Part shown: positions 1-64,000 of the stretch, one piece after another
How the letters are laid out: each line of letters starts with the position of its first letter
Position numbering within the stretch: the first letter of the stretch is position 1
Position numbers and translations under genes: made by a program
From: Archangium primigenium
Lineage (GTDB): Bacteria; Myxococcota; Myxococcia; Myxococcales; Myxococcaceae
Assembly (NCBI RefSeq): GCF_016904885.1
Contig: NZ_JADWYI010000001.1
Coordinates: 8,799,224-8,863,223 of the forward strand
Direction of reading: 5' to 3'
Length of the DNA stretch: 64,000 nt
The notes under the pieces: model-generated
The model's database searches: none
Told to the model about the DNA's origin: nothing
Seen by the model: only the letters and a program-made list of their open reading frames with translations

Positions 1-1
1 C

Positions 2-376
2 AAGAAGTCCGGCGGGGACGAGGACGAGTTCAAGATCGTCGACATGAGCGGCAAGACGGTGATGAAGGCCATCACCGACATCGCGCCGAACGTGGCCCGG
101 GAGAACGCGGCCCGCCAGGCGGCGCCCAGCGCCCCCATGCCCGCGCGTCCGAGCCTGTCGACGAGCGCGTCGGACCTGCTCGATGAGATCCTCAACGCCT
201 CGCCGCCCGCCGCCGAGGCGTTCTCCGCCGAGGAGATGCAGCGGCTGCAGGCGGTGCAGCAGAACCAGGAGAAGAGCTCGAAGATCCTCCGGGCGCTCCT
301 GGAGCTGCTCCTGGAGAAGCAGCAGTTTCAGCAGCGCGAGCTCGCCGCGCGCATGCGCGCCTCGCAGGGCAGCTAG
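2..376 (+). CDS. C-terminal end of an unidentified protein (partial)
   Basis: The frame is open from the first bases of the window to a TAG at 374-376, so the gene starts upstream and about 124 C-terminal residues are visible. The piece begins with a charged KKSGGDEDE stretch, continues through an Ala/Pro-rich linker (residues about 35-65), and ends in a Glu/Gln-rich helix likely to form a coiled coil (about 75-120, with EKQQFQQRELAARMRA). No enzymatic motif is visible and I do not recognise the family. The stop overlaps the end of serB on the other strand, so the two genes converge. Confidence 0.6.
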   Translation, partial: KKSGGDEDEFKIVDMSGKTVMKAITDIAPNVARENAARQAAPSAPMPARPSLSTSASDLLDEILNASPPAAEAFSAEEMQRLQAVQQNQEKSSKILRALLELLLEKQQFQQRELAARMRASQGS

Positions 377-1566
377 TCGCGCACCTCCTGGACCTCCCGC
401 GCGGTGAGGCCCAGGAGGTAGAGGATGGTGTCCAACCCGCCCGCGGAGATGGAGGCGGCGGCCGCCTGGCGCAGCTTGGGCTTGGCGCGAAAGGCGATGC
501 CCAGCCCCGCGCGCTCGAGCATCAACAAGTCATTGGCGCCATCGCCCACGGCGATGACCTGCTCGCGCAGGAGGCCCTGCTCGTGGGCGATCTGCTCCAG
601 CAGCTCCGCCTTGCGCCGCGCGTTGACGATGGGTCCCAGGGTGCGGCCCGTGAGCTTGCCGTCCACCACCTCCAGGACGTTGGAGTGCGCCGCGTCGATG
701 CCGAGCCGGGCCTGGAGCGCCTCGGCCGCCACGGAGAAGCCGCCGCTGAGGATGGCGGTGCGGTAGCCCAGGCGCTTGAGCACGCGGATGAGCGTCTCGG
801 CGCCCTCCGTCAGGGGCAGGCGGGCCGCGAGGTCGCGCAGCACCCGCTCGTCCAGACCGGCGAGCAGCGCCACGCGCTGGCGCAGGGACTCGTCGTAGTC
901 CATCTCCCCGTGCATGGCGCGCTCGGTGATGCGCGACACCTGCTCGCCCACGCCGTGCGCGCGCGCCAGCTCGTCGATGACCTCGATGCGGATGAGCGTG
1001 GAGTCCATGTCCATCACCACCAGCCGCTTGGCGCGCCGGTAGAGGCCCTCCGGCTGCAAGGCCACGTCGAAGGCCGTCGTGGACATGGCCAGCTCCAGCA
1101 GCGAGCGCCGCAGCGGCTGGGACGCGTGGCCGGGCGGCAGCGTGACGTGCAGCTCCAGCGAGCCGGGCTCCACGTCGGACAACCGGTGGAGCCGCACGAT
1201 GTGGGCCCCATGCTGGGCCAGCCGCTCCGTCACCGCGTGCACCTCGCGGGCCCCGAGCGAGCGGCCCACCAGGGTGACGACATGGCGGCTGGCGACGAGG
1301 CCCTCCTCGGCGGGCGCGGGAGAGACATCCAGGGAGAGCCCCAGCGCCTGGACGGCGGCGGCCAGGGCCTCGCGCGCGCCCGGCGCCTCGGGCGGGCGCA
1401 CCACCAGACACAGGGTGAGCTGGCCGCGCACCGTCACCTGCTCGAGGTCCAGCAGGACCACGCCCTGGTCCGCGAGCAGGCCCGTCAGCCGGGCGGTGAT
1501 GCCCGGCTGGTCCCGGCCGGTGAGGGTGAGCAGGAGCGCTTCGGAGGACGGGGCACGGGAGGACAT
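373..1566 (-). CDS. serB: Phosphoserine phosphatase SerB with N-terminal ACT-like domains
   Basis: Predicted cytosolic enzyme that removes the phosphate from O-phosphoserine, the last step of serine biosynthesis. The 397-residue protein has about 175 residues of ACT-like regulatory sequence (two copies suggested by the repeated small beta-alpha pattern), then a HAD phosphatase domain. Catalytic Asp186 and Asp188 lie in MDMDSTLI; motif II is ILSGGFS and motif III is GDGANDLLML. A SerB with such an N-terminal extension is known from several bacterial groups. The ATG at 1566 is chosen because the ACT homology starts about ten residues later; the same frame stays open far upstream only because it is antisense to the kinase-like gene. 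That gene (1581-3014) lies 14 bp upstream on the same strand, so the two are probably co-transcribed. Confidence 0.93.
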   Translation of the reverse strand: MSSRAPSSEALLLTLTGRDQPGITARLTGLLADQGVVLLDLEQVTVRGQLTLCLVVRPPEAPGAREALAAAVQALGLSLDVSPAPAEEGLVASRHVVTLVGRSLGAREVHAVTERLAQHGAHIVRLHRLSDVEPGSLELHVTLPPGHASQPLRRSLLELAMSTTAFDVALQPEGLYRRAKRLVVMDMDSTLIRIEVIDELARAHGVGEQVSRITERAMHGEMDYDESLRQRVALLAGLDERVLRDLAARLPLTEGAETLIRVLKRLGYRTAILSGGFSVAAEALQARLGIDAAHSNVLEVVDGKLTGRTLGPIVNARRKAELLEQIAHEQGLLREQVIAVGDGANDLLMLERAGLGIAFRAKPKLRQAAAASISAGGLDTILYLLGLTAREVQEVRD

Positions 1567-1580
1567 GGCGGCTCGCGGCG

Positions 1581-3014
1581 CTAGCGCGGTTCCGAGGAGA
1601 GGATGAGATCGCCCTTGGTGAGGAAGGGCGCCTCGGGGAAGGCCTTGTAGAACTCCTCGAGCATGGCATCGAGGTCCGGGTAGCGCTGCTCCACCTTGTC
1701 CTGGGTCATCTTGTCGAAGATGGCGTCCAGGCCGGCGGGGGCCTCGGGGTTGACCTCGGAGGGCAAGGGCGAGCGGCGGCCGGGAATCTGCCCGGTGAGC
1801 ATCTCGTAGAGCAGGATGCCCAGGCCGTAGACGTCCGACGCGGGACCCGCCTCCTTGGCCCGGTGGGGCTGGAGCAGCTCGGGCGCCAGGTACACCATGC
1901 CGCCGGCGCCCACGAACACCTGGGGCAGGCCCTTGGACGAGTCCTGCTCCACCACGCGGCTCAGGCCGAAGTCGCCCAGCTTCGCGTTGCCGTGCAGGTC
2001 GAAGAGCACGTTCTCCGGCTTGAGGTTGTGGTGGGTGAGGCCCACGGCGTGCGCGGCGCGCAGCGCGTAGGCCAGTTGCAGGAAGCAGCGCTGGGCGAAG
2101 GGCACGGGCACGCCCTTGCCCCCGCCCTGCTCCAGCTCGTGCTTGAGGTTGCCCTGCAAGAGCTCGAGCACGAAGTAGGGCCGCGCCGTCTCGGTGTTCT
2201 GGTCCAGCACCTGCACGATGCCGGGGTGGCGCACCTGGGCCTGGGCGCACAGCTCGCGCTTGAGCCGCTTGAGCACCTCCCCGCGCTGCAGGAAGGAGAA
2301 GTAGCCGAAGATGTCCTTGAGCTCCTTCACGCAGATGTCGAGCCCCAGCGCGTTGAAGCGGCCCTTGCTGGTGGTGCCCAGCGGACCCGCGCCGATGGTG
2401 TCGAGCTTCTGGTAGCGCTGATCCAACAGCTCGGCGCCCTTGGACGCGGGCGCGGAGGACACGGGCGAAGCGGACACGGCGGGGGGAGGAGTCATGGGAG
2501 CGGACGGAGCCACGGCGGGAGCGGAAACGGGCACCGAGGGCGGCGCGGCGGAAGCGGACGGCTCCACCGCGAAGGCCCCGGAGGGACGCGCGCGAGGCAG
2601 GGCCGGCGGCTCCGCGCTCCGCTTCCCCTCCTCGAGCATGCTGTCGGGCGGCGGCGGCGGCCGGCGGGCGTTCATCTCCTCGGCGAGCAGCGCGGCGGCT
2701 TCGGACAGGCCCAGCTGCTCGGCGAAGAACTCCTCCACCGGCTGGATGAACTGCTCGTGCTGACCCCCGTCCACCGCCCGCTCTCCCAGCTCGGTCAGGC
2801 GGAGCTGGGCCTCGCGGGGGTCCAGGCTGATGTAGTGGTACTTGCGCAGGAAGAGGTAGTAGCTGTCGAACTCCAGCGAGACGGACGGCTCGAGGGTGGC
2901 CTTCACATCGGCCAGCTTGTTCGAGCGGCCCAACCGGCCGTTCTCCCTCAGGCTCTGGAGGATGAACAGCGCCTCGCCGCAGACGGTGTCGCGGTGGATG
3001 GGGGGCGTGGGCAT
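1581..3014 (-). CDS. Ser/Thr kinase-like protein, predicted pseudokinase
   Basis: A 477-residue protein. Residues 1-105 form a helical N-terminal region I cannot assign, 110-200 are a Pro/Ala/Ser-rich linker, and about 205-475 show a protein-kinase fold. Visible kinase elements are a degenerate glycine loop (GAGPLGTTSKG), the VAIK-type lysine in ICVKEL, DFG in LGDFGLS, and APE in YLAPELL. The catalytic-loop HRDLKPEN reads HHNLKPEN, so the catalytic aspartate is Asn330. Known active kinases need that residue, so the protein is likely a pseudokinase or a very weak kinase that binds ATP or partners. No membrane segment is seen. It lies upstream of serB on the same strand. Confidence 0.85.
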   Translation of the reverse strand: MPTPPIHRDTVCGEALFILQSLRENGRLGRSNKLADVKATLEPSVSLEFDSYYLFLRKYHYISLDPREAQLRLTELGERAVDGGQHEQFIQPVEEFFAEQLGLSEAAALLAEEMNARRPPPPPDSMLEEGKRSAEPPALPRARPSGAFAVEPSASAAPPSVPVSAPAVAPSAPMTPPPAVSASPVSSAPASKGAELLDQRYQKLDTIGAGPLGTTSKGRFNALGLDICVKELKDIFGYFSFLQRGEVLKRLKRELCAQAQVRHPGIVQVLDQNTETARPYFVLELLQGNLKHELEQGGGKGVPVPFAQRCFLQLAYALRAAHAVGLTHHNLKPENVLFDLHGNAKLGDFGLSRVVEQDSSKGLPQVFVGAGGMVYLAPELLQPHRAKEAGPASDVYGLGILLYEMLTGQIPGRRSPLPSEVNPEAPAGLDAIFDKMTQDKVEQRYPDLDAMLEEFYKAFPEAPFLTKGDLILSSEPR

Positions 3015-3096
3015 GGGGGGCGGACTCTACGCTGTCAGCGTCCGCCGTCCAATCAACGCCCCACACTCCCCGTCGGAGAATCGGCGGGGGGCTTTT

Positions 3097-3131
3097 CAGG
3101 GGCGCTTCAGGGGCGCTTCAGGGGCGCTTCA
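3097..3131. repeat. Three tandem copies of an 11-bp repeat
   Basis: The unit CAGGGGCGCTT occurs three times without gaps (3097-3129), and a partial fourth follows. The repeats abut and include the stop codon of the PilZ-receiver gene (TGA on the minus strand, 3131-3129). Just beyond, a GC-rich imperfect hairpin with a T-run (about 3067-3096) may act as a terminator. Slipped-strand expansion is the likely origin. Confidence 0.7.
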
Positions 3132-3884
3132 GGCGATGTGGAGCAGCTGCTTCACCGTCTCCAGCACTTCCTGGAAGCGCACCGGCTTGCGCAGGTAGAT
3201 GTCCACCCCGAGCTGCATGGCGCGCTCGCGGGCCTCGGGGCCCCCCGCGGAGATGGCCACCACGGGAATGGAGCGCAGGGCCTCCTCGGCGCGGATGCGC
3301 TCGATGAGGGCGAAGCCATCCATCACCGGCATGTACAGGTCCGTCATCACCAGACTGAAGCGGCTGGAGCGCAGGGCCTGCAGGGCATGGTGGCCGTCCG
3401 GGGAGAAATGCACCTCCAGGGGGATCTGCCCTCCCAGCTCGCCGCTCGCCAGCTTCTTGAGCACGTAGCTGTACATCTCGATGATGTGCGGGTTGTCCTC
3501 GACGATGAGGACGCGATAGCCCTCCGCGGGGTGGGTCGCGCGGTCCGATGGGCGGGTCTGTCCTGATGCACTCAAGATGTCACCCAATCGCTGCCGGTCC
3601 TCATCGCGCACCACCCGGATGCCCACTCCCGCCGGGGCCTCGGGCGACACGGGCCGTACCCAGGCCACCGTTCCCACGACTTCTACCGGATCCACCAGCC
3701 CCGGGAAAGAAAGTGCCAAGCCCACCTGCTGGCCCTGGGTGAACGAACGATCCGTCTGCACGAAGATTCCTCCGCGCGACAGATTCTCCGTCACCTCCGC
3801 CATGCGGGACTGATCCGGAAACCGAACCCGCAGCACGAGCGGCACTCGGGGCTCCTCTCGTTTATCTTCTGATCCCCGATTCAT
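3129..3884 (-). CDS. PilZ domain plus response-regulator receiver protein
   Basis: A 251-residue cytosolic protein with an N-terminal PilZ domain (about 8-105) and a C-terminal receiver domain (about 123-250). The PilZ part keeps both parts of the c-di-GMP-binding signature: R9xxxR13 and N34LSRGG39. The receiver has the acidic pair in LIVEDN, the likely phospho-acceptor Asp182 in VMTDLYMPVMDG, and the conserved lysine in YLRKPV. There is no DNA-binding output domain, so it probably links phosphorelay input to c-di-GMP sensing, for example in motility control. This is inference. The gene is divergent from nuoE across about 100 bp. Confidence 0.88.
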   Translation of the reverse strand: MNRGSEDKREEPRVPLVLRVRFPDQSRMAEVTENLSRGGIFVQTDRSFTQGQQVGLALSFPGLVDPVEVVGTVAWVRPVSPEAPAGVGIRVVRDEDRQRLGDILSASGQTRPSDRATHPAEGYRVLIVEDNPHIIEMYSYVLKKLASGELGGQIPLEVHFSPDGHHALQALRSSRFSLVMTDLYMPVMDGFALIERIRAEEALRSIPVVAISAGGPEARERAMQLGVDIYLRKPVRFQEVLETVKQLLHIA

Positions 3885-3920
3885 AACAAAGTGTTGAAAT
3901 CGCTCGGATTTTCGCTGATG

Positions 3921-3977
3921 CGGCGCAGTGTAGCGCCGTGGGTTTATGTTGACAACGCGGGCGTCAGGGACTTACGA
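3921..3977 (+). promoter_or_regulatory. Candidate promoter region for the nuo cluster with a flanking hairpin
   Basis: A 6-bp inverted repeat (CGGCGC, AGTGTA spacer, GCGCCG; 3921-3938) lies in the gap between divergent genes. Downstream, TTGACA (3949-3954) and TTACGA (3972-3977) are spaced 17 bp like a sigma-70-type promoter. Initiation there would leave an almost leaderless nuoE mRNA, which agrees with the absence of a clear ribosome binding site before nuoE. Confidence 0.35.
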
Positions 3978-3988
3978 ACCGCCCCGCC

Positions 3989-4477
3989 ATGGCGGAGCTC
4001 CTGTTCACCCCTGAAGAGCAGAAGAAGTTCGATGCGCAGATCTCCGAGATCCTGTCGCACTACCCTCCGGATCGGAAGAGCGCAGGCATGTTGCCAGCGC
4101 TTCGGGTGCTGCAGGACATCAAGGGATGGCTGCCCCCTGAAGGCATCAAGTTGGTGGCGAGCGCACTGGAAGTGCGGCCCGAGCGCGCCTACGAGGTGGC
4201 GAGCTTCTACGTGATGTATCACCTCAAGAAGCCGGGCAAGTACGTCATCGACGTCTGCACGAATCTGCCCTGTGCCCTCAGGGGCGCGGAGCAGATGCTC
4301 GCCTATCTGGAGCGCAAGCTCGGCCTCAAGGCCGGTGAGGCCAACGCGCTCTTCACCCTGCGCGAGACCGAGTGCCTGGCCTCCTGTGGCACGGCGCCCT
4401 GCCTGCAAGTCAACGAGGACCACCACGACAACCTCGACCGGGCCAAGCTCGACGCCCTCTTCAGCAAGCTCTCCTGA
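3989..4477 (+). CDS. nuoE: NADH-quinone oxidoreductase subunit E (24 kDa, 2Fe-2S)
   Basis: A 162-residue thioredoxin-like subunit of the peripheral NADH-oxidising arm of respiratory complex I. It holds the N1a-type [2Fe-2S] cluster through Cys90 and Cys95 (CTNLPC) and Cys129 and Cys133 (ECLASCGTAPC), all present. The length is normal for the family. It is the first gene of the complex I cluster, followed by nuoF after 27 bp. No strong Shine-Dalgarno sequence precedes the ATG. Confidence 0.95.
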   Translation: MAELLFTPEEQKKFDAQISEILSHYPPDRKSAGMLPALRVLQDIKGWLPPEGIKLVASALEVRPERAYEVASFYVMYHLKKPGKYVIDVCTNLPCALRGAEQMLAYLERKLGLKAGEANALFTLRETECLASCGTAPCLQVNEDHHDNLDRAKLDALFSKLS

Positions 4478-4504
4478 CCCACTGCATCAAGGGATCTGAT
4501 TTCC

Positions 4505-5839
4505 ATGGCGACAACGGCATTCGAACCCGTCATCTCGACCGGCTGGGGTCAGCCCCAGTCCTGGACGATGGACTCGTACAAGAAGCGCGGGGGCTACAAG
4601 GGGCTCGAGAAGGCGCTGGAGCTCACGCAGGCGCAGATCATCGACGAGGTGAAGAAGTCGAATCTGCGGGGCCGCGGCGGCGCGGGCTTCCCCACGGGCC
4701 TCAAGTGGAGCTTCGTTCCGCAGAACAACCCCAAGCCCAAGTACCTCGCCGTCAACGGCGACGAGTCCGAGCCGGGGACGTTCAAGGACCGCAACATCCT
4801 CACGCATGACCCGCACATGCTGCTCGAGGGCATCGCGATCGCGTCCTACTCGCTCAACGTGCACACCTGCTACGTGTACCTGCGCGGCGAGTTCAAGTTC
4901 CCCGCGGAGCGCCTGCAGGCGGCCATCAAGGAGGCGTACGCGGCGGGCATCTTCGGCAAGACGCTCCTGGGCAAGGACTACGCGCTGGACGTGTACCTGG
5001 TGCGCGGCGCGGGCGCCTACATCTGCGGCGAGGAGACGGCGCTGCTCGAGAGCCTCGAGGGCAAGAAGGGCTGGCCCCGGCTCAAGCCGCCGTTCCCCGC
5101 GGTGGTGGGCCTGTTCGGCTGCCCCACGGTGGTCAACAACGTGGAGACGCTCGCCAGCGTGCCGCACGTGTTCACCCGGGGCGCGGCCTGGTACGCGGGC
5201 CTGGGCACGGACAAGTCGGGCGGCACGCGCCTCATCTGCCTGTCGGGCACGGTGAACCGGCCGGGCGTGTACGAGGTGCCGCTGGAGACGACGTTCAGCC
5301 AGCTCATCTTCGAGGACAAGTACGGCCGGGGCCTGCCCGCGGGCCGGAAGATCAAGGCCATCGTGCCCGGCGGCTCCTCGGCGCCCATCCTGAGCCCGGA
5401 CGAGCTGGACATCGCCATGGAGTTCGAGGCGGTGAAGGTGAAGCAGACCATGGCGGGCTCCGGCGGGGTCATCGTCATGGACGACACCACCTGCATGGTG
5501 CGCTGCCTGTGGCGCATCGCGCGCTTCTACGCCGAGGAGTCGTGCGGTCAGTGCACGCCGTGCCGCGAGGGCACGCCGTGGCAGACGCGCATCCTGCGCA
5601 AGATCGAGGAGGGCCGGGGCGAGCCGGGAGACGTGGACCAGCTGTACAACGTGGCCTCCTCCATCGCGCCCTACCCGCCCATCGGCCTGGGCAACACCAT
5701 CTGCGCGCTGGGCGACGCCGCGGCCTTGCCCACCCATTCCTTCCTCATGCGCTTTCGCGACGAGTTCGAGGCGCACATCCGCGAGCACCGCTGCCCGTTC
5801 GGCGACAAGCCCTGGGGCGCGCTGGGAGACTGGTCGTGA
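4505..5839 (+). CDS. nuoF: NADH-quinone oxidoreductase subunit F (51 kDa, FMN and NADH binding)
   Basis: A 444-residue flavoprotein subunit that takes a hydride from NADH to FMN and passes electrons to the N3 [4Fe-4S] cluster. The nucleotide/FMN glycine-rich motif GRGGAGFPTG is at residues 56-65. The N3 ligands are Cys347, Cys350 and Cys353 (SCGQCTPC) with Cys400 in NTICALGDA. Full length for the family. Its TGA overlaps the GTG start of nuoJ by four bases, showing translational coupling. The catalytic subunit usually found next, NuoG, is absent here. Confidence 0.96.
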   Translation: MATTAFEPVISTGWGQPQSWTMDSYKKRGGYKGLEKALELTQAQIIDEVKKSNLRGRGGAGFPTGLKWSFVPQNNPKPKYLAVNGDESEPGTFKDRNILTHDPHMLLEGIAIASYSLNVHTCYVYLRGEFKFPAERLQAAIKEAYAAGIFGKTLLGKDYALDVYLVRGAGAYICGEETALLESLEGKKGWPRLKPPFPAVVGLFGCPTVVNNVETLASVPHVFTRGAAWYAGLGTDKSGGTRLICLSGTVNRPGVYEVPLETTFSQLIFEDKYGRGLPAGRKIKAIVPGGSSAPILSPDELDIAMEFEAVKVKQTMAGSGGVIVMDDTTCMVRCLWRIARFYAEESCGQCTPCREGTPWQTRILRKIEEGRGEPGDVDQLYNVASSIAPYPPIGLGNTICALGDAAALPTHSFLMRFRDEFEAHIREHRCPFGDKPWGALGDWS

Positions 5840-6354
5840 GCATCGAGCACGTTCTCTTCGGAGCCTTCGCCCTCCTCACGGTGGTGTCGGCCCTGCTGGT
5901 CATCTTCGCCAAGAGCCCCATCAGCTCCGCCATGTCGCTGGTGGCCACGTTCTTCTTCCTGGCCGGCATCTACGTGCTCCTGTGGGCGCACACGGTGGCG
6001 GTGATGCAGGTGATGGTCTACGCGGGCGCCATCATGGTGCTCTTCCTGTTCGTCATCATGCTGCTCAACCTGGGCGAGTCCACCGGGGGCGCGGCGGGTC
6101 CGCTGCTGACGCTGCCGCGCGTGGCCGGCGGCGTGTCGGCCGCGGGGCTGCTGGTGGTGCTGGTGATGGCCATCTGGCGCCTGCCGGACGTGGAGCCCCT
6201 GTCCGGGCAGCGCGCGGTGAGCGAGGGCTTCGGCACGCTCGCGCGGGTGGGAGAGAGCATCTTCACCCAGTGGCTGTTGCCCTTCGAGGCCGTCAGCCTG
6301 CTGTTGCTGGTGGGCATGGTGGGCGCGGTCGTGGTGGCCAAATCGCGGATTTGA
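5836..6354 (+). CDS. nuoJ: NADH-quinone oxidoreductase subunit J
   Basis: A 172-residue inner-membrane subunit with five predicted transmembrane helices, part of the proton-pumping arm. The conserved AGAIMVLFLFVIMLLNL segment of the third helix is present. The GTG start at 5836 overlaps the nuoF stop (GTGA) and gives the expected N-terminus, a membrane helix beginning at about residue 5. It is followed by nuoK after about 60 bp. Confidence 0.94.
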   Translation: MSIEHVLFGAFALLTVVSALLVIFAKSPISSAMSLVATFFFLAGIYVLLWAHTVAVMQVMVYAGAIMVLFLFVIMLLNLGESTGGAAGPLLTLPRVAGGVSAAGLLVVLVMAIWRLPDVEPLSGQRAVSEGFGTLARVGESIFTQWLLPFEAVSLLLLVGMVGAVVVAKSRI

Positions 6355-6415
6355 GTCCGTCCCCTTCAACCCTCTGCTAGAAGGCGGGCCCGCGTCCGCC
6401 CTCCGTCCACCGGCC

Positions 6416-6727
6416 ATGGCCAACTCCGTCGACATCAAATACTACCTCATCCTCGCCGCCGTCCTGTTCTGCCTGGGCATGTTCGGCGTGCTCGTGCGCC
6501 GCAACGCCCTGGTGGTGTTCATGTGCGTGGAGCTGATGCTCAACGCGGCGAACCTGACGTTCCTCGCCTTCGCCAAGCAGCACGGGAATGTGACGGGCCA
6601 CGTGTCCGCCTTCTTCGTGATCGCCGTGGCGGCGGCGGAGGCCTCCATCGGGCTCGCCATCGTCATCGCCGTGTTCCGCAGCCGCGGCACCGTCAACATC
6701 GAAGACATCCGGACGATGAAACACTGA
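6416..6727 (+). CDS. nuoK: NADH-quinone oxidoreductase subunit K
   Basis: A 103-residue subunit with three transmembrane helices, homologous to mitochondrial ND4L. The conserved membrane glutamates are present: one in MCVELMLNAANL (about residue 40) and one in AAAEASIGLAI (about residue 76), both implicated in proton translocation in the family. Length is standard. It lies between nuoJ and nuoL. Confidence 0.95.
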   Translation: MANSVDIKYYLILAAVLFCLGMFGVLVRRNALVVFMCVELMLNAANLTFLAFAKQHGNVTGHVSAFFVIAVAAAEASIGLAIVIAVFRSRGTVNIEDIRTMKH

Positions 6728-6768
6728 GGGTCCGGACCCTCCTTCCGCCCTAGAGAGCCCTGTCCGCC

Positions 6769-9009
6769 ATGGATGCCCTCAAGTCCTTCTTCATGACCGC
6801 GCCGGTGGAGCCCGCCGAGTTCGCGCAGTCGTTGTGGCTCATCATCGCGCTGCCCCTGCTCGGGGCGTTCGTGTGTGGCGTGTTCGGCAAGCGGCTGGGC
6901 CGCGGCAACGTGCACCTCATCGCGTGCGCGTCGGTGGCCGGCGCGTTCGTGCTGTCGGCCATCGCCTTCTGGTGCGTCAACCACGCGCCCCAGGGCGGCC
7001 TGCCGGTGAGCATGGAGAACCCCTTCTCCGCGAGCGCGCTGCGCTACAGCATCGGCTACGACTACGGCATCTGGTTCGCCGCCGGGGACTTCCGGGTGAA
7101 CCTGGGTCTGATGGTGGACCACCTGTCGGGCATCATGCTGCTGGTCATCACCGGCGTGGGCTTCCTCATCCACCTGTACTCCACGAGCTACATGGAGCAC
7201 GACGAGAGCGGCTGGCGCTACTTCGCCTACCTCAACCTCTTCGTCGCGGCGATGCTCACGCTGGTGCTCGCCGACAACCTGGTGCTCCTGTTCGTGGGCT
7301 GGGAGGGCGTGGGCCTGGCCAGCTACCTGCTCATCGGTTTCTGGTACACGGACGCCGCCAAGGCCTGGGCGGGCCGCAAGGCGTTCGTCACCAACCGCAT
7401 CGGCGACTTCGCCTTCCTCATCGCCTCCTTCCTGCTCGTGCTGCTGGTGGGCGCCTTCACGGGCCAGGCCAACCCGGCCAACTACACCAGCGTGGGCGTG
7501 GACCCCTCGGCGGCCCAGACGCGCTACGCCGAGGGCCTGGCGTTCAAGGGTCCGTTGAGCTTCATGGGCCTGGAGATCATGGCCAACGCGCTGCCCGTCA
7601 CGGCGGAGAGCAACCCGGCCGCGGCGCTGTCCCTGCAGTCGCCCATCGCGCAGGGGCCGCTCGAGGGCCGCACCTTCGGGGGCGTGCTCACGGTGACGCT
7701 GCTGCTCTTCCTCCTGGGCGCCGCGGGCAAGAGCGCCCAGTTCCCGCTGTACGTCTGGCTGCCGGACGCCATGGCGGGCCCGACGCCCGTCTCCGCGCTC
7801 ATCCACGCGGCCACGATGGTGACCGCGGGCGTGTACCTGTTCTGCCGCATGAGCTACCTCCTGGTGCTCAGCCCCACGGCCATGCTGACGGTGGCCATCA
7901 TCGGCGCCGTCACCGCGCTCCTCGCGGCGCTCATCGCCTTCGCGCAGGACGACATCAAGAAGGTGCTCGCCTACTCCACCGTGTCGCAGCTGGGCCTGAT
8001 GTTCATGGGCGTGGGCACGGGCATCTTCTGGGCGGCGGTGCTGCACCTGGTCACCCACGCCTTCTTCAAGGCGTGCCTCTTCCTGGGCGCCGGCAGCGTG
8101 ATGCACGGCAACGGGGACGAGACGGACATCAAGAAGCTGGGCGGCCTGCGCCGCGAGATGAAGACCACGTGGTGGACGTTCGCCGTCGCCACCCTGGCCA
8201 TCACCGGCATCTTTCCCCTCTCGGGCTTCTTCTCCAAGGACGCCCTGCTGCACGGCGTGCACCACAACCACCTGGTGGGCTTCGAGGGCGCGGCCAACGC
8301 GCTCTACGCCCTGGGCCTGCTCATCGCCGTGTGCACGGCCTTCTACATGACGCGCGTGTACCTGCTCACCTTCGAGGGCGAGCGCTCCAAGGAGGCCCGC
8401 GTGGCGCATGCCCACGAGAGCTCCGGGTACATGACGGTGCCGCTCGTGTTGCTGGCCATCCTGAGCATCGTGGCGCTGTTCTACGCGCTGCCGCTGATGC
8501 CGGGCCGCAATGGGGTGCGCCAGCCGGTCATGGAGAACTTCCTGGGCCCCGTGTTCGCCAGCGCCGAGCGCCTCGCCGCCCGGGGCGGCCAGGTGAAGCT
8601 GGACCACAGCCTGCCCTCCATCGTCGACTACCTGGTGGCGTGGGTCACGGCGCTCGTGGGCGGCGGCCTCGCGGCGTTCGCCTACCTCAAGTACTTCCCC
8701 TCGAGGGCGGGCATGCCGGCGCCGGTCTGGGCCCGCTCGGTGCGCCGCTTCACGCAGAACAAGTTCTACGTGGATGAGGTCTACGAGGCCGTCGTCATCC
8801 GGCCGGTCAAGGGGCTCGGTACCCTCGTGTTCAAGATGGTGGAGGCCTTCATCGACCGGGTCCTGGTGCACGGCACGGCGTGGGTCACCAACTTCACCGG
8901 TATCACGCTGCGCTACCTGCAGACGGGAGACGCCCAGGTCTATGCCGCGGTCATGGCCCTGGCCCTGCTCGGTGGTGCCGTCTACGCGATCATCCAGGTG
9001 CTCAATTGA
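6769..9009 (+). CDS. nuoL: NADH-quinone oxidoreductase subunit L
   Basis: A 746-residue antiporter-like subunit at the distal end of the membrane arm. Typical elements are VGWEGVGLASYLLIGFW, the proton-channel region KSAQFPLYVWLPDAMAGPTPVSA, and KKVLAYSTVSQLG, plus a C-terminal segment (from about 650) that would form the long lateral helix. It is longer than the roughly 610 residues usual in enterobacteria. An insertion of about 60 residues (about 228-295, GAFTGQANPANY to GPLEGRTFG) lies between two helices and probably forms a periplasmic or cytoplasmic loop. The TGA overlaps the TTG start of nuoM. Confidence 0.95.
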   Translation: MDALKSFFMTAPVEPAEFAQSLWLIIALPLLGAFVCGVFGKRLGRGNVHLIACASVAGAFVLSAIAFWCVNHAPQGGLPVSMENPFSASALRYSIGYDYGIWFAAGDFRVNLGLMVDHLSGIMLLVITGVGFLIHLYSTSYMEHDESGWRYFAYLNLFVAAMLTLVLADNLVLLFVGWEGVGLASYLLIGFWYTDAAKAWAGRKAFVTNRIGDFAFLIASFLLVLLVGAFTGQANPANYTSVGVDPSAAQTRYAEGLAFKGPLSFMGLEIMANALPVTAESNPAAALSLQSPIAQGPLEGRTFGGVLTVTLLLFLLGAAGKSAQFPLYVWLPDAMAGPTPVSALIHAATMVTAGVYLFCRMSYLLVLSPTAMLTVAIIGAVTALLAALIAFAQDDIKKVLAYSTVSQLGLMFMGVGTGIFWAAVLHLVTHAFFKACLFLGAGSVMHGNGDETDIKKLGGLRREMKTTWWTFAVATLAITGIFPLSGFFSKDALLHGVHHNHLVGFEGAANALYALGLLIAVCTAFYMTRVYLLTFEGERSKEARVAHAHESSGYMTVPLVLLAILSIVALFYALPLMPGRNGVRQPVMENFLGPVFASAERLAARGGQVKLDHSLPSIVDYLVAWVTALVGGGLAAFAYLKYFPSRAGMPAPVWARSVRRFTQNKFYVDEVYEAVVIRPVKGLGTLVFKMVEAFIDRVLVHGTAWVTNFTGITLRYLQTGDAQVYAAVMALALLGGAVYAIIQVLN

Positions 9010-10694
9010 GCTTCTTCGACACCCATCTGCTCAACCTCGTCGTCTACCTGCCGCTGCTCTTCGCGGTGCTCGTGGCGCTCCTGCCCGCGGGTGAGCGCGG
9101 ACAGATCCGCGCCGTCACGCTCATCGGCATGGCCGTGGACCTGGTGCTCGGCATCTGGGCCTACGCGCGCTTCGAGCCCTCGGGCTCCGAGTTCCAGCTC
9201 GAGTACCGCGTGCGGTGGCTCGACCAGCTCGGCGCCAGCTACCACGTGGGCGTGGACGGCCTGTCCATCAGCCTGGTGCTCCTGACGGTGTTCCTGGGCC
9301 CGGTGGTGGTGCTCGCCTCGAGCACGTCCATCACCGAGCGCGTCAAGGAGTTCCATCTGTCGCTGCTGCTGCTGCAGGTGGCGATGATGGGCGCGCTGGT
9401 GTCGCTGGACGTGCTGCTCTTCTACGTCTTCTGGGAGGCGATGCTCATCCCCATGTACCTGCTGGTGGGCGTGTGGGGCGGCGAGGATCGTCAGGCGGCG
9501 GCGCTCAAGTTCTTCCTCTACACGCTGGCCGGCTCCCTGCTGATGCTGGTGGCCATCGTGGCGCTCTACTTCATCAGCAGCACCCCGGGCACGCGCTCCT
9601 TCGACTACGCCAGCATCTACAACAGCCTGGTGGTGGCCAACCGTGACATCGCCGCGTGCGTGAGCGCGGTGGGCCGGGACTGCACACGGCTCGACGGCAT
9701 GGGCGGCATCCTCTTCCGCTGGGGGCCGTGGCTGTTCGCCGCCTTCGCGCTGGCGTTCGCCATCAAGGTGCCGCTCTTCCCGCTGCACACCTGGCTGCCG
9801 GACGCCTACGTGCAGGCGCCCGCGGGCGCGTCGGCGCTCCTGTCCGGCATCATGGCGAAGATCGGCCTCTACGGCTTCTGGCGCTTCGCCATCCCCCTGT
9901 TCCCGGCGGCGGCCCACCAGCACCGGCCGGTGCTCGCGACGCTGGCGGTGGTGGGCATCATCTACGGCGCGCTCATGTGCCTGGCGCAGCGGGACGTGAA
10001 GAAGCTCATCGCGTACTCGTCGGTGAGCCACCTGGGCTACTGCATGCTGGGCCTCGTGGCGCTCACGGGCGAGGGCGCCAGCGGCAGCGCCTACCAGATG
10101 CTCAACCACGGCGTGTCCACCGGCGCGCTGTTCCTCCTGTTCGGCTTCCTCCAGGAGCGGCGCCACTCGCGGCTGATGTCCGACTACGGCGGCATCGCCA
10201 AGGTGGTGCCCGTGTACACGACGGCCTTCCTCCTGCTCACCTTCTCGTCGCTGGCGGTGCCCGGCACCAACGGCTTCGTGGGCGAGTTCCTCATCCTGCT
10301 GGGCACCTTCAAGAGCGGCCTGGGCGTGGCCTTCGGGGTGCTCGGCACCGTGGGCGTCATCCTCGGCGCGGTGTACCTCTTGTGGATGGTGCAGAAGGTG
10401 TTCTTCGGCCCCCTCACCCACCGCGACAACCAGGCCCTCACGGATCTCAACGCGCGGGAGTTCGTCACCGTGCTGCCCTTCCTGGTGCTGGTGGTGGTCA
10501 TGGGCCTGAGGCCGCAGCCGTTCCTGGATCGCATCAATCCCGCCACCGAGCGTTTCGTGGCGCGCGCCAGCCTGGGCGTGCCCGGTGCGCGTCCCGCGGG
10601 GGACGTGAACATCACGGTGAAGGGCCTGCCGCCCTCCGCCGAGGCCGCCGCTCCCCTTGATCCGCCGGCGGGCGCGCTCGCCGACCGACGCTAG
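9006..10694 (+). CDS. nuoM: NADH-quinone oxidoreductase subunit M
   Basis: A 562-residue antiporter-like subunit with about 14 transmembrane helices. Conserved parts include FYVFWEAMLIPMYLLVGVWGG, the channel motif FPLHTWLPDAYVQAPAGASALLSGIMAK, and DVKKLIAYSSVSHLGYCMLG. I place the start at TTG 9006-9008, which overlaps the nuoL stop as TTGA and puts the first helix at the usual distance; upstream frame is nuoL antiphase sequence. A loop insertion near residues 195-235 (TPGTRSFDYASIY to GRDCTRL) and a Pro/Ala-rich tail are mild oddities. nuoN follows after 16 bp. Confidence 0.93.
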   Translation: MSFFDTHLLNLVVYLPLLFAVLVALLPAGERGQIRAVTLIGMAVDLVLGIWAYARFEPSGSEFQLEYRVRWLDQLGASYHVGVDGLSISLVLLTVFLGPVVVLASSTSITERVKEFHLSLLLLQVAMMGALVSLDVLLFYVFWEAMLIPMYLLVGVWGGEDRQAAALKFFLYTLAGSLLMLVAIVALYFISSTPGTRSFDYASIYNSLVVANRDIAACVSAVGRDCTRLDGMGGILFRWGPWLFAAFALAFAIKVPLFPLHTWLPDAYVQAPAGASALLSGIMAKIGLYGFWRFAIPLFPAAAHQHRPVLATLAVVGIIYGALMCLAQRDVKKLIAYSSVSHLGYCMLGLVALTGEGASGSAYQMLNHGVSTGALFLLFGFLQERRHSRLMSDYGGIAKVVPVYTTAFLLLTFSSLAVPGTNGFVGEFLILLGTFKSGLGVAFGVLGTVGVILGAVYLLWMVQKVFFGPLTHRDNQALTDLNAREFVTVLPFLVLVVVMGLRPQPFLDRINPATERFVARASLGVPGARPAGDVNITVKGLPPSAEAAAPLDPPAGALADRR

Positions 10695-10710
10695 TCGAGA
10701 CCTTCCGACC

Positions 10711-12270
10711 ATGAATCTGCCCAACATCACCTCGGCGGACTTCCTCCCCCTGCTGCCCGCCATCATCCTGGTGGTGGGAGCGTGCGTGCTGCTGCTCTCG
10801 GAGGTGTTCCTCTCCGCGGGCGCGTCGCGCGGCTACCAGGCGGCCCTCACCGCCCTCACGTCCGTCATCGCCGGGGCCGTGTCCCTGCGGCTGCTGTTCG
10901 AGCCCGCGCGCCAGGTGTTCCTCGGCTTTGGCGCCCTGGATCCGTTCTCCAGCTTCCTCACGTTCATCGTCTGCGTGGCGCTGACCCTGGCGGCGCTCAC
11001 CGCGGCCACCTTCCTGCGCCGCCGCGGCGCCGAGCGCGGCGAGTTCTACGCGCTGATGCTCTTCGCGGGCGCGGGCATGAGCCTGCTGGGCCTGTCCAAC
11101 GAGCTCATCACGCTCTTCATCAGCATCGAGGTGCTGTCGATCTCGACGTACGCGCTCACGAGCTTCCTGCGCCGGGGCACTCGTCCGAGCGAGGCGGGCT
11201 TCAAGTACTTCATCCTCGGGGCCTTCTCGTCCGCGGTGCTGCTCTACGGCGCGGCGCTGCTCTACGGGGCCACGGGCACGACGCTGCTCGGGGAGATGAT
11301 CGAGCCGCTGCGCGCCGCCATGCGCACCCAGGCGCCGCTCGTGTACGCGGGCGCGGTGCTGGTGGCCGCCGGCTTCGCCTTCAAGGTCGCCGCGGTGCCC
11401 TTCCACATGTGGACGCCGGACGTGTACGAGGGAGCCCCCACGCCCGTCACCGCGCTGATGAGCGCCGGCGTGAAGGCCGCCGCCTTCGTGGCGCTCGTGC
11501 GCGTGTTCGTCACCGTGGGCGCGGGCATCAGCCCCAAGCTGCCCTTCGCGCTGTTCTCCACGCTGGCGCTGCTCACCATGGTCGGCGGCAACCTGCTCGC
11601 CCTGCCCCAGCGCAACGTCAAGCGCATGCTGGCCTACTCCTCCATCGCGCACGCCGGCTACCTGCTGCTGGGCGTGGCGGCGCTCTTCAGCGTCCAGCCG
11701 GAGACGGGGCTGCGGCTGCTGGGCGCCACCTCGGTGGTGGGCGCCAGCGCCCAGGCCGTGGTGCACACCGAGGCCTTGCGCAGCATCCTCTTCTACCTGC
11801 TCGCCTACACCGTCACCACCATGGGCGCCTTCGGCATCGTGTCCCTCGTGGAGCGGCGCGAGGACGAGGAGAAGGGCACGGCGTGGGACCGCGACCGCTT
11901 GAGCGGGCTCGCCCAGCGCCGTCCGGGTTGGGCCTTCGCGATGGCCGCCTTCATGCTGTCGCTGGCGGGCATTCCGCCCACCGTGGGCTTCATGGGCAAG
12001 CTGCTGCTGTTCCGCGCCGCCGTGGACGCGGGCCTCATCGGCCTCACCCTCGTGGCGGTGCTCTCCAGCGTGGCCGGCGCCTACTACTACCTGCGCGTGG
12101 TCATCTACATGTACATGCGCCCGGTGCCCGAGGGCGCCCAGCCGCTCGAGCGCGCGTGGATGACGGAGCTCGTGCTCGTCATCTCCACCGCCGCCGTGGT
12201 GCTGCTGGGCATCCTGCCCGGCCCCCTGAGCGAGTGGATCAACCAGGCCGGAACGTTGCTGGGCCGCTGA
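10711..12270 (+). CDS. nuoN: NADH-quinone oxidoreductase subunit N
   Basis: A 519-residue antiporter-like subunit and the last gene of the cluster. Key sequence: SIEVLSISTYALTSFLRR, the channel region FKVAAVPFHMWTPDVYEGAPTPVTALMSAGVKAAAF, and NVKRMLAYSSIAHAGYLLLG. The ATG at 10711 follows the nuoM stop by 16 bp. A perfect hairpin terminator lies about 25 bp downstream, and no further coding sequence follows before the sRNA array, so the operon ends here. Confidence 0.95.
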   Translation: MNLPNITSADFLPLLPAIILVVGACVLLLSEVFLSAGASRGYQAALTALTSVIAGAVSLRLLFEPARQVFLGFGALDPFSSFLTFIVCVALTLAALTAATFLRRRGAERGEFYALMLFAGAGMSLLGLSNELITLFISIEVLSISTYALTSFLRRGTRPSEAGFKYFILGAFSSAVLLYGAALLYGATGTTLLGEMIEPLRAAMRTQAPLVYAGAVLVAAGFAFKVAAVPFHMWTPDVYEGAPTPVTALMSAGVKAAAFVALVRVFVTVGAGISPKLPFALFSTLALLTMVGGNLLALPQRNVKRMLAYSSIAHAGYLLLGVAALFSVQPETGLRLLGATSVVGASAQAVVHTEALRSILFYLLAYTVTTMGAFGIVSLVERREDEEKGTAWDRDRLSGLAQRRPGWAFAMAAFMLSLAGIPPTVGFMGKLLLFRAAVDAGLIGLTLVAVLSSVAGAYYYLRVVIYMYMRPVPEGAQPLERAWMTELVLVISTAAVVLLGILPGPLSEWINQAGTLLGR

Positions 12271-12293
12271 GACGCCCTCACGCCGCGGTTGCG

Positions 12294-12327
12294 ACGCCCG
12301 GGCCTCACCGCCCGGGCGTTGTCGTTT
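12294..12327 (+). terminator. Intrinsic terminator of the nuo cluster
   Basis: A perfect 9-bp stem, ACGCCCGGG (12294-12302) with CCCGGGCGT (12311-12319), is followed by TGTCGTTTCC. The tail including the end of the stem (CGTTGTCGTTTCCAGGGG, 12317-12334) recurs identically after the sdhC terminator at 22510-22527. Confidence 0.8.
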
Positions 12328-12365
12328 CCAGGGGCATCCCCGCGCGCCAGGCGCCTTCCCGGCCC

Positions 12366-12491
12366 GAAAAAGAAGGCGGCCCGGCAACCCCATGGGGGAT
12401 ACCGGGCCGCAGGTTCTTCTCAAGAAACACGTCGGAAGACTGAAGGCGGTGGGGGGGAACCTCCTTCGATCTCGCGGCAACGTGCTTCGTC
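12366..12491 (-). ncRNA. Pxr-like sRNA, copy 5 (distal)
   Basis: Last copy in transcription order, with an inferred start near 12491, about 12 bp past the -12 element. The transcript holds the seven-cytosine run (complement of 12451-12457) inside a GAAGG/CCUUC hairpin and ends in a terminator: stem GCGGCCCGG (complement of 12402-12410) with CCGGGCCGC (12376-12384), then CUUCUUUUUC (12375-12366). The terminator loop differs from the other copies (CCCCCAUGGGG). The identity with Pxr rests on context and the C7 loop, not on an alignment. Confidence 0.65.
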
Positions 12492-12501
12492 TGAGAGCTA
12501 T

Positions 12502-12517
12502 AGCACCCCGCGTGCCA
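12502..12517 (-). promoter_or_regulatory. Sigma-54 promoter of sRNA copy 5
   Basis: On the minus strand TGGCACGCGGGGTGCT fits the sigma-54 consensus TGGCACG-N4-TTGC with GG and GC correctly spaced at -24 and -12; one mismatch (G for T before TGC). Confidence 0.75.
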
Positions 12518-12590
12518 CGCCCATGGGCGAGGGAAAGTCTCGCGATTCCAAGAGGTTGGCGCGGGAGGCGCGGCGAGGGCCACCTCGGGC

Positions 12591-12639
12591 TTTCACTCCT
12601 GCAATTGCAGCGGTGAAATGGCCTTTCACATCTGAAAGG
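12591..12639 (-). promoter_or_regulatory. Upstream inverted repeats (activator-site candidates) for sRNA copy 5
   Basis: Contains CCTTTCA-CATC-TGAAAGG (12622-12639, perfect 7-bp arms) and CTGCAATTGCAG (12599-12610, perfect palindrome) nested in TTTCAC...GTGAAA (12591-12618). They lie about 75-120 bp upstream of the promoter, the usual place for NtrC-type enhancer sites. Confidence 0.55.
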
Positions 12640-12688
12640 CGGCCCGGCCCAGACGGGCTCACGGGGGCGCTCGGAGGCTCCGAGGCCG

Positions 12689-12819
12689 GAAAAAGAAGGC
12701 GGCCCGGTACCCTTCCGAAGAGAGGGTGACCGGGCCGCGGGTTCTTCTCAAGAAGCTCGCCAGAAGGGCTGAAGGCGGTGGGGGGGAACCTCCTTCGACC
12801 AGCTTCGACATGCTCCGAC
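12689..12819 (-). ncRNA. Pxr-like sRNA, copy 4
   Basis: About 131 nt from an inferred start near 12819. In order: a GAAGCU stretch that can pair with a later AGCUUC, the GAAGG / CCUUC hairpin with the CCCCCCC loop, a small CUUC-UUGA-GAAG hairpin, and the terminator stem GCGGCCCGGT / ACCGGGCCGC (perfect 10 bp, 12738-12699) followed by CUUCUUUUUCC. Nearly identical to copies 2 and 3. Confidence 0.68.
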
Positions 12820-12829
12820 GGAGGGCTAT

Positions 12830-12845
12830 AGCACCCCGCGTGCCA
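12830..12845 (-). promoter_or_regulatory. Sigma-54 promoter of sRNA copy 4
   Basis: Same TGGCACG-CGGG-GTGCT element as copy 5, 328 bp away. Confidence 0.75.
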
Positions 12846-12918
12846 CGCCCATGGACACGAGAAAGCCTCGCGATTCCAAGAGGTTGGCGCGAAGGGACCC
12901 ACCGCCGCCGCGTCCAGC

Positions 12919-12967
12919 TTTCACTCCTGCAATTGCAGCGGTGAAATGGCCTTTCACATCTGAAAGG
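12919..12967 (-). promoter_or_regulatory. Upstream inverted repeats for sRNA copy 4
   Basis: Identical to the block at 12591-12639: CCTTTCA-N4-TGAAAGG and the CTGCAATTGCAG palindrome at the same distance from the promoter. Confidence 0.55.
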
Positions 12968-13016
12968 CGGCCCGGCCCAGACGGGCTCACGGGGGCGCTC
13001 GGAGGCTCCGAGGCCG

Positions 13017-13147
13017 GAAAAAGAAGGCGGCCCAGTACCCTTCCGAAGAGAGGGTGACCGGGCCGCGGGTTCTTCTCAAGAAGCTCGCCAGAAGGGCTGA
13101 AGGCGGTGGGGGGGAACCTCCTTCGACCAGCTTCGACATGCTCCGAC
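13017..13147 (-). ncRNA. Pxr-like sRNA, copy 3
   Basis: Differs from copy 4 in the transcript only at the terminator stem, where one G-C pair becomes a G-U wobble (GCGGCCCAGT on the plus strand at 13027), so pairing is kept. The C7 loop and U-rich tail are intact. Confidence 0.68.
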
Positions 13148-13157
13148 GGAGGGCTAT

Positions 13158-13173
13158 AGCACCCCGCGTGCCA
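13158..13173 (-). promoter_or_regulatory. Sigma-54 promoter of sRNA copy 3
   Basis: TGGCACG-CGGG-GTGCT on the minus strand, identical to copies 2, 4 and 5. Confidence 0.75.
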
Positions 13174-13246
13174 CGCCCATGGACACGAGAAAGCCTCGCG
13201 ATTCCAAGAGGTTGGCGCGAAGGGACCCACCGCCACCGCGTCCAGC

Positions 13247-13295
13247 TTTCACTCCTGCAATTGCAGCGGTGAAATGGCCTTTCACATCTGAAAGG
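13247..13295 (-). promoter_or_regulatory. Upstream inverted repeats for sRNA copy 3
   Basis: Same pair of inverted repeats as in the other array units, 75-120 bp upstream of the promoter. Confidence 0.55.
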
Positions 13296-13344
13296 CGGCC
13301 CGGCCCAGACGGGCTCACGGGGGCGCTCGGAGGCTCCGAGGCCG

Positions 13345-13475
13345 GAAAAAGAAGGCGGCCCGGTACCCTTCCGAAGAAAGGGTGACCGGGCCGCGGGTTC
13401 TTCTCAAGAAGCTCGCCAGAAGGGCTGAAGGCGGTGGGGGGGAACCTCCTTCGACCAGCTTCGACATGCTCCGAC
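13345..13475 (-). ncRNA. Pxr-like sRNA, copy 2
   Basis: Transcribed part is nearly identical to copies 3 and 4, with one change in the terminator loop (AAAGGG for AGAGGG at about 13378). Stem GCGGCCCGGT / ACCGGGCCGC is perfect (13394-13355). The DNA upstream of its promoter is more diverged than the RNA itself, which suggests the RNA is the conserved part. Confidence 0.68.
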
Positions 13476-13485
13476 GGAGGGCTAT

Positions 13486-13501
13486 AGCACCCCGCGTGCC
13501 A
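13486..13501 (-). promoter_or_regulatory. Sigma-54 promoter of sRNA copy 2
   Basis: TGGCACG-CGGG-GTGCT on the minus strand, identical to the downstream copies. Confidence 0.75.
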
Positions 13502-13574
13502 CGCCCACGGGCACGAGAAAGCCCCGCGATTCCAAGGGGTTGGCACGAGGGGACCCACCGCTACCGCGTCCAGC

Positions 13575-13623
13575 TTTCACTCCTGCAATTGCAGCGGTGA
13601 AATGGCCTTTCACATCTGAAAGG
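13575..13623 (-). promoter_or_regulatory. Upstream inverted repeats for sRNA copy 2
   Basis: CCTTTCA-CATC-TGAAAGG (13606-13623) and CTGCAATTGCAG (13583-13594), as in the other units, although the flanking sequence has changed. Confidence 0.55.
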
Positions 13624-13650
13624 CGGCCCGGCTCGCGGAGGCTTCGAGGC

Positions 13651-13777
13651 CGGAAAAGAAGGCGGCCCGGTCCTCTCCGAAGAGCGAACCGGGCCGCGGG
13701 TTCTTCCAAAGGAAGCACATCGGAGCGCTGAAGGGGTGGGGGGGAACCACTTCATCGCCGCGTCAACGTGCTCTGAC
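13651..13777 (-). ncRNA. Pxr-like sRNA, copy 1 (next to the regulator genes)
   Basis: The copy directly downstream of the NtrC-like gene and the most diverged in sequence. It keeps the CCCCCCC run in a GAAG / CUUC hairpin (complement of about 13731-13755) and a terminator with a perfect 10-bp stem (13697-13662) and a CUUCUUUUCC tail. In Myxococcus xanthus, as I recall, pxr sits directly downstream of the kinase and regulator genes pxrK and pxrR; this copy occupies that place, so it is the best ortholog candidate. Confidence 0.68.
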
Positions 13778-13787
13778 GGGATTACCT

Positions 13788-13803
13788 AGCACACCCCATG
13801 CCA
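13788..13803 (-). promoter_or_regulatory. Sigma-54 promoter of sRNA copy 1
   Basis: TGGCATG-GGGT-GTGCT on the minus strand: GG and GC keep the -24/-12 spacing, though two positions differ from the other copies. Confidence 0.7.
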
Positions 13804-13879
13804 GCCCACGTTTCCGCGCCAACCCCAGTCATTCCGGGTACTTGGCATCTCCCCTCACCCTCCGCGCGCCCCCGAGGGG

Positions 13880-13957
13880 CATTGCACCTCTGCAATGCCT
13901 TTGCAGGTCTGCAAATCCCCAGTGCTCTCGGGGGCTTATACGTTTCAGCGTTGAAAC
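13880..13957 (-). promoter_or_regulatory. Cluster of three inverted repeats, likely activator binding sites upstream of copy 1
   Basis: Three perfect inverted repeats with 4-bp spacers: CATTGCA-CCTC-TGCAATG (13880-13897), TTTGCA-GGTC-TGCAAA (13900-13915) and GTTTCA-GCGT-TGAAAC (13942-13957). Together with CCTTTCA-CATC-TGAAAGG in the array they share the form TT(G/T)CA-N4-TG(A/C)AA. The first two are centred about 86 and 105 bp upstream of the -24 element. They lie between the NtrC-like gene and the first sRNA promoter. Confidence 0.6.
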
Positions 13958-13983
13958 CTCGATTTCATTTCCGACAGGGGCCC

Positions 13984-15408
13984 TCACTCGCGGTGCTCGC
14001 CCCCGGCGGGGCGCAGGTTCAAGCGCTTCATCTTGCGCCAGAGGGTGGTGGAGGAGATGGCCAGTTCCTCGGCGACGCGGCCGAGGTCCGTCTGGTAGCG
14101 CTCCAGGGCCTGGGCGATCGCCCGGCGCTCGGCGTCCTCCACGGACTCGGCGAGCGTGGGCAGCCGACCGCCGCTCTCCGCCGCGAGCGGCAGGGGCGGC
14201 GCGCCCAGCTCGCCCCCCGTCACGCGGTTGGGCCGCAGGGGGAAGTCCTCGGGCAGGAGCTCGTCGCTCTCGGAGAGGGCGGCGGCCTGTTCCACCAGGT
14301 TCTCCAGCTCGCGCACGTTGCCCGGGAAGCTGTAGCCCATGAGGTGCTCCACCGCCGAGGTGGACAGGCTCTTGCGCTTGGAGCTGCGGGCATTGGCGCG
14401 CTTGAGGAAGTGCTCGGCCAGGGCCGGTACGTCCTCCAGGCGCTCGCGCAGCGGCGGCACCCGCAGCGTCACCACGTTGAGCCGGTAATAGAGGTCCTGC
14501 CGGAAGCGCTTCTCGCGCACCTCCAGCTCGATGTCGCGGTTGGTGGCGGCGACGATGCGCACGTCCACCTTCTGGGTGATGGACTCGCCCACGCGCCGGA
14601 CCTCGCCGTCCTGCAGCGTGCGCAGCAGCTTGGACTGGAAGGCGGGCGTCGTCTCCGTCACCTCGTCGATGAAGAGCGTGCCCCCGTGGGCCTCCTCCAC
14701 CAGGCCGCGGCGCGCGCGCACCGCGCCCGTGAAGGCCCCCTTGGCGTGGCCGAACAGCTCGCTCTCCAGGAGCGTCTCGGAGATGGCCGCGCAGTTGACG
14801 GGCACGAAGGCCAGCTTCTGCCGCCGGCTGTGGGCGTGCACCGCGCGCGCGACGAGCTCCTTGCCCGTGCCGCTCTCGCCCTGCACCAGCACCGTGGCAT
14901 CGCTCTGCGCCACGCGCATGAGCCGCGAGGACAGCTCCGTCATGGCGGGGCTGCTGCCCACCAGCGCGCTCAGGCCGTGGCGCTCGTTGAACTCGCCCGT
15001 CAGCCGATCCACGGTGGCCAGGAGCTGCGCCCGCTCCTGCGCGCGCTGCACCCGGTAGAGCAGCTCGCCTTCCTTGAAGGGCTTGGTGACGTAGTCGAAC
15101 GCCCCCTGACGCATGGCCTCCACCGCGCTCTCGATGGAGCCAAAGGCCGTCATCATGATGACCTGCAGCCGCGGGTTCACCTCCAGGGCCTTCTTGAGCA
15201 GGGTGAGCCCGTCCATGGGCTCCATCTTCAAGTCGGTGAGCATCAGGTCCACGCGGCTGGAGCCCAGCTTGGCCAGGGCCTCCTCGCCCCCGGCCGCCTG
15301 CTGCACGTCGTAGTTCTCCGAGCTCAAGAGGAGCGCGGTGGTGGCGCGCATGTTCTTCTGATCGTCCACGACCAGGATGTGTCCGCGAGGCGGAGAGGCG
15401 TCTTTCAC
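13984..15408 (-). CDS. pxrR: NtrC-family sigma-54-dependent response regulator (PxrR-like)
   Basis: A 474-residue activator with receiver domain (about 8-125, likely phospho-acceptor Asp59 in LMLTDLKMEP), AAA+ domain (about 145-375, Walker A GESGTGKE, sigma-54-contact loop GAFTGA in KGAFTGAVRARRG, Walker B GGTLFIDEV), and a Fis-type helix-turn-helix (about 425-470, LGRVAEELAISSTTLWRKMKRL). The start is GTG 15408, overlapping the kinase stop as GTGA and placing the receiver at the right distance. It should activate sigma-54 promoters once phosphorylated by the upstream kinase; the nearest targets are the array promoters just downstream. The symbol rests on synteny with M. xanthus pxrK-pxrR-pxr as I remember it, so it is tentative. 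Confidence 0.88.
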   Translation of the reverse strand: MKDASPPRGHILVVDDQKNMRATTALLLSSENYDVQQAAGGEEALAKLGSSRVDLMLTDLKMEPMDGLTLLKKALEVNPRLQVIMMTAFGSIESAVEAMRQGAFDYVTKPFKEGELLYRVQRAQERAQLLATVDRLTGEFNERHGLSALVGSSPAMTELSSRLMRVAQSDATVLVQGESGTGKELVARAVHAHSRRQKLAFVPVNCAAISETLLESELFGHAKGAFTGAVRARRGLVEEAHGGTLFIDEVTETTPAFQSKLLRTLQDGEVRRVGESITQKVDVRIVAATNRDIELEVREKRFRQDLYYRLNVVTLRVPPLRERLEDVPALAEHFLKRANARSSKRKSLSTSAVEHLMGYSFPGNVRELENLVEQAAALSESDELLPEDFPLRPNRVTGGELGAPPLPLAAESGGRLPTLAESVEDAERRAIAQALERYQTDLGRVAEELAISSTTLWRKMKRLNLRPAGGEHRE

Positions 15409-17915
15409 GGAGGACTCGTCGGCTGGAAGAGGGGAAGACGGATGGAGAAGACGGTGCCACGGCCCAGCGTGCTCACCAGGGACACCTCGCCGTGGTGCTC
15501 CTCGATGATGCGCTTGACGACCGCGAGCCCCAGCCCCGTGCCCTGGGCCTTGGTGGTGAAGAAGGGCTCGAAGACCCGGTGCAGGAGCTCCGCGGGAATG
15601 CCGCCGCCCTGGTCGGACACGTCGATGCGCAGCATGTCCCGCCCGTCGTACAGCTCGGTGCGGGCGGACACGCGCACGGCCCCGCCCTGGGAGGACGTGG
15701 CCTGGAAGGCGTTGACGAGCACGTTGGTGAGCGCCTGGCGGATGAGCCGGCGGTCCAACGGCACGCGGGGCAGGTCCTCGGCCGCGTCGCTGACGGCGGA
15801 GATGTTCGAGGGACTGCCCTGCTGGCTCCACGCCGACTCGACGATCTCCTGGAGCAGGCGCGCCACGTCCTCGGGCTGGCGGATGGGCTCGCGCGGCCGG
15901 GTATAGTCCAAGAGGTCGCTCACCATGCGGTTGAGCCGGTCGCTCTCCTCGGAGAGGATGTCCAACAGCATGGCCGAGTCGGCGTTGGCGCCGAGCAGGC
16001 GGCGCAGGGAGGCCACGGCGTTGAAGATGACGCCCAGGGGGTTGCGCACCTCGTGGGCCACGATGGCCGACAGCTCGCCGAGCGCCGCGAGCCGCTCGCG
16101 CTTGACCATCTCCGCGCGCGCCGCGGCCAGCTCCGCGTAGGAGGCCCACAACGACTCGTAGAGCCGCGCGTTGGCGATGGCCAGGGCGATCTGCCCGCAC
16201 GTGGCCTCGGCCAGCTCCAGGATGGCGGGCGAGAAGACGCGCGGCCGGCGGGTGTCGGACACCACCACCACGCCGATCAAGTCCTCGCGCGAGGTGAGCG
16301 GCAAGCCGAGCAGGGCCCGTGGCTGGAAGCGCAGGGCGAGCTCGGTGCGCGCCAGCTCCCCGCCGTTCTTGACCACGTCCGAGACGGTGACGAGCTGGCG
16401 GGCGCGGGCCACGCGTCCGGCGATCGTCAGCGAGTCGGCCACCGGCACCGTGAACCCCCGGAAGGACTCGCGCTGGGGCGAGGAGGCGGTGGCGCTGCGC
16501 AGCGTGTGGGTCTGCTCGTCGTACAGGTAGATGAAGCAGTCGGTGACGTCCAGCAGCCGCACGAGGAAGTCCGACGCCACCTCCAGGATGCTGGCCACCT
16601 CCAGGGTGGCCGCCGTGGTGCGCGCCATGTCCAGGAGCAGGCGCGAGTCGGAGAGCTGACGCGCGGACTCGGCCCGCAGGCGGCGCTGATCCATGAGCAT
16701 CATCAACAGCTCGGCCAGCGTGCCCAGCAGGCGCAGGTCATCCGAGCCCAGGGGGCGCTCGGGCCCGCGCACCACGCGCAGGAGGCCCTGACGCGCCCCG
16801 CCCTGGGACATGTGCACGAGCGCGCCCCGACCCAACCGCCCTCCGGACAGCGCCCGCCAGCGGCGCTCCTCCTCCTCGCCCAGGGGCTCCACGCCCCGCG
16901 CGGGGGTCACCGAGGGCGGCGGACCCGGCGGCGTGGCGAAGGCCTCCACCAGGGGCGCGTCCAGGCCCACCCGGGCCACCAGGTGCCACTCGTCGCGCTC
17001 GGAGGACACCGGCACGTGCAGCACCGCGGCCTCCGCGTTCAACAGCGCCGTCAGCCGGGAGAGGAAGTCCTCGAGCGAGGGCGGCTCCGGCAGGGCCACG
17101 AAGCGCGCCGTCTCCGCCACGACCGACATCTCCCAGCGGCCGCGCTCCACGTCCGCCAACATGCGCGCGTCCATGAGCGCCGCGCCCACCACCTTGGCGA
17201 AGAGCGCCAGGACCGGGCCATACGAGGGCGTCAGCTCCGGGCCCGACACCCACAACAGCTCCGCGGGCGGCGCGCCCAGGGGCAGGTAGACGGGCACCGT
17301 CATCCCATCCGAGGGGCCGAACACCGGCCGGCCATCGCGCAGCGCCTGGCGGCCCGGCTCGCCGTCCTCGTCCGCCTCGCCCTTCTCGCTCAGTTCGCCC
17401 TCGTGCGTCGCCAGGAAGCGGGCCGACAGGTTCGCCTGCGTCAGGCCCTCCACCGCCAGCCGCCGCACCGCCTCCTCCGAGCGCGCCGCCACGAGCTCCG
17501 CGGACGTCTCCACCAGGCGCTCGGCGACCTGCAGCTCCCCGGGCCGCTCCCCCAGGATCAGGTGGTTGCAGAGCATGGCCCAGCCGCTGCCCTCCAGCTC
17601 CACCTCTTGCACGTGCACGGCCAGCTCGCGCGGCCCATGCCCGGCGAGCGGCGGCAGCAGGTAGCGCCGCGGCGCCTCCTGCTTGAGCATGCCCTGCTCG
17701 CGCCGCCGGTAGCGCGCCTGCAGCCGCGCCCGGTCCTCCGTGTAGAGGAAGTCGAAGAAGGAACGGCCCTCCACCTGCTCGCGGCCCAGGCCGATCATCC
17801 GCACGTAGGCCTCGTTGGCCAGACGGATGCGACCCTCCTGCACCACGGCGATGGGGTTGGTGAGACTCTCGATGAGGCTCCGCAGGGACGCCTCGCTATA
17901 GCGATTCTTCGTCAT
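15405..17915 (-). CDS. pxrK: Cytosolic sensor histidine kinase with PAS and GAF-like domains (PxrK-like)
   Basis: An 836-residue kinase without transmembrane segments. An N-terminal PAS domain (about 5-130, NPIAVVQEGRIRLANEAYVRMIG) is followed by a long middle region with GAF-like segments (about 330-590), the dimerisation domain with phospho-acceptor His621 (IVAHEVRNPLG), and a C-terminal ATPase domain (N box NVLVNAFQA, DQGGGI, FFTTKAQGTGLGL). It probably senses a soluble signal and phosphorylates the regulator encoded by the overlapping downstream gene. ATG 17915 overlaps the selB stop (ATGA). The frame runs open further upstream only as antiphase selB sequence. The pxrK name is by synteny. 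Confidence 0.88.
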   Translation of the reverse strand: MTKNRYSEASLRSLIESLTNPIAVVQEGRIRLANEAYVRMIGLGREQVEGRSFFDFLYTEDRARLQARYRRREQGMLKQEAPRRYLLPPLAGHGPRELAVHVQEVELEGSGWAMLCNHLILGERPGELQVAERLVETSAELVAARSEEAVRRLAVEGLTQANLSARFLATHEGELSEKGEADEDGEPGRQALRDGRPVFGPSDGMTVPVYLPLGAPPAELLWVSGPELTPSYGPVLALFAKVVGAALMDARMLADVERGRWEMSVVAETARFVALPEPPSLEDFLSRLTALLNAEAAVLHVPVSSERDEWHLVARVGLDAPLVEAFATPPGPPPSVTPARGVEPLGEEEERRWRALSGGRLGRGALVHMSQGGARQGLLRVVRGPERPLGSDDLRLLGTLAELLMMLMDQRRLRAESARQLSDSRLLLDMARTTAATLEVASILEVASDFLVRLLDVTDCFIYLYDEQTHTLRSATASSPQRESFRGFTVPVADSLTIAGRVARARQLVTVSDVVKNGGELARTELALRFQPRALLGLPLTSREDLIGVVVVSDTRRPRVFSPAILELAEATCGQIALAIANARLYESLWASYAELAAARAEMVKRERLAALGELSAIVAHEVRNPLGVIFNAVASLRRLLGANADSAMLLDILSEESDRLNRMVSDLLDYTRPREPIRQPEDVARLLQEIVESAWSQQGSPSNISAVSDAAEDLPRVPLDRRLIRQALTNVLVNAFQATSSQGGAVRVSARTELYDGRDMLRIDVSDQGGGIPAELLHRVFEPFFTTKAQGTGLGLAVVKRIIEEHHGEVSLVSTLGRGTVFSIRLPLFQPTSPP

Positions 17916-19828
17916 GCGCGCCGCAGCACCCGCTTCTCTCCGACCCGGAGCGTCACCTTCTCGCGGTCGAAGTGCTCCGATAGGGGAATGACGAACTTCC
18001 GGCTCAGCCCCACCAACTCCTTGAACCCCTGGGTGGAAATCTCCTTCTTCTCGCGCAGGTAGGCAATCAGGCGCTCCTTGAGCCCGGCCAGGGCCCCCGC
18101 GTCGAAGTAGAGCTCCTCGCTCACGCCCACCACCCGCCCCTCGGCCACCGCCACCCGGAGCAGCTCCCGCACCCGTGGCACGGGCAGCTTCACGCGCTCG
18201 GCCAGCTCGGTGAGCGTGGGCGGCGCGAGGCCCGCCGCCACGAGGTCCGCCACCAGTCGGGTGCGCGCCGCGTCCGCGTCCAGGGACAACGTGCGGCCCC
18301 GGCCCGGCAGCCGCAGCCAGTCCCGCTCCCCCTCCACCCGGCGGCCCTCCACCAGGGCATGCACCAGCCGGGTGAACACCCGGGCATCCAGTGTGTCCGA
18401 CAGCCGTTGGCGCAGTTCCTCGCGGGGCAGCCCCTCGCGCAGGGGCTCGCGCTCGTGGAAGGCCGCGAGCAGGGCCAGGGCCCGGGCCTTGAGCCCCTCG
18501 AGCATCTCTCCCGACAGATAGAGTCGCTGTTCTCGATCCACCAGCACGATCTCCCCCCGAGCCCCCAAGGGCTCCAACACCCGGGATAATACCCTGGGTG
18601 CGAGCGCCGAACGGGCGAAGAGTTCGCGCGAGGTGAGTCCACGATAGCCGGCCTGCCGCAAGAGCCACGTCACCTGGCGGGCGGGATCCGCCTCCAACAG
18701 GGGGGCCACCACCCCCGCGCCCCCCCGCCGGCGCCGGGGCGGCGTGATGGAGAGCACCCGGCCTCCCGCGAGCGTCGCCCCCCGCCCCGGCAGGGCACGC
18801 GCGCCCCGGAGGATGAAGCGCTGCCCGGGCAGGGCCACCACCGGCGCGCTCAGCCGCAGCTGCGCGAGCGCCGTCTCCCCCGGCTCCAGCCGCTCCACAT
18901 CCAACAGGGCCAGCGTCGCCTCCACCCGCGCGGTGCCCAGGTGCAAGAGCAGCTTGCGGCGCCGGGGCAGGGCCTCGGGCGCCGCGGCCAACAGGCTCAC
19001 CTCCACGTCCAACATGGACGTCTCGGGCAGCTCCCCGGCGCGCACCAGCACGCCCCCGCGCGAGAGCGCCTCGGCCTCCACGCCCGCCAGGTTCACCGCC
19101 ACCCGCTGCCCCGCCACGCCCCGCGACACCGGCAGGCCGTGCACGTGCAGCCCCCGCACCCGCAGGGGCCCGGGCAGCCCCGGCAGCACCGCCACGGACT
19201 CCTCCAGCGCGAGCGTCCCCGACAGGAGCGTGCCCGTCACCACCGAGCCGAAGCCCTTGAGGCTGAAGGCCCGGTCCACCGGCAGCAGCACGGGCCCCTC
19301 GGCCGAGCGCGGCGGCACGTCCCGGGCCACCTGGCCGAGCGCGGTGCGCAGGGCCTCCAGCCCCTCGCCCGTGCGCGACGACACGGGCAGCACCGGACGG
19401 CCCTCCAGGAAGGTGCCCGCCACCAGCGTGGCCACGTCCGCTTCCACCAGCGCGCGCCAGTCCGGTCCCAGGCCCTCGAGCAGGTCCGCCTTGGTGAGGG
19501 CCACCACCCCCGCGCGCACCCCCAAGAGCCGGCAGATGTCCAGGTGCTCGCGCGTCTGGGGCATCACCCCCTCGTCCGCCGCCACCACCAGCACCGCCAG
19601 GTCCACCCCCCCCGCCCCGGCCGCCATCGCCTTGACGAAGCGCTCGTGGCCGGGCACGTCCACCACTCCCGCCACCCGGCCGTCCCCGAGCACCAGGTGC
19701 GCGAAGCCCAGCTCCAGGGTGATGCCCCGGCGCTTCTCCTCGGGCAGGCGGTCCGTGTCGATCCCGGTGAGCGCCTTGACCAGCGAGGTCTTGCCGTGAT
19801 CGATGTGCCCCGCGGTGCCGATGATCAT
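17912..19828 (-). CDS. selB: Selenocysteine-specific translation elongation factor SelB
   Basis: A 638-residue GTPase that brings selenocysteyl-tRNA to UGA codons marked by a SECIS element. The N-terminal GTPase domain has GHIDHGKT (residues 7-14), the switch region [19 protein letters not shown] and TKAD. Beta-barrel domains follow, and C-terminal winged-helix repeats (about 380-635) would bind the SECIS hairpin. It implies that the organism makes at least one selenoprotein, but no selA, selC or selD and no evident in-frame UGA gene are in this window. It lies between a phosphoribosyltransferase gene (13 bp upstream) and the sensor kinase (4-bp overlap). Confidence 0.93.
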
Positions 19829-19841
19829 CGCGCCCGGTGGC

Positions 19842-20486
19842 TCATGCCCCCGCCTTGTCCGGATCCACGTCGAAGCGCCCGTCCTCGACCACCTCCTCGT
19901 AGTCCCAGGGGAAGACGACGAGGGCCTCGGTGGTCAGGGCGACGAAGTCCGGGGAGAAGCCCTCGGCCCGGCGCACCAGGGTGGTGGTCTTCACCTCGCG
20001 CGCGCCCGCCTTGAGCGCGAGCGCCGTGGCCAGCTCCAGCGTGTCCCCACTGGACGCCACGTCGTCGACGATGAGCACGCGCTTGCCCTTGAGTTCCTGG
20101 GGCATGTCGCCGCTGAGCTTCGGCTTGCTCACCGCCTTGTCGCGGCTGCGGCGGCTGATGCGCACCGGGAAGAACTCCGCCCCGAGCGCGCTGGACAGGG
20201 CGCCGCCCACGAACACGCCGCCGTGCGCCACGCCCACCACGGCCTGGGGCTCGTAGCCCTGGCGGATGGTGCGCGCGAGCGCCTGCACCGAGCGGTCGAA
20301 CTCCGCCCAGCTCAGCTCGTGGATGCGCGTCTTGGCGAGCGACTGATCGCGCCCGGTGGGGTGCCGGGGCGCCTCCACTTGAGGCGCCAGGACCACGTCC
20401 GGGGGGATGGAGACGATCGTCTCCACCTGCTTGGCGGAGGGCTTGCCCTTCTTCGTGCCCTTGGGCTGCGCCCGTTTGATGGCCAC
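19842..20486 (-). CDS. Phosphoribosyltransferase-domain protein
   Basis: A 214-residue protein with a type I phosphoribosyltransferase fold (about 60-200). The PRPP-binding motif is VLIVDDVASSGDT (about residues 138-150), and GVAHGGVFVGGALSSAL is the likely pyrophosphate loop. A basic N-terminal tail of about 45 residues (AIKRAQPKGTKKGKPSAK) precedes the domain. The family includes xanthine/hypoxanthine phosphoribosyltransferases and related regulatory proteins; the substrate cannot be read from the sequence. The gene starts the minus-strand run with selB and the kinase and regulator genes. Confidence 0.85.
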   Translation of the reverse strand: MAIKRAQPKGTKKGKPSAKQVETIVSIPPDVVLAPQVEAPRHPTGRDQSLAKTRIHELSWAEFDRSVQALARTIRQGYEPQAVVGVAHGGVFVGGALSSALGAEFFPVRISRRSRDKAVSKPKLSGDMPQELKGKRVLIVDDVASSGDTLELATALALKAGAREVKTTTLVRRAEGFSPDFVALTTEALVVFPWDYEEVVEDGRFDVDPDKAGA

Positions 20487-20576
20487 GGTGAGGACTCCGG
20501 GGATGAGGGGAAGAAAACGGCGGCGTCATACCCCGGCAGGCGCGGGCCCGCCACTGCCAGCCGAGGGAGCGGCGCG

Positions 20577-21464
20577 TCAGCTCGCCGCCGGATCCATCGC
20601 CGCCACCAGTTCGCGAATCTCCTCGCCGCTGATGACGTAGTGCGTAGTGCAGAAGTGGCAGTCCGCCTCCGCCTTGCCTTCCTTGACGAGGATGTCCTCC
20701 AGCTCCTCGCGGCCCAGGGACAAGAGGGCCCGCTTGACGCGCTCCTTGCTGCAACTGCAGGTGAAGGACACCGGGTAGCGGGACATGACCTCCAGGTCCG
20801 AGTGGGGCACGAGCGCCTTGAGCAGCGCGCTCGCGCCCTGGCCGGCGAGCGCCCGCACGGTGGGCTCGAAGTCCCGGGTGAGCCGCTCGCCCAGGTCCTT
20901 GAAGGTCTGCAGGTCCCCGTTGGGCAGCGGCTGCACGAGCAGCCCCGCCACGAGCCCCAGGCGCTCCTCGCCCTCCGGCTGCACCGTCAGGTACACGCGC
21001 GAGGGGAGCTGATCCGAGATGGCGAAGTAGCGCTCCATGTCCTTGGCCAGCTCGAAGCTCTCCAGCTCCACCGCCGAGCGGTAGTGCTCGCCATCCCCCA
21101 GGTCGCGCAGGACCGAGAGGAAGCCGTGGTTGCCGAGCACCGGACGCCAGTGGTACTCGCCGTCCAACCCCGCGTGCGACACGAGCGGATTCTTCACGTA
21201 GCCGCGCAACACCCCGGACCCGTCCCCGTCCACGAACAGGCCCCGGAGCGGCCCGTCACACTCGAGCTGCAGGTTGATGCGCGAGTCGTTCTTCTGCAGC
21301 GCCGCGAGCAGCGCGCCCGCGGTGAGCGCCTGGGCCATCAGCGCCGCCGAGGCCGAGGACGAGCGGTGCAGCTCCCGCGCCCGGCGCGACAGATCGCCCG
21401 CGGTGACGAGCACCACGCGCAGGTCGGACTCCTTCAACAGCCCACTGACGAGTTCATCGGCCAT
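20577..21464 (-). CDS. hslO: Redox-regulated chaperone Hsp33
   Basis: A 295-residue holdase chaperone that is activated when its C-terminal zinc centre is oxidised and then prevents protein aggregation. The zinc ligands are present as CSC (SFTCSCSKERV) and CHFC (EADCHFCTTHY) about 30 residues apart near residues 235-270. The ATG at 21464 (MADELVSGLLKE) is chosen because family members start there; an in-frame upstream extension is Pro/Gly-rich and looks untranslated. No clear ribosome binding site. Divergent from sdhC across about 270 bp. Confidence 0.93.
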   Translation of the reverse strand: MADELVSGLLKESDLRVVLVTAGDLSRRARELHRSSSASAALMAQALTAGALLAALQKNDSRINLQLECDGPLRGLFVDGDGSGVLRGYVKNPLVSHAGLDGEYHWRPVLGNHGFLSVLRDLGDGEHYRSAVELESFELAKDMERYFAISDQLPSRVYLTVQPEGEERLGLVAGLLVQPLPNGDLQTFKDLGERLTRDFEPTVRALAGQGASALLKALVPHSDLEVMSRYPVSFTCSCSKERVKRALLSLGREELEDILVKEGKAEADCHFCTTHYVISGEEIRELVAAMDPAAS

Positions 21465-21737
21465 AAGGGGAACTAGCGTGCCGTTCCCGAGGGCGCTCGC
21501 CAATGACAATGCGCAGCCCGGATGGGGCAAAGTTCCCCGGTGGGCCCCCGGCCGGGCAGGCACTGGGGCCAGGCGGGGGGCTTCGCATCACCCCGGCTGA
21601 TACCTCCGTGCGCCGGACCGGGCGCTTTGCGGGTGGAAAATCCTACCCGGCCGCCGGGACGGGCTATAACGCGCCGTCCGAATGATCCTCGGCATGATCC
21701 TCGGCGCGGTCCTGGCCGCCCGAAGTCCGGAGTCTCC

Positions 21738-22454
21738 ATGAGCACCCAAGCCGCCACCAGCGCCACCGCGCTCCCCCAGAAGACGCCGCTCCTCCAGTCC
21801 CGTCTGGGCTCGTTCCTCGCCGTGGTGCCGCTGAGCATCTGGGTGGTGAACCACCTCTGGGCCAACCTCGCCGCCTTCCAGGGCGCCCAGGCCTGGCAGT
21901 CGGCGGTGACGGAGTACAAGCACCCCTTCTCCCAGATCTTCACCTTCATCATCGTGCTGCTGCCCCTGCTCTTCCACACCGGGTGGGGCATCATGCGCCT
22001 GTTCAGCTTCCGGCCGAACAACGTCGCCTACAACAACTACGGCAACATCAAGTACATCCTCCAGCGCGCCGCGTCCGTGGGTGTGCTCGGCTTCCTGGGC
22101 GCCCACATCTGGCTGGCCTTCCTCCAGCCGCGGCTCATGCACGGCGCCGCCGAGCCCTTCGCCGTCATCGCCTACGAGATGCGCTGGCACCCGCCCACGC
22201 TCATCGTCTACACGCTGGGCATCCTCGGCACCGCGTACCACCTGGCCAACGGCCTGCAGGGCTTCGCCATGGGCTGGGGCCTCGTCGCCAGCGAGCGCTC
22301 CATGCGCCGCCTCGAGCCGTGGACCATCGGCCTCTTCCTGGTGCTGCTCGCCATGGGCTGGGGCGTGCTCTACGCCATGTTCCAGGCCGGCGGCACCGAG
22401 GCCATCATGCAGGCGCGTGACGCCATCGTGCAGACCCAGGGCGACATGCACTGA
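21738..22454 (+). CDS. sdhC: Succinate dehydrogenase / fumarate reductase cytochrome b subunit
   Basis: A 238-residue membrane protein with five predicted helices, of the single-anchor (cytochrome b558) type found in Bacillus, campylobacters and delta-proteobacteria. Candidate haem-ligand histidines occur in the helices (VVNHLWANL, LLFHTGWGIM, LGAHIWLAF, TAYHLANGLQG). It anchors the SdhA-SdhB dehydrogenase and passes electrons between succinate and quinone. Unusually, sdhA and sdhB do not follow: a terminator comes about 30 bp downstream and the next gene is on the other strand. The 270-bp upstream gap has a TATAAC at 21665-21670 and a doubled ATGATCCTCGGC (21682-21705). Confidence 0.88.
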   Translation: MSTQAATSATALPQKTPLLQSRLGSFLAVVPLSIWVVNHLWANLAAFQGAQAWQSAVTEYKHPFSQIFTFIIVLLPLLFHTGWGIMRLFSFRPNNVAYNNYGNIKYILQRAASVGVLGFLGAHIWLAFLQPRLMHGAAEPFAVIAYEMRWHPPTLIVYTLGILGTAYHLANGLQGFAMGWGLVASERSMRRLEPWTIGLFLVLLAMGWGVLYAMFQAGGTEAIMQARDAIVQTQGDMH

Positions 22455-22482
22455 GCGGCCCCCCCGCTCGTCCCGAAACACG

Positions 22483-22520
22483 ACGGCCGCCCCGGTTTCC
22501 CGGAGCGGCCGTTGTCGTTT
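22483..22520 (+). terminator. Intrinsic terminator after sdhC, possibly bidirectional
   Basis: Stem ACGGCCGC (22483-22490) with GCGGCCGT (22505-22512), perfect 8 bp, followed by TGTCGTTTCC. It lies between the convergent genes sdhC and ssb. The tail matches that of the nuo terminator over 18 bases. Confidence 0.75.
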
Positions 22521-22576
22521 CCAGGGGGGCGCATCGCCCCTCCCCGTGCGGGGAAGGGCGACGCCCGGGCAAACAC

Positions 22577-23104
<528 letters not shown>

Positions 23105-23285
23105 GATGCCGTCCTTTCGTCGAGCACCGGCCCACCACGGGCCGGTTACCTACATCCAAGGGCGGGAATGCCTCCCGCGCCACTTCTCTGACGCTACCAT
23201 AAGGGGCTGACACCCACCTGAACAGGGGTTCAACCCCCACGTCTTCCCGGACGAAGGGACGGGGAGCGGAGAAGCGGGCGGGCGT

Positions 23286-25508
23286 TCACCCTCCGGGACG
23301 GCTCTCGGCGGTGGCCTTGGGGGCCCCGGGCGCGGCCACGGCGGCGCCCGGCGGGGGGACGGCGGGCTTGGGCGCCTTGGCCTCGGCGATCTGCCGCGAC
23401 AGGGTGCCCTCGAGCCCCCGGGCGAAGTCGGCGAGCTTGGGGTCCGCGGCGCCCATGCTCTTGCGCAGGGACTTCCAGAAGGGATGGTCCGCCTCGGCGG
23501 CCTGGACGAAGCCGCGCGAGAGCAGGAGCACGGCGGCGTCCCGGTCCCGATCCGACGCACCGCGCAGCGCCTGCACCAGCTCCTCGGGCGCCGTGCGCGC
23601 CACCGCGCCCAGGCCCTCGGTCATCTCGCCCTCGGCGGGCACGTCCCCGGTGGAGGCCCCGGCCAGCTCCACCACGCGGCTGAGCGCCTCGGCGTTGCCG
23701 TTGGCGGCGAGCTCCACGAGGCTGCCCAGGCCCGGCACCTCCACGGACAGCTCGCGCGCCACGCCGCGCAGGCGGCCATACACCTCGCTGCCCGCGGAGT
23801 AGCTGTCCAGCAGCGTGCGCACCCCGAGGTAGTCCTGGGGGTTGCTCTGGTAGAGGCCCTCGGCCACCACCGCGCGCACCGCGGGGTCCTTCTCGCTGCG
23901 CCACGCGGTGCGCAAGAAGCCGATGTTGCGCGGGTCGCGCTGGCTCGTGAGCGCCAGGTACGTCTTCACGCGGCTGCTCACCTCGGCCATGGGGCTGCTG
24001 GGCTTCTCCTCGCTCGCGAGCGCCGCCACCGCGCGGCCCGGCCCCTGGGTGGAGCCCACCGAGGCCACGGCCGTGCCCAGCGCGTCCAGGCCCCGCACCA
24101 CCGGGCCCGAGCGGCCCGGGTAGTCGTTGACCATCATGGAGAAGATGAACTTCTCGCCGCCGGCCGCCTGCACGTAGCCGCTGAGCGCCGAGACGTTCTC
24201 CAGCGTGCCCGTCTTGGCGCGCAGCCGGCCCACGGCGTCCGTGCCATCGAAGCGGTACTTGAGCGTGCCGTCCTTGCCGGCGATGCCCAGCGAGGACAGG
24301 TACTCGGGCGCGAGCGGGAAGCGCTCGTACATGTAGCGCAAGAGCTTGTCGAACTGCGTGGCGGAGAAGCGGTTGGTGTCGTTGAGGCCGCTGCCGTTCT
24401 TCATCACGTAGGTGCCGCGCGGAATGCCCACGTCCCGCGCGAGGAACTCCTCCACCACGTCCAGGCCCTTGGCGAACGAGCCCGGGGCGCCCCGCGACTC
24501 GGCGCCCATGCTCTTGAGCAGCATCTCCGCGATGAAGTTGCTCGACACCTTGTTGAGCTTCTTGAGGATGAGGTCGAAGGTGTCCGAGGTGGCCGTGTAC
24601 ACGAGCCGCGAGCGCGGCGGCGTGACGCCGGGCTTCACCTTGCCCTTCACCTTGATGCCGCGCGCCACGAGCATCTGCTTGAGCGTCTGCCCGAAGTACA
24701 TGGGCGGGTTGTCGATCTTCTTCCACACGCTCATGGCGCCGCCGCCCTGGGGCACCTGGCCGCGCACGAGGATCTTCTGCTGCGCGCCCGCCGCGTCCGA
24801 CGCCACCGAGAAGCGCCGCGCGCGCTTGTCGCCCGTGGTGAGCGTGCTCTCCACCACGAAGTAGTCGCTCGCGGGCTCGAGCTCCACCACGCCCTTGGAC
24901 CCCAGGCTGTCGCCGGCGCGCAGGTACACGCCCACCGCGTTCCAGTTGAGGCTCAGCGCGCCGGTGGGCGCCATGTAGGCCCGGTCCGTGTCCTCCTGAT
25001 CGTACCCCGAGGGCGTGCGCTCGGCGTCGAACCACGAGTCGTCCACGACGATGTCCTGCACCTCGCGCAGGCCCGTGTGGAACAGGTCACCCGTCATGCC
25101 GAACAGCCGCTCGGTGGTGATGGACGGGTCGCCCTTGCCCCGCACATAGAGCGTCTTGGCCTTGATGCCATCGGACTCGGGCTCGAGGAGGAAGTCCGTC
25201 TCGAAGCGGTGCTCGGAGCCCAGCGTGGCGAGCGCCGCGGCGCTCGTGACGAGCTTCACGTTGGAGGCGGGGTTGAGCAATTCGTCCGCGTTGTGGCTGA
25301 ACACCACCGAGCCGTCATCCAGGCTCAGCATGTGCACGGCCACGCGGCTGGCGTTGAGCGGCTCGCGCTGCAGCACCTGCATCAGGGACGCCTTGAGGGC
25401 CTCGCGCTCGGCGCGCTTCTTGTCGTCCGCCGCCCCGGCGGGGCGGGGCTGGACGACGAAAAAGGCGACCATCACGGCCATGAAGGTTCTGGCTCGGGGG
25501 ACCTGCAC
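23286..25508 (-). CDS. dacB: PBP4-type D-alanyl-D-alanine carboxypeptidase/endopeptidase with helical C-terminal extension
   Basis: A 740-residue exported peptidase of the S13 (DacB/PBP4) family, which trims peptidoglycan peptides and cuts cross-links in the periplasm. The GTG start at 25508 has GGAG five bases upstream and gives a signal peptide (about 1-26, ending RPAGA). Catalytic motifs: Ser82-N-V-Lys85, SGLN at 373-376, and Lys432-T-G. Family members usually end near 480-500 residues; here about 260 more residues follow, mainly helical and HEAT-like (for example DPAVRAVVAEGLY), ending in a Pro/Ala tail. The function of the extension is unknown. Confidence 0.88.
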   Translation of the reverse strand: MQVPRARTFMAVMVAFFVVQPRPAGAADDKKRAEREALKASLMQVLQREPLNASRVAVHMLSLDDGSVVFSHNADELLNPASNVKLVTSAAALATLGSEHRFETDFLLEPESDGIKAKTLYVRGKGDPSITTERLFGMTGDLFHTGLREVQDIVVDDSWFDAERTPSGYDQEDTDRAYMAPTGALSLNWNAVGVYLRAGDSLGSKGVVELEPASDYFVVESTLTTGDKRARRFSVASDAAGAQQKILVRGQVPQGGGAMSVWKKIDNPPMYFGQTLKQMLVARGIKVKGKVKPGVTPPRSRLVYTATSDTFDLILKKLNKVSSNFIAEMLLKSMGAESRGAPGSFAKGLDVVEEFLARDVGIPRGTYVMKNGSGLNDTNRFSATQFDKLLRYMYERFPLAPEYLSSLGIAGKDGTLKYRFDGTDAVGRLRAKTGTLENVSALSGYVQAAGGEKFIFSMMVNDYPGRSGPVVRGLDALGTAVASVGSTQGPGRAVAALASEEKPSSPMAEVSSRVKTYLALTSQRDPRNIGFLRTAWRSEKDPAVRAVVAEGLYQSNPQDYLGVRTLLDSYSAGSEVYGRLRGVARELSVEVPGLGSLVELAANGNAEALSRVVELAGASTGDVPAEGEMTEGLGAVARTAPEELVQALRGASDRDRDAAVLLLSRGFVQAAEADHPFWKSLRKSMGAADPKLADFARGLEGTLSRQIAEAKAPKPAVPPPGAAVAAPGAPKATAESRPGG

Positions 25509-25666
25509 GCACGCTCCGGGGAAGGGGCGTTCATTATGAAAGGCGCCCCCCAGGCCTTCAAGGGAGACGCGGGCTCCCGTGCTCCCCACCGCGCGCCCGG
25601 CCTTCCACCAGGCGACGAAGCGTCAACGCCACTGTCCGGCGGGGTCCCCGCGCCCGGCGTCCCGGC

Positions 25667-26458
25667 CTACCAGGCGATGGCCTGACGGTCTCGGAAGAAG
25701 CCCCCGGTGGGCCCCCCGGGCGGCAGCGTGGCGGCCCACGTGAGGGTGTCCGCGCCCTCCTGCACCCCCCGCGAGGCCCGCTCGCCCCCCATGCGGGTCT
25801 TCACCCAGCCGGGCGTCACCGCGTTGACGAGCAGGTGGCGTGGCCGGAGTTCATCGGCCAACACGCGGGTGAGCGCGTTGAGCCCCAACTTCGAGACGCG
25901 GTAGGCCGAGGACGGCCAGCCCCGGGCCTCGTGCTGGCCCGCGCGCACGTCCTCCACGAAGGACCGCACGAAATCACACACCGCTTCCTTCGAGGCGGGC
26001 GGATCGATGCGCTGGCGCAGCGCGGGCGCGAGCCCCTCGAGCACCCCCAGGCCACTGGACACCATGACGACGCGGCCGTGGTCCGCCATCAAGGGCAAGA
26101 GCCGCTCGGTGAGGTTCAGCGCGCCGAAGAAGTTCACCGCCAGGGTGCGCTCGGCCACCTCCGCGTTGAAGCCGTCCAGGGCCACGCCCGCGTTGTTCAC
26201 GAGCGCCGCGAGCCGCAGCTCCTGGCGCGCGAGCCGATCCGTCAACTGGTGGATGCTCTCCTCGGACGTGACGTCCAGGGGCTCGAAGCCCACATCGAGC
26301 CCCTCCTCGCGCAGCGTGGCGGTGGCCCGCGCGCCCTCGGCGATGTCCCGCGCCGACACGAGCACCCGCAGGCCTCGCTGGCCGAGCTGCCGGCAGACCT
26401 CGAAACCGATTCCCCGGTTGGCCCCCGTCACGAGCGCCACTCCCGTCATCTTCTCCAT
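25667..26458 (-). CDS. Short-chain dehydrogenase/reductase
   Basis: A 263-residue Rossmann-fold oxidoreductase of the classical SDR family. Cofactor motif TGANRGIG (about 10-17), NNAGVA (about 87-92), catalytic Ser in VSSGLG and Tyr-x-x-x-Lys in YRVSKLGLN are present. The Arg following the first strand (VSARD) suggests NADP(H), as in carbonyl-reductase-like members; the substrate is unknown. The start at ATG 26458 (MEKMTGVALVTG) puts the fold at the N-terminus. The HEAT-like gene ends about 60 bp upstream on the same strand. Confidence 0.88.
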   Translation of the reverse strand: MEKMTGVALVTGANRGIGFEVCRQLGQRGLRVLVSARDIAEGARATATLREEGLDVGFEPLDVTSEESIHQLTDRLARQELRLAALVNNAGVALDGFNAEVAERTLAVNFFGALNLTERLLPLMADHGRVVMVSSGLGVLEGLAPALRQRIDPPASKEAVCDFVRSFVEDVRAGQHEARGWPSSAYRVSKLGLNALTRVLADELRPRHLLVNAVTPGWVKTRMGGERASRGVQEGADTLTWAATLPPGGPTGGFFRDRQAIAW

Positions 26459-26521
26459 GTTCGGCACCCCCGGCACGCAGGGTAAGGATGGAGACGTTGA
26501 CCGGCAGGGGCCCGCGCGCAC

Positions 26522-27343
26522 TCAAATCGCGCCGGATGTCTCGTAGGCGCGAATGGCGCCGTCGAGAACTCCACGAAAGTGGCGATCCGCCTCGCCCTCC
26601 CGGTCCCGGAGCGACAGGAGCGCCGGGTACACCCGCGCGTCCTGGAGCTCCAGCGCCGCCTCCACCGCGAGCACGTTCACGGTCCGGGCCGCCAGGGCCC
26701 CCAGGAGCGGGGCCAGCGTCTGGGGAGCCTTCCTCTGGGCGAGCCCGAGCAGGGCCTCGCCTTGAATCTCCAGGTCCGTCTCCGTCACGCGGCGCAGCAG
26801 GGCCTCGCGCAAGAGCGGGGTGTCGGCCTCGCAGACCGAGCCCAGCTGGAAGGTGGCCCAGTTGCGCACGTCCCGGTCCTCGTCCGCCGACAGGTCCACG
26901 AGCGCGGCGACCGCCTCGGTGAGCGCCGTGGCGGGCATGGCCTGGGCCACCGCGCAGCGCACCGGGCCGCTCGGGTGTCCCTTGAGCGCCACGAGTCCGG
27001 GCACGGCGCGCTCGTCCTCCAGGAACCCGAGCGCCGACACCGTGGAGGCCAGCACCCCGGGCACCCGCTCGCGGCGCGCCAGGTCCAGCAGGAGCCCCAG
27101 CCGCTCCTCGTGGAAGAGGTCCATCTCCACGCCCAGCTGCCCGAGGATGTCCGCGCCCCGCGCGCGCGCCGTGTCCTCGGGCGCCACGAGCAGCCGCGCC
27201 GCCGCGTCGAGCACCTCCCGCGTGCCGCGCTCCTGGAGCACCCGGATGGCCTCCCAGGCCCGGTCGTCCTCCTCGCCGCCCTCGAGGGCGAGCGCGATGA
27301 GCGCCTGGGTGCTGCGGGGATCCTCGAGCGGATGGTCGGTCAT
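26522..27343 (-). CDS. HEAT-repeat-like protein
   Basis: A 273-residue protein made almost wholly of paired amphipathic helices with the spacing of HEAT or PBS-lyase repeats (for example ERAVPGLVALKGHPSGPVRCAVAQAM, DLEIQGEALLGLAQ). Such alpha-solenoids act as protein-binding scaffolds. There is no signal peptide or catalytic motif. Function is unknown. Divergent from the peptide-binding lipoprotein gene across about 80 bp. Confidence 0.75.
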   Translation of the reverse strand: MTDHPLEDPRSTQALIALALEGGEEDDRAWEAIRVLQERGTREVLDAAARLLVAPEDTARARGADILGQLGVEMDLFHEERLGLLLDLARRERVPGVLASTVSALGFLEDERAVPGLVALKGHPSGPVRCAVAQAMPATALTEAVAALVDLSADEDRDVRNWATFQLGSVCEADTPLLREALLRRVTETDLEIQGEALLGLAQRKAPQTLAPLLGALAARTVNVLAVEAALELQDARVYPALLSLRDREGEADRHFRGVLDGAIRAYETSGAI

Positions 27344-27424
27344 GGGGGCTCTCCGTGGATGAACCATACACGAGCCCTCCCCCACTCGACCCTCCGGCGT
27401 GCCTGTGCCACAACGGCCCCCCTC

Positions 27425-28984
27425 ATGCCCCCGCCGCTCCGCTCCGTCCTCCTGGCGCTCCTCGGGGTGCTCGGCCTGGTACCGCAGGCCGGCTGTCGCG
27501 CCGAGCCGCCCGCCGACGGCATCACCGTGCTGCTCGAGGCCACGCCGGACAGCCTCGACAGCCGGATGGCGCTCAGCGCCCTGGGGCAGCGGGTGGCGCA
27601 GCTCATCACCCCGGGGCTCGTCACCTTCGACGACACCGGCGCGCCCGTGCCGGACCTGGCCGAGTCCTTTCGCGAGCTGGGCCCCACGCTCGTGGAGTTC
27701 ACGCTGCGCCCGGGGCTCACCTTCCACGACGGCGGCGCCCTCACGGCCGAGGACGTGAAGGCCACCTACGACAGTGTGCGCGACCCGGCGCTCGGCAGCC
27801 CCCGGGCGGACCGGTACGCGGCCCTCGCGCGCGTGGAGGCGGTGGACGCGCGCACCGTGCGCTTCCACCTGCGCGAGCCCTACGCGCCCCTCGTGGTCGA
27901 GCTGTCCCTGGGCATCCTCCCCGCCCGGCGCGCCGGGGCCGCCTTCAAGGAGGCACAGGGCACGGCCCCCGTGGGCGCGGGGCCCTTCCGCTTCGAGTCC
28001 CAGCCGGACGAGGAGCACCTGACGCTCCTGCCCTTCGCGGGCCACGCGCGGGGGCCGCCGGCCCTCTCGCGGCTGCGCTTCCGGGTGGTGCGCGACGAGA
28101 CGACCCGGGTGCTGGAGCTGCTCAAGGGCCGGGCGGACCTGGTGCTCAACGCCGTGTCCCCCGCCACCCTGCCCGCCCTGGAGCGCGCGCCCGGCCTGCG
28201 CGTGCTCACCCGGCCGGGCACGGGCCTGGCCTACCTGGGCCTCAACCTGCGCGCGGGGCCGCTCGCCGACGCCCGGGTGCGCCGCGCCCTGTGTCACCTC
28301 GTGGACGTGGAGCCGCTCGTCACCCACAAGCTCCGGGGCCTGGCCCGGCCCGCCCGGGGGCTCTTGCCGGAGAGGAACTGGGCGCATGCGCCCGTGCCCG
28401 GCTGCGCGCATGACCCCGAGGCGGCGGCGCGGCTGTTGGACGCCGCGGGCTTTCCGGACCCCGACGGGCCCGGCGGCGCGCCCCGGCTCCGACTCCAGCT
28501 CAAGACGAGCACGGACCGGCTGCGCCGCTCCATCGCGCTCGTGCTGCGCGAGCAGCTGGCCCAGGGGGGCGTGGCCGTGGAGGTGCGCTCGCTGGAGTTC
28601 GGCACCTTCTTCGACGACGTGCGCCGGGGCAACGTGGAGCTGTACACCCTCAAGTGGGCCTCCATCGTCGAGCCGGACCTGATGCGCGGCGCCTTCCACT
28701 CGAGCCACGTGCCCTCGGCGGCCAACCACTTCGGGGGCCTCAACCGGGGCGCGCTCCGGGACGCGCCGCTCGACGCGCTGCTGGACGAGGCCGCGCGCGT
28801 GTCCACCCCCGAGCGCCGCGTCCTCTATGCCCGGGCCCAGGAGCGCCTGGACGCGCTCGTGCCCATGGTGCCCCTGTGGCACGAGGACTCGGTGGCCGTG
28901 GTGTCCCGGCGCCTCCAGGGCTTCGAGCCGAGTCCCCTGGGCCTCTTCACCCCGCTGGCGCGCGCGCGGCAGGTGGACCCATGA
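27425..28984 (+). CDS. Peptide/oligopeptide ABC transporter substrate-binding lipoprotein
   Basis: A 519-residue family 5 extracellular solute-binding protein. The N-terminal signal ends in LVPQAGC, a slightly atypical lipobox, so Cys23 is probably lipidated. Family landmarks are ITVLLEATPDSLDSR, FTLRPGLTFHDGGALTAEDVKATYD and YLGLNLRAGPLADARVRRAL. It should present peptides or similar ligands to the permeases encoded next; its TGA overlaps the first permease ATG (ATGA). The exact ligand cannot be read. Confidence 0.88.
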   Translation: MPPPLRSVLLALLGVLGLVPQAGCRAEPPADGITVLLEATPDSLDSRMALSALGQRVAQLITPGLVTFDDTGAPVPDLAESFRELGPTLVEFTLRPGLTFHDGGALTAEDVKATYDSVRDPALGSPRADRYAALARVEAVDARTVRFHLREPYAPLVVELSLGILPARRAGAAFKEAQGTAPVGAGPFRFESQPDEEHLTLLPFAGHARGPPALSRLRFRVVRDETTRVLELLKGRADLVLNAVSPATLPALERAPGLRVLTRPGTGLAYLGLNLRAGPLADARVRRALCHLVDVEPLVTHKLRGLARPARGLLPERNWAHAPVPGCAHDPEAAARLLDAAGFPDPDGPGGAPRLRLQLKTSTDRLRRSIALVLREQLAQGGVAVEVRSLEFGTFFDDVRRGNVELYTLKWASIVEPDLMRGAFHSSHVPSAANHFGGLNRGALRDAPLDALLDEAARVSTPERRVLYARAQERLDALVPMVPLWHEDSVAVVSRRLQGFEPSPLGLFTPLARARQVDP

Positions 28985-29892
28985 AGCGGCTCGTCTCCAC
29001 GCTCGGGGCGGCCCTGGGCGCGCTCGTGCTCGTGTCGCTCTTCCTGCACCTGGTGCCGGGAGACCCCATCGACGTGATGCTCGGCGAGCAGGCGATGCAG
29101 GTGGACCGGGAGGCGCTGCGCCGCGCGGTGGGCCTGGACGCGCCCGTGCCCGTGCAGCTCTGGCGCTTCACGCGCGACCTGTTCACCGGGGAGCTGCGCA
29201 CGTCCCTGCCGCCCTTCCAGAAGAAGGTGCTGCCCGCCATCGGCGCGGCGCTGCCGTACACCGGGGTGCTCGCGCTCGCGGCCCTGGCGGTGGCGGTGAG
29301 CCTCGCCCTGCCCCTGGGCCTGGTGGCCGCGGCGCGCCGGGGCACGTGGGCGGACGCGCTCGCCATGGCCAGCGCGGTGGTGGGCGTGGCCCTGCCGCGC
29401 TTCTGGGTGGGGCCGCTGCTCGTCCTCCTGTTCGCCCTGCGCCTGGACTGGCTGCCCGTGTCCGGCGCGGGCTCCTGGCACCACCTGGTGCTGCCCGCGC
29501 TCACCCTGGGCGGCGCGCTCGCCGCGTTCCTCGCGCGCATGACCCGCGCCGCGCTCCTGGAGGTGCTGCGCGAGGACTACATCACCGTCGCCCGGGCCCA
29601 GGGCCTCAGCGCCACCCGGGTGCTCTGGCGCCACGCCCTGCGCACCGCGCTCCTGCCCCTGCTCACCGTGCTCGGGCTCGAGTTCGGCGCCCTGCTCGGC
29701 GGCGCCATCGTCACCGAGAAGGTGTTCGCCTGGCCCGGCATGGGCACGCTCTTGCTGCAGGCCATCGAGCGGCGCGACTACAACACCGTGCGCGCCACCG
29801 TGCTCGTCTTCACCGGCTGCTACCTGCTCGTGCACGCGCTCACCGACGCGGCCTACGCGCTCGCCGACCCGCGCGTGCGGAGGCGCGCATGA
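28981..29892 (+). CDS. Peptide ABC transporter permease (DppB-like)
   Basis: A 303-residue inner-membrane permease with six predicted helices. Typical DppB features are the N-terminal LHLVPGDPIDVMLG and the EAA loop ARAQGLSATRVLWRHALRTALLP, which contacts the ATPase. The ATG at 28981 overlaps the binding-protein stop, and its own TGA overlaps the next permease start, so the three genes are translationally coupled. Confidence 0.9.
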   Translation: MKRLVSTLGAALGALVLVSLFLHLVPGDPIDVMLGEQAMQVDREALRRAVGLDAPVPVQLWRFTRDLFTGELRTSLPPFQKKVLPAIGAALPYTGVLALAALAVAVSLALPLGLVAAARRGTWADALAMASAVVGVALPRFWVGPLLVLLFALRLDWLPVSGAGSWHHLVLPALTLGGALAAFLARMTRAALLEVLREDYITVARAQGLSATRVLWRHALRTALLPLLTVLGLEFGALLGGAIVTEKVFAWPGMGTLLLQAIERRDYNTVRATVLVFTGCYLLVHALTDAAYALADPRVRRRA

Positions 29893-30710
29893 GGCCGCCG
29901 CGCGCCCTGGGCGCCCGGGTGGGGCTCGCCGTGACGGGCGCGCTCGTGCTCGCCGCGCTGCTGGCCCCCGTGCTCAGCCCCACGAGCCCCGAGGCGATCG
30001 ACCTCGCGCGCGAGCTCACCCCGCCCGGCCCCGGCCACCCGCTGGGCGCGGGGGAGAACGGCGTGGACCTGCTCACCCACGTGCTGTACGGGGCCCGGCT
30101 GTCGCTCGGCGTGGCCTTCTTCACCGTGGCGCTGTCCGCGGCGGTGGGCACGCTGCTCGGCGGGATGGCGGGGTACGTGGGCGGGCCGCTGGACGAGCTG
30201 CTCATGCGCCTGACCGACGTGCTGCTCGCCTTCCCGGGCCTCCTGCTCGCGCTCTTCCTCACGGCGGTGATGGGCCCCTCGCTCACGCACGTGGTGCTCG
30301 CGCTGAGCGCCACGGGCTGGACGGGCTACGCGCGGCTGGCCCGGGCCCAGGTGCTCACCCTGCGCGGGCGCGAGTACGTCCAGGCCGCCCGCGCGCTCGG
30401 GGCGAGCGACGCGCGCATCCTCTGGCACCACCTGCTGCCCAACGCCGCCGGGCCCCTGGTGGTGCAGGCCACGTCCGCCCTGCCCGGCACGCTGCTCGCC
30501 GAGTCCTCGCTCAGCTTCCTGGGCCTGGGCGCACCGCCGGGCACGCCCTCGTGGGGGGCGCTCGTGGATCAGGGCACCCAGTACCTGCTCGTGGCGCCCC
30601 ACGTGGCGCTCTTTCCCGGGCTCGCCCTGGCGCTCGCCGTGCTGGGCTTCCACCTGCTCGGCGACGCCGTGCGCGACGCACTGGACCCGCGGGCGCCCCA
30701 CCACCGATAA
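29889..30710 (+). CDS. Peptide ABC transporter permease (DppC-like)
   Basis: A 273-residue partner permease with the DppC hallmarks HPLGAGENGVDLLTHVLYGAR and the EAA loop VQAARALGASDARILWHHLLPNAAGP, and six predicted helices. It pairs with the upstream DppB-like protein. No ATPase gene (DppD/F type) follows, so the importer must use ATPases encoded elsewhere. Confidence 0.9.
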   Translation: MRPPRALGARVGLAVTGALVLAALLAPVLSPTSPEAIDLARELTPPGPGHPLGAGENGVDLLTHVLYGARLSLGVAFFTVALSAAVGTLLGGMAGYVGGPLDELLMRLTDVLLAFPGLLLALFLTAVMGPSLTHVVLALSATGWTGYARLARAQVLTLRGREYVQAARALGASDARILWHHLLPNAAGPLVVQATSALPGTLLAESSLSFLGLGAPPGTPSWGALVDQGTQYLLVAPHVALFPGLALALAVLGFHLLGDAVRDALDPRAPHHR

Positions 30711-30719
30711 CGCCCCGCC

Positions 30720-31199
30720 ATGCTCACCTGGACGTGGAAGGCCTTCCCGGAGTTGACGCTCGAGGAGCTCTACCGCCTGCTGGCCCTGCGCCAGGAGGTG
30801 TTCGTGGTGGAGCAGCGCTCCCTCTACCTGGACGTGGACGGGTATGACCCGGGCTGCCACCACCTGCTGGGCGTGGAACAGACGCCCCAGGGGCCCCGGC
30901 TCGCGGCCTACCTGCGGGTGCTGCCGCCGGGCCTCAAGTACCCCGAGGCGAGCCTCGGCCGGGTCCTCACCGCGCCGCACGCGCGGCGCCACGGGTACGG
31001 CCAGGAGCTGGTGCGCCGGGGGCTGGACTTCCTCGCCACCCACCATGCCCAAGCCCCCATCCGCATCGGCGCCCAGGACTACCTGCGGCGCTTCTACGAG
31101 GGCTTCGGCTTTCGCGCCGTGGGGGACGTGTACGACGAGGACGGCATTCCCCACGTGGACATGGTGCGCGGCCAGTTCGACCTGGCCTCGGAGACATGA
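30720..31199 (+). CDS. elaA: GNAT-family acetyltransferase, ElaA type
   Basis: A 159-residue protein matching the small ElaA subgroup of GNAT acetyltransferases: WKAFPELTLEELYRLLALRQEVFVVEQ at the start, DVDGYDPGCHHLLG, and acetyl-CoA-loop sequence RRHGYGQELVRRGL. The physiological substrate of ElaA is not established. It begins 9 bp after the permease gene and its TGA overlaps the ATG of the next small gene. Confidence 0.85.
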   Translation: MLTWTWKAFPELTLEELYRLLALRQEVFVVEQRSLYLDVDGYDPGCHHLLGVEQTPQGPRLAAYLRVLPPGLKYPEASLGRVLTAPHARRHGYGQELVRRGLDFLATHHAQAPIRIGAQDYLRRFYEGFGFRAVGDVYDEDGIPHVDMVRGQFDLASET

Positions 31200-31579
31200 A
31201 GATCCTGCCTTCCACCGCGCGCCTTTGGGTGGCCGTGCTGCTCGGTGGGCTCGTTTCGGGCTGTGCGGCGGCCATCGCCTGCCGGCCAGGAGAGTCCACC
31301 GTGGACTGCTGCATCAAGAAGCACTCGCTGACCGCGATGGAGCGTTGCACCGCCAGTCGCGCGGACGTGCTTCGGGTCCTGCGGGACTTGTCGCTGAAAA
31401 TCGACGATGAGGATTTCGAGAACAACAAGGACCTGCCCGAGTGGAAGCAGCTCTGCATCAGGAACTTCGTCCGTTGCGAGGATGAAGGCTGGAGTGGGTC
31501 CTGTTACGACTGTCTGCGCCAGTGTGAAGGCCAGTACCAATGGCCAAGTGACTGGTGCCCCGATCCGCATGAGAAGTAG
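31196..31579 (+). CDS. Small cysteine-rich lipoprotein of unknown function
   Basis: A 127-residue protein with a lipoprotein signal (MKILPSTARLWVAVLLGGLVSGC, lipid on Cys23) and nine further cysteines after it, several in close pairs (VDCCIKKH, CYDCLRQCEG), suggesting disulphide bonds in the envelope. No family is recognised. It overlaps elaA by 4 bp and is followed within 8 bp by the DUSAM gene. GC content is lower than in the neighbours, which suggests an accessory gene. Confidence 0.65.
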   Translation: MKILPSTARLWVAVLLGGLVSGCAAAIACRPGESTVDCCIKKHSLTAMERCTASRADVLRVLRDLSLKIDDEDFENNKDLPEWKQLCIRNFVRCEDEGWSGSCYDCLRQCEGQYQWPSDWCPDPHEK

Positions 31580-31587
31580 GAGCCAAG

Positions 31588-32379
31588 ATGGCCGACAGGC
31601 AGCTTGATTGGGACGCGATTCGGGCTCTGGCCAAACGAGTCATCGAGCAAGGCGAGCCCTTGGTTCTCACCGAGGAGATGCGCGCTCTTTTGCTGCGGAC
31701 GGCTCGCGAAGTGGCCATCACCGACGAGGAGACAGCAACAGCCCTCCATGGCGAGTCCACGGCCCGAACGCTGCTCGAGGACATCTGGCGACGAATCGTC
31801 GACGGTTCGTGGCGACTGAGTCGTGCTCAAAACCAAGCCTATGACCTACGAGACACAGGCGATCTTGAGGGAGCACGGCGAGTCATGCGGGACGTACTCG
31901 CCGTTGAGCCTGTCCCCTTCTACCGGGAACAGGCCGAGATTGGCCTGAAGAAGTTGACCGGGTTGGTGGAGGTGCGCGCAACCGGGCAGCTCCGTCCGAG
32001 CTTGAATGACCGACCGCAACTCACGGCCCTCTCCCAGCGCATCCAGCAGGGTCACGCCCTGGAACTGACCGACGAGGTGCGCGCCCTTCTGCGCCGGATG
32101 GCGCCCACGGCGGCCATCAGCGACAACGAGACGGAAGAAGCCCTCAAGAGCCCAACAGACGCCACGGCCCTCATGGAGCGGATTCTTTCTCGCCTGCGCG
32201 ACGGCCAACATCGCTTCGTGCGCGCGATGTATCGGATGACGAGCCTCCGAGATGCGGGGGACGTCGACGGAGCGCGCCAGCAGATGCGTGACGTGCTCGC
32301 CGTGGAAATCGTGCCGCAATACCGCAGAATGGCCGAGGAACAATTACGGGGCCTCGACCGTCCGCCGCCGGAGCCGTGA
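31588..32379 (+). CDS. Protein with two tandem DUSAM domains
   Basis: A 263-residue protein built of two similar halves (about 1-125 and 135-255): both carry LxLTxExRALLxRxAxxxAIxDxET, a region of charged helices, and LRDxGDxxGARxxMRDVLAVExVPxYR. This matches what I know as the DUSAM domain (DUF2379-type), a paralogous family almost confined to myxobacteria, with no known function. It has no signal peptide. The gene has lower GC than neighbours and sits 8 bp after the Cys-rich lipoprotein gene, so the two probably act together. Confidence 0.78.
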   Translation: MADRQLDWDAIRALAKRVIEQGEPLVLTEEMRALLLRTAREVAITDEETATALHGESTARTLLEDIWRRIVDGSWRLSRAQNQAYDLRDTGDLEGARRVMRDVLAVEPVPFYREQAEIGLKKLTGLVEVRATGQLRPSLNDRPQLTALSQRIQQGHALELTDEVRALLRRMAPTAAISDNETEEALKSPTDATALMERILSRLRDGQHRFVRAMYRMTSLRDAGDVDGARQQMRDVLAVEIVPQYRRMAEEQLRGLDRPPPEP

Positions 32380-32382
32380 CTG

Positions 32383-34404
32383 TCAGGCCCGGGGCGCCGC
32401 GCCCCGGCGGGCCCGCCGCGCTCCGAACAGGCCCAGCAGCACCAGGCCCAACGCGCCCGGCAGCGCGCCCGGGTGCGTGACCCCACAGCCCCAGCCGAGC
32501 GGAGAGCGCGGATCGCCCAGGCCCGGGACCTCGGGCCCCGGAGACGGCTCACCGGGCGTTTCCTCACCTGGCGTCCCGGGGGGGGGCTTCAGAACCACGG
32601 ACTCCTGGGCCGTGACCGTGACGTCACACCCCACGCCGTTGGTGGCGCGCACATGGACGAAGTAGCGCTCGCCCCGCTTGAGCACGAGGGACTCGGCCGT
32701 CGCGTGCCCGTCCGACACCGGCGTGAAATCGCGCACCGTGACCTGCGCCGAGTCGGTGATGGACCACTCGTACTTCGCGATGCCCGATTCGTCGTCCTTG
32801 AAGCCGCTCCAGGTGGCGGTGATACGGCCGTCCGGGTTGAGGGAAGCACGCACCTCGCCCGCGGAAGGCGCCGTGGAGTCCTGCCCCACTCCGATCAGGA
32901 AGCCATTCATTCCTCCCGGAGCCTCGACAGCGTAGCCCACATCCCGGCGGAGCAGGTCTTTCGCCTTGGAGGCGCCCGCGATCAAGAGCCGACCGCCCGT
33001 CCCATCCAAGGCGAGCGCCCGTACACTCTCAAGATCGGCAAGGGTGGAAGTGCCTCCCACGTAGGACCCCCACCGGACCTGCTCCAGCATCGTATCCAAC
33101 GCCAGGACGAAACCGTCTCCCAACGGAGAGGGGGCGGCAGAGAAGCCGCGCATCATGAACGCCGGATCGAACGACTCCCCATCCGTCGAGCCTCCGATCA
33201 AGAGCTGGCCCGACGCATCGATGGCGGCACGGCCGTGCGTGAACTGCTCACCCGGCGCAACCAGCCGTATCTTCTGATTGGGGGACAGGGAACCATCGCG
33301 GGTCACCGCGTGCGCGAAGATATCGGTCGCATCGCCGGTCGAGTCCTCCGGAAAACCCGTGGCGTTCGTATGACCCACCGCGACCAGGTCCCCGTTGGGC
33401 TGCCGCAAGAGGTCCCTCAACTCGGTGCTCCCGTTGCCGCCCAGATGGACGAGCCACTTGAAGGCGCCCTCGGAATCCAACTGCATGACGAAGCCGTCCT
33501 TCGTGCCGTGGAATCCGGGAGTAACGGGGATGAGACCGCTATCGGTCTCCGCGATATTGCCCCGCACCACTCCGCCCACGAAGAGCACGACCTTCGAGTC
33601 CTCCGTCGAGACGACAACGGCATGGGCCGCATCATCCGCGGTCGTGGCGCCACCCGAAGCCTTCTTCGTCCCCAAGAAACGAACCCACACGGGGCTCGGA
33701 GTGAGTTCCACGGACACATCGACCTGGACGACGAAGGCATCGTGCCCATCCCCTCGCACACCGCGTGAGGTGGTTATCGGGCCCTTCGAGGTGGAGAACA
33801 GGGCCGAGTTGGTCCTTCCGACGACGTAGAGCCTGTTCTTCTCCACGGCGACGCCCAGTGCCTCGTCGAAGCCATCTCCGCCCAAGAACAAGACCGAGCG
33901 CAGCACACCCTCCGCCGTCAGCTTGGCGACGAAGGCATTCGACCCAATCATCCCAGTGCCCGGCGTGAACAGGCTCGCTCCCGAGTCGTCACGGACAGAA
34001 GTCCCCTCGACCCGGCCCACGACATACACATCGCCGTTCTCATCGAGCGCCATGCGCGCCGCGGAGTCCGCGCCCCCGGTGCCGAAGACCCGAGACCACA
34101 GGACCTGCTTGCCGTCCGCGCTCAGCTTGGCGACGAAGGCGTTCTCGTTCACGAGATCCACCCCCGCGCTGTCACTCTTGAGGAAGGAGCGCGAGTTCGT
34201 CCGCCCCGCCACCAGGATCTCGCCCGCCGCATTGACCAGGACGTCTTCCACCACATCCTGGCCCTCCCCACCCAGGTAGGTGTTCCAGGAGACGGCGGGC
34301 TTTGCCTCGCACGTCTGGGCCCGGGCGGACGTGGGCCACACGGTGAGCAGGGAGGACAGCAGGAGGGCGGACAGAGCGCCGCCACGACCCATGTGCATGA
34401 ACAA
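32383..34404 (-). CDS. Secreted beta-propeller-type (SBBP-like) protein with MYXO-CTERM-like tail
   Basis: A 673-residue exported protein: signal peptide (about 1-30, ending TSARA), then repeated blade-like segments (DVVEDVLVNAAGEILVAGRTN, DSAARMALDENGDVYVVGRVEG, ALGVAVEKNRLYVVGRTN) that suggest one or two beta-propellers, a fibronectin-like domain (about 530-620), a Pro/Glu/Gly linker and a C-terminal GWGCGV, hydrophobic stretch and RRARR. That tail resembles the MYXO-CTERM sorting signal of myxobacterial surface proteins. The start is TTG 34404 (GAGG nine bases upstream) or ATG 34398. It is 30 bp downstream of the TPR/outer-membrane gene, same strand. Confidence 0.8.
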   Translation of the reverse strand: MFMHMGRGGALSALLLSSLLTVWPTSARAQTCEAKPAVSWNTYLGGEGQDVVEDVLVNAAGEILVAGRTNSRSFLKSDSAGVDLVNENAFVAKLSADGKQVLWSRVFGTGGADSAARMALDENGDVYVVGRVEGTSVRDDSGASLFTPGTGMIGSNAFVAKLTAEGVLRSVLFLGGDGFDEALGVAVEKNRLYVVGRTNSALFSTSKGPITTSRGVRGDGHDAFVVQVDVSVELTPSPVWVRFLGTKKASGGATTADDAAHAVVVSTEDSKVVLFVGGVVRGNIAETDSGLIPVTPGFHGTKDGFVMQLDSEGAFKWLVHLGGNGSTELRDLLRQPNGDLVAVGHTNATGFPEDSTGDATDIFAHAVTRDGSLSPNQKIRLVAPGEQFTHGRAAIDASGQLLIGGSTDGESFDPAFMMRGFSAAPSPLGDGFVLALDTMLEQVRWGSYVGGTSTLADLESVRALALDGTGGRLLIAGASKAKDLLRRDVGYAVEAPGGMNGFLIGVGQDSTAPSAGEVRASLNPDGRITATWSGFKDDESGIAKYEWSITDSAQVTVRDFTPVSDGHATAESLVLKRGERYFVHVRATNGVGCDVTVTAQESVVLKPPPGTPGEETPGEPSPGPEVPGLGDPRSPLGWGCGVTHPGALPGALGLVLLGLFGARRARRGAAPRA

Positions 34405-34434
34405 GAAGGTTTTCCTCAGGGCGATGACGCCCGC

Positions 34435-35352
34435 CTAGAACAGGTTGAAGCCCACACCCACCGAGGCCGTCAGCGCGAGCTTCCGGTAGTTGGCGCCCTC
34501 GGCGATCCGGAACCGCTCGGCGCCGACATCCGCCAACACCGTGAACCGGCGCCCGGGCGTGAGCCGCAGGCCCACCACCCCGCCGCCACCCACGCCCACG
34601 CTCCGCACGCCCGTGCCGCGCAGGGCCACGCGCGGCTGGAGCATGCCCCGGCCGAAGGCATAGCCCAGCTCCACGCTCACGCCCCACCGCGCCTGGGGCC
34701 CTGGCAACAGCCGCGCGCCCGCCTCCAGCCCACCCCACCCCACCGAGGCGCCCACGCCCAGTCCCACGGACAGCCGGCGCTCGCCGACGCCCGACACCAG
34801 TCCGCCCAGGTCACTGAAGCCCACCAGCTCCGGACGCACGCGAAAGGACGACGGGGCCTCGGCCGGCACGGACGGCGCGGACGGTGCGGGAACCGGACGC
34901 GCCTGGGCCTGCTCCGCCAGCAACCGCTGCCGCTCGGCCTCGCGCGCCTGGGCCTGCTCCGCCACCAGCCGCCGCTGCTCGGCCTCTTCCCGCCGTGCCT
35001 CTTCCCGCAGCCGCTCGGTCTCCACGCTCTGGCGCGCCAGCTCCGCCAGCGCCACGAAGTCCGGCGGGAAGCGCGCCGAGTCCACCTGCTGCGCGGGGTG
35101 CCGCCGCGCCAGCTCCTCGAGCTGCTCGCGCGCGTCGTCCATCTGGCCGCGCGCGTAGAGCGAGGCGGCCAGGTAGGTGCGGGCCCGGGCGCGCTCCTTG
35201 TCCGAGAGCGCGGGGTTCTCCACCTCCTGCCGCAAGGCGGAGATGGCCTTTTCATAATCACCACGCGCGTAGGAATCGATTCCCCGCACGGGCGCGGCCC
35301 AGGTGACGAGGGGCACGCACAGCAGGACGCAACAGAGCAGACGCAAGGTCAT
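34435..35352 (-). CDS. Exported TPR-like protein with outer-membrane beta-barrel-like C-terminus
   Basis: A 305-residue protein with signal peptide (about 1-19, ending VTWA), a helical TPR-like segment (about 20-95), a Glu/Arg/Gln-rich coiled coil (about 98-140), a Pro/Ala linker, and a C-terminal region (about 165-305) of alternating short strands ending in SVGVGFNLF, whose terminal Phe is typical of outer-membrane barrels. Function unknown. It starts 25 bp after the upstream kinase gene and is followed after 30 bp by the surface beta-propeller gene, so the three form a likely operon. Confidence 0.72.
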   Translation of the reverse strand: MTLRLLCCVLLCVPLVTWAAPVRGIDSYARGDYEKAISALRQEVENPALSDKERARARTYLAASLYARGQMDDAREQLEELARRHPAQQVDSARFPPDFVALAELARQSVETERLREEARREEAEQRRLVAEQAQAREAERQRLLAEQAQARPVPAPSAPSVPAEAPSSFRVRPELVGFSDLGGLVSGVGERRLSVGLGVGASVGWGGLEAGARLLPGPQARWGVSVELGYAFGRGMLQPRVALRGTGVRSVGVGGGGVVGLRLTPGRRFTVLADVGAERFRIAEGANYRKLALTASVGVGFNLF

Positions 35353-35377
35353 GGAGAGGTGACTCCGGACGGAACCG

Positions 35378-37024
35378 CTAGCCCTCGTCCGGGCAGATGA
35401 CGTTGTAGGTGGTCTTGGACCCCGACTGGATGGTGACCACCTTCCGGGGGTTGGAGATGTTCTTGTTCTCGCGCAGCTCGATGCGGTGCTTGCCGGGCGC
35501 GAGCGGCAGCATCTTGAGCTCCGGCATGCGCCCGCGCAGTCGGCCATCCACGTAGATCTGGGCCCAGCACAACGAGACGAACTGGAGGGTGCCGTTCGCG
35601 CCGACCCGGGGCGCGCTCTCCGGCGCGGGCTCGGGCTCGGGCTCGGGCTCGGGTACCGGCGCGGGTTCGGGCACGGGCTCGGGCGGCGCCACCACCGCCT
35701 CCACCGTGGGAACCACGGGGGGAGCCACCGGCGCGGGAGGAGGTGGCGGCGACGAGGACTTGAACAGGACGACCCCCACGCCCAACGCCACGGACAGCAC
35801 ACTCACCCCGACGGCCACGAGCGCCGGAGCGCGTCGGCGCGGCACGGTGGCCATCACGTCGGTGCGCGCGTCGGCGCCCGGCGCCCCGCTCGCGAGCAGT
35901 CCCTCCTGAGAGGGAGAGCGGAGCGTCGGGCCCACGGCGGTCGAGGGGGCCGCGGAGCTCCGGGTCTCGCCGCTCAGGGAGGACACCCGGCCCGAGCGCC
36001 GGGGGCTCGGCGAAGCGCCACTGGACGGCCCACGCGGCGTCTCGGAAGCGGCCAGCACTCCCTCGGACTCCCACTTCCGGGACAGCTCCGTCAGCGCGTC
36101 CGCCACCTCGACGCCGGAGGCCGGCCGGTTCGCGGGCTCCTTGGCCAGCAGGCTCAGCACCAGGGCGTCGAGTTCCTGGGGCAGTCCCTCGACGACCGAC
36201 GAGGGCGGCGGCGGCTTGGCGTGCACCTGCTGCACGGCGATGTGCATGGGCGACTCGCCCTGGAAGGGCAGCCGTCCGGTGAGCATCTCGAACAGGATGA
36301 TGCCCGCGGCGTACAGGTCCGTCCGGGGACTCACCGGCTGTCCACAGGCCTGCTCCGGCGCCATGTACTCGGGCGTGCCGAGGATGATGCTCGCGCGCGT
36401 CTGGGGCGTGGCCCCGTTGGGCGTCGCGGCCTGCTTGGCGAGCCCGAAGTCCAGCACCTTCACGTACTCCGAGCCGTTCGACTCGCGCACGATGAAGATG
36501 TTGCCGGGCTTGAGGTCGCGGTGGATGACCCCCTTGGCGTGCGCGGCCGAGAGCGCGGCGAGCACCTCGCAGATGAGCCACAGGGACTGGATGAGGGGCA
36601 GCGGGGCGCGGTCCCGGAGGATCTCGTCGAGCGGTCGGCCCTCGAGGAACTCCATGATGAGGTACTCGCCCACCCCCGGAAGGGTGCCGAAGCCGAAGAT
36701 GTCGATGATGCCGCGGTGGCGGATGGCGCTCACCGCGCGGGCCTCGGACGCGAGGTCGCGCGCGCGCACTTCCTCCGAGGTGTCCTGACGGATGATCTTG
36801 ATGGCCACCTTGCGGCCGATGACCGGGTGCTCGCCCTCGTAGACGACGCCCATCCCTCCGCTGCCGATGCGCCGGCGCACCAGGTACTCGCCGATGCGCT
36901 GGCCCACCAGGGGATCCCGTCGAACGGTGCGCTCATCCCACGGGGGCTCTCCGCCGCCGGTCTCGGGAGAAAGCCCCATGCGCCCGGAATGCAGCTTCGT
37001 CTTGTCGTCGAAATCAGAATCCAT
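35378..37024 (-). CDS. Transmembrane Ser/Thr protein kinase with extracytoplasmic PEGA-like domain
   Basis: A 548-residue Hanks-type kinase. The kinase domain (about 47-305) is complete: GSGGMG (55-60), Lys76 in VAIKII, HRDLKPGN with Asp170, and DFG at 192-194. A Ser/Pro-rich linker leads to one transmembrane helix (about 418-440), then a long Pro/Glu stretch (PEPVPEPAPVPEPEPEPE) and a C-terminal beta-rich PEGA-like domain (about 475-548) outside the cytoplasm. The Pro-Glu spacer could span the cell wall. ATG 37024 (MDSDFDDKT) is preferred to the longer open frame. Confidence 0.88.
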   Translation of the reverse strand: MDSDFDDKTKLHSGRMGLSPETGGGEPPWDERTVRRDPLVGQRIGEYLVRRRIGSGGMGVVYEGEHPVIGRKVAIKIIRQDTSEEVRARDLASEARAVSAIRHRGIIDIFGFGTLPGVGEYLIMEFLEGRPLDEILRDRAPLPLIQSLWLICEVLAALSAAHAKGVIHRDLKPGNIFIVRESNGSEYVKVLDFGLAKQAATPNGATPQTRASIILGTPEYMAPEQACGQPVSPRTDLYAAGIILFEMLTGRLPFQGESPMHIAVQQVHAKPPPPSSVVEGLPQELDALVLSLLAKEPANRPASGVEVADALTELSRKWESEGVLAASETPRGPSSGASPSPRRSGRVSSLSGETRSSAAPSTAVGPTLRSPSQEGLLASGAPGADARTDVMATVPRRRAPALVAVGVSVLSVALGVGVVLFKSSSPPPPPAPVAPPVVPTVEAVVAPPEPVPEPAPVPEPEPEPEPAPESAPRVGANGTLQFVSLCWAQIYVDGRLRGRMPELKMLPLAPGKHRIELRENKNISNPRKVVTIQSGSKTTYNVICPDEG

Positions 37025-37270
37025 GTGGATGGATACGGCTCCTGAACACGGGCCCACGTCCCTCACCGCCTGGGAGCACCCCCCGTGGGACACGAACACC
37101 GAAACGCATGTCGCGTCCGTTCACTTTACGGCAATCCCCCGGGCGAGTCATCCGCCCCGCCCGCACACATCCGTCCCGGGTGCAGCCGGGCGGCGGCGCG
37201 GCGCCGAGGCCTCCGGGGTAGGCTCGCGCGCGGGCGCCCCGGGAGGGCGCGGGTCCGGGAGGGACACACG

Positions 37271-37732
37271 ATGAAGGCGGTGGTGCAACGGGTGCGCGAG
37301 GCGTCCGTCACGGTAGCGGGCGAGCGGGTGAGCCAGATGGGACCAGGGCTCCTGGTGCTGCTCGGCGTGGGCCAGGGGGATGGCGAGGCGGATGTGGCGT
37401 GGATGGCGGAGAAGCTCGCTACGCTGCGCGTCTTCGAGGACGCCGCGGGCAAGATGAACCTGTCCCTGGAGGACACCTCGCGCCAGCTCATCGTGGTGAG
37501 CCAGTTCACCCTCTACGGGGACACGCGCAAGGGGCGCCGGCCCAGCTTCATCGAGGCGATGGAGCCGGTGGCCGCCAAGGCCCTCTACGAGCGCGTGTGC
37601 GAGGCGCTGCGCGCCCGGGGCCTCACGGTGGGCACGGGCATCTTCGCCGCCGACATGAAGGTGGCGCTCGTCAACGACGGCCCCGTCACCCTGCTGGTGG
37701 AGAGCCCTCCGAAGGCGGCACCTGCGCGTTGA
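37271..37732 (+). CDS. dtd: D-aminoacyl-tRNA deacylase
   Basis: A 153-residue enzyme that removes D-amino acids (and mischarged glycine) from tRNA. The hallmark motifs are both present: SQFTLYGD (about 77-84) and the Gly-cisPro loop NDGPVT (about 136-141). The C-terminus has a short extension that overlaps the end of the convergent gene on the other strand by 47 bp. Confidence 0.95.
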   Translation: MKAVVQRVREASVTVAGERVSQMGPGLLVLLGVGQGDGEADVAWMAEKLATLRVFEDAAGKMNLSLEDTSRQLIVVSQFTLYGDTRKGRRPSFIEAMEPVAAKALYERVCEALRARGLTVGTGIFAADMKVALVNDGPVTLLVESPPKAAPAR

Positions 37733-38555
37733 GCGCCGGCGTCATGCGCGCCATCAGGCCCGCCTCCTCGCGCACGGCGTCGCGCAGGAGCGCCGCCATC
37801 CAACCAATGCGGTGCACCCACGAGAAGCCCCGCGGGCCCACCAGGGCCTCGGGCAGGGCGGGCGCCTCGGCCGTGCGACCCAGGAAGTAATCGCGCACCG
37901 CGTCGAGCTCGGGCGGCTGGGCGGGCGAGAGCCGCTCGCGCTCGCGCTCCAGCAGGCGCAGGAGCTTGGACTCCAGCTCCGCGTGCCACCGGGACACGGT
38001 GGCCGCGGGCCGCCAGGCCCAGTCGGCGAAGGCGTACTGCTCGCGCGGCACATAGCCGCCATGCCCCATGGGCGAGAAGACGCGATCCGGCGGGAAGGCG
38101 GGGAAGGGCTCCCACTGGCCGCCGATCAGCGACGCGAGCCCCAGGTCCGCCACCGGGTGGCGCCGGAAGCCCTCGCGCCGGCCGTGCGCGGCGCGCGCGT
38201 GGGCATAGGGGTAGGTCGGATCCTCCAGCATGAGCGCCAGGTGCAGGGCCTCGTCCCAGTCCCCCACGTAGCCCGGGCGCTCGCCCACCACGCGCCAGCC
38301 CGAGGCCTCCTGCGCCCAGTGCTGGCCGGTGAGCCGCTCCATCAACGCCGTCCACGGCGCGTGCTCCATGCCGCCCAGTCCGCCGCCGATGTGCGAGGAC
38401 AACAGCCGCTCGCCCAGCGCGCGTGACGTCTCGTCCACCAGCTGCCCCAACAAGGAGCGCAGCGCCTTGGCCGAGTCGCTCATGCACAGCGACAAGAAGG
38501 GCAACACCTGCTCATGAAAGAAACGGTCGTTGACCGGGCGAAGGACCAGTTGCAT
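37686..38555 (-). CDS. Conserved-looking hypothetical protein
   Basis: A 289-residue protein that I do not recognise. It is rich in Trp, Arg and Leu, largely helical, with no signal peptide, membrane helix or catalytic motif. Codon use agrees with a real gene. Its 3' end overlaps the end of dtd, which is convergent. The start lies 21 bp downstream of ptsN on the same strand, so it may be co-transcribed with it. Confidence 0.65.
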   Translation of the reverse strand: MQLVLRPVNDRFFHEQVLPFLSLCMSDSAKALRSLLGQLVDETSRALGERLLSSHIGGGLGGMEHAPWTALMERLTGQHWAQEASGWRVVGERPGYVGDWDEALHLALMLEDPTYPYAHARAAHGRREGFRRHPVADLGLASLIGGQWEPFPAFPPDRVFSPMGHGGYVPREQYAFADWAWRPAATVSRWHAELESKLLRLLERERERLSPAQPPELDAVRDYFLGRTAEAPALPEALVGPRGFSWVHRIGWMAALLRDAVREEAGLMARMTPALNAQVPPSEGSPPAG

Positions 38556-38576
38556 CCAGGCGAGCCTACCACGGCC

Positions 38577-39038
38577 TCAGGGCCGGGAGTCTTCCTGCAC
38601 GATCAGGGCGTGGATGTCCTCGAGCGACGAGGCCTCGAGGATGGAGGCGCGGAAGCGTGGATTTTTGAAGAGCCGCGAGATGCGCGCCAGGGCCTTGAGG
38701 TGCACGCCGGCGCTGTTCTCCGGGGCGACCAGGGCGAAGAAGAGGTGGGTGGGCTTGCCGTCGATGGCCTCGAAGTCCACGCCCGGACGGGACACGCCGA
38801 AGGCGGCCACGAGTTGGGTGAGCCCGGGCAGCTTGCCGTGGGGAATGGCCACGCCCTCGCCGATGCCCGTGGAGCCGAGCTTCTCGCGCTCGCGCAACAC
38901 CTCCACCAGACGGTCTCCCTTCAGGGAGGGATGGGCCCGCACCAGGGCCTCGCTCAATTCGCGCAGGATCCCCTGCTTGTCACGGGCCCGCAGGTCCGCG
39001 ACGACGGCTTGTGGGCTGAGGAACTCGGAGATTCGCAA
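38577..39038 (-). CDS. ptsN: PTS-type EIIA domain protein (nitrogen PTS, PtsN-like)
   Basis: A 153-residue EIIA domain of the mannitol/fructose type, as in the regulatory nitrogen-related phosphotransferase system. The phospho-acceptor histidine lies in GVAIPHGKL (about residue 66). I place the start at TTG 39038 (LRISEFLSPQAV), with GGGAG seven bases upstream; a longer in-frame start at 39074 is possible. In enterobacteria ptsN follows rpoN and hpf, and here all are on the same strand but spread over about 13 kb. Confidence 0.85.
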   Translation of the reverse strand: MRISEFLSPQAVVADLRARDKQGILRELSEALVRAHPSLKGDRLVEVLREREKLGSTGIGEGVAIPHGKLPGLTQLVAAFGVSRPGVDFEAIDGKPTHLFFALVAPENSAGVHLKALARISRLFKNPRFRASILEASSLEDIHALIVQEDSRP

Positions 39039-39195
39039 AGCTGGCGCTCCCGCGGTGGCGCTGCCTGCGCGCAATTACTCCTCGCTCCGCGTTCGCGCAA
39101 GGGCGGCCTGCCCATCGTGTCCTCCTTCGGGCGACTTATCCGCCGCGGGCCAGAAATGGAGGGGGGGGAAGGGCTCGTCTAGTCTGCGCGTCAAC

Positions 39196-40956
39196 GTGTC
39201 CCACCGGCTCGCGCGCACCCTCCTGTCCTCCCTGCTGCTGGGCCTCGGCGCCTGTCGCTCCGCCCCGGGACCCGTCCCCCCCGCCTCCCCGCCTCCCGAG
39301 CGCCCACCGGCCGCGGCCCCGGCGCCCGGCCCCGCCCCTGCCCCCGCCGCCTCCCGGGTGGAGGCGCTCTTGGGCGCCATGTCGCTCGAGGACAAGGTGG
39401 GCCAGGTGATGATGGTGGGCTTTGGCGGCACCGAGGTGGACGACACCATGGCGCACCTGGTGCGCGAGCGGCGCGTGGGGGGCGTGTGCCTGTTCAAGCG
39501 CAACATCGCGGATGGCGAGCAGGTGGCGCGGCTCAACGCGGGCCTGCGCGCGCTGTCCGCGGGGGGCGTGCCGCCCTTCCTCACCCTGGATCAGGAAGGG
39601 GGCAGTGTCGTGCGGGTGCGCGACGGCGTGGTGGTGCTGCCGGGGAACATGGCGCTCGGGGCCACGCGCTCGGCCGAGCTCGCCTACGCGGCGGGTCTCG
39701 CGCAGGGGCAGGACCTCATGCGTCTGGGCTTCAACATGAACCTGGCGCCCGTGCTGGACGTGAACCTCAACCCGCGCAACCCCGTCATCGGCAGCCGCTC
39801 CTACGGGGACTCGGTGGCGCTGGTGTCGGAGCTGGGGCGGGCCTTCGTGCGGGGCCAGCAGGAGGCGGGGCTCGTCACGGTGGCCAAGCACTTCCCGGGC
39901 CATGGGGACACGGACACGGACAGCCACACGGCGCTGCCCATCCTGCACACGCCGCGCGAGGAGGTGCTCGCCCAGATGGAGCCCTTCCGGGACGTCATGC
40001 GCGAGGGGTTGGACGGGCTGATGACGGCGCACGTGGCGCTGCCGGGCCTCACCGGGGACGACGTGCCCGCCACGCTCCACCCCCAACTGCTCCAGGGGCT
40101 CTTGCGCGAGCGGTTCGGCTTCACGGGGCTGGTGCTCACCGACGAGTTGGAGATGGACGCCATCGCCCGGCGCTATGGCGTGGGCCAGGCGGCGGTGCTC
40201 GCGCTCGGGGCGGGGGCGGACATGGTGCTGGTGCCCTGGCGGGCGGAGAAGAAGGCGGAGGTCTACGGGGCGCTGCGCGCGGCGGTGCTCTCGGGGGAGC
40301 TGCCGCGGGCCCGGCTGGACGAGGCGGTGCGCCACATCCTCGCCGTCAAGGAGCGCCGGGGCCTGTTCTCACCGCCGGCCGCGCTCGAGGAGCGGCTGGC
40401 CACGCCCCCGTCCGCCGAGAACGAGGAGGTGGCCCACCGCATCGCCCGCGCCGCCGTCACGCTGCTGCGCGCCCAGGGAGAGCACCTGCCGCTCACGCCC
40501 CATGCGCGCGTGGGGGTCATCACCCCCGAGGCCTCGCTCGGCACGGCCATCACCGCGCGAGCGCCCAGGGCCCGGGTGCTCGCGGTGCCCACCTGGCCCG
40601 AGCGCGCCCAGCGGGCGCGGCTGCGTCAGCGCGCGCGCCAGCTCGCGCTCGGCTCGGACGTGGTGGTGGTGGGGCTCATCAACGCGTACCAGCTGGAGCT
40701 CGTCACCCTGGCGGCCTCCACCGGACGCCCCGTGGTGGTGGTGTCCATGGGCCTGCCCTACCTCGCCGAACAGGCGGACGAGGCGCGGGCGGTGCTCGCC
40801 GTGTACTCCTACCAACCGTCCGCCACCGAGGCCGCCGCGGCGGCGCTCTTCGGGGAGATTGGGACGCCGGGCCGGCTGCCCGTGGGACTCAGCCGGCTGC
40901 ACTTCGGGGCGGGCCTGGACGCGCCCCGCCGGGAGCAGGCGCGCGTCCGTCCGTGA
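39196..40956 (+). CDS. Glycoside hydrolase family 3 lipoprotein, beta-N-acetylhexosaminidase (NagZ-like)
   Basis: A 586-residue GH3 enzyme that should release N-acetylglucosamine from cell-wall muropeptides or chitin fragments. The GTG at 39196 gives a lipoprotein signal ending LLGLGAC. NagZ-type landmarks: FLTLDQEGGSVVRV, the KHFPGHGDTDTDSH loop with the catalytic histidine, and the nucleophile Asp in VLTDELEMDAI. Unlike cytosolic NagZ (about 340 residues), it has a Pro/Ala linker after the lipid anchor and a C-terminal GH3 second domain (about 400-580). Divergent from ptsN across 157 bp. Confidence 0.9.
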   Translation: MSHRLARTLLSSLLLGLGACRSAPGPVPPASPPPERPPAAAPAPGPAPAPAASRVEALLGAMSLEDKVGQVMMVGFGGTEVDDTMAHLVRERRVGGVCLFKRNIADGEQVARLNAGLRALSAGGVPPFLTLDQEGGSVVRVRDGVVVLPGNMALGATRSAELAYAAGLAQGQDLMRLGFNMNLAPVLDVNLNPRNPVIGSRSYGDSVALVSELGRAFVRGQQEAGLVTVAKHFPGHGDTDTDSHTALPILHTPREEVLAQMEPFRDVMREGLDGLMTAHVALPGLTGDDVPATLHPQLLQGLLRERFGFTGLVLTDELEMDAIARRYGVGQAAVLALGAGADMVLVPWRAEKKAEVYGALRAAVLSGELPRARLDEAVRHILAVKERRGLFSPPAALEERLATPPSAENEEVAHRIARAAVTLLRAQGEHLPLTPHARVGVITPEASLGTAITARAPRARVLAVPTWPERAQRARLRQRARQLALGSDVVVVGLINAYQLELVTLAASTGRPVVVVSMGLPYLAEQADEARAVLAVYSYQPSATEAAAAALFGEIGTPGRLPVGLSRLHFGAGLDAPRREQARVRP

Positions 40957-40977
40957 GTCCGCGCTCGGCGACTCCGC

Positions 40978-41622
40978 TCACGGGTTCGGCGGCGAGTGCA
41001 CGCCGATGAGGCCGAACTGGCCGTCGTCCTTGCGCCGGTACACCACGCAGACCTCGTGCGTGGTGGCGTGCTGGAAGACGTAGAAGTCCTGGTTGAGCAG
41101 GTTCATCTGCATCACGGCCTCGTCCACCGGCATGGGCTTCACGGTGATGTCCGAGGTGCGCACGATGCGCGTGGTCGGGGCCGCGGCGGCCTGGGCGGTC
41201 GTGCTCGGCGCGGGCGCCGTGGCCGGAGCCGCCTCGGCGCTGTCGAGCCCCAGCTCCTCGGGCAGCTCGAAGACCTTGTGGCGGACCTTGAAGGTGTTCA
41301 CCAGTTCCTGGCGGTGGTGCACCCGATCCCGCCCGTGGTGGTTCTTGATCTTCTCCTTGTACTTGCGCAGCTGGGACTCGATCTTGTCCATGGCGAGATC
41401 GATGGACGCGTACATGTCCGCGCTCTTCTCGCGGCCCCGCAGCACCCACGCGCCCGAGTGGATGGTGATGTCCGCGTGGTGCAGGTGCCGCTCGAGCGAC
41501 AACACCACGTGCGCATCCCCGGCGCGGTCCAGGTACTTGTTCACCCGCTCGACCTTCTCTTTCGCGTACTCCTTGAGGGCATCGGACGAACCGAACTGGC
41601 GAAAGGTGATGTTGAGCTGCAT
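40978..41622 (-). CDS. hpf: Long-form ribosome hibernation-promoting factor
   Basis: A 214-residue factor that stops translation by dimerising or inactivating ribosomes in stationary phase. The N-terminal ribosome-binding domain (about 1-105, MQLNITFRQFGSSDALKEYA, basic KYKEKIKNHHGR) is joined by an Ala/Pro/Thr linker to the C-terminal dimerisation domain (about 155-214, KPMPVDEAVMQMNLLNQDFYVFQHA), which defines the long form. A perfect AGGAGG lies before the ATG at 41622. On the same strand as rpoN but about 10 kb away. Confidence 0.95.
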   Translation of the reverse strand: MQLNITFRQFGSSDALKEYAKEKVERVNKYLDRAGDAHVVLSLERHLHHADITIHSGAWVLRGREKSADMYASIDLAMDKIESQLRKYKEKIKNHHGRDRVHHRQELVNTFKVRHKVFELPEELGLDSAEAAPATAPAPSTTAQAAAAPTTRIVRTSDITVKPMPVDEAVMQMNLLNQDFYVFQHATTHEVCVVYRRKDDGQFGLIGVHSPPNP

Positions 41623-41815
41623 GCGTTGCTGCCTCCTGTTGGGGCGGGAGAAAGAAGCACTGCACCCCGGATCAGAAACCCGCTCCGGCCACGAAAGCAA
41701 CCCACCCGCGCACGAGGACGGCTGGACGCACACCTCCCAACGGGCAGTGCCACCCGGACTTTCCAGTCCCGCTGCATTCACGGGGGCACAAAGCGGGCGA
41801 GCGGGCGGCGGCGCG

Positions 41816-41855
41816 GGCCCGACCCGGGCCTGATACCGGGCCCGACACCGGGCCC
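41816..41855 (-). terminator. Pair of GC-rich hairpins after a sensor-kinase gene
   Basis: GGGCCCG-N4-CGGGCCC (41838-41855) and GGCCCG-N3-CGGGCC (41816-41830) lie end to end just past the kinase stop. There is no T-run, so the termination role is uncertain. Confidence 0.35.
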
Positions 41856-43417
41856 TAGAGGGGCAGCACGACGACGAAGGCCGCGCCGCGGCCCCCGGGT
41901 CCCGACTCCACGTGCACGTGGCCCTGATGCCCCGCGACGCACTGGCGCACGATGAAGAGCCCCAGGCCCAGGCCCCCCGCGCGCGCGGCGCCGTGGATCT
42001 GCTCGAAGCGCGCGAAGACGCGCTCGCGATCCGCCTCGGGCACGCCCGGCCCCTCGTCCAGGACGGTGAGGCGCGCCCCCTCGGGCACGCGCTCGAGCCG
42101 CACCTCCACGGGGCGGCCCCCGCCATGCCGGAAGGCGTTGAAGAGCAGGTTGGCGAGGATCTGCTCGAGGCGCAGCCGGTCGAAGCGCCCCACGAGCCGG
42201 GGCTCGAGCGCGGCGCGCAGCTCCACCCCGGCCGTGCGCGCGTCGTCCTCCATGCGCGTGACCACCTCGGACACCAGGGAGGACAGGTCCACCGAGGCGA
42301 AGATGAAGTCCAGCTGGCCCTGGCGGATGCGGCTCACGTCCAGCAGGTTGTCGCCCAGGGTGCTCAGCCGCCGCAGCCCGCGCTCGATGGCGTTGAGCCG
42401 CACCTGGACGCGCTCGGACAGCAGCGGCGTGTGGAGGTCCTCCTCGCCCAGCCGCCGCAGCATCTGGAACTGGAGGGACAGGCCCGTCAGCGGCGTCTTG
42501 AGTTCGTGGCCCGCGAGCGACAGGAAGTCCTCGCGCACCCGCACCGCGTCCTGCAGCGCCAGCTCCGTCTCCTTGAGCTGGGTGATGTCCAGCATGGCGC
42601 CGCGCACCACCATGGGCCGACCGTCCGCGTCCCGCATCACCCGCGCGCGGCTGGTGAGCCAGCGCCAGCCGCCCTCCGCGCCCCGCACCCGGTACGTGGA
42701 GGTATAGGACTTCACCCCCGTCTCGAAGATGCCCGCCACCTGGGCCTCCACGGCCGGCCGGTCCTCGGGGTGCAGCGCCGCCAGGAACATCTCGTGCGTC
42801 CAGGTGGCCTGCGGCTCGGTGTAGCCGTAGAGCTGATCATGCCCCTCGGAGCGGAAGACCTGGCCGGTGGCGAGGTTGGTCTCCCAGACGGCCATCTGCG
42901 CGGAGTCCAGCGCCACCTGGAAGCGCTCGCCGAGCAGCCGGAAGCGCTTCTCGGTCTGCTCCACCAGCGCCTGGGCCTCCTCGCGCTGGGTGATGTCCGA
43001 GGCGATCACCCACAGCTCGTCGCGCACCGGCACCACGGACACCTCCAGCCAGGTGCGCGGCGGCAGGGCGGCCAGGAAGCGCGCGGGCTTGCGCGCCTCG
43101 AGCGCCTCGGCCAGGCGCTCGTGCAGGGTGCGCCCCGCGAGCGCGGGCGCGGCCACCCAGGGCTCCTGGCCCACGAGCCGCTCCGGGTCCACGCCCAGCA
43201 GGTTCGCCGCCCGCACGTTGCAGCGCAGCACCCGCCCCCGCTCGTCCAGGGACAGGAAGGCCTCGGCCATGTGCTCGAGCAACAGCGTGAGCCGCTCGTC
43301 CGCCGTGAACGGCGAGCCGGAAGACTCAGAAGCAGGCGCCTGGTGGGAACCGGGCGCGCGCGAAACGAAAGGCGCGCTCACCGGTGCTAAGGTCGCTGGC
43401 ACCGCCCCCGCCGTCAA
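41855..43417 (-). CDS. Cytosolic PAS-domain sensor histidine kinase
   Basis: A 520-residue kinase with two PAS domains (about 43-150 and 165-285; the second has the WxWLTSRARVMRDADGRP PAC signature), a dimerisation domain with phospho-acceptor His in LSLAGHELKTPLTG (about 305), and an ATPase domain (NLLFNAFRHGGG, DEGPGV, GLGLGLFIV). No transmembrane helix. The start is TTG 43417; a GTG at residue 6 is an alternative. It lies 36 bp downstream of the glycosyltransferase gene. No regulator is adjacent, so it is an orphan kinase. Confidence 0.88.
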   Translation of the reverse strand: MTAGAVPATLAPVSAPFVSRAPGSHQAPASESSGSPFTADERLTLLLEHMAEAFLSLDERGRVLRCNVRAANLLGVDPERLVGQEPWVAAPALAGRTLHERLAEALEARKPARFLAALPPRTWLEVSVVPVRDELWVIASDITQREEAQALVEQTEKRFRLLGERFQVALDSAQMAVWETNLATGQVFRSEGHDQLYGYTEPQATWTHEMFLAALHPEDRPAVEAQVAGIFETGVKSYTSTYRVRGAEGGWRWLTSRARVMRDADGRPMVVRGAMLDITQLKETELALQDAVRVREDFLSLAGHELKTPLTGLSLQFQMLRRLGEEDLHTPLLSERVQVRLNAIERGLRRLSTLGDNLLDVSRIRQGQLDFIFASVDLSSLVSEVVTRMEDDARTAGVELRAALEPRLVGRFDRLRLEQILANLLFNAFRHGGGRPVEVRLERVPEGARLTVLDEGPGVPEADRERVFARFEQIHGAARAGGLGLGLFIVRQCVAGHQGHVHVESGPGGRGAAFVVVLPL

Positions 43418-43453
43418 GGTCCCTGTGAGGGGAGGGCCCGCCGCCTGGAGGAT

Positions 43454-44665
43454 TCAGCGAGCGGGCGTCCCGGGCGCCGACGTCCCGCCCGCCACGAGTT
43501 GTTCCAATAGCCACACCCCGCGTTCGATTCCGGGCAATTCGTGGGCTTCGCGAGCGTAGCGCCAGGCGGACTCCCGGTACGACGGGACCGCGAGCACCTC
43601 GCGGACCGCGTCGCGGACGGCCTCGGGCCGCAGGGCGAGCACATCCAGCACCCGCGCGGCTCCCAGCGCCTCGCAGCACCGGGCGTTGAGGGGCTGATCC
43701 GCGAGGATGGGCAGGAGCACCAGGGGCAGCCCATGGCTCAGCGCCGACGTGGCGCTGTTGTAGCCCGCGTGCAGGACGGCCACGTCGCAGCGGGGCCACA
43801 GCAGGGTCTGCGGAATGTAGCGCGCCACGTGCACGTGCGCGGGCTGGGGTCCGAACCCGGCGGGATCCAAATCCCTCCCCACCGTCATCACCACGTCCAC
43901 CGGCTCGTCGCGCAGGGCCTCGAGGACGACCCGCAGCGGTCCCCGCAGCTTGTTGACGACGGTGCCCAGCGACGCATAGACCACGGGCCGCCCGTCCTGG
44001 CCCAACCGCTCGGCCCACTCCGGCAGCCGCTCGTCGCCGGACTGATCGAAGAGCGCGGGGCGCAGGTAGTGCGTGGTGGCCGTCAGCGGCGCCGCGCCCA
44101 GGTAGGACGGGGGCGAGAAGCACAGGTGCAACGAGCGGTAGAGCATCTCCTGCCCGGGATCCGGCGCGAGCCCTGTCTCGGCGCGCAGGGCCTCCAGGCG
44201 CGCGGAGAGCCGCTCGGAGCGGAAGTCCTGGGGCGCCAGGGCCCCGACCTGGACGGACGCACAGGGCAGACCCAGGCGCTCGGCGGCCACGCACGCGCCC
44301 AGCTCCATCAGGTCGCGCACGAAGACGTCCGGCCGCCACGTCCGCGCGATGCGCACGAGATCCGGCACCATGCGCGCCGCCTGCATGTCCACGAACACGC
44401 TCGCCAGGTGCGCGTCATGGGCGTCGGCGCTCTGACGATGCGCCAGCATCGCCTCCATGTGCTCGCGCATGACCTCGGGGTCCATCATCCCCGCCGGGTC
44501 GAGGCCCGCCGGAAAGAAGCGAAACCCGCCGCGCTCCACCCCGGCCCGGTAGGACTCCGCCGAGGCGAAGGCCACCTCATGCCCCGCGTCCCGGAGCGCC
44601 CTCGCCAGGGGGACCAACGGGTGGATGTGACCATCTCCCGGGCACGACGTGAAGAGCACACGCAT
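43454..44665 (-). CDS. Family 1 (macrolide/UGT-type) glycosyltransferase
   Basis: A 403-residue GT-B enzyme of the NDP-sugar glycosyltransferase family used on small molecules such as macrolides, lipids and flavonoids. The N-terminus MRVLFTSCPGDGHIHPLVPLARAL has the catalytic histidine at about 14, and the C-terminal donor-binding region has HAGYNSATSALSHGLPLVLLPILADQPLNA. The acceptor is unknown; no biosynthetic cluster surrounds it. Confidence 0.88.
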   Translation of the reverse strand: MRVLFTSCPGDGHIHPLVPLARALRDAGHEVAFASAESYRAGVERGGFRFFPAGLDPAGMMDPEVMREHMEAMLAHRQSADAHDAHLASVFVDMQAARMVPDLVRIARTWRPDVFVRDLMELGACVAAERLGLPCASVQVGALAPQDFRSERLSARLEALRAETGLAPDPGQEMLYRSLHLCFSPPSYLGAAPLTATTHYLRPALFDQSGDERLPEWAERLGQDGRPVVYASLGTVVNKLRGPLRVVLEALRDEPVDVVMTVGRDLDPAGFGPQPAHVHVARYIPQTLLWPRCDVAVLHAGYNSATSALSHGLPLVLLPILADQPLNARCCEALGAARVLDVLALRPEAVRDAVREVLAVPSYRESAWRYAREAHELPGIERGVWLLEQLVAGGTSAPGTPAR

Positions 44666-44678
44666 GAAAGCACCGTCC

Positions 44679-44712
44679 GGTGAGGGGGGAAGGGCCGCGA
44701 CGGCCCCTCACC
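44679..44712 (-). terminator. Hairpin between the GlsB-family gene and the glycosyltransferase gene
   Basis: GGTGAGG (44679-44685) pairs with CCTCACC (44706-44712), enclosing a second GGGCCG-CGA-CGGCCC stem. Only a short U-poor tail follows on the minus strand, so it may be a weak terminator. Confidence 0.4.
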
Positions 44713-44730
44713 CCAGCCGCACGGCGGGCC

Positions 44731-45000
44731 TCAGGTGGCCCGGTACGTCGTTCGATGAATCGCCCTGAGGATCAACAGTAGGACGACCGCGCCGACGAAG
44801 GCCACGATGATCGAGGACACGAGGCCCGAGCCCGGAGCGCCCACGCCCAGCGAACGGAAGATCCAGCCGCCCAGGAACGCCCCCACGATGCCCACCACGA
44901 TGTCGCCCACGATGCCGTAGCCGCCCCCCACCACCGCGGAAGCGAGCCACCCGGCGATGAGACCGATGAACAGCCAGAGCACCAACGTTTCCAGACCCAT
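44731..45000 (-). CDS. GlsB/YeaQ/YmgE-family small membrane protein
   Basis: An 89-residue protein with three predicted transmembrane helices and the glycine-zipper-like repeats of the transglycosylase-associated family (LIAGWLASAVVGGGYGIVGDIVVGIVGAFLGGWIF). Family members are often stress-induced; the molecular role is not settled. ATG at 45000. It stands alone between hairpins. Confidence 0.88.
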   Translation of the reverse strand: MGLETLVLWLFIGLIAGWLASAVVGGGYGIVGDIVVGIVGAFLGGWIFRSLGVGAPGSGLVSSIIVAFVGAVVLLLILRAIHRTTYRAT

Positions 45001-45086
45001 GTGCACGACCCCCTCTTGTTTGACTGTCCCAAGAGGTAAGCATCGGCCCGTCCGTGGGGAGGGGCGACCAGGCGAGGGAGCCCCCC

Positions 45087-45794
45087 TCAACCGGGCCGGC
45101 GCACCTCCACCCCGCGCGGCCCCGCCACCACCACCTCCGACGCCATGCCCAGGAACAGGCCGTGCTCCACCAGCCCGGCGCGCGCCGCCAGTCGCTCGGC
45201 GAGCGCGGCGGGCGCTTCGAGCGGCCCCCACGCGCAGTCGAGCACGAAGTGCCCCTGGTCCGTCAGGAAGGGCGTGCCCTCGGGCCCCTCGCGTCGCGAC
45301 ACCCGGGCGCCCAGGCTCTCCAGGAAGCGCTGCTGCGAGCGCCAGCCAAAGGGCAGCACGTCCACCGGCACCGGCCAGCGCGTGCCCAGCCGCGGCGACA
45401 GCTTCGCCTCGTCCACCACGATGATGAAGCGCGTGCTCGCCTGGGCGACGATCTTCTCGCGCAAGAGCGCCCCGCCCCCGCCCTTGATGAGGCCCAGCCG
45501 GGGGTCCACCTCGTCCGCGCCGTCGATGGCGAGCTCCAGCACGGGCTGCTCGTCCAGCGTCGTGAGCGGCACCCCGAGCGAGCGCGCCAGCTCCTCGGTG
45601 GCGCGCGACGTGGGCACCCCCACCACGTCCGTGAGCCGCCCCTCCGCCAGCCGCCGCGCGAGCGCGCGCACCACGAGCGCCGCCGTGCTCCCCGAGCCCA
45701 GCCCCACCCGCATGCCGGACTGGATGGCGTCCACCGCGTGCTCGGCCGCCAGCCGCTTGTACCGCGCGCTGTCACTCTCGCTGTCACTCGCCAT
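45087..45794 (-). CDS. rpiA: Ribose-5-phosphate isomerase A
   Basis: A 235-residue enzyme that interconverts ribose 5-phosphate and ribulose 5-phosphate in the pentose phosphate pathway. Conserved parts are GLGSGSTAALVVRAL (about 31-45), AIDGADEVDPRLGLIKGGGGALLREKIVA with catalytic residues Asp/Glu/Lys, and VDEAKLSPRLG. An intrinsic terminator and a sigma-54 promoter lie directly upstream on the same strand, so its expression may be read through a regulated leader. Confidence 0.94.
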   Translation of the reverse strand: MASDSESDSARYKRLAAEHAVDAIQSGMRVGLGSGSTAALVVRALARRLAEGRLTDVVGVPTSRATEELARSLGVPLTTLDEQPVLELAIDGADEVDPRLGLIKGGGGALLREKIVAQASTRFIIVVDEAKLSPRLGTRWPVPVDVLPFGWRSQQRFLESLGARVSRREGPEGTPFLTDQGHFVLDCAWGPLEAPAALAERLAARAGLVEHGLFLGMASEVVVAGPRGVEVRRPG

Positions 45795-45812
45795 GACGGG
45801 TTCCCTCGGGCT

Positions 45813-45857
45813 GGAAAAGAAAATGGGGAGGTGCCGCCCCCCGGCGGCCCCTCCCCA
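45813..45857 (-). terminator. Intrinsic terminator 19 bp upstream of rpiA
   Basis: Composite 8 + 5 bp stem with a GGGG loop, followed by a U-rich TTTTCTTTTCC tract on the minus strand. A typical rho-independent terminator. Confidence 0.8.
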
Positions 45858-45955
45858 CGTACTCCACTTCGTCCCCTGACAGGGCTCTCCCCTCCAACAC
45901 CCCTCGACGCCTCGGCCCCCCCGCCCTACCCGCCCGACCCCCGCGCCCGCACGAC
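45813..45955 (-). ncRNA. Candidate sigma-54-dependent sRNA or attenuated leader upstream of rpiA
   Basis: An inferred transcript of about 143 nt starts near 45955 after a sigma-54 promoter. It is G-rich (a run of eight G within it) and ends in a strong terminator hairpin: UGGGGAGG pairs with CCUCCCCA (8 bp, 45857-45824) around an inner CCGCC-GGGG-GGCGG stem, then AUUUUCUUUUCC. The terminator ends 19 bp before rpiA. It could be a free-standing sRNA, built like the Pxr-like units, or a leader that controls rpiA by attenuation. I do not recognise its sequence. Confidence 0.55.
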
Positions 45956-45965
45956 CTCTTCACAG

Positions 45966-45981
45966 AGCATCCTCCGTGCCA
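45966..45981 (-). promoter_or_regulatory. Sigma-54 promoter between the SDR gene and rpiA
   Basis: TGGCACG-GAGG-ATGCT on the minus strand has the -24 GG and -12 GC correctly spaced and matches the consensus at all but one position. A near-palindrome CCCTTGAATTCAGGGG (46000-46015) lies just upstream. Confidence 0.6.
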
Positions 45982-46063
45982 GCGCCGCCAGGGCCCAACC
46001 CCTTGAATTCAGGGGAGAAAAGAGGGGACCGGGGAGAGGGCCCCGGCCCGGGGACGGTAAATT

Positions 46064-46939
46064 CTACGCGAGCAGCTTGCCGCCCGTGACGCCGAGGATT
46101 TCCCCGTTCACGTAGCTGGACTCGTCCGAGGCGAGGAAGACGAACGAGGGGGCGAGCTCCGCGGGCTGACCGGCGCGGCCCGTGGGGTTCTCCTCGCCGA
46201 ACTTCGCCACCTTCTCCGGGGGGAAGGAGGACGGGATGATGGGCGTCCAGATGGGGCCCGGGGCCACGCAGTTGACGCGGATGCCGCGCTCGATGAGCGA
46301 CTGGCTCAGGCCCTTGGTGAAGGTGACGATGGCGCCCTTGGTGCTCGCGTAGTCGAGGATCTGCGGCGAGGGCTGGTAGGCCTGCACCGAGGCGGTGTTG
46401 ATGATGGAGCTGCCCGCCTTCATGTGCGGCAGCGCGTAGCGCACCAGGTGGAACATCGCGATGATGTTGGCGCGGAAGGTGCGCTCGATGCGCTCGGCCG
46501 TCAGGTCCTCGAAGCGCTCCACCGCCTTGCCCTGGAAGGCCGCGTTGTTGACGAGCACGTCGATGCGGCCAAAGCGCTTCACCGTGTCCTCGACGAGCTG
46601 GCGGCACACCGCCTCGTCACACAGGTCACCCCGGAAGGAGACCACCTGGTGGCCCGCCTCCTCCACCACCCGCCGCGTCTCGGCCGCGTCCACGTCCTCG
46701 TTGAGGTAGCCGAAGGCCACGTCCGCGCCCTCACGCGCGTAGGCGAGGCACACCGCGCGGCCGATGCCGCTGTCGCCGCCGGTGACGAGCGCCACCCGGC
46801 CCTTGAGCCGACCCAGGCCCTTGTAGGACGTGAGGCCGTAGTCCGGCGCCGGCGTCATCTTCGCCTCGATGCCCGGAGCGGCCTGCTCCTGGGGCGGGCG
46901 CGGGGTCTGCTGGCCTTCGCGAGGATCCTTCTGAGCCAT
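46064..46939 (-). CDS. Short-chain dehydrogenase, YghA/general-stress type
   Basis: A 291-residue SDR with a hydrophilic 45-residue N-terminal tail (MAQKDPREGQQTPRPPQEQ...) typical of the YghA / general stress protein 39 subgroup. Motifs: TGGDSGIGRAV for the cofactor, NNAAFQG, catalytic Ser in NTASVQAY, and Tyr-x-x-x-Lys in DYASTKGAI. These proteins reduce or oxidise aldehydes/alcohols; the substrate here is unknown. Start ATG 46939. Confidence 0.88.
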   Translation of the reverse strand: MAQKDPREGQQTPRPPQEQAAPGIEAKMTPAPDYGLTSYKGLGRLKGRVALVTGGDSGIGRAVCLAYAREGADVAFGYLNEDVDAAETRRVVEEAGHQVVSFRGDLCDEAVCRQLVEDTVKRFGRIDVLVNNAAFQGKAVERFEDLTAERIERTFRANIIAMFHLVRYALPHMKAGSSIINTASVQAYQPSPQILDYASTKGAIVTFTKGLSQSLIERGIRVNCVAPGPIWTPIIPSSFPPEKVAKFGEENPTGRAGQPAELAPSFVFLASDESSYVNGEILGVTGGKLLA

Positions 46940-47041
46940 GGTGCTTCTCCGTAGGAAGAGGTGTGCGTACCCGCCCACGGTGGGGACGCCCTCGTCCATG
47001 CACCAACGGAGTCCACGCAGCCGCCCGAGGAGCGGCCGGGC

Positions 47042-47818
47042 TCAGCGGGCCACGGTGACCACCAACTCCTCCGAGTGCACGACGCCCCCCTCGCATGCCG
47101 CCACGCCCGTGCACGCGCTCACGCCCACCGTGGCCGTCCCGTCCAGGCGCAGCACGTACTCGCCATCGGTACTGGCCTCGGGGACAAGGAAGGCGCCCGT
47201 GTTGCCCGCCTGGGACACCGGCAGGTTCGTGGTGAGGCCGCCCTCGCGCGGCGTGAGGCTGACCTTGAGCACGTCCACCACGGTGTCGCTCACCGGCTGC
47301 CAGGCGTAGCTGTGCCGCTCGCCGCGCCGCAGGGTGTTGCCCGTCATCCCGTCCGCGCGCACGAAGCGCCGCTTGGTCCGGGCCGCCGCCAGCACCACCT
47401 CCACCGTGTGCGAGTCGTCGCGCAGGGTGAGGCGCAGGTCCTCGGGGCTCGTGCCGCCCGCCCACTGCGCGGGATCGAAGTCGTAGGTGGCCCGGGGCGA
47501 CTCGCACGTCGCGCGGCTCCCACTGCCGGACAGGCCGCCGGGCAGGAGCGTCATGGGCTGGCCGTTGAGGCTGGCGCGGACCCCGTCGAGCAGCTGCACG
47601 CACCCCTCGCCCGGGGAGAACACCACCGTCACCCGGTAGGCACCCGTCGTGGAGGGCCGCTCCAGCGAGTCCACGTCGGTGAGGGCGAACTGGAGCGTGC
47701 GCCCCCGCAGGGCCGAGAGCGACACGGACTCGGCCACGGGCGAGCCACACGCCGGCAAGAGCGCCAGCGCGGCGAGCACTCCCGGGACGACACGACGACT
47801 GGAGCGGGCGGAGATCAT
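47042..47818 (-). CDS. Hypothetical lipoprotein
   Basis: A 258-residue protein with a lipoprotein signal (ARSSRRVVPGVLAALALLPAC; Cys24). The mature part is beta-rich, with five more cysteines (for example GEGCVQLL, SACTGVAACEGG) that could form disulphides. No family recognised. It lies between the GNAT gene (13 bp upstream) and the SDR gene (102 bp downstream), all on the minus strand. Confidence 0.68.
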   Translation of the reverse strand: MISARSSRRVVPGVLAALALLPACGSPVAESVSLSALRGRTLQFALTDVDSLERPSTTGAYRVTVVFSPGEGCVQLLDGVRASLNGQPMTLLPGGLSGSGSRATCESPRATYDFDPAQWAGGTSPEDLRLTLRDDSHTVEVVLAAARTKRRFVRADGMTGNTLRRGERHSYAWQPVSDTVVDVLKVSLTPREGGLTTNLPVSQAGNTGAFLVPEASTDGEYVLRLDGTATVGVSACTGVAACEGGVVHSEELVVTVAR

Positions 47819-47831
47819 GGGAGGCCGGACC

Positions 47832-48485
47832 CTAACGCCCCGTGCGCAGCCGCTCCAGGCGCGCCTTCACCTCGGGCCACTCGGTGTCGAGAATGCTGTA
47901 GTAGGCCGAGTCGCGCACCAGGCCGCCGCGGATGAGCAGGTGCTGGCGGAGGATGCCCTCGAAGCGCGCCCCCAGCCGCTCGATGGCCGCGCGCGAGCGC
48001 GTGTTGCGCCGGTTGGTCTTGAACTGCACGCGCATCACCCCCAGCGTCTCGAAGGCGTGTGCCAGGAGCAGCGCCTTGCATTCGGTGTTCACCCCCGTGC
48101 GCCACGCGCGTCGGCCCAGCCACGTGTGGCCGATCTCCAGCGTGCGGTGCTCGCGCTGGATGTCGAGGTAGCGTGTGGTGCCCAGCACCTCGCCCGTGGC
48201 GCGCTCCAGGATGGCGAAGGGGCACTCGGTCCCCCGCTCGGCCGCCGCGAGCGCCTGGGCGATGAAGCCCTCCAGGTCCTCGCGCGTGCCGAGCACGACG
48301 TTGTAGTGCTCGAAGACCTCGGGCTCGGCCAGGGCGGTGAGCCCGGCGGCGTGCGCCGGGGTGAGGGGCACCAGCCGGACGGTGTCGCCTTCCAGGCTCA
48401 CCGGCGGGACGACGAGCGGCGTGGGGTCGCGCCGGGGGATGGGGTCGGCGACGGGATCGGGGCCGGGTTCGGACGGAGCGCTCAT
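47832..48485 (-). CDS. GNAT-family N-acetyltransferase, RimJ/RimL-like
   Basis: A 217-residue acetyltransferase of the type that modifies protein N-termini or small amines. Typical segments: VRLVPLTPAHAAGL, GTTRYLDIQREHRTLEIGHTWLG, and the late NTRSRAAIERLGARFEG. About 30 disordered Pro/Asp-rich residues precede the fold. Divergent from the L,D-transpeptidase gene across 32 bp. Confidence 0.85.
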   Translation of the reverse strand: MSAPSEPGPDPVADPIPRRDPTPLVVPPVSLEGDTVRLVPLTPAHAAGLTALAEPEVFEHYNVVLGTREDLEGFIAQALAAAERGTECPFAILERATGEVLGTTRYLDIQREHRTLEIGHTWLGRRAWRTGVNTECKALLLAHAFETLGVMRVQFKTNRRNTRSRAAIERLGARFEGILRQHLLIRGGLVRDSAYYSILDTEWPEVKARLERLRTGR

Positions 48486-48517
48486 GGAGTCAGGCGACGT
48501 GTATATGCTCGGGGCCC

Positions 48518-49390
48518 ATGACCCAAGATTCCTCCGCCGCTGCCGCCTCCCCCCCCGCCGCGTCCGCCCTGGGCGCCGGCTCGCCGGAGCCCCTGGGCAA
48601 CGAGCGCTTCACCCCGGTGCCGGAGCTCTTGCCGGTGCTCGAGGGCAAGGCGACCCTGGGCGCGGGCGCCAAGGGCCCGGCGGTGCGCGCCGTGCAGCAG
48701 GCGCTCGTCGACCTGGGCTTCAGCCTGTATGGCGGGGCGGATGGGGCCTTCGGGGCGCAGAGCACCAAGGCGGTGCGCAACTTCCAGATCCACGCCCGCA
48801 CGGCCTTCCCGCTGGTGCGCGCCGTGGGCACGGTGGACGCCGCCACGCTGCGGGCGCTGGACGCGCTGGCGCCCGCCCCGGGCCAGAAGGGCCAGCGCAC
48901 GCACCTGCCCGGGCCGCGCTACCAGGGCACGCCCGTGCGCGTGGTGGTGGTGAAGAACGAGCACCGCACCTTCCTCTTCACCCCCGAGGGGCAGCTCCAG
49001 GCCGTCTTCGGCAACGCGGTGGGCACGCGCTACACGCAGACGGACTCGGGCCTCAAGAAGGTGACGGGCAAGCTGGACGAGGCGGCGGCCCATGCCCTGG
49101 GCCAGAAGCTCTGGGGTGGCCCCGTCTTCGGGCCCCGGCTGGTGGACCTGTCGTGGGCCACGGGCGCGCGCTCCGGCGAGGAGCTGCACGGCACCAACGC
49201 GCCCCTGCAACTGGGCGAGGACGTGTCCCATGGCTGCATCCGCCACGACAACACCGCCATCGTCGCCCTCTATGACGCGCTGAGCGTGGGGGACAAGGTG
49301 GCCATCGTGGACAGCATCAACGACCCGAACCTGGGGCCCGTGGAGCCCCCCGGCAAGCCGGAGCCGGGCCCCATCGTGGCCTCGCGCTAG
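48518..49390 (+). CDS. L,D-transpeptidase (YkuD) with peptidoglycan-binding domain
   Basis: A 290-residue protein with a peptidoglycan-binding-1 domain (about 48-125, GAKGPAVRAVQQALVDLGF) and a YkuD catalytic domain (about 145-270) that ends in the active-site motif SHGCIRHDN with the catalytic cysteine. It would form or edit 3-3 cross-links in peptidoglycan. No classical signal peptide is visible, so export is unexplained. The SitA-like toxin gene starts 1 bp after its stop codon. Confidence 0.85.
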   Translation: MTQDSSAAAASPPAASALGAGSPEPLGNERFTPVPELLPVLEGKATLGAGAKGPAVRAVQQALVDLGFSLYGGADGAFGAQSTKAVRNFQIHARTAFPLVRAVGTVDAATLRALDALAPAPGQKGQRTHLPGPRYQGTPVRVVVVKNEHRTFLFTPEGQLQAVFGNAVGTRYTQTDSGLKKVTGKLDEAAAHALGQKLWGGPVFGPRLVDLSWATGARSGEELHGTNAPLQLGEDVSHGCIRHDNTAIVALYDALSVGDKVAIVDSINDPNLGPVEPPGKPEPGPIVASR

Positions 49391-49391
49391 C

Positions 49392-50984
49392 ATGACGCAC
49401 ACGGCCAGGAGGAACGCGAGAGGCCCACCGCGCTGGGCCGCGCTCGGCCTCATCGTCCTCTTCCTCCACGCCGCCTGCACGACCCAGGCCCCCGCGCGAG
49501 GCCGCGTCGCGAGGAACAACCCCGGGCAGTCCTCGCCAACGACGGCGGCCGAAACCGGCACTCGCGAGTTCGACCCCGTCGTGCTCGTCCTCGCCACCCA
49601 TCCCCGAGCACGCGCGGACACCCGCGTGGTGGCCCTCACGCAGGCCGAGTACCACCGCGCGGTGCGGGCGCTCGGCGGCCGATGGGCGGTGAAAGGCAGC
49701 GCCCAGGCGACGGCCCAGCACCTCCTCCAACTGCCTCCAGAAGAAGAGTGGCTCGCCGAGGTGTCCCGCGGCCAGGTGGTGTCCCTCGTGCCCCTCGACG
49801 ACACGGGTCCCCTCGTGCCCGAAGCGGAGCACGCCCTGAGAGAGAACTACCTCCGCTGGTGCGAGCCACGCGGCGCGGGCGATTGCCTGGGCCTCTTCTC
49901 GGATGGGCCCTACCTCCGCACGGATGACCGGCGCACCCTGGCCTTGGCCCTGGCCTTCGGCACGGTGCTGGACGAGACGCGCGCGGCCCTCGGGCGTGAG
50001 CTCGGCCCCCAGGCGATTCTCTCCTCGCTGGTGTGGGCCGCGAGCCTGTACCTGGCCCTCTGGCTGCTGCCAGAGCCGAGCACGAAGGGCGTGGCGGCCG
50101 CGCTCTCCGTCGTGCTGCTCGCCTGGCTGGGCCTGGACGCGCTGTGGGGCCTCCTGGACGGGTGGGCGACCCTGGCGCGGCAGGCCCACGAGGCCACGAC
50201 GTTCGAGGAGCTGCGCGCGGCGGGAGAAGTCCTTGGCCAGAGACTCGGCGAGGACGCGGCCCGGGCGCTCATCCTCGCGGTGGCGACCCTCGGTGGACGA
50301 ACGCTCGGAGAGGCGGCCACGCACGTGCGCGCGCTGCCGAGGCTCAATCAGGCGCAGGCGCAATGGGCGGCCCAGGGCATGGAGGGCGCGGTGGCCGTGG
50401 CGGTGGAGCGGGCCACGGCGGTGGAGGTGGTGGCGGAGGAAGGCCGCGCGCTCGTCGTCCTCACGTCTCCCCAGGCGACGCTCGCCCTCCAGGTCCTGGC
50501 GAAGAGTGGAAGCGCGGGAGCCACCGGGGGCCCTTCGGGCACCGTGGCCATCCAGCACCGGGGCGGAAACAAGCAGCTGATCCTCGGCAACGGGGAGCGC
50601 TGGCACCTGCCCCGAGGCAAGAGCCTCCACGACATTCCCTCGCGAGACCCCCTGGGCGACGAGTTACAAGCGGCCGTGCGGGAAGAAGCCGCGAGGTGGT
50701 CGCGGACGGCACTGTCCCTGGACGAACAACTCGCCATCACCAAGATGCGCACGGCGGGCAAGGAGCACCGGGCGATGCTTCTCGAGCGCCAGGCGCGAGG
50801 GCGGTGGGTGGAGAAACAGGTGGCGGACCGCTTTCCGCACCTCACCTGGAACCACCGGGGAGTGGACGTCACGGGGCCTGGAGGCCAGCCCTACCACTAC
50901 GAAATCCTGTCTGGTACGGAGTCGAACTTCGCCCTGCATGGGCGTCGGATGGAGAGCACCTTCTTCCGCATGCTCTTCTTCTGA
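49392..50984 (+). CDS. SitA-like polymorphic toxin lipoprotein
   Basis: A 530-residue protein. The N-terminus is a lipoprotein signal (LIVLFLHAAC, lipid on about Cys29). A large middle region (about 55-340) with LRENYLRWC and two hydrophobic stretches (about 216-255) resembles the delivery part of myxobacterial SitA toxins, which pass between kin by outer-membrane exchange. The C-terminus (about 440-530) has RWVEKQVADRFPHLTW, GVDVTGPGG and YHYEIL, a pattern like a PD-(D/E)XK nuclease fold. The gene directly downstream would be its immunity gene. Family assignment is from memory of motif patterns, not an alignment. Confidence 0.72.
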   Translation: MTHTARRNARGPPRWAALGLIVLFLHAACTTQAPARGRVARNNPGQSSPTTAAETGTREFDPVVLVLATHPRARADTRVVALTQAEYHRAVRALGGRWAVKGSAQATAQHLLQLPPEEEWLAEVSRGQVVSLVPLDDTGPLVPEAEHALRENYLRWCEPRGAGDCLGLFSDGPYLRTDDRRTLALALAFGTVLDETRAALGRELGPQAILSSLVWAASLYLALWLLPEPSTKGVAAALSVVLLAWLGLDALWGLLDGWATLARQAHEATTFEELRAAGEVLGQRLGEDAARALILAVATLGGRTLGEAATHVRALPRLNQAQAQWAAQGMEGAVAVAVERATAVEVVAEEGRALVVLTSPQATLALQVLAKSGSAGATGGPSGTVAIQHRGGNKQLILGNGERWHLPRGKSLHDIPSRDPLGDELQAAVREEAARWSRTALSLDEQLAITKMRTAGKEHRAMLLERQARGRWVEKQVADRFPHLTWNHRGVDVTGPGGQPYHYEILSGTESNFALHGRRMESTFFRMLFF

Positions 50985-50992
50985 GGTCTCGC

Positions 50993-51604
50993 GTGACGAC
51001 CAACATCCACTACGAGAACCGGGAGATCGAAGGCGAGCGGTTGGATTTCTCCAAGGGCACGCTCTACTGGATAGGCCCCAACGTCACGCTCCGGGGTTGC
51101 ACGTTGCGCCTGAACGTCGCGTCGCGCGGGCTGCATCTGCTGTCCGCGCGGATGATCGACTGCACCCTCCATGCCCCGAGTGAGTTGAAGACGCTGCGCT
51201 GGGGGCGGGTGCACTTGAAGGGGTGCCGGTTCACGGGCCGGTTCACGGGCAACGACTTCGGCTTTCGCGAGGAGCCCCCCGACACGTGGAAGGTGGGCGG
51301 CATCGAGGACTGCGACTTCTCGTCGGCGCGGCTGCATGGGTGCCGCTTCTCCAACTGCGACATGCGCACCCTCCAGCTGCCGCGCTGGCCGTGCTTCACC
51401 CTGATGAATCCCCGGGAGCACGCGGAAGCACTGGGCCGGTTGGAATGGCCCGGCCAGTTCGGGCTGGTCATCGCGGGGCTCGCCACGGCGCTCGAAGGCT
51501 CGGTGGCGGAGACCTGGCACGCGCCCACGCTGGCCGAGAAGCTGGGCACGACCCCCGAGGCCCTGCGCACGGCACTGGAGCGCGTGCCGTGCGTCGTCCT
51601 GTAA
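50993..51604 (+). CDS. Pentapeptide-like protein, probable immunity protein for the SitA-like toxin
   Basis: A 203-residue cytosolic protein. The first 150 residues have short repeats of the form CxLxxxxL or CxFxxx (GCTLRLNV, DCTLHAPS, GCRFTGRF, DCDFSSAR, GCRFSNCD) that suggest a right-handed beta-helix of the pentapeptide class. A helical segment follows (about 155-203). GTG start at 50993 with GAGG seven bases upstream; 8 bp after the toxin gene. Immunity role is inferred from position alone. GC content is below that of the neighbours. Confidence 0.65.
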   Translation: MTTNIHYENREIEGERLDFSKGTLYWIGPNVTLRGCTLRLNVASRGLHLLSARMIDCTLHAPSELKTLRWGRVHLKGCRFTGRFTGNDFGFREEPPDTWKVGGIEDCDFSSARLHGCRFSNCDMRTLQLPRWPCFTLMNPREHAEALGRLEWPGQFGLVIAGLATALEGSVAETWHAPTLAEKLGTTPEALRTALERVPCVVL

Positions 51605-51611
51605 GGGCGGC

Positions 51612-53123
51612 CTAGAAGTACTTCTTGCGCTTGCTGCTCGGCAGGATGTTGAGCACCTCGCGGTACTTGGCCACCGTGCGCCGGGCGATCTCCGTGCCCT
51701 GGGCCTTGAGCAGCTCCACGAGCTTCTGGTCCGAGTAGGGGTTGCGCGAGTCTTCCTGCGCCACGAGCTGCTTGATGTGGTGCTTGACCGCCTCGCTCGC
51801 CGTGTCCTCACCGGACACGCGCGCGATGGACGAGTTGAAGAAGTACTTGAGCTCGAAGATGCCCTGGGGCGTGTGCACGTACTTGTTCGTCGTCACGCGC
51901 GACACCGTGGACTCGTGCATCCCGATGTCCTCGGCCACGTCCCGGAGGATGAGCGGCTTGAGGTGCGCGATGCCCTGGTCGAGGAACTCGCGCTGGAACT
52001 TCACGATGCTCTCGGTGACCTTGAAGATGGTGCGCTGGCGCTGGTGGATGGAGCGGATGAGCCATTGGGCGCTCCTCAGCTTCTCCTGGATGAACTCCTT
52101 GGTCTGCCCGGGCCCCACGCCGCCGCTCTTCAAGGCATTGCGGTACATGCCGGAAATGCGCAGCTTGGAGAGGCCGTCGTCGTTGAGCACCACCGCGTAG
52201 TCGTCCTCCATCTTGTAGATGAAGACGTCCGGGGTGATGAACTGCGCGTCGTCGCCGCTGAAGTTGCGGCCCGGCTTGGGGTCCAGCTTGGGCAGGAGCT
52301 TGGAGGCCTCCACCACCTCCTCGAGCGTCACCTTGAGGTCCTTGGCGATCGCCGGCAGGTTCTTGCTCTCCAGGTACTTCATGTGCCGCTTGATGACGAG
52401 GCCCAGGAGCGGCGCGTGCTTGTCCTTGAGCGCGGCCACCTGGATGAGCAGGCACTCGTGCAGGTCGCGCGCGGCGCAGCCCTTGGGATCCAGGTTCTGG
52501 ATGCGGCGCAGGGTGCGCTCGGCCACGCTGATGGACACGTCCCCCTCGTTGGCCAGGCGGATGAGGGGGTCGCCCTCCACGTCCTCCAGCTTGAGGTAGC
52601 CGTCATCGTCCAGGTTGCCGAGGATGAGCATGGCGATGCGGCGCTCGGCGTCGTTGAGCCGGAGCGTGCCCAACTGCTCCTGGAGGTGGTCCACCAGGTC
52701 TTCCTTCTCCACCATGTTGGCTTCGAAGGAGGGCATGTCGTCCGTGGCCACGTTGCCCTTGTTGGACGCCGTGGTCGGCTCGTTGAACTGGTAGCTGTTG
52801 AGGTACGCCTCCCAGTCGATCTCCGGCGGCCCGTCCTTGTCGGCCTTGAACTCCTGGGCCGTGTCCGGCGTGCGCGCCTCCATGTCCCGCGGAATCTCGG
52901 TGTTCGCCGCCTCGTGCGAGGCCTCGCCCGGCTCCTTGTCCGCCACGTCGCCGAAGGGGGTCTCGTCCGGCTGCTCCAGCAGGGGGTTTTGATCCATCTC
53001 CTCCCGCACCTGCTCGAGCAATTCCATTCGCGAGAGTTGCAGGAGCTTGATGGCCTGCTGCAGCTGGGGCGTCATCACCAGCTGCTGCGAAAGCTTCAGG
53101 CTCTGCTTGAGTTCCATCGCCAT
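51612..53123 (-). CDS. rpoN: RNA polymerase sigma-54 factor
   Basis: A 503-residue sigma factor. Region I is the Gln/Leu-rich MELKQSLKLSQQLVMTPQLQQAIKLLQLSRMELLEQV that interacts with activators; region II is acidic; the core-binding and -12/-24-binding domains follow; and the RpoN box is present as ARRTVAKYREVLNI near the C-terminus. It recognises promoters such as those in the sRNA array. It lies 262 bp downstream of lptB on the same strand and is convergent with the immunity gene (7-bp gap). Confidence 0.97.
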   Translation of the reverse strand: MAMELKQSLKLSQQLVMTPQLQQAIKLLQLSRMELLEQVREEMDQNPLLEQPDETPFGDVADKEPGEASHEAANTEIPRDMEARTPDTAQEFKADKDGPPEIDWEAYLNSYQFNEPTTASNKGNVATDDMPSFEANMVEKEDLVDHLQEQLGTLRLNDAERRIAMLILGNLDDDGYLKLEDVEGDPLIRLANEGDVSISVAERTLRRIQNLDPKGCAARDLHECLLIQVAALKDKHAPLLGLVIKRHMKYLESKNLPAIAKDLKVTLEEVVEASKLLPKLDPKPGRNFSGDDAQFITPDVFIYKMEDDYAVVLNDDGLSKLRISGMYRNALKSGGVGPGQTKEFIQEKLRSAQWLIRSIHQRQRTIFKVTESIVKFQREFLDQGIAHLKPLILRDVAEDIGMHESTVSRVTTNKYVHTPQGIFELKYFFNSSIARVSGEDTASEAVKHHIKQLVAQEDSRNPYSDQKLVELLKAQGTEIARRTVAKYREVLNILPSSKRKKYF

Positions 53124-53172
53124 TTCTGGGGTCTCCCGCCCGTTTCAACACTCGACTCGATGGCGAACCGCC

Positions 53173-53188
53173 ATCAAGGACCGTGCCA
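53173..53188 (-). promoter_or_regulatory. Near-consensus sigma-54 promoter upstream of rpoN
   Basis: TGGCACG-GTCC-TTGAT on the minus strand matches TGGCACG-N4-TTGC except for A in place of the -12 C. A start near 53162 would give a leader of about 40 nt to rpoN. The changed -12 position lowers confidence. Confidence 0.4.
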
Positions 53189-53385
53189 ACCTAACAAGGC
53201 CCCCCGACTTCGTCCAGTCCCCCAGGGTCCGGCCTGGGACTTGCACAAAGTGAAATTCCCTATTTATTCCGGGAACTTGGAGAGCCCATGAGCTCCCCGA
53301 GACGTTCAGGAGTCGACGTGTTGGCACGGGGATGCATGCGACCGCTGGACGGGACGGGCGTCCGGGGATGCCGATTCCTCGGGGC

Positions 53386-54123
53386 TCACACGGAGTGCAA
53401 GCGGAATCGGTCGCCCAGGTACACCTCGCGCGCCCGCGTGGACGCGGCGAGTTGCTCGGGCGAGCCCTCTTCCAGGATCTGCCCCTGGGCGATGATGTAG
53501 GCCCGGTCGCAGATGCGCAGGGTTTCCTGGACGTTGTGATCCGTGATGAGCACGCCGAGGCCGCGGGCCTTGAGCTGGGAAATCTGCTGCTGGATGTCGC
53601 CCACGTTGATGGGGTCCACGCCGGCGAAGGGCTCGTCGAAGAGGATGAAGCGGGGGTTGGGGATGAGGGAGCGGGCGATCTCCGTGCGTCGGCGCTCGCC
53701 GCCGGACAGGGGCTCGCCGGGGGACTCGGCCACGTGCGACAGGGCGAACTCCTCCAGGAGCTGCTGGGCGCGCTTCTCGCGCTCGGCGCGGGTGAGGCCC
53801 TTCTGCAGCTCCAGCACGGACAGGAAGTTCTCGCGCACGGTGAGCTTGCGGAAGATGGAGGACTCCTGGGGCAGATAGCCCAGGCCGTGCTGGGTGCGCC
53901 GGTGCATGGGCAGCGCCGTCAGGTCCTGCCCGTCCATGTGCACCCGGCCGGCGTCGGGCCGCACCAGCCCCACCACAATGTTGAAGCTCGTCGTCTTGCC
54001 CGCGCCGTTGGGGCCCAGGAGGCCCACCACCTCGCCCTGGGCGACCTGGAACGACACGTCCCGGACCACCTGGCGCTTGTGGAACGTCTTGCGCAGACCC
54101 TCGGCGAACAGACGACCGCTCAT
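53386..54123 (-). CDS. lptB: LPS export ABC transporter ATPase LptB
   Basis: A 245-residue ATPase that powers lipopolysaccharide extraction from the inner membrane together with LptFG (not in this window). Walker A GPNGAGKTT (about 37-45), Q loop YLPQESSIF, signature LSGGERRRTEIARSL, Walker B FILFDEPFAGVD and switch His in ITDHNV are all intact. ATG 54123 overlaps the lptA stop (ATGA), so lptC, lptA and lptB form one operon. Confidence 0.95.
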   Translation of the reverse strand: MSGRLFAEGLRKTFHKRQVVRDVSFQVAQGEVVGLLGPNGAGKTTSFNIVVGLVRPDAGRVHMDGQDLTALPMHRRTQHGLGYLPQESSIFRKLTVRENFLSVLELQKGLTRAEREKRAQQLLEEFALSHVAESPGEPLSGGERRRTEIARSLIPNPRFILFDEPFAGVDPINVGDIQQQISQLKARGLGVLITDHNVQETLRICDRAYIIAQGQILEEGSPEQLAASTRAREVYLGDRFRLHSV

Positions 54124-55091
54124 GGTGACCTCGTCCCTCCTGAAGGGGGGTTGCTGGGCGTGGAGGCCGGGGGGCCCTTGCCCGCCTCCCTGCCCGGAAG
54201 AGGCGTCGCCGACTCGACCGTCACAACGGCGTCCTTCACCTCGAAATTCGCGTTGCCCACCGTCATTCGCACTTCCGAGCCCCGCAGGCGGGTCGTCGCG
54301 TCGCGCGCCTCGGGGTTGCCCGTCACCACCAGGACGCCCGTGGGCACCCGGAATTCCGCCCGCTCGCCCTTCACCGAGCGGTCCGCGTCCGTGGCACGCA
54401 CATGGCCCACGCACTCCGCGCGCGTCACCTGCTGGGACGCCGTGTAATAGGCCACCATCTTGTCGCAGCGCAGCTCCAGGGTGCGGTGTTTGACCACCAC
54501 GTCGCCGGTGAAGACGGACTGGGAGCGGGAGCCGACCACCTTGCGCGCGCTCACCTCGGCGGGGAGGCGGGCCGCGGGGGCGTCCTTGCCCGAGGACTTG
54601 CGCGGCAGGGACAGGGGCGCCGCCTCGAGCGTGACGACGGCCTCGTCCACCTCGTACTCGAAGCCGGGCACCCCCGTCTTGAGGCGCATCTCCGCGCCGC
54701 GCAGCCGGGTGGTGGGATCGCTCGCCTCGGGGCTGCCCGAGAGCGAGAGCACGCCGGCGGGCACGTCGAACACGGCGCGCTCGCCCTGGGCGGTGCGCGG
54801 GCCCTCCACCATGCGCACCTGGCCCGTGCACTCCACGCGCGTCACCTCGCGGGGGCCGGTGTAGCTCGCCGCCATCTCGTCACAGCGCAGCTCCAGCGCC
54901 TTCTGCGTCACCACCACGTCGCCGGAGAAGACGGCGCGCTCGCGCGAGCCCGACAGGCGCTTGGAGGAGATGGCCACCGGGTCGCGCAGGCGGGGCACCG
55001 GGGCCTGGGCGGCATTGCCAGACACGGCGGACGCGGCGGCGGGGGCCACGGGCTGGGCGACGAAGAAGGCCGTCAACAGGTACTCAATCAT
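54120..55091 (-). CDS. lptA: LptA-like LPS-bridge protein with two OstA-type domains
   Basis: A 323-residue periplasmic protein: signal-like N-terminus (MIEYLLTAFFVAQPVAPAAASA), then two similar beta-jellyroll domains (about 40-155 and 180-290). Each has SxRxAVFxGDVVV, LELRCDxM, RxECxGxVRxxxxxRxxxGERAxF, and VxxGNPEARD or SGSPEASD. LptA of enterobacteria has one such domain (about 185 residues) and forms oligomers; here a fused pair gives a longer unit. Between lptC (8-bp overlap) and lptB. Confidence 0.88.
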   Translation of the reverse strand: MIEYLLTAFFVAQPVAPAAASAVSGNAAQAPVPRLRDPVAISSKRLSGSRERAVFSGDVVVTQKALELRCDEMAASYTGPREVTRVECTGQVRMVEGPRTAQGERAVFDVPAGVLSLSGSPEASDPTTRLRGAEMRLKTGVPGFEYEVDEAVVTLEAAPLSLPRKSSGKDAPAARLPAEVSARKVVGSRSQSVFTGDVVVKHRTLELRCDKMVAYYTASQQVTRAECVGHVRATDADRSVKGERAEFRVPTGVLVVTGNPEARDATTRLRGSEVRMTVGNANFEVKDAVVTVESATPLPGREAGKGPPASTPSNPPSGGTRSP

Positions 55092-55602
55092 GCGCGGACT
55101 CCAGCACGGTGTGGACCGAGCCCTCGAAGGTGAAGCGCGCGTCCGGCACGGACAGCACGAAGGTGTCGGCGCGCAGGCGGTAGTCGGGCGCCTGGACCTG
55201 GACGCCCTCCTGGCCGGAGATGCGCTGCTCGGCGCCGGAGTAGGTGGCCCGGGGGGTGCGCGCCACCATGCCCGCGCCGGTGCGGACCTCCACGTCGCCC
55301 GAGGCCACCAGGTCACGCGTGCCCAGGTGGCCCTCCATCAGGGCGGCGCTCACCACCGTCACGTCCGCGGGCGTGCGGCCCGGCACCCGGAGCGTGGCGC
55401 GGGTGGCGGTGAGCTCCCCGTTGCGCTCGTAGGTGGCGCGCTCGGCCTGGCCCGACAGCGCGGGCGTCTCGCCCTCGAACGAGCGCAGCCGCACGCCGCG
55501 CATCACCACGGCGGGGGGCGCGGCGGCATCCGTGAGGCCGGAAGACGGGGAACACGCGCCCGCGAGGACGAGGCAGACGACGGGAGTGAAGACGGCTCGC
55601 AC
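55084..55602 (-). CDS. lptC: LptC-like LPS transport protein
   Basis: A 172-residue protein with an N-terminal signal (VRAVFTPVVCLVLAGAC) that looks like a lipoprotein signal rather than the membrane anchor of enterobacterial LptC, followed by a beta-rich domain of the LptC type (VRLRSFEGETPALSGQAERATYERNGELTATRATL). GTG 55602 is preferred because AGG lies five bases upstream; GTG 55608 is an alternative. It passes LPS from LptFG to LptA. First gene of the lptCAB operon. Confidence 0.8.
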   Translation of the reverse strand: MRAVFTPVVCLVLAGACSPSSGLTDAAAPPAVVMRGVRLRSFEGETPALSGQAERATYERNGELTATRATLRVPGRTPADVTVVSAALMEGHLGTRDLVASGDVEVRTGAGMVARTPRATYSGAEQRISGQEGVQVQAPDYRLRADTFVLSVPDARFTFEGSVHTVLESAHD

Positions 55603-55724
55603 AGGCACCTGTCTATCATCCGACAAGGGTGGGTGCTGCATCCGACAGCGGGCCTGTCCGCCCGGCCACCCTGGAGAGCGAGCGGCTACATAGGTCCCCG
55701 GGACATGCCCATCCTGGGAGCCAC

Positions 55725-56996
55725 ATGAAACGCATCCTCTTCGCCAGCCTTCCCGTGGGGGGCGGGCACCTCGCGCTCCGGGACTCGCTGCGCACGGCGC
55801 TCGCGCTCGGCGCGCCCGGGACCGAGCCCTTCGAGCCGCACACCTTCGACAGCCAGGACACGCGGCTGCGCGGCATCTACGAGTTCTGCGTCCACCGGGC
55901 GCCGTGGTTGCAGCGGTTGCAGTACAGCGTGACCGACCTGCGCGCCACCCTGCCCCTGCTCGCCTCGACCACCCCCGTGCTGCAGGCGGAAGTCCAGGCG
56001 GAGCTGGCGCGCGTGCGGCCCGACGCGGTCGTCGCCACGCACTTCCTGCTCTCGGCCCTGTTCGTGCGCGCGCGCAAGCGGCTGGGGCTGGACGTGCCGG
56101 TGGTCAACGCGATCCCGGACTACGGCGAGCCCGTGGAGGTGTTCGCGCCCCGGGGCGCCCACCGCCTGGAGGGCATCATCGTGATGGCGCCCCATGTCCG
56201 CGAGCGGCTGCTGGAGCGGGGCACCTACCCCGCCTCGCGCGTGCACCTCTCGGGCTTCCTGCCCCGCGAGCCCTTCCAGCGGGTGGGCCGGGAGATCGGC
56301 GCCGCGCCGCGGCTGAGCCGGGAGCGGAGAGCCGCGCTGCTCGAGTCCGTGCGCCAGGAGTACCCGGAGGCGCGCGGGCTGGACGCCACGCGGCCCACGG
56401 TGGTGTTCCTCGGCGGCTCGGCGTGGACGGAGAAGACGGGGCCCGTGCTCGAGCGGCTCTTGCGCACCCCGTCGCTGCACGAGCGGCTCAACGTGGTGGT
56501 GGTGTGCGGCGGCAACGCGCGCTTCCACGAGACGCTCACGGCCCGGGTGGCGGCGCTGCCGCACGTGGTGCCCTTTGGCTTCGTGGACGCCCACCTGCTC
56601 GCCCGGCTGATGGCGGTGGCGGACGTGCCGGTGCTGGGCAGCCTCGCGCCCGCGACCCTGCACGAGCTGATGGAGACGCGCTGCGGCCCGCTCCTGCTCT
56701 TCCACGTCATCCCGGGCAGCGAGGACTCCCACCCGGAGTACATCGTCGAGCAGGAGCTCGGCCTGTTCGAGCCCCACCCGGACGCCATGCTGGACCTGGT
56801 GGCGCAGGCCACGGGGCTCCTCCCCCCGGGGCCCCGCGTGGCGCCGCTCCAGGGCGTGTGCGCCGAGCGCATGCGCGCGCTGCGCGAGGAGAACGTGGAG
56901 CGCGCCCGGCACCTCGGCGGCTTCCTGCTGCGGCTGATGGGCCAGGAGACGGGGCCCTGGGCCCCCCACCCGGCGACGGCTCAGGACTTCGGCTGA
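55725..56996 (+). CDS. MGDG-synthase/MurG-like glycosyltransferase
   Basis: A 423-residue GT-B protein. The start MKRILFASLPVGGGHLALRDSLRTAL carries the GGGH motif of the MGDG-synthase N-terminal domain family, which transfers sugars to diacylglycerol; the C-terminal half (VVFLGGSAWTEKTG, VVVVCGGNARFHE, FGFVDAHLLARLMAVADV) resembles GT28 donor domains. A glycolipid role in the envelope is plausible, but the acceptor is not defined. The 3' end overlaps the convergent gtrA-type gene by 16 bp. Confidence 0.78.
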   Translation: MKRILFASLPVGGGHLALRDSLRTALALGAPGTEPFEPHTFDSQDTRLRGIYEFCVHRAPWLQRLQYSVTDLRATLPLLASTTPVLQAEVQAELARVRPDAVVATHFLLSALFVRARKRLGLDVPVVNAIPDYGEPVEVFAPRGAHRLEGIIVMAPHVRERLLERGTYPASRVHLSGFLPREPFQRVGREIGAAPRLSRERRAALLESVRQEYPEARGLDATRPTVVFLGGSAWTEKTGPVLERLLRTPSLHERLNVVVVCGGNARFHETLTARVAALPHVVPFGFVDAHLLARLMAVADVPVLGSLAPATLHELMETRCGPLLLFHVIPGSEDSHPEYIVEQELGLFEPHPDAMLDLVAQATGLLPPGPRVAPLQGVCAERMRALREENVERARHLGGFLLRLMGQETGPWAPHPATAQDFG

Positions 56997-57427
56997 CCGC
57001 GCACCCGGAAGACGATGCGCCAGGCGGGATAGCTGAAGCCCACGTAGACCACGAACGTCACGATGAAGTTCGCGATCTCGAGGGGCAGCTCGGCCCGGTT
57101 CACGAGCAGGCGGAAGAGGGCCCAGTTCAGGGTGAGCGCGACGCTCTCCACGCAGCAGAACAGCAGCACCTGGCGGCGCATGCTGCCGCCGGTGGCGTGG
57201 AACGCGAACGAGCGGTTGCCGAAGAACTGGACCGACAGGCCCACCAGGAAGGCGAGGATCTTCGACGTGCCCGCCTCGAGGTGCAGCAGCCGCATGCACA
57301 CCTCGAGCACGGTGAAGTCCGCCGCGGTGGCCACGATGCCCACGAGGCTCGAGCGCAAAAAGCGCATGAACCGCGACGCGAGCGAGGGCTTGGGCGCGGG
57401 GTTCTCCTGGAGGGCGTCCGGGCTCAT
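56981..57427 (-). CDS. GtrA-family membrane protein
   Basis: A 148-residue protein with four predicted transmembrane helices and family residues (LVGIVATAADFTVLEVCMRLL, QFFGNRSFAFHATGG). GtrA proteins are thought to move lipid-linked sugars across the membrane. Its ATG overlaps the stop of the hybrid kinase gene as ATGA, an odd partner; the convergent glycosyltransferase is a more natural functional link. Confidence 0.85.
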   Translation of the reverse strand: MSPDALQENPAPKPSLASRFMRFLRSSLVGIVATAADFTVLEVCMRLLHLEAGTSKILAFLVGLSVQFFGNRSFAFHATGGSMRRQVLLFCCVESVALTLNWALFRLLVNRAELPLEIANFIVTFVVYVGFSYPAWRIVFRVRGQPKS

Positions 57428-59784
57428 GGGCGGGCGGCGTCCGCGCGGCGCGGCAGCTTCACGGTGAAGGTGGTGCCGTCCTCGGCGGTGGAGTGCACGG
57501 AGACCGCGCCGCCGTGGGCGCGCACGATCTGATCCACGATGTACAGCCCCAGGCCCACGCTGCGCCCCACCCGGTCCACCTCCGCGGTGGCGCGCTGCAG
57601 GGGCTCGAAGAGGCTCGCGTGGCGCTCGGCGGGGATGGGCGTCCCGTGGTTGTGCACGCGCAGCGTCACCCAGCCGTCATCCCCCGTGGCCTCCACGCGC
57701 ACCGGGGACTCGGGCGCGCTGTACTTGAGGGCGTTGGTGACCAGGTTCTGGATGACCTGGGCGATGCGGTCCGCGTCCCACTCCCCCTGCCCGTCCCCGA
57801 GGTGGCGCAAGAGGACCTCGCGGCCGGGGGTGGTCGCCTCCACCTCCTCCAGCACGCCGCGGGTGACCAGGTGCAGGTCCGTGCGCTGGCGCTTGAGGGG
57901 GATGCCCCCGCCGAGCCGCGCCTGGGTGAAGTCGAGCAGGTCGCGGATCATCCGCACGGCGCGCTCGGCGCTGGACTGGATGCGCAGGATGGACTTGAGC
58001 GAGCGCTCGTCGAGGCCCTCGCGGCGCGCCAGGGTGGTGACGCCCAGGAGGATGGCGCTCAGGGGGTTGCGCAGGTCGTGGCTCACGATGCCGATGAGCT
58101 GCTGCTCGAAGTCCGCGCGGCGCTGGGCCTCGGTCTGGGACTGCCGCAGGTCGTGCACGTCCGTGGCCGTGCCCAGCCAGCGCAACACCCCGCCCTCGGA
58201 GGCGCGCAGCGGCACCACCCGCACCAGGTGCCAGCGCGACGTCCCATCCAGGCGCAGCCAGCACATCTCGCACTCGTAGGGCAGGCCGTCGCCGAGCCGC
58301 CGCGCCATCATCTCCAGCGTGGCCTCGCGGGTCTCCGGGCAGAGCAGCCGGGAGAACCCCGCGCCCCGCAGCTCCTCGAGCCGCAGGCCGGTGTAGTGCA
58401 CCATGGCGCTGTTGGCGTAGGTGAGCGAGCCATCCGCGGAGGTGGTCCACACCGCCTGGGGAATGGAGTCCGCCAGGGTGCGCAGCTCCTCCTCGCTGCG
58501 GCGCAGGGACTCGGCCACGGCATGGCGCTCGGTGATGTCCGTGTTGACGACGACGGCGGCGACCACCCGGCCGTTGATCCACACGGGGTTGGCCGCCGAG
58601 CGCACGCGCACCTCGCGGTTCTGGAGGGGGTGGTGGATGAGGCAGTCGCGCTCCTCGGCGTGGCCCGCGAGCGCCCGGACGAAGCCCGTCTGGGCCAGGG
58701 ACATGGCCTCGCCCGAGTCCGCCCACCGCGCGCGCAGCCGGGAGACGTTGCCCTCCCCGTAGCCGTTGAGCTGCGCCAGGTCCGCGCACCCCAGCATCTC
58801 CAGGGCCTGGCGGTTGGCGCGCTTGATGCCCGTGGCATCGCCCACGTAGAGCGCGTCCGGGATGCTCTCGAAGACGGCCTCCAGCTCGGCCTGGACCGAC
58901 TCGACGCGCCGGCGCGCCTGCACGCCCTCGGTCACGTCCAGGGCCACGGCGATGACCCCCTCCACGAGGCCCGCCTCGTCGCGCAGGGGCGTGTAGAAGA
59001 CGTCGAGGAACACCTCCCCCAGGCGCTGCTCCCGGGCCAGGGAGCCCTCGCCCGTCTCGAGCACGCGCCGCATCCGCTCGAGCGTGAGCTCGCACTCGGG
59101 CGTGGGGAAGCAGTCCGCGAAGGGCCGACCGAGCAGCGCCTCCGCGGGCTGGCCCCAGAGCCGGCACGCCAGGGGGTTGACCAGGTCGAGCACGAAGCCC
59201 GGCCCCCGGAGGATGGTGATGGCCAGGGGGGCCTGGGCGAAGAGGGCGTGCAGCCGGGCGCGCTCGGCGCTCGTGCGGCCCAGGCTCGTGCGGCTCTCCT
59301 CCAGGGCCCGCGTGCGCTCGAGCAGCGCCTTGCGCTGGACCTCCAGGTGCTGGCGCTGCAGGTACAGGTCCACGAACACCCGCAGCTTGGTGGTGAGCAC
59401 CGCGGGGTTGAACGGCTTGATGAGCAGGTCCGAGGCGCCCGTGGCATAGGCCTCGGTGACGAGCGCGTCCGTGTACGGCTGGCCGGTGACGAAGAGGAGG
59501 GGGATGTGGGCGCCGCGGGCCTGGCGCTTGAGCGCGCGCGCCACGTCGAAGCCGTTGAGCCCCGGCAGCCCGACGTCCAGCACGATGGCGGCGAAGTCCT
59601 CCTCGGCCGCGCGCGCCAGGGCCTCCTCGCCCGTCTCCACCAGGACGATCCGCTGGCCGAGCGACATGAGGGCCCGCTCGACCATGTAGCGGCCCACCTC
59701 GTCGTCATCCACCACCAGCACGCTGGCCTGGGAAGGCAGGAGGGGCTCGTCGACGGCGGGGGCGGAAAGGGTCTCGGCGCTCAT
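57424..59784 (-). CDS. Hybrid receiver-PAS-histidine kinase
   Basis: A 786-residue cytosolic kinase. An N-terminal receiver (about 20-140, phospho-acceptor Asp in AIVLDVGLPGLNG near 71) is followed by three PAS domains (about 180-300, 310-430 and 440-555), a dimerisation domain with phospho-acceptor His in GIVSHDLRNPLSA (about 572), and an ATPase domain (NLVTNALKYSAP, GLGLYIVDQIV). The ATP lid is changed: the usual D-x-G-x-G region reads NHGTPI. Start ATG 59784 (MSAETLSAP). It is translationally coupled to the GtrA gene downstream. Confidence 0.87.
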   Translation of the reverse strand: MSAETLSAPAVDEPLLPSQASVLVVDDDEVGRYMVERALMSLGQRIVLVETGEEALARAAEEDFAAIVLDVGLPGLNGFDVARALKRQARGAHIPLLFVTGQPYTDALVTEAYATGASDLLIKPFNPAVLTTKLRVFVDLYLQRQHLEVQRKALLERTRALEESRTSLGRTSAERARLHALFAQAPLAITILRGPGFVLDLVNPLACRLWGQPAEALLGRPFADCFPTPECELTLERMRRVLETGEGSLAREQRLGEVFLDVFYTPLRDEAGLVEGVIAVALDVTEGVQARRRVESVQAELEAVFESIPDALYVGDATGIKRANRQALEMLGCADLAQLNGYGEGNVSRLRARWADSGEAMSLAQTGFVRALAGHAEERDCLIHHPLQNREVRVRSAANPVWINGRVVAAVVVNTDITERHAVAESLRRSEEELRTLADSIPQAVWTTSADGSLTYANSAMVHYTGLRLEELRGAGFSRLLCPETREATLEMMARRLGDGLPYECEMCWLRLDGTSRWHLVRVVPLRASEGGVLRWLGTATDVHDLRQSQTEAQRRADFEQQLIGIVSHDLRNPLSAILLGVTTLARREGLDERSLKSILRIQSSAERAVRMIRDLLDFTQARLGGGIPLKRQRTDLHLVTRGVLEEVEATTPGREVLLRHLGDGQGEWDADRIAQVIQNLVTNALKYSAPESPVRVEATGDDGWVTLRVHNHGTPIPAERHASLFEPLQRATAEVDRVGRSVGLGLYIVDQIVRAHGGAVSVHSTAEDGTTFTVKLPRRADAARP

Positions 59785-59919
59785 GATCGCGGCGGGTCGG
59801 GCAAAAGCCCCCTCCCGGCCCACCACTATGCCGAGCGCCCACCCCAAACAAAAGCACCGGCTCGGGGCGCGGGCCGGGCCATCCAGGAGTGAACCCCGGC
59901 GGCGCGCCCCCGGGCAGGG

Positions 59920-60372
59920 CTACGTCCGAGGCACGCGGGCCGGGTCGAGCGACACCGTCGCGCCCGTGACGCGCCCCCCACACGCCCCACACGTCAGGGC
60001 CGCCTGGAGCGGCGCGCCGCAGGCATGGACGAAGGGCGCCGCGAGCGCCGGGCCCGCCGGCGTCCACTTGCGCCCCCACTCCAGGAGCCCAAGCAGCACG
60101 GGCGCCAGTTCCGCTCCGGCCTCGGTGAGGTGGTACTCCTGGCGCACTGGGCGCTCCGAATAGGGCACCCGGCGCAGCACCCCGGCCTCCACCAGCTTGC
60201 GCAGGCGCGCGGTGAGCACGTCCCGGGGCGCCCCCGTGTGGTGCGCGATGCCCTCGAAGCGCCGCACCCCATAGAAGACCTCGCGCAGCACGAGCAGCGA
60301 CCACTTCTCCCCCACCGCCTCCAATGCGCTGGCCAGCGAGCACTCGCGCGGGCCTCCCACCTGCTTCGCCAT
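59920..60372 (-). CDS. HxlR-family winged-helix transcriptional regulator
   Basis: A 150-residue DNA-binding protein. The HxlR domain (about 8-105) has CSLASALEAVGEKWSLLVLREVFYGVRRFEGI, with the conserved redox-sensitive-type Cys near the N-terminus, and LTARLRKLVEAGVLRR. A short C-terminal segment with CGAPLQ and CGACGG may bind metal. It probably binds the inverted repeat between itself and the divergent DUF1304 gene and controls both. Confidence 0.88.
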   Translation of the reverse strand: MAKQVGGPRECSLASALEAVGEKWSLLVLREVFYGVRRFEGIAHHTGAPRDVLTARLRKLVEAGVLRRVPYSERPVRQEYHLTEAGAELAPVLLGLLEWGRKWTPAGPALAAPFVHACGAPLQAALTCGACGGRVTGATVSLDPARVPRT

Positions 60373-60392
60373 GCCCTCATCCTAACAACTCA

Positions 60393-60443
60393 GTTGGAAT
60401 TTCAAACCCATGTGCTAGGGTGCGTTCAGTTTGATTTTCCAAC
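60393..60443. promoter_or_regulatory. Operator-like inverted repeat between the divergent HxlR and DUF1304 genes
   Basis: GTTGGAATTTCAAA (60393-60406) and TTTGATTTTCCAAC (60430-60443) are inverted copies with two mismatches over 14 bp, separated by 23 bp. The AT-rich arms stand out in GC-rich DNA and lie where both promoters should be, about 20-50 bp upstream of the HxlR ATG. Confidence 0.6.
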
Positions 60444-60497
60444 CGACCCGGCCCCCGAGAGGGAGGCCCCGGGTCCCCCCGTCCTGAGGAGACCGAG

Positions 60498-60860
60498 ATG
60501 AACGCGCTCGCACTGCTGTTCGTGGCCCTGGTGGCCGCCATCCACCTCTACATCGTGGTGCTGGAGGCCTTCCTGTGGACCAAGCCGCTGGGCATGAAGA
60601 TTTTCAAGACGGAGCCGGCGTTCGCGGCGGCCTCGGCGACGCTGGCGGCCAACCAGGGCCTCTACAACGGCTTTCTCGCCGCGGGGCTCATCTATGGCCT
60701 GGTGGCGGCGGATCCCATCGGGCTGCACTTCAAGCTCTTCTTCCTCGGGTGCGTCATCGTGGCGGGCCTCGTGGGCGCGGCCACGGTGAGCAAGCGCATC
60801 CTCTATGTGCAGTCGGTGCCGGCGGCCATCGCCCTGGCGCTCGTGCTCGCCGCGCGCTGA
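60498..60860 (+). CDS. DUF1304-family membrane protein
   Basis: A 120-residue protein with four predicted transmembrane helices. The sequence HLYIVVLEAFLWTKPLGMKIFK and ASATLAANQGLYNGFLAAGL is typical of DUF1304, a family often paired with HxlR-type or other regulators, with no defined function. Divergent from the HxlR gene across 125 bp with a shared operator. Confidence 0.85.
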   Translation: MNALALLFVALVAAIHLYIVVLEAFLWTKPLGMKIFKTEPAFAAASATLAANQGLYNGFLAAGLIYGLVAADPIGLHFKLFFLGCVIVAGLVGAATVSKRILYVQSVPAAIALALVLAAR

Positions 60861-60941
60861 AGGCAGGCGAGGAGGCGGGCCCACGCACGGTTCCGCCACG
60901 ACACGCTTGCAACCCGGACGCCTGCCCGACATCCCTACCGC

Positions 60942-62510
60942 ATGATTCGTTTCACCTCCCGCTTCATTGATTCCATGCCGGGTGACCCGCTCACCGACCG
61001 GCGTCCGCGTCAGGTCCAGGGTGCGCTCTGGTCCAAGGTCCAGCCCACGCCCGTGCCGGCGCCCCGGCTCGTGGCCTGGTCGCCCGAGGTCGCGGCCGGG
61101 CTGGGGCTGGACGCGGCGACGCTCCAGTCCGCCGAGGCTCTGCGGGTGCTCTCGGGCAACGGGCTCTGGCCGGGCATGGTGCCGTACGCGGCCAACTATG
61201 GCGGCCACCAGTTCGGCAACTGGGCGGGCCAGCTCGGAGACGGGCGCGCCATCGTGCTCGGGGAGCTGGTGGCGCCGGACGGCCAGACCCAGGAGGTGCA
61301 GCTCAAGGGCGCGGGCCCCACGCCCTACTCGCGCCGCGCGGACGGGCGCGCGGTGCTGCGCTCGTCCATCCGCGAGTTCCTGTGCAGCGAGGCCATGCAC
61401 CACCTGGGGGTGCCCACCACCCGGGCGCTGTCGCTGGTGGCCACGGGGGACCAGGTCATCCGGGACATGTTCTACGACGGCAACCCCGAGGCCGAGCCGG
61501 GCGCCATCGTCTGCCGCGTGGCGCCGAGCTTCCTGCGCTTCGGCAACTTCGAGCTGTGCACGAGCCGCGAGGACGTGCCGCTGCTGCGGCAGCTGGCGGA
61601 CTACACGCTCACGCACTTCTTCCCGGAGCTCGGCGCGCCGTCCCGGGACGCCTACGCGGCCTTCTACCGGGAGGTGGCGCGCCGCACCGCGCGGCTCATC
61701 GCCCACTGGCAGGCGGTGGGCTTCGTGCACGGGGTGATGAACACCGACAACATGTCCATCCTCGGGCTCACCATCGACTACGGCCCCTATGGCTGGGTGG
61801 ACGACTTCAACCCCGGCTGGACGCCCAACACCACCGACGCCGAGCGGCGCCGCTACCGCTTCGGCAACCAGCCCGGCATCGGCATGTGGAACGTGGAGCG
61901 GCTGGGGGTGGCGCTCCTGCCCCTGCTCGACAACGACGAGGCGCCGGTGGTGGAGGGGCTGCACGAGTACCAGCGCACCTACGAGGCCGAGTCCGCGCGC
62001 CGCTATGCGGAGAAGCTCGGCCTGTCCGCCCTGGACCAGGAGGGGGACGACGCGCTCGTGCGGGACGTCTTCGCCTGGCTGGCCGAATGGGAGACGGACA
62101 TGACGCTCTTCTTCCGGGGCCTGTCGCGGGTGGCGGCGGCCCCCAGCGCCCCCGAGGCCTGGCCCGAGGCCCTGCGCGAGGCCTTCTACGGCCAGCCCCC
62201 GGCGGCGCACGTGGCGCGGGGCGTCGCGTGGCTCCAATCCTGGTGGCGGCGCACGCGGCAGGAGCCCGGCACGCCCGAGGAGCGCGCCCGGCGCATGGAC
62301 GCGGTCAATCCCAAGTACGTGCTGCGCAACTGGCTCGCCCAGGAGGCCATCGACGCCGCGCACGCGGGAGACGACTCGAAGGTGCACGCCTTGCAGGAGG
62401 TGATGCGGCGGCCCTTCGACGAGCAGCCCGGCCGGGAGGCCTACGCGGCCCGGCGGCCCGACTGGGCCCGCTCCAAGCCCGGCTGCTCGGCGCTCTCGTG
62501 TAGTTCCTGA
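60942..62510 (+). CDS. selO: Protein adenylyltransferase SelO (YdiU family)
   Basis: A 522-residue pseudokinase-fold enzyme that transfers AMP to Ser/Thr/Tyr of target proteins and acts in redox stress. Family segments: YGGHQFGNWAGQLGDGRAI, QLKGAGPTPYSRRADGRAVLRSSIREFL, VHGVMNTDNMSILGLTIDYGPYGWVDDF with the metal- and ATP-binding Asn and Asp, and the C-terminal PGCSALSCSS. The residue that is selenocysteine in some eukaryotic SelO is an ordinary cysteine codon (TGT). Length is normal. Confidence 0.95.
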   Translation: MIRFTSRFIDSMPGDPLTDRRPRQVQGALWSKVQPTPVPAPRLVAWSPEVAAGLGLDAATLQSAEALRVLSGNGLWPGMVPYAANYGGHQFGNWAGQLGDGRAIVLGELVAPDGQTQEVQLKGAGPTPYSRRADGRAVLRSSIREFLCSEAMHHLGVPTTRALSLVATGDQVIRDMFYDGNPEAEPGAIVCRVAPSFLRFGNFELCTSREDVPLLRQLADYTLTHFFPELGAPSRDAYAAFYREVARRTARLIAHWQAVGFVHGVMNTDNMSILGLTIDYGPYGWVDDFNPGWTPNTTDAERRRYRFGNQPGIGMWNVERLGVALLPLLDNDEAPVVEGLHEYQRTYEAESARRYAEKLGLSALDQEGDDALVRDVFAWLAEWETDMTLFFRGLSRVAAAPSAPEAWPEALREAFYGQPPAAHVARGVAWLQSWWRRTRQEPGTPEERARRMDAVNPKYVLRNWLAQEAIDAAHAGDDSKVHALQEVMRRPFDEQPGREAYAARRPDWARSKPGCSALSCSS

Positions 62511-62592
62511 GCGGCGGCCACATCCTGCGTCGGACGGAAGGCTGGTAGTACACTGCCGCGGCCCCGGGCCCCTTGGCCTGGCGCCTCCCGAC

Positions 62593-64000
62593 ATGCCGCA
62601 TACCTCCCGCCCGCAGGCCTCGCTGTCCCGCTCGACGTTGGTGAAGATGGGCGTGCGCATCGCGGCGGTCATCGCGATGACCACGCTGCTCAGCTATCTG
62701 CACGTGCTGGGCACCGTGCGCGCCGAGCACCTCGAACGCCTGGCGAGCTACGTCGCGGAGCGCGCGCACCGCGAGGAGATCATCTTCCTGCTCGCGGAGG
62801 ACAACCACGTCGTCCTGCGCGACGCCTTCACCGAGCGGCTCCAGCAGGCGGGAGCCGACGACGCGCGCTTCGCGCGGCTGGTGCGGCGGCTGCCCGACGG
62901 CACCTGGCGCAACGCCCCCGAGTCCTTCGACGGCCGGCGGATGCCGGGCATCTTCATCCCCCGCGAGCTGACCCCGGACGCCGACCTGCGCCACCGCGTG
63001 CTCGCCGCCTACGACGTCCTCTCCTCCTACGGGCCCGCCTTCCATCCGCGCTTCACCAACACCTACATCGTGCTGCCCGAGGGCGTGGTGGTGCTCTACT
63101 GGCCCGAGCGCCCCACCTACTTCCAGGACGCCGCGTCGGACTTCTCCATCCTGTCGCTCGACTTCCTCACCCGGACCGTGCCCGAGAACAACCCCACCCG
63201 GCACACCGTCTGGTGTGACGTCTACGCGGACCCGCACACCCATGCCTGGATGGTGACCGTCGCCACGCCCGTGGACGTGGGGGGCCGGCACGTGGCCACG
63301 CTCGGCAACGACGTGCTGCTCGCGGAGTTGATGGAGCGGGCCAGCCAGGATCACCTGCCCGGTGCCTACAACATGATCCTCGGGGACGAGGGGCAGCCCA
63401 TCGTCCACCCGGAGCTGGCGCCCGCGCTGGACGAGCACCCCCACGGCCCCACGCCCCTGGGCACCGAGGGCCAGCGCGAGCGGCTGCGCGGCGTGTTCGC
63501 GCGCCTCCAGGCCGCCCCGGGCCAGACGGTGGTGGAGGAGCCCGAGGAGGACGCCTACCTCGGCCACGCGCGGCTGGAGGGCCCGGGCTGGAACCTCGTC
63601 ACGGTGCTGCCCACGCACGTGGTGTCCAAGCCCGCGGTGCAGGCGGCGCGCTACGTGCTGGTGTTCGGCATGGCGTCCCTGCTCCTGGAGCTCGGCATCA
63701 TGTCCTGGGTGCTCCGGCGGCAGATCACCGAGCCCCTCTCGCGCTTCACCCAGGCCACGGACCGGGTGGCCAGCGGGGAGACCGAGCTCGCGCTGGACAC
63801 CGCCCGCCAGGACGAGCTCGGCCAGCTCGCCGGGGCCTTCCGGCGCATGGCGGACCAGGTGCGACGGCGCGAGGAGGAGCTGCGCCTGGCCAACGACGGG
63901 CTGGAGCGGCGCGTGGCCGAGCGCACCCAGGAGCTCACCGCCCTGCACGGGCGGCTCGTGGAGGCGGCGCGGCGCGAGGGCATGGCGGAGATCGCCACCA
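62593..64000 (+). CDS. Membrane sensor with cache-type periplasmic domain and HAMP (histidine kinase, partial)
   Basis: The frame starts at ATG 62593 and is open to the window end, giving 469 residues. A first transmembrane helix (about 17-45) is followed by a large periplasmic region (about 46-345) of double-cache type (VVVLYWPERPTYFQ, MVTVATPVDVGGRHVATLGNDV), a second helix (about 350-375), a HAMP domain (about 376-430, ITEPLSRFTQATDRVASGE) and a coiled coil. The last residues REGMAEIAT look like the start of a kinase dimerisation domain, so the product is most likely a histidine kinase whose catalytic part lies beyond the window. Confidence 0.78.
   Translation, partial: MPHTSRPQASLSRSTLVKMGVRIAAVIAMTTLLSYLHVLGTVRAEHLERLASYVAERAHREEIIFLLAEDNHVVLRDAFTERLQQAGADDARFARLVRRLPDGTWRNAPESFDGRRMPGIFIPRELTPDADLRHRVLAAYDVLSSYGPAFHPRFTNTYIVLPEGVVVLYWPERPTYFQDAASDFSILSLDFLTRTVPENNPTRHTVWCDVYADPHTHAWMVTVATPVDVGGRHVATLGNDVLLAELMERASQDHLPGAYNMILGDEGQPIVHPELAPALDEHPHGPTPLGTEGQRERLRGVFARLQAAPGQTVVEEPEEDAYLGHARLEGPGWNLVTVLPTHVVSKPAVQAARYVLVFGMASLLLELGIMSWVLRRQITEPLSRFTQATDRVASGETELALDTARQDELGQLAGAFRRMADQVRRREEELRLANDGLERRVAERTQELTALHGRLVEAARREGMAEIAT

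Follow-up and report, generated by a model that had tools for sequence, protein, structure and literature searches.

What would a myxobacterium do with five copies of a gene for a small RNA that holds back development? In Myxococcus xanthus, Pxr helps decide between growth and the building of fruiting bodies. The question is raised by the window, the 64,000-nucleotide stretch of Archangium primigenium DNA analysed here, in which a sequence-only reading had placed five tandem Pxr-like units in a 1.7-kb gap after nuoN. We confirmed this arrangement: the gap from the nuoN stop (12270) to the pxrR stop (13984) is 1713 bp long and holds five repeated units on the minus strand, so that 12368-13763 (-) consists of five pxr units in tandem. 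With moderate confidence, we read these as five separately transcribed pxr genes that would raise the dose of a development-blocking RNA and also shape it.

Each unit follows the same order, from dyad sites through a sigma-54 promoter to an RNA of ~110-115 nt. Unit 1, the leader, adjoins pxrR at 13654..13763 (RF01812, 68.2 bits, E 1.9e-10) and is followed by unit 2 at 13347..13461 (66.9 bits, E 3.6e-10), unit 3 at 13019..13133 (63.1 bits, E 2.5e-9), unit 4 at 12691..12805 (66.5 bits, E 4.5e-10), and unit 5 at 12368..12477 (72.7 bits, E 2e-11), all on the minus strand. TRF found a 328-bp period across 12361-13632. Over -180..+95, units 2-4 share 97-99% identity among themselves, unit 5 is 79-81% identical to them, and unit 1 is 63-66% identical to the other four. 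Since the window sits on a single 9.47-Mb contig with the array inside it, assembly collapse or false expansion of the five-copy array is unlikely. Open reading frames of 134-136 aa cross units 2-5; since each passes through promoter, RNA, and terminator alike, we judged them probably non-coding.

The array had also been described as following a histidine kinase and an NtrC-like regulator on the same strand, and orthologs of both lie just upstream. The gene pxrR (13984..15408, minus strand) encodes an NtrC-type sigma-54 response regulator of 474 aa that is 77% identical (365/476) to PxrR of M. xanthus AM003, with Response_reg, Sigma54_activat, and HTH_8 domains (receiver, sigma-54 interaction, and Fis-type DNA binding). 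It is preceded by pxrK (15405..17915, minus strand), a PAS/GAF histidine kinase with HisKA, HATPase_c, GAF, and PAS domains and 57% identity (482/845) to the AM003 kinase; its length of 836 aa is counted from the Met that aligns with the M. xanthus start. The convergent flank of the array is nuoN (10711..12270, plus strand; TIGR01770 above cut-off), which is 74% identical (384/519) to the gene at the same place in AM003. M. xanthus cannot make Pxr without pxrR, and pxrK contributes to synthesis and perhaps to processing (PMC10217877; see also PMC5684412). Replacing a C by A in the SL1 loop abolishes Pxr function (PMC5568312, PMC5684412). These three sources agree with the M. xanthus facts given in the sequence-only reading, namely, the pxrK and pxrR genes, the sigma-54 dependence, and the seven-C loop. 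In M. xanthus, the likely target gene pxrA (MXAN_1079) lies just downstream of pxr (PMC11928866), while here merely 97 bp lie between unit 5 and nuoN, and pxrA is therefore absent from this interval.

All five units matched the RF01812 covariance model over positions 1-109 of 109 (63-73 bits, E 2e-11 to 2.5e-9), and all five fell short of the 80-bit Rfam gathering score. Sister arrays in the window's genus (g1) and in genus g3 have units on either side of this cut-off (57-101 bits). The five units also align with pxr of M. xanthus AM003 at 77-80% identity, in line with their earlier description as Pxr-like. We filed all five as Pxr despite the sub-cut-off scores because of their locus, promoter, loop, and E-values; a pipeline relying solely on the Rfam cut-off would miss every one of them. 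Judged by sequence homology, all five units are Pxr, and the locus is pxrK-pxrR-pxr in amplified form.

The predicted RNAs share most of the known Pxr architecture. Each of the five units contains GGTTCCCCCCCACC, a count that is partly circular because units were picked by this string, the covariance-model search serving as the check. Its seven C form the loop of SL1 and are unpaired in the predicted folds, just as the seven-cytosine hairpin loop had been read from the sequence. Folding z-scores run from -3.4 to -5.2 across the five RNAs; 0/200 shuffles folded as well for four units and 1/200 for unit 2. A strong 3' hairpin (SL3) is present in all five, so the proposed terminator stands as a hairpin, but its proposed 9-10 bp stem does not hold throughout: SL3 stems are longer in several units, and none of the array's SL3 hairpins was picked up by a simple terminator scan. 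Both GCGGCCCG and CGGGCCGC, the halves of the SL3 core, are found in four of the five units, and both are exact in 47 of the 74 units examined; unit 3 differs by a single C to T change in the core, which leaves a G-U pair. Eight bases of GCGGCCCG/CGGGCCGC appear to correspond to the published conserved 8-bp SL3 core. RNAalifold on all 53 RNAs gave weak covariation (covariance term 0.4), with compensatory change in 5/14 predicted pairs, compared with 8/35 among downstream copies and 3/39 among leaders.

M. xanthus Pxr also has SL2, a short hairpin between SL1 and SL3, which is absent from the predicted folds of all five units. Unit 1 folds a middle hairpin unlike M. xanthus SL2, and the SL1 stem is rearranged in the minimum-energy folds of units 2-4. 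These departures count against our best reading, as does a published experiment in which, of four Cystobacter paralogs placed in M. xanthus, two accumulated poorly and did not block development (PMC5568312). Both non-blocking paralogs were predicted to be without SL2, and the authors suggest structural differences (PMC5568312). Because SL2 is predicted to be absent from these two published paralogs, we did not require it for Pxr membership.

We found an exact match to TGGCAYN6TGCTA in front of each unit, which agrees with the earlier claim of one sigma-54 promoter per unit. The -24/-12 promoter of unit 1, TGGCATGGGGTGTGCTA, lies at 13787..13803, and those of units 2 to 5 lie at 13485..13501, 13157..13173, 12829..12845, and 12501..12517, all on the minus strand. 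These are the only five matches in the 64 kb, against 0.02 expected. The spelling first proposed, TGGCACG-N4-GTGC, holds for units 2-5 and fails for unit 1, which reads TGGCATG. In the wider set, GG-N10-GC promoter spacing is found in 70 of 74 units.

While reading the regions upstream of these promoters, we recognised a dyad, TTKCA-N4-TGMAA. It has 15 exact matches in the window, all in the array and three per unit, against 0.05 expected, a count that is not independent of the motif's discovery in these same regions. In the enhancer of unit 1 (13882..13956), two dyads lie at 13882-13895 and 13901-13914, and the third stands farther off at 13943-13956. Unit 2 has three dyads, two of them abutting (13575..13621), and units 3, 4, and 5 have three each (13247..13293, 12919..12965, and 12591..12637), again on the minus strand. 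Dyads of the usual pair are spaced 19 bp apart, and the pairs of leaders end ~79 bp upstream of the -24 box. For a wider test, we took 24 sequences with 57 units and left out one unit because its contig starts too close. At least two dyads (two mismatches allowed) lay upstream in 56/56 units tested, against 1.9 expected in first-order random sequence, these sequences too having been inspected during motif discovery. Among 20 further loci, with one mismatch allowed, at least two dyads were present in 15 of the 18 units with a recognisable core; L111 and L115 have one and L118 has none. Three of these loci fall outside the 74-unit set, L112 and L113 having no relaxed-core match and L115 having eight C. 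The dyad is probably the PxrR binding site and offers a concrete, testable candidate for it.

From these parts a mechanism can be proposed. Phosphorylated PxrR would bind the dyads ~75-120 bp upstream of each promoter and loop to the sigma-54 polymerase on that unit's -24/-12 promoter, with transcription of each unit stopping at its own SL3 hairpin. The five RNAs, with their common seven-cytosine loop, would act on the same targets, and fruiting-body development would be held back in growth. Transcription in growth, cleavage of Pxr-L to Pxr-S, and a block on fruiting are the functional hallmarks of Pxr. Several units, together with an extra abutting dyad downstream, would most likely give a higher and steeper Pxr dose from PxrK/PxrR. 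For this species, we infer PxrR binding, transcription, and the effect of dose on development from the sequence. A dose role for the array is plausible. Dose need not rise with copy number, because additional pxr promoters may titrate away PxrR and sigma-54, an effect suggested for an extra pxr promoter region by the authors of a study of merodiploids (PMC5684412).

How widespread are such arrays? A survey of 145 genomes from the order gave matches to Pxr at E <=0.001 in 93 and matches above the cut-off in 61. The four genomes of the window's genus have 5, 4, 2, and 5 matches at the locus, and those of g3 have 4, 5, 4, 2 (on two contigs), 5, and 4; there are thus 2-5 copies in 10/10 genomes of the two genera and 4-5 in 8/10, the low counts being open to collapse of copies in fragmented assemblies. 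Genera g5, g6, g7, g8, and g19 have one copy in 53/53 genomes, with a weak second match in G055 set aside. In the remainder of the family, the count is one in g2, 0 to 2 across 6 genomes of g4, and likewise 0 to 2 in all others apart from G121, which has 4 matches, two in tandem and two elsewhere. In the stretches compared from 14 named contigs found by DNA pattern, one copy was present in 13 and two in an Archangium MAG. The sequence-only reading had called five copies unusual, a judgment that is too strong given these two genera and the tandem paralogs published for Cystobacter. Near-identical copies that come and go between related species offer a test of whether sRNA dosage sets the fruiting threshold.

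Two other matches to the model were rejected. The sixth in this genome (C1:1410810-1410931, 38.4 bits; L006) spans the 3' end of a 349-aa ORF together with its terminator and is without the seven-C loop. The match at G055:C46 (L056, 35.6 bits) likewise has no seven-C loop in its model alignment.

We built trees of the units with and without their enhancers. With enhancers, one clade (100/100) unites units 2-5 of G000, a second (100/100) the downstream copies of the genus's other three genomes, and a third (100/99) units 3-5 of G044. The downstream copies of G045 and G048 mix. All downstream copies together form one clade (98/96), with the G121 leader inside it. Of the leaders, eight cluster as orthologs with weak support (82/63) and two more lie beside them, and the leader clade leaves out G045, G048, and G121. 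The tree of promoter and RNA is less clean: in it, unit 5 groups with the downstream copies of G073-G075 (95/83), and the leaders of G045 and G048 also fall among downstream copies. Inner branches are drawn open in 14/39 and 22/62 cases in the two trees. A two-unit block is repeated at 100% identity in G075 and at 96% in G047. Arrays thus grow and are largely homogenised within species; for units 2-4 this homogenisation is well established, and for unit 5 it is in doubt. The second copies of g4 (G051, G052, and G053) seem to have arisen separately; they sit on long branches in the promoter and RNA tree, and, when up to two mismatches are allowed, their sites too are spaced at 13-14 bp.

The copies in the arrays show no sign of decay. 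In 12 array loci, the covariance model gave 41 full-length matches (48-101 bits) for 41 units with an intact core and no degenerate unit; beyond these it gave only two matches, of 27 and 24 bits, both on the opposite strand. When diverged copies within one genome are compared, likeness was 0.85 for the promoter, 0.82 for SL1, and 0.84 for SL3, compared with 0.60 for both linker and spacer. The enhancer segment, at 0.67, is slightly above the linker; this modest value is due partly to the offset between leader and downstream dyads. These data establish the homology, the sequence parts, their conservation, and much of the history of the copies.

Do all copies do the same job? In the array genera (g1, g3, and that of G121), the unit adjoining pxrR has a dyad pair as in single-copy species. 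With one mismatch allowed, 30/30 downstream copies carry an extra dyad that lies 13-14 bp past the second, compared with 0/11 leaders and 0/9 single-copy genes; the third dyad of unit 1 stands farther upstream and does not abut the main pair. The main pair itself lies ~6-12 bp farther upstream in 29/30 downstream copies than in 10/11 leaders. Leader and downstream copies may therefore be regulated differently, and perhaps differ in stability or targets, which would make them specialised paralogs and not a dose amplifier. This reading, which we hold possible but doubtful, gains from the position of most leaders outside the downstream-copy clade and from the unequal function of the Cystobacter paralogs in M. 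xanthus (PMC5568312). However, the 97-99% identity of units 2-4, matched by several downstream copies elsewhere, points to redundancy, and the loop, the likely target contact, is identical in the five units. The extra dyad may also be a single inherited event, since kept, because the units are related by descent. Moreover, the shifted pair is found in the G044 leader and in single-copy L066, and the G121 leader groups among downstream copies. We offer tentatively a two-tier dose device, with a conserved leader carrying the dyad pair and downstream copies, whose enhancers hold the third, abutting dyad, responding differently to PxrR, retuned by recombination so that copy number would shift the nutrient threshold. 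If this were true, unequal exchange would alter downstream copy number fast, and the threshold of multicellularity would evolve via sRNA copy number.

Unequal crossing-over could instead have duplicated the repeat neutrally, with one or two copies doing all the work. The spread from 2 to 5 copies within a genus fits this, although low counts may be assembly collapse, and so do the two-unit blocks repeated in G075 and G047. We consider it unlikely, given the lack of decayed units in the 12 array loci (of moderate weight, as young copies had little time to decay), the greater likeness of promoter and RNA than of linkers between diverged copies, and the keeping of arrays in two genera. It is very improbable that the 15 dyads act mainly as a decoy that titrates PxrR or sigma-54 and so sets a threshold; such titration was suggested for merodiploids with an extra pxr promoter region (PMC5684412), but the RNAs that follow the dyads show conservation as well, for which a decoy would have no use. 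We give next to no credence to the idea that these are not Pxr genes at all but chance hairpins, terminator repeats, or an assembly artefact. Scores under the Rfam cut-off and the existence of terminator-only false matches to the RF01812 model lend it something, whereas SL1, loop, promoter, enhancers, and the pxrKR locus are common to the five units, the two false matches examined have neither the seven-C loop nor the locus, and the array lies within a 9.47-Mb contig and recurs in the same arrangement in other assemblies.

Under our preferred reading of five pxr genes that raise and shape dose, the RNAs would share targets. We scanned five genomes for GTGGGGGGGAA, the complement of the loop and its flanks, and obtained 38 matches, 17 of which are pxr genes themselves, while the reversed pattern gave 11. 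Of the 21 non-pxr loci, 16 were compared as whole loci, the match lying on the other strand in 6/16. Between genomes, these 16 loci shared only one weak set, made up of ORFs from L076, L078, and L100 at 31-36% identity, and from them we propose no Pxr target.

How does this array compare with known systems? M. xanthus Pxr (RF01812) has the same SL1 with its seven-C loop, SL3 terminator, sigma-54 promoter, and dyad pair, and its gene occupies the same place between pxrR and nuoN. The stretch compared from M. xanthus AM003 (L063) has one copy, in contrast to the five here. Paralogs of pxr were reportedly first described by Chen et al. in 2014. In Cystobacter minor and C. violaceus, tandem units with their own sigma-54 promoters lie between nla19/pxrR and a NADH dehydrogenase gene, as here, so tandem pxr genes under separate sigma-54 promoters are already published (PMC5568312). 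Those strains have three divergent paralogs each, whereas the five copies here include three that are almost identical, and the Cystobacter paralogs are more alike between species than within, the opposite of what we observed (PMC5568312).

Vibrio Qrr offers a parallel for which we claim no homology, with several sRNA copies under sigma-54 and a response regulator that are redundant or additive, much as proposed here. The Qrr sRNAs are controlled by sigma-54 and LuxO, and their genes are dispersed, unlike the tandem pxr units. There are four Qrr copies in V. cholerae and five in V. harveyi (PMC5568312). For pxr itself, an enhancer-binding region has been named, with no sequence given in the accessible text (PMC5684412). 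The accessible parts of the open-licence Pxr literature (PMC5568312, PMC5684412, PMC10217877, PMC11928866, and PMC8538405) contain no report of 4-5-copy pxr arrays, of their homogenisation, or of these dyads. Added here are a survey of copy number, the distinction between leaders and largely homogenised downstream copies, the TTKCA-N4-TGMAA dyad, and the extra dyad found in downstream copies only.

Duplication of pxr was also found in one genus other than that of the window, with a tandem of two copies in genomes G051, G052, and G053 (loci L051, L050, and L049, respectively). This duplication apparently arose separately from the array in the window's genus. The second copies in these three genomes likewise carry dyads (TTKCA-N4-TGMAA, the predicted PxrR site) 13 to 14 bp apart, with weaker matches. 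Within the terminator hairpin SL3, the core of units 2 and 4 of locus L046 (genome G047) is altered on both sides yet still pairs, GAGGCCCG with CGGGCTTC, which suggests that pairing there is under selection.

We found a match to the Rfam Pxr family (RF01812) at an E value of ≤0.001 in 93 of 145 genomes, with 61 above the cutoff. The Rfam gathering score for this family is 80 bits, and Pxr genes are missed by it; some of the weak matches are not Pxr. A pxr core is also present in BNCN01000002.1 (L058). The title of this record, Comamonas sp. KCTC 72670, is a poor fit, and the record may therefore be misnamed.

Three Pxr-like RNAs, L101 (G121:C597), L102 (G121:C903), and L104 (G092:C355), are accompanied by a sigma-54 promoter and dyads (≤1 mismatch), and the PxrR C terminus was not found within the stretches examined around them. 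Judged by eye from open reading frames only, the neighbors of L101 encode a patatin-like protein and one with a metallo-beta-lactamase fold. L102 and L104 each have a methyltransferase-like protein encoded nearby, together with a molybdopterin-type oxidoreductase at L102 and a coiled-coil protein at L104, on the same basis. Because both assemblies are fragmented, contamination is a possible source of these sequences.

In M. xanthus AM003, an acetyltransferase-like reading (L063, 1912-2507) lies 3′ of the single pxr, in two short overlapping frames on the pxr strand. It is probably pxrA, the gene just downstream of pxr in M. xanthus, and the AM003 copy may be disrupted or carry a sequencing error.
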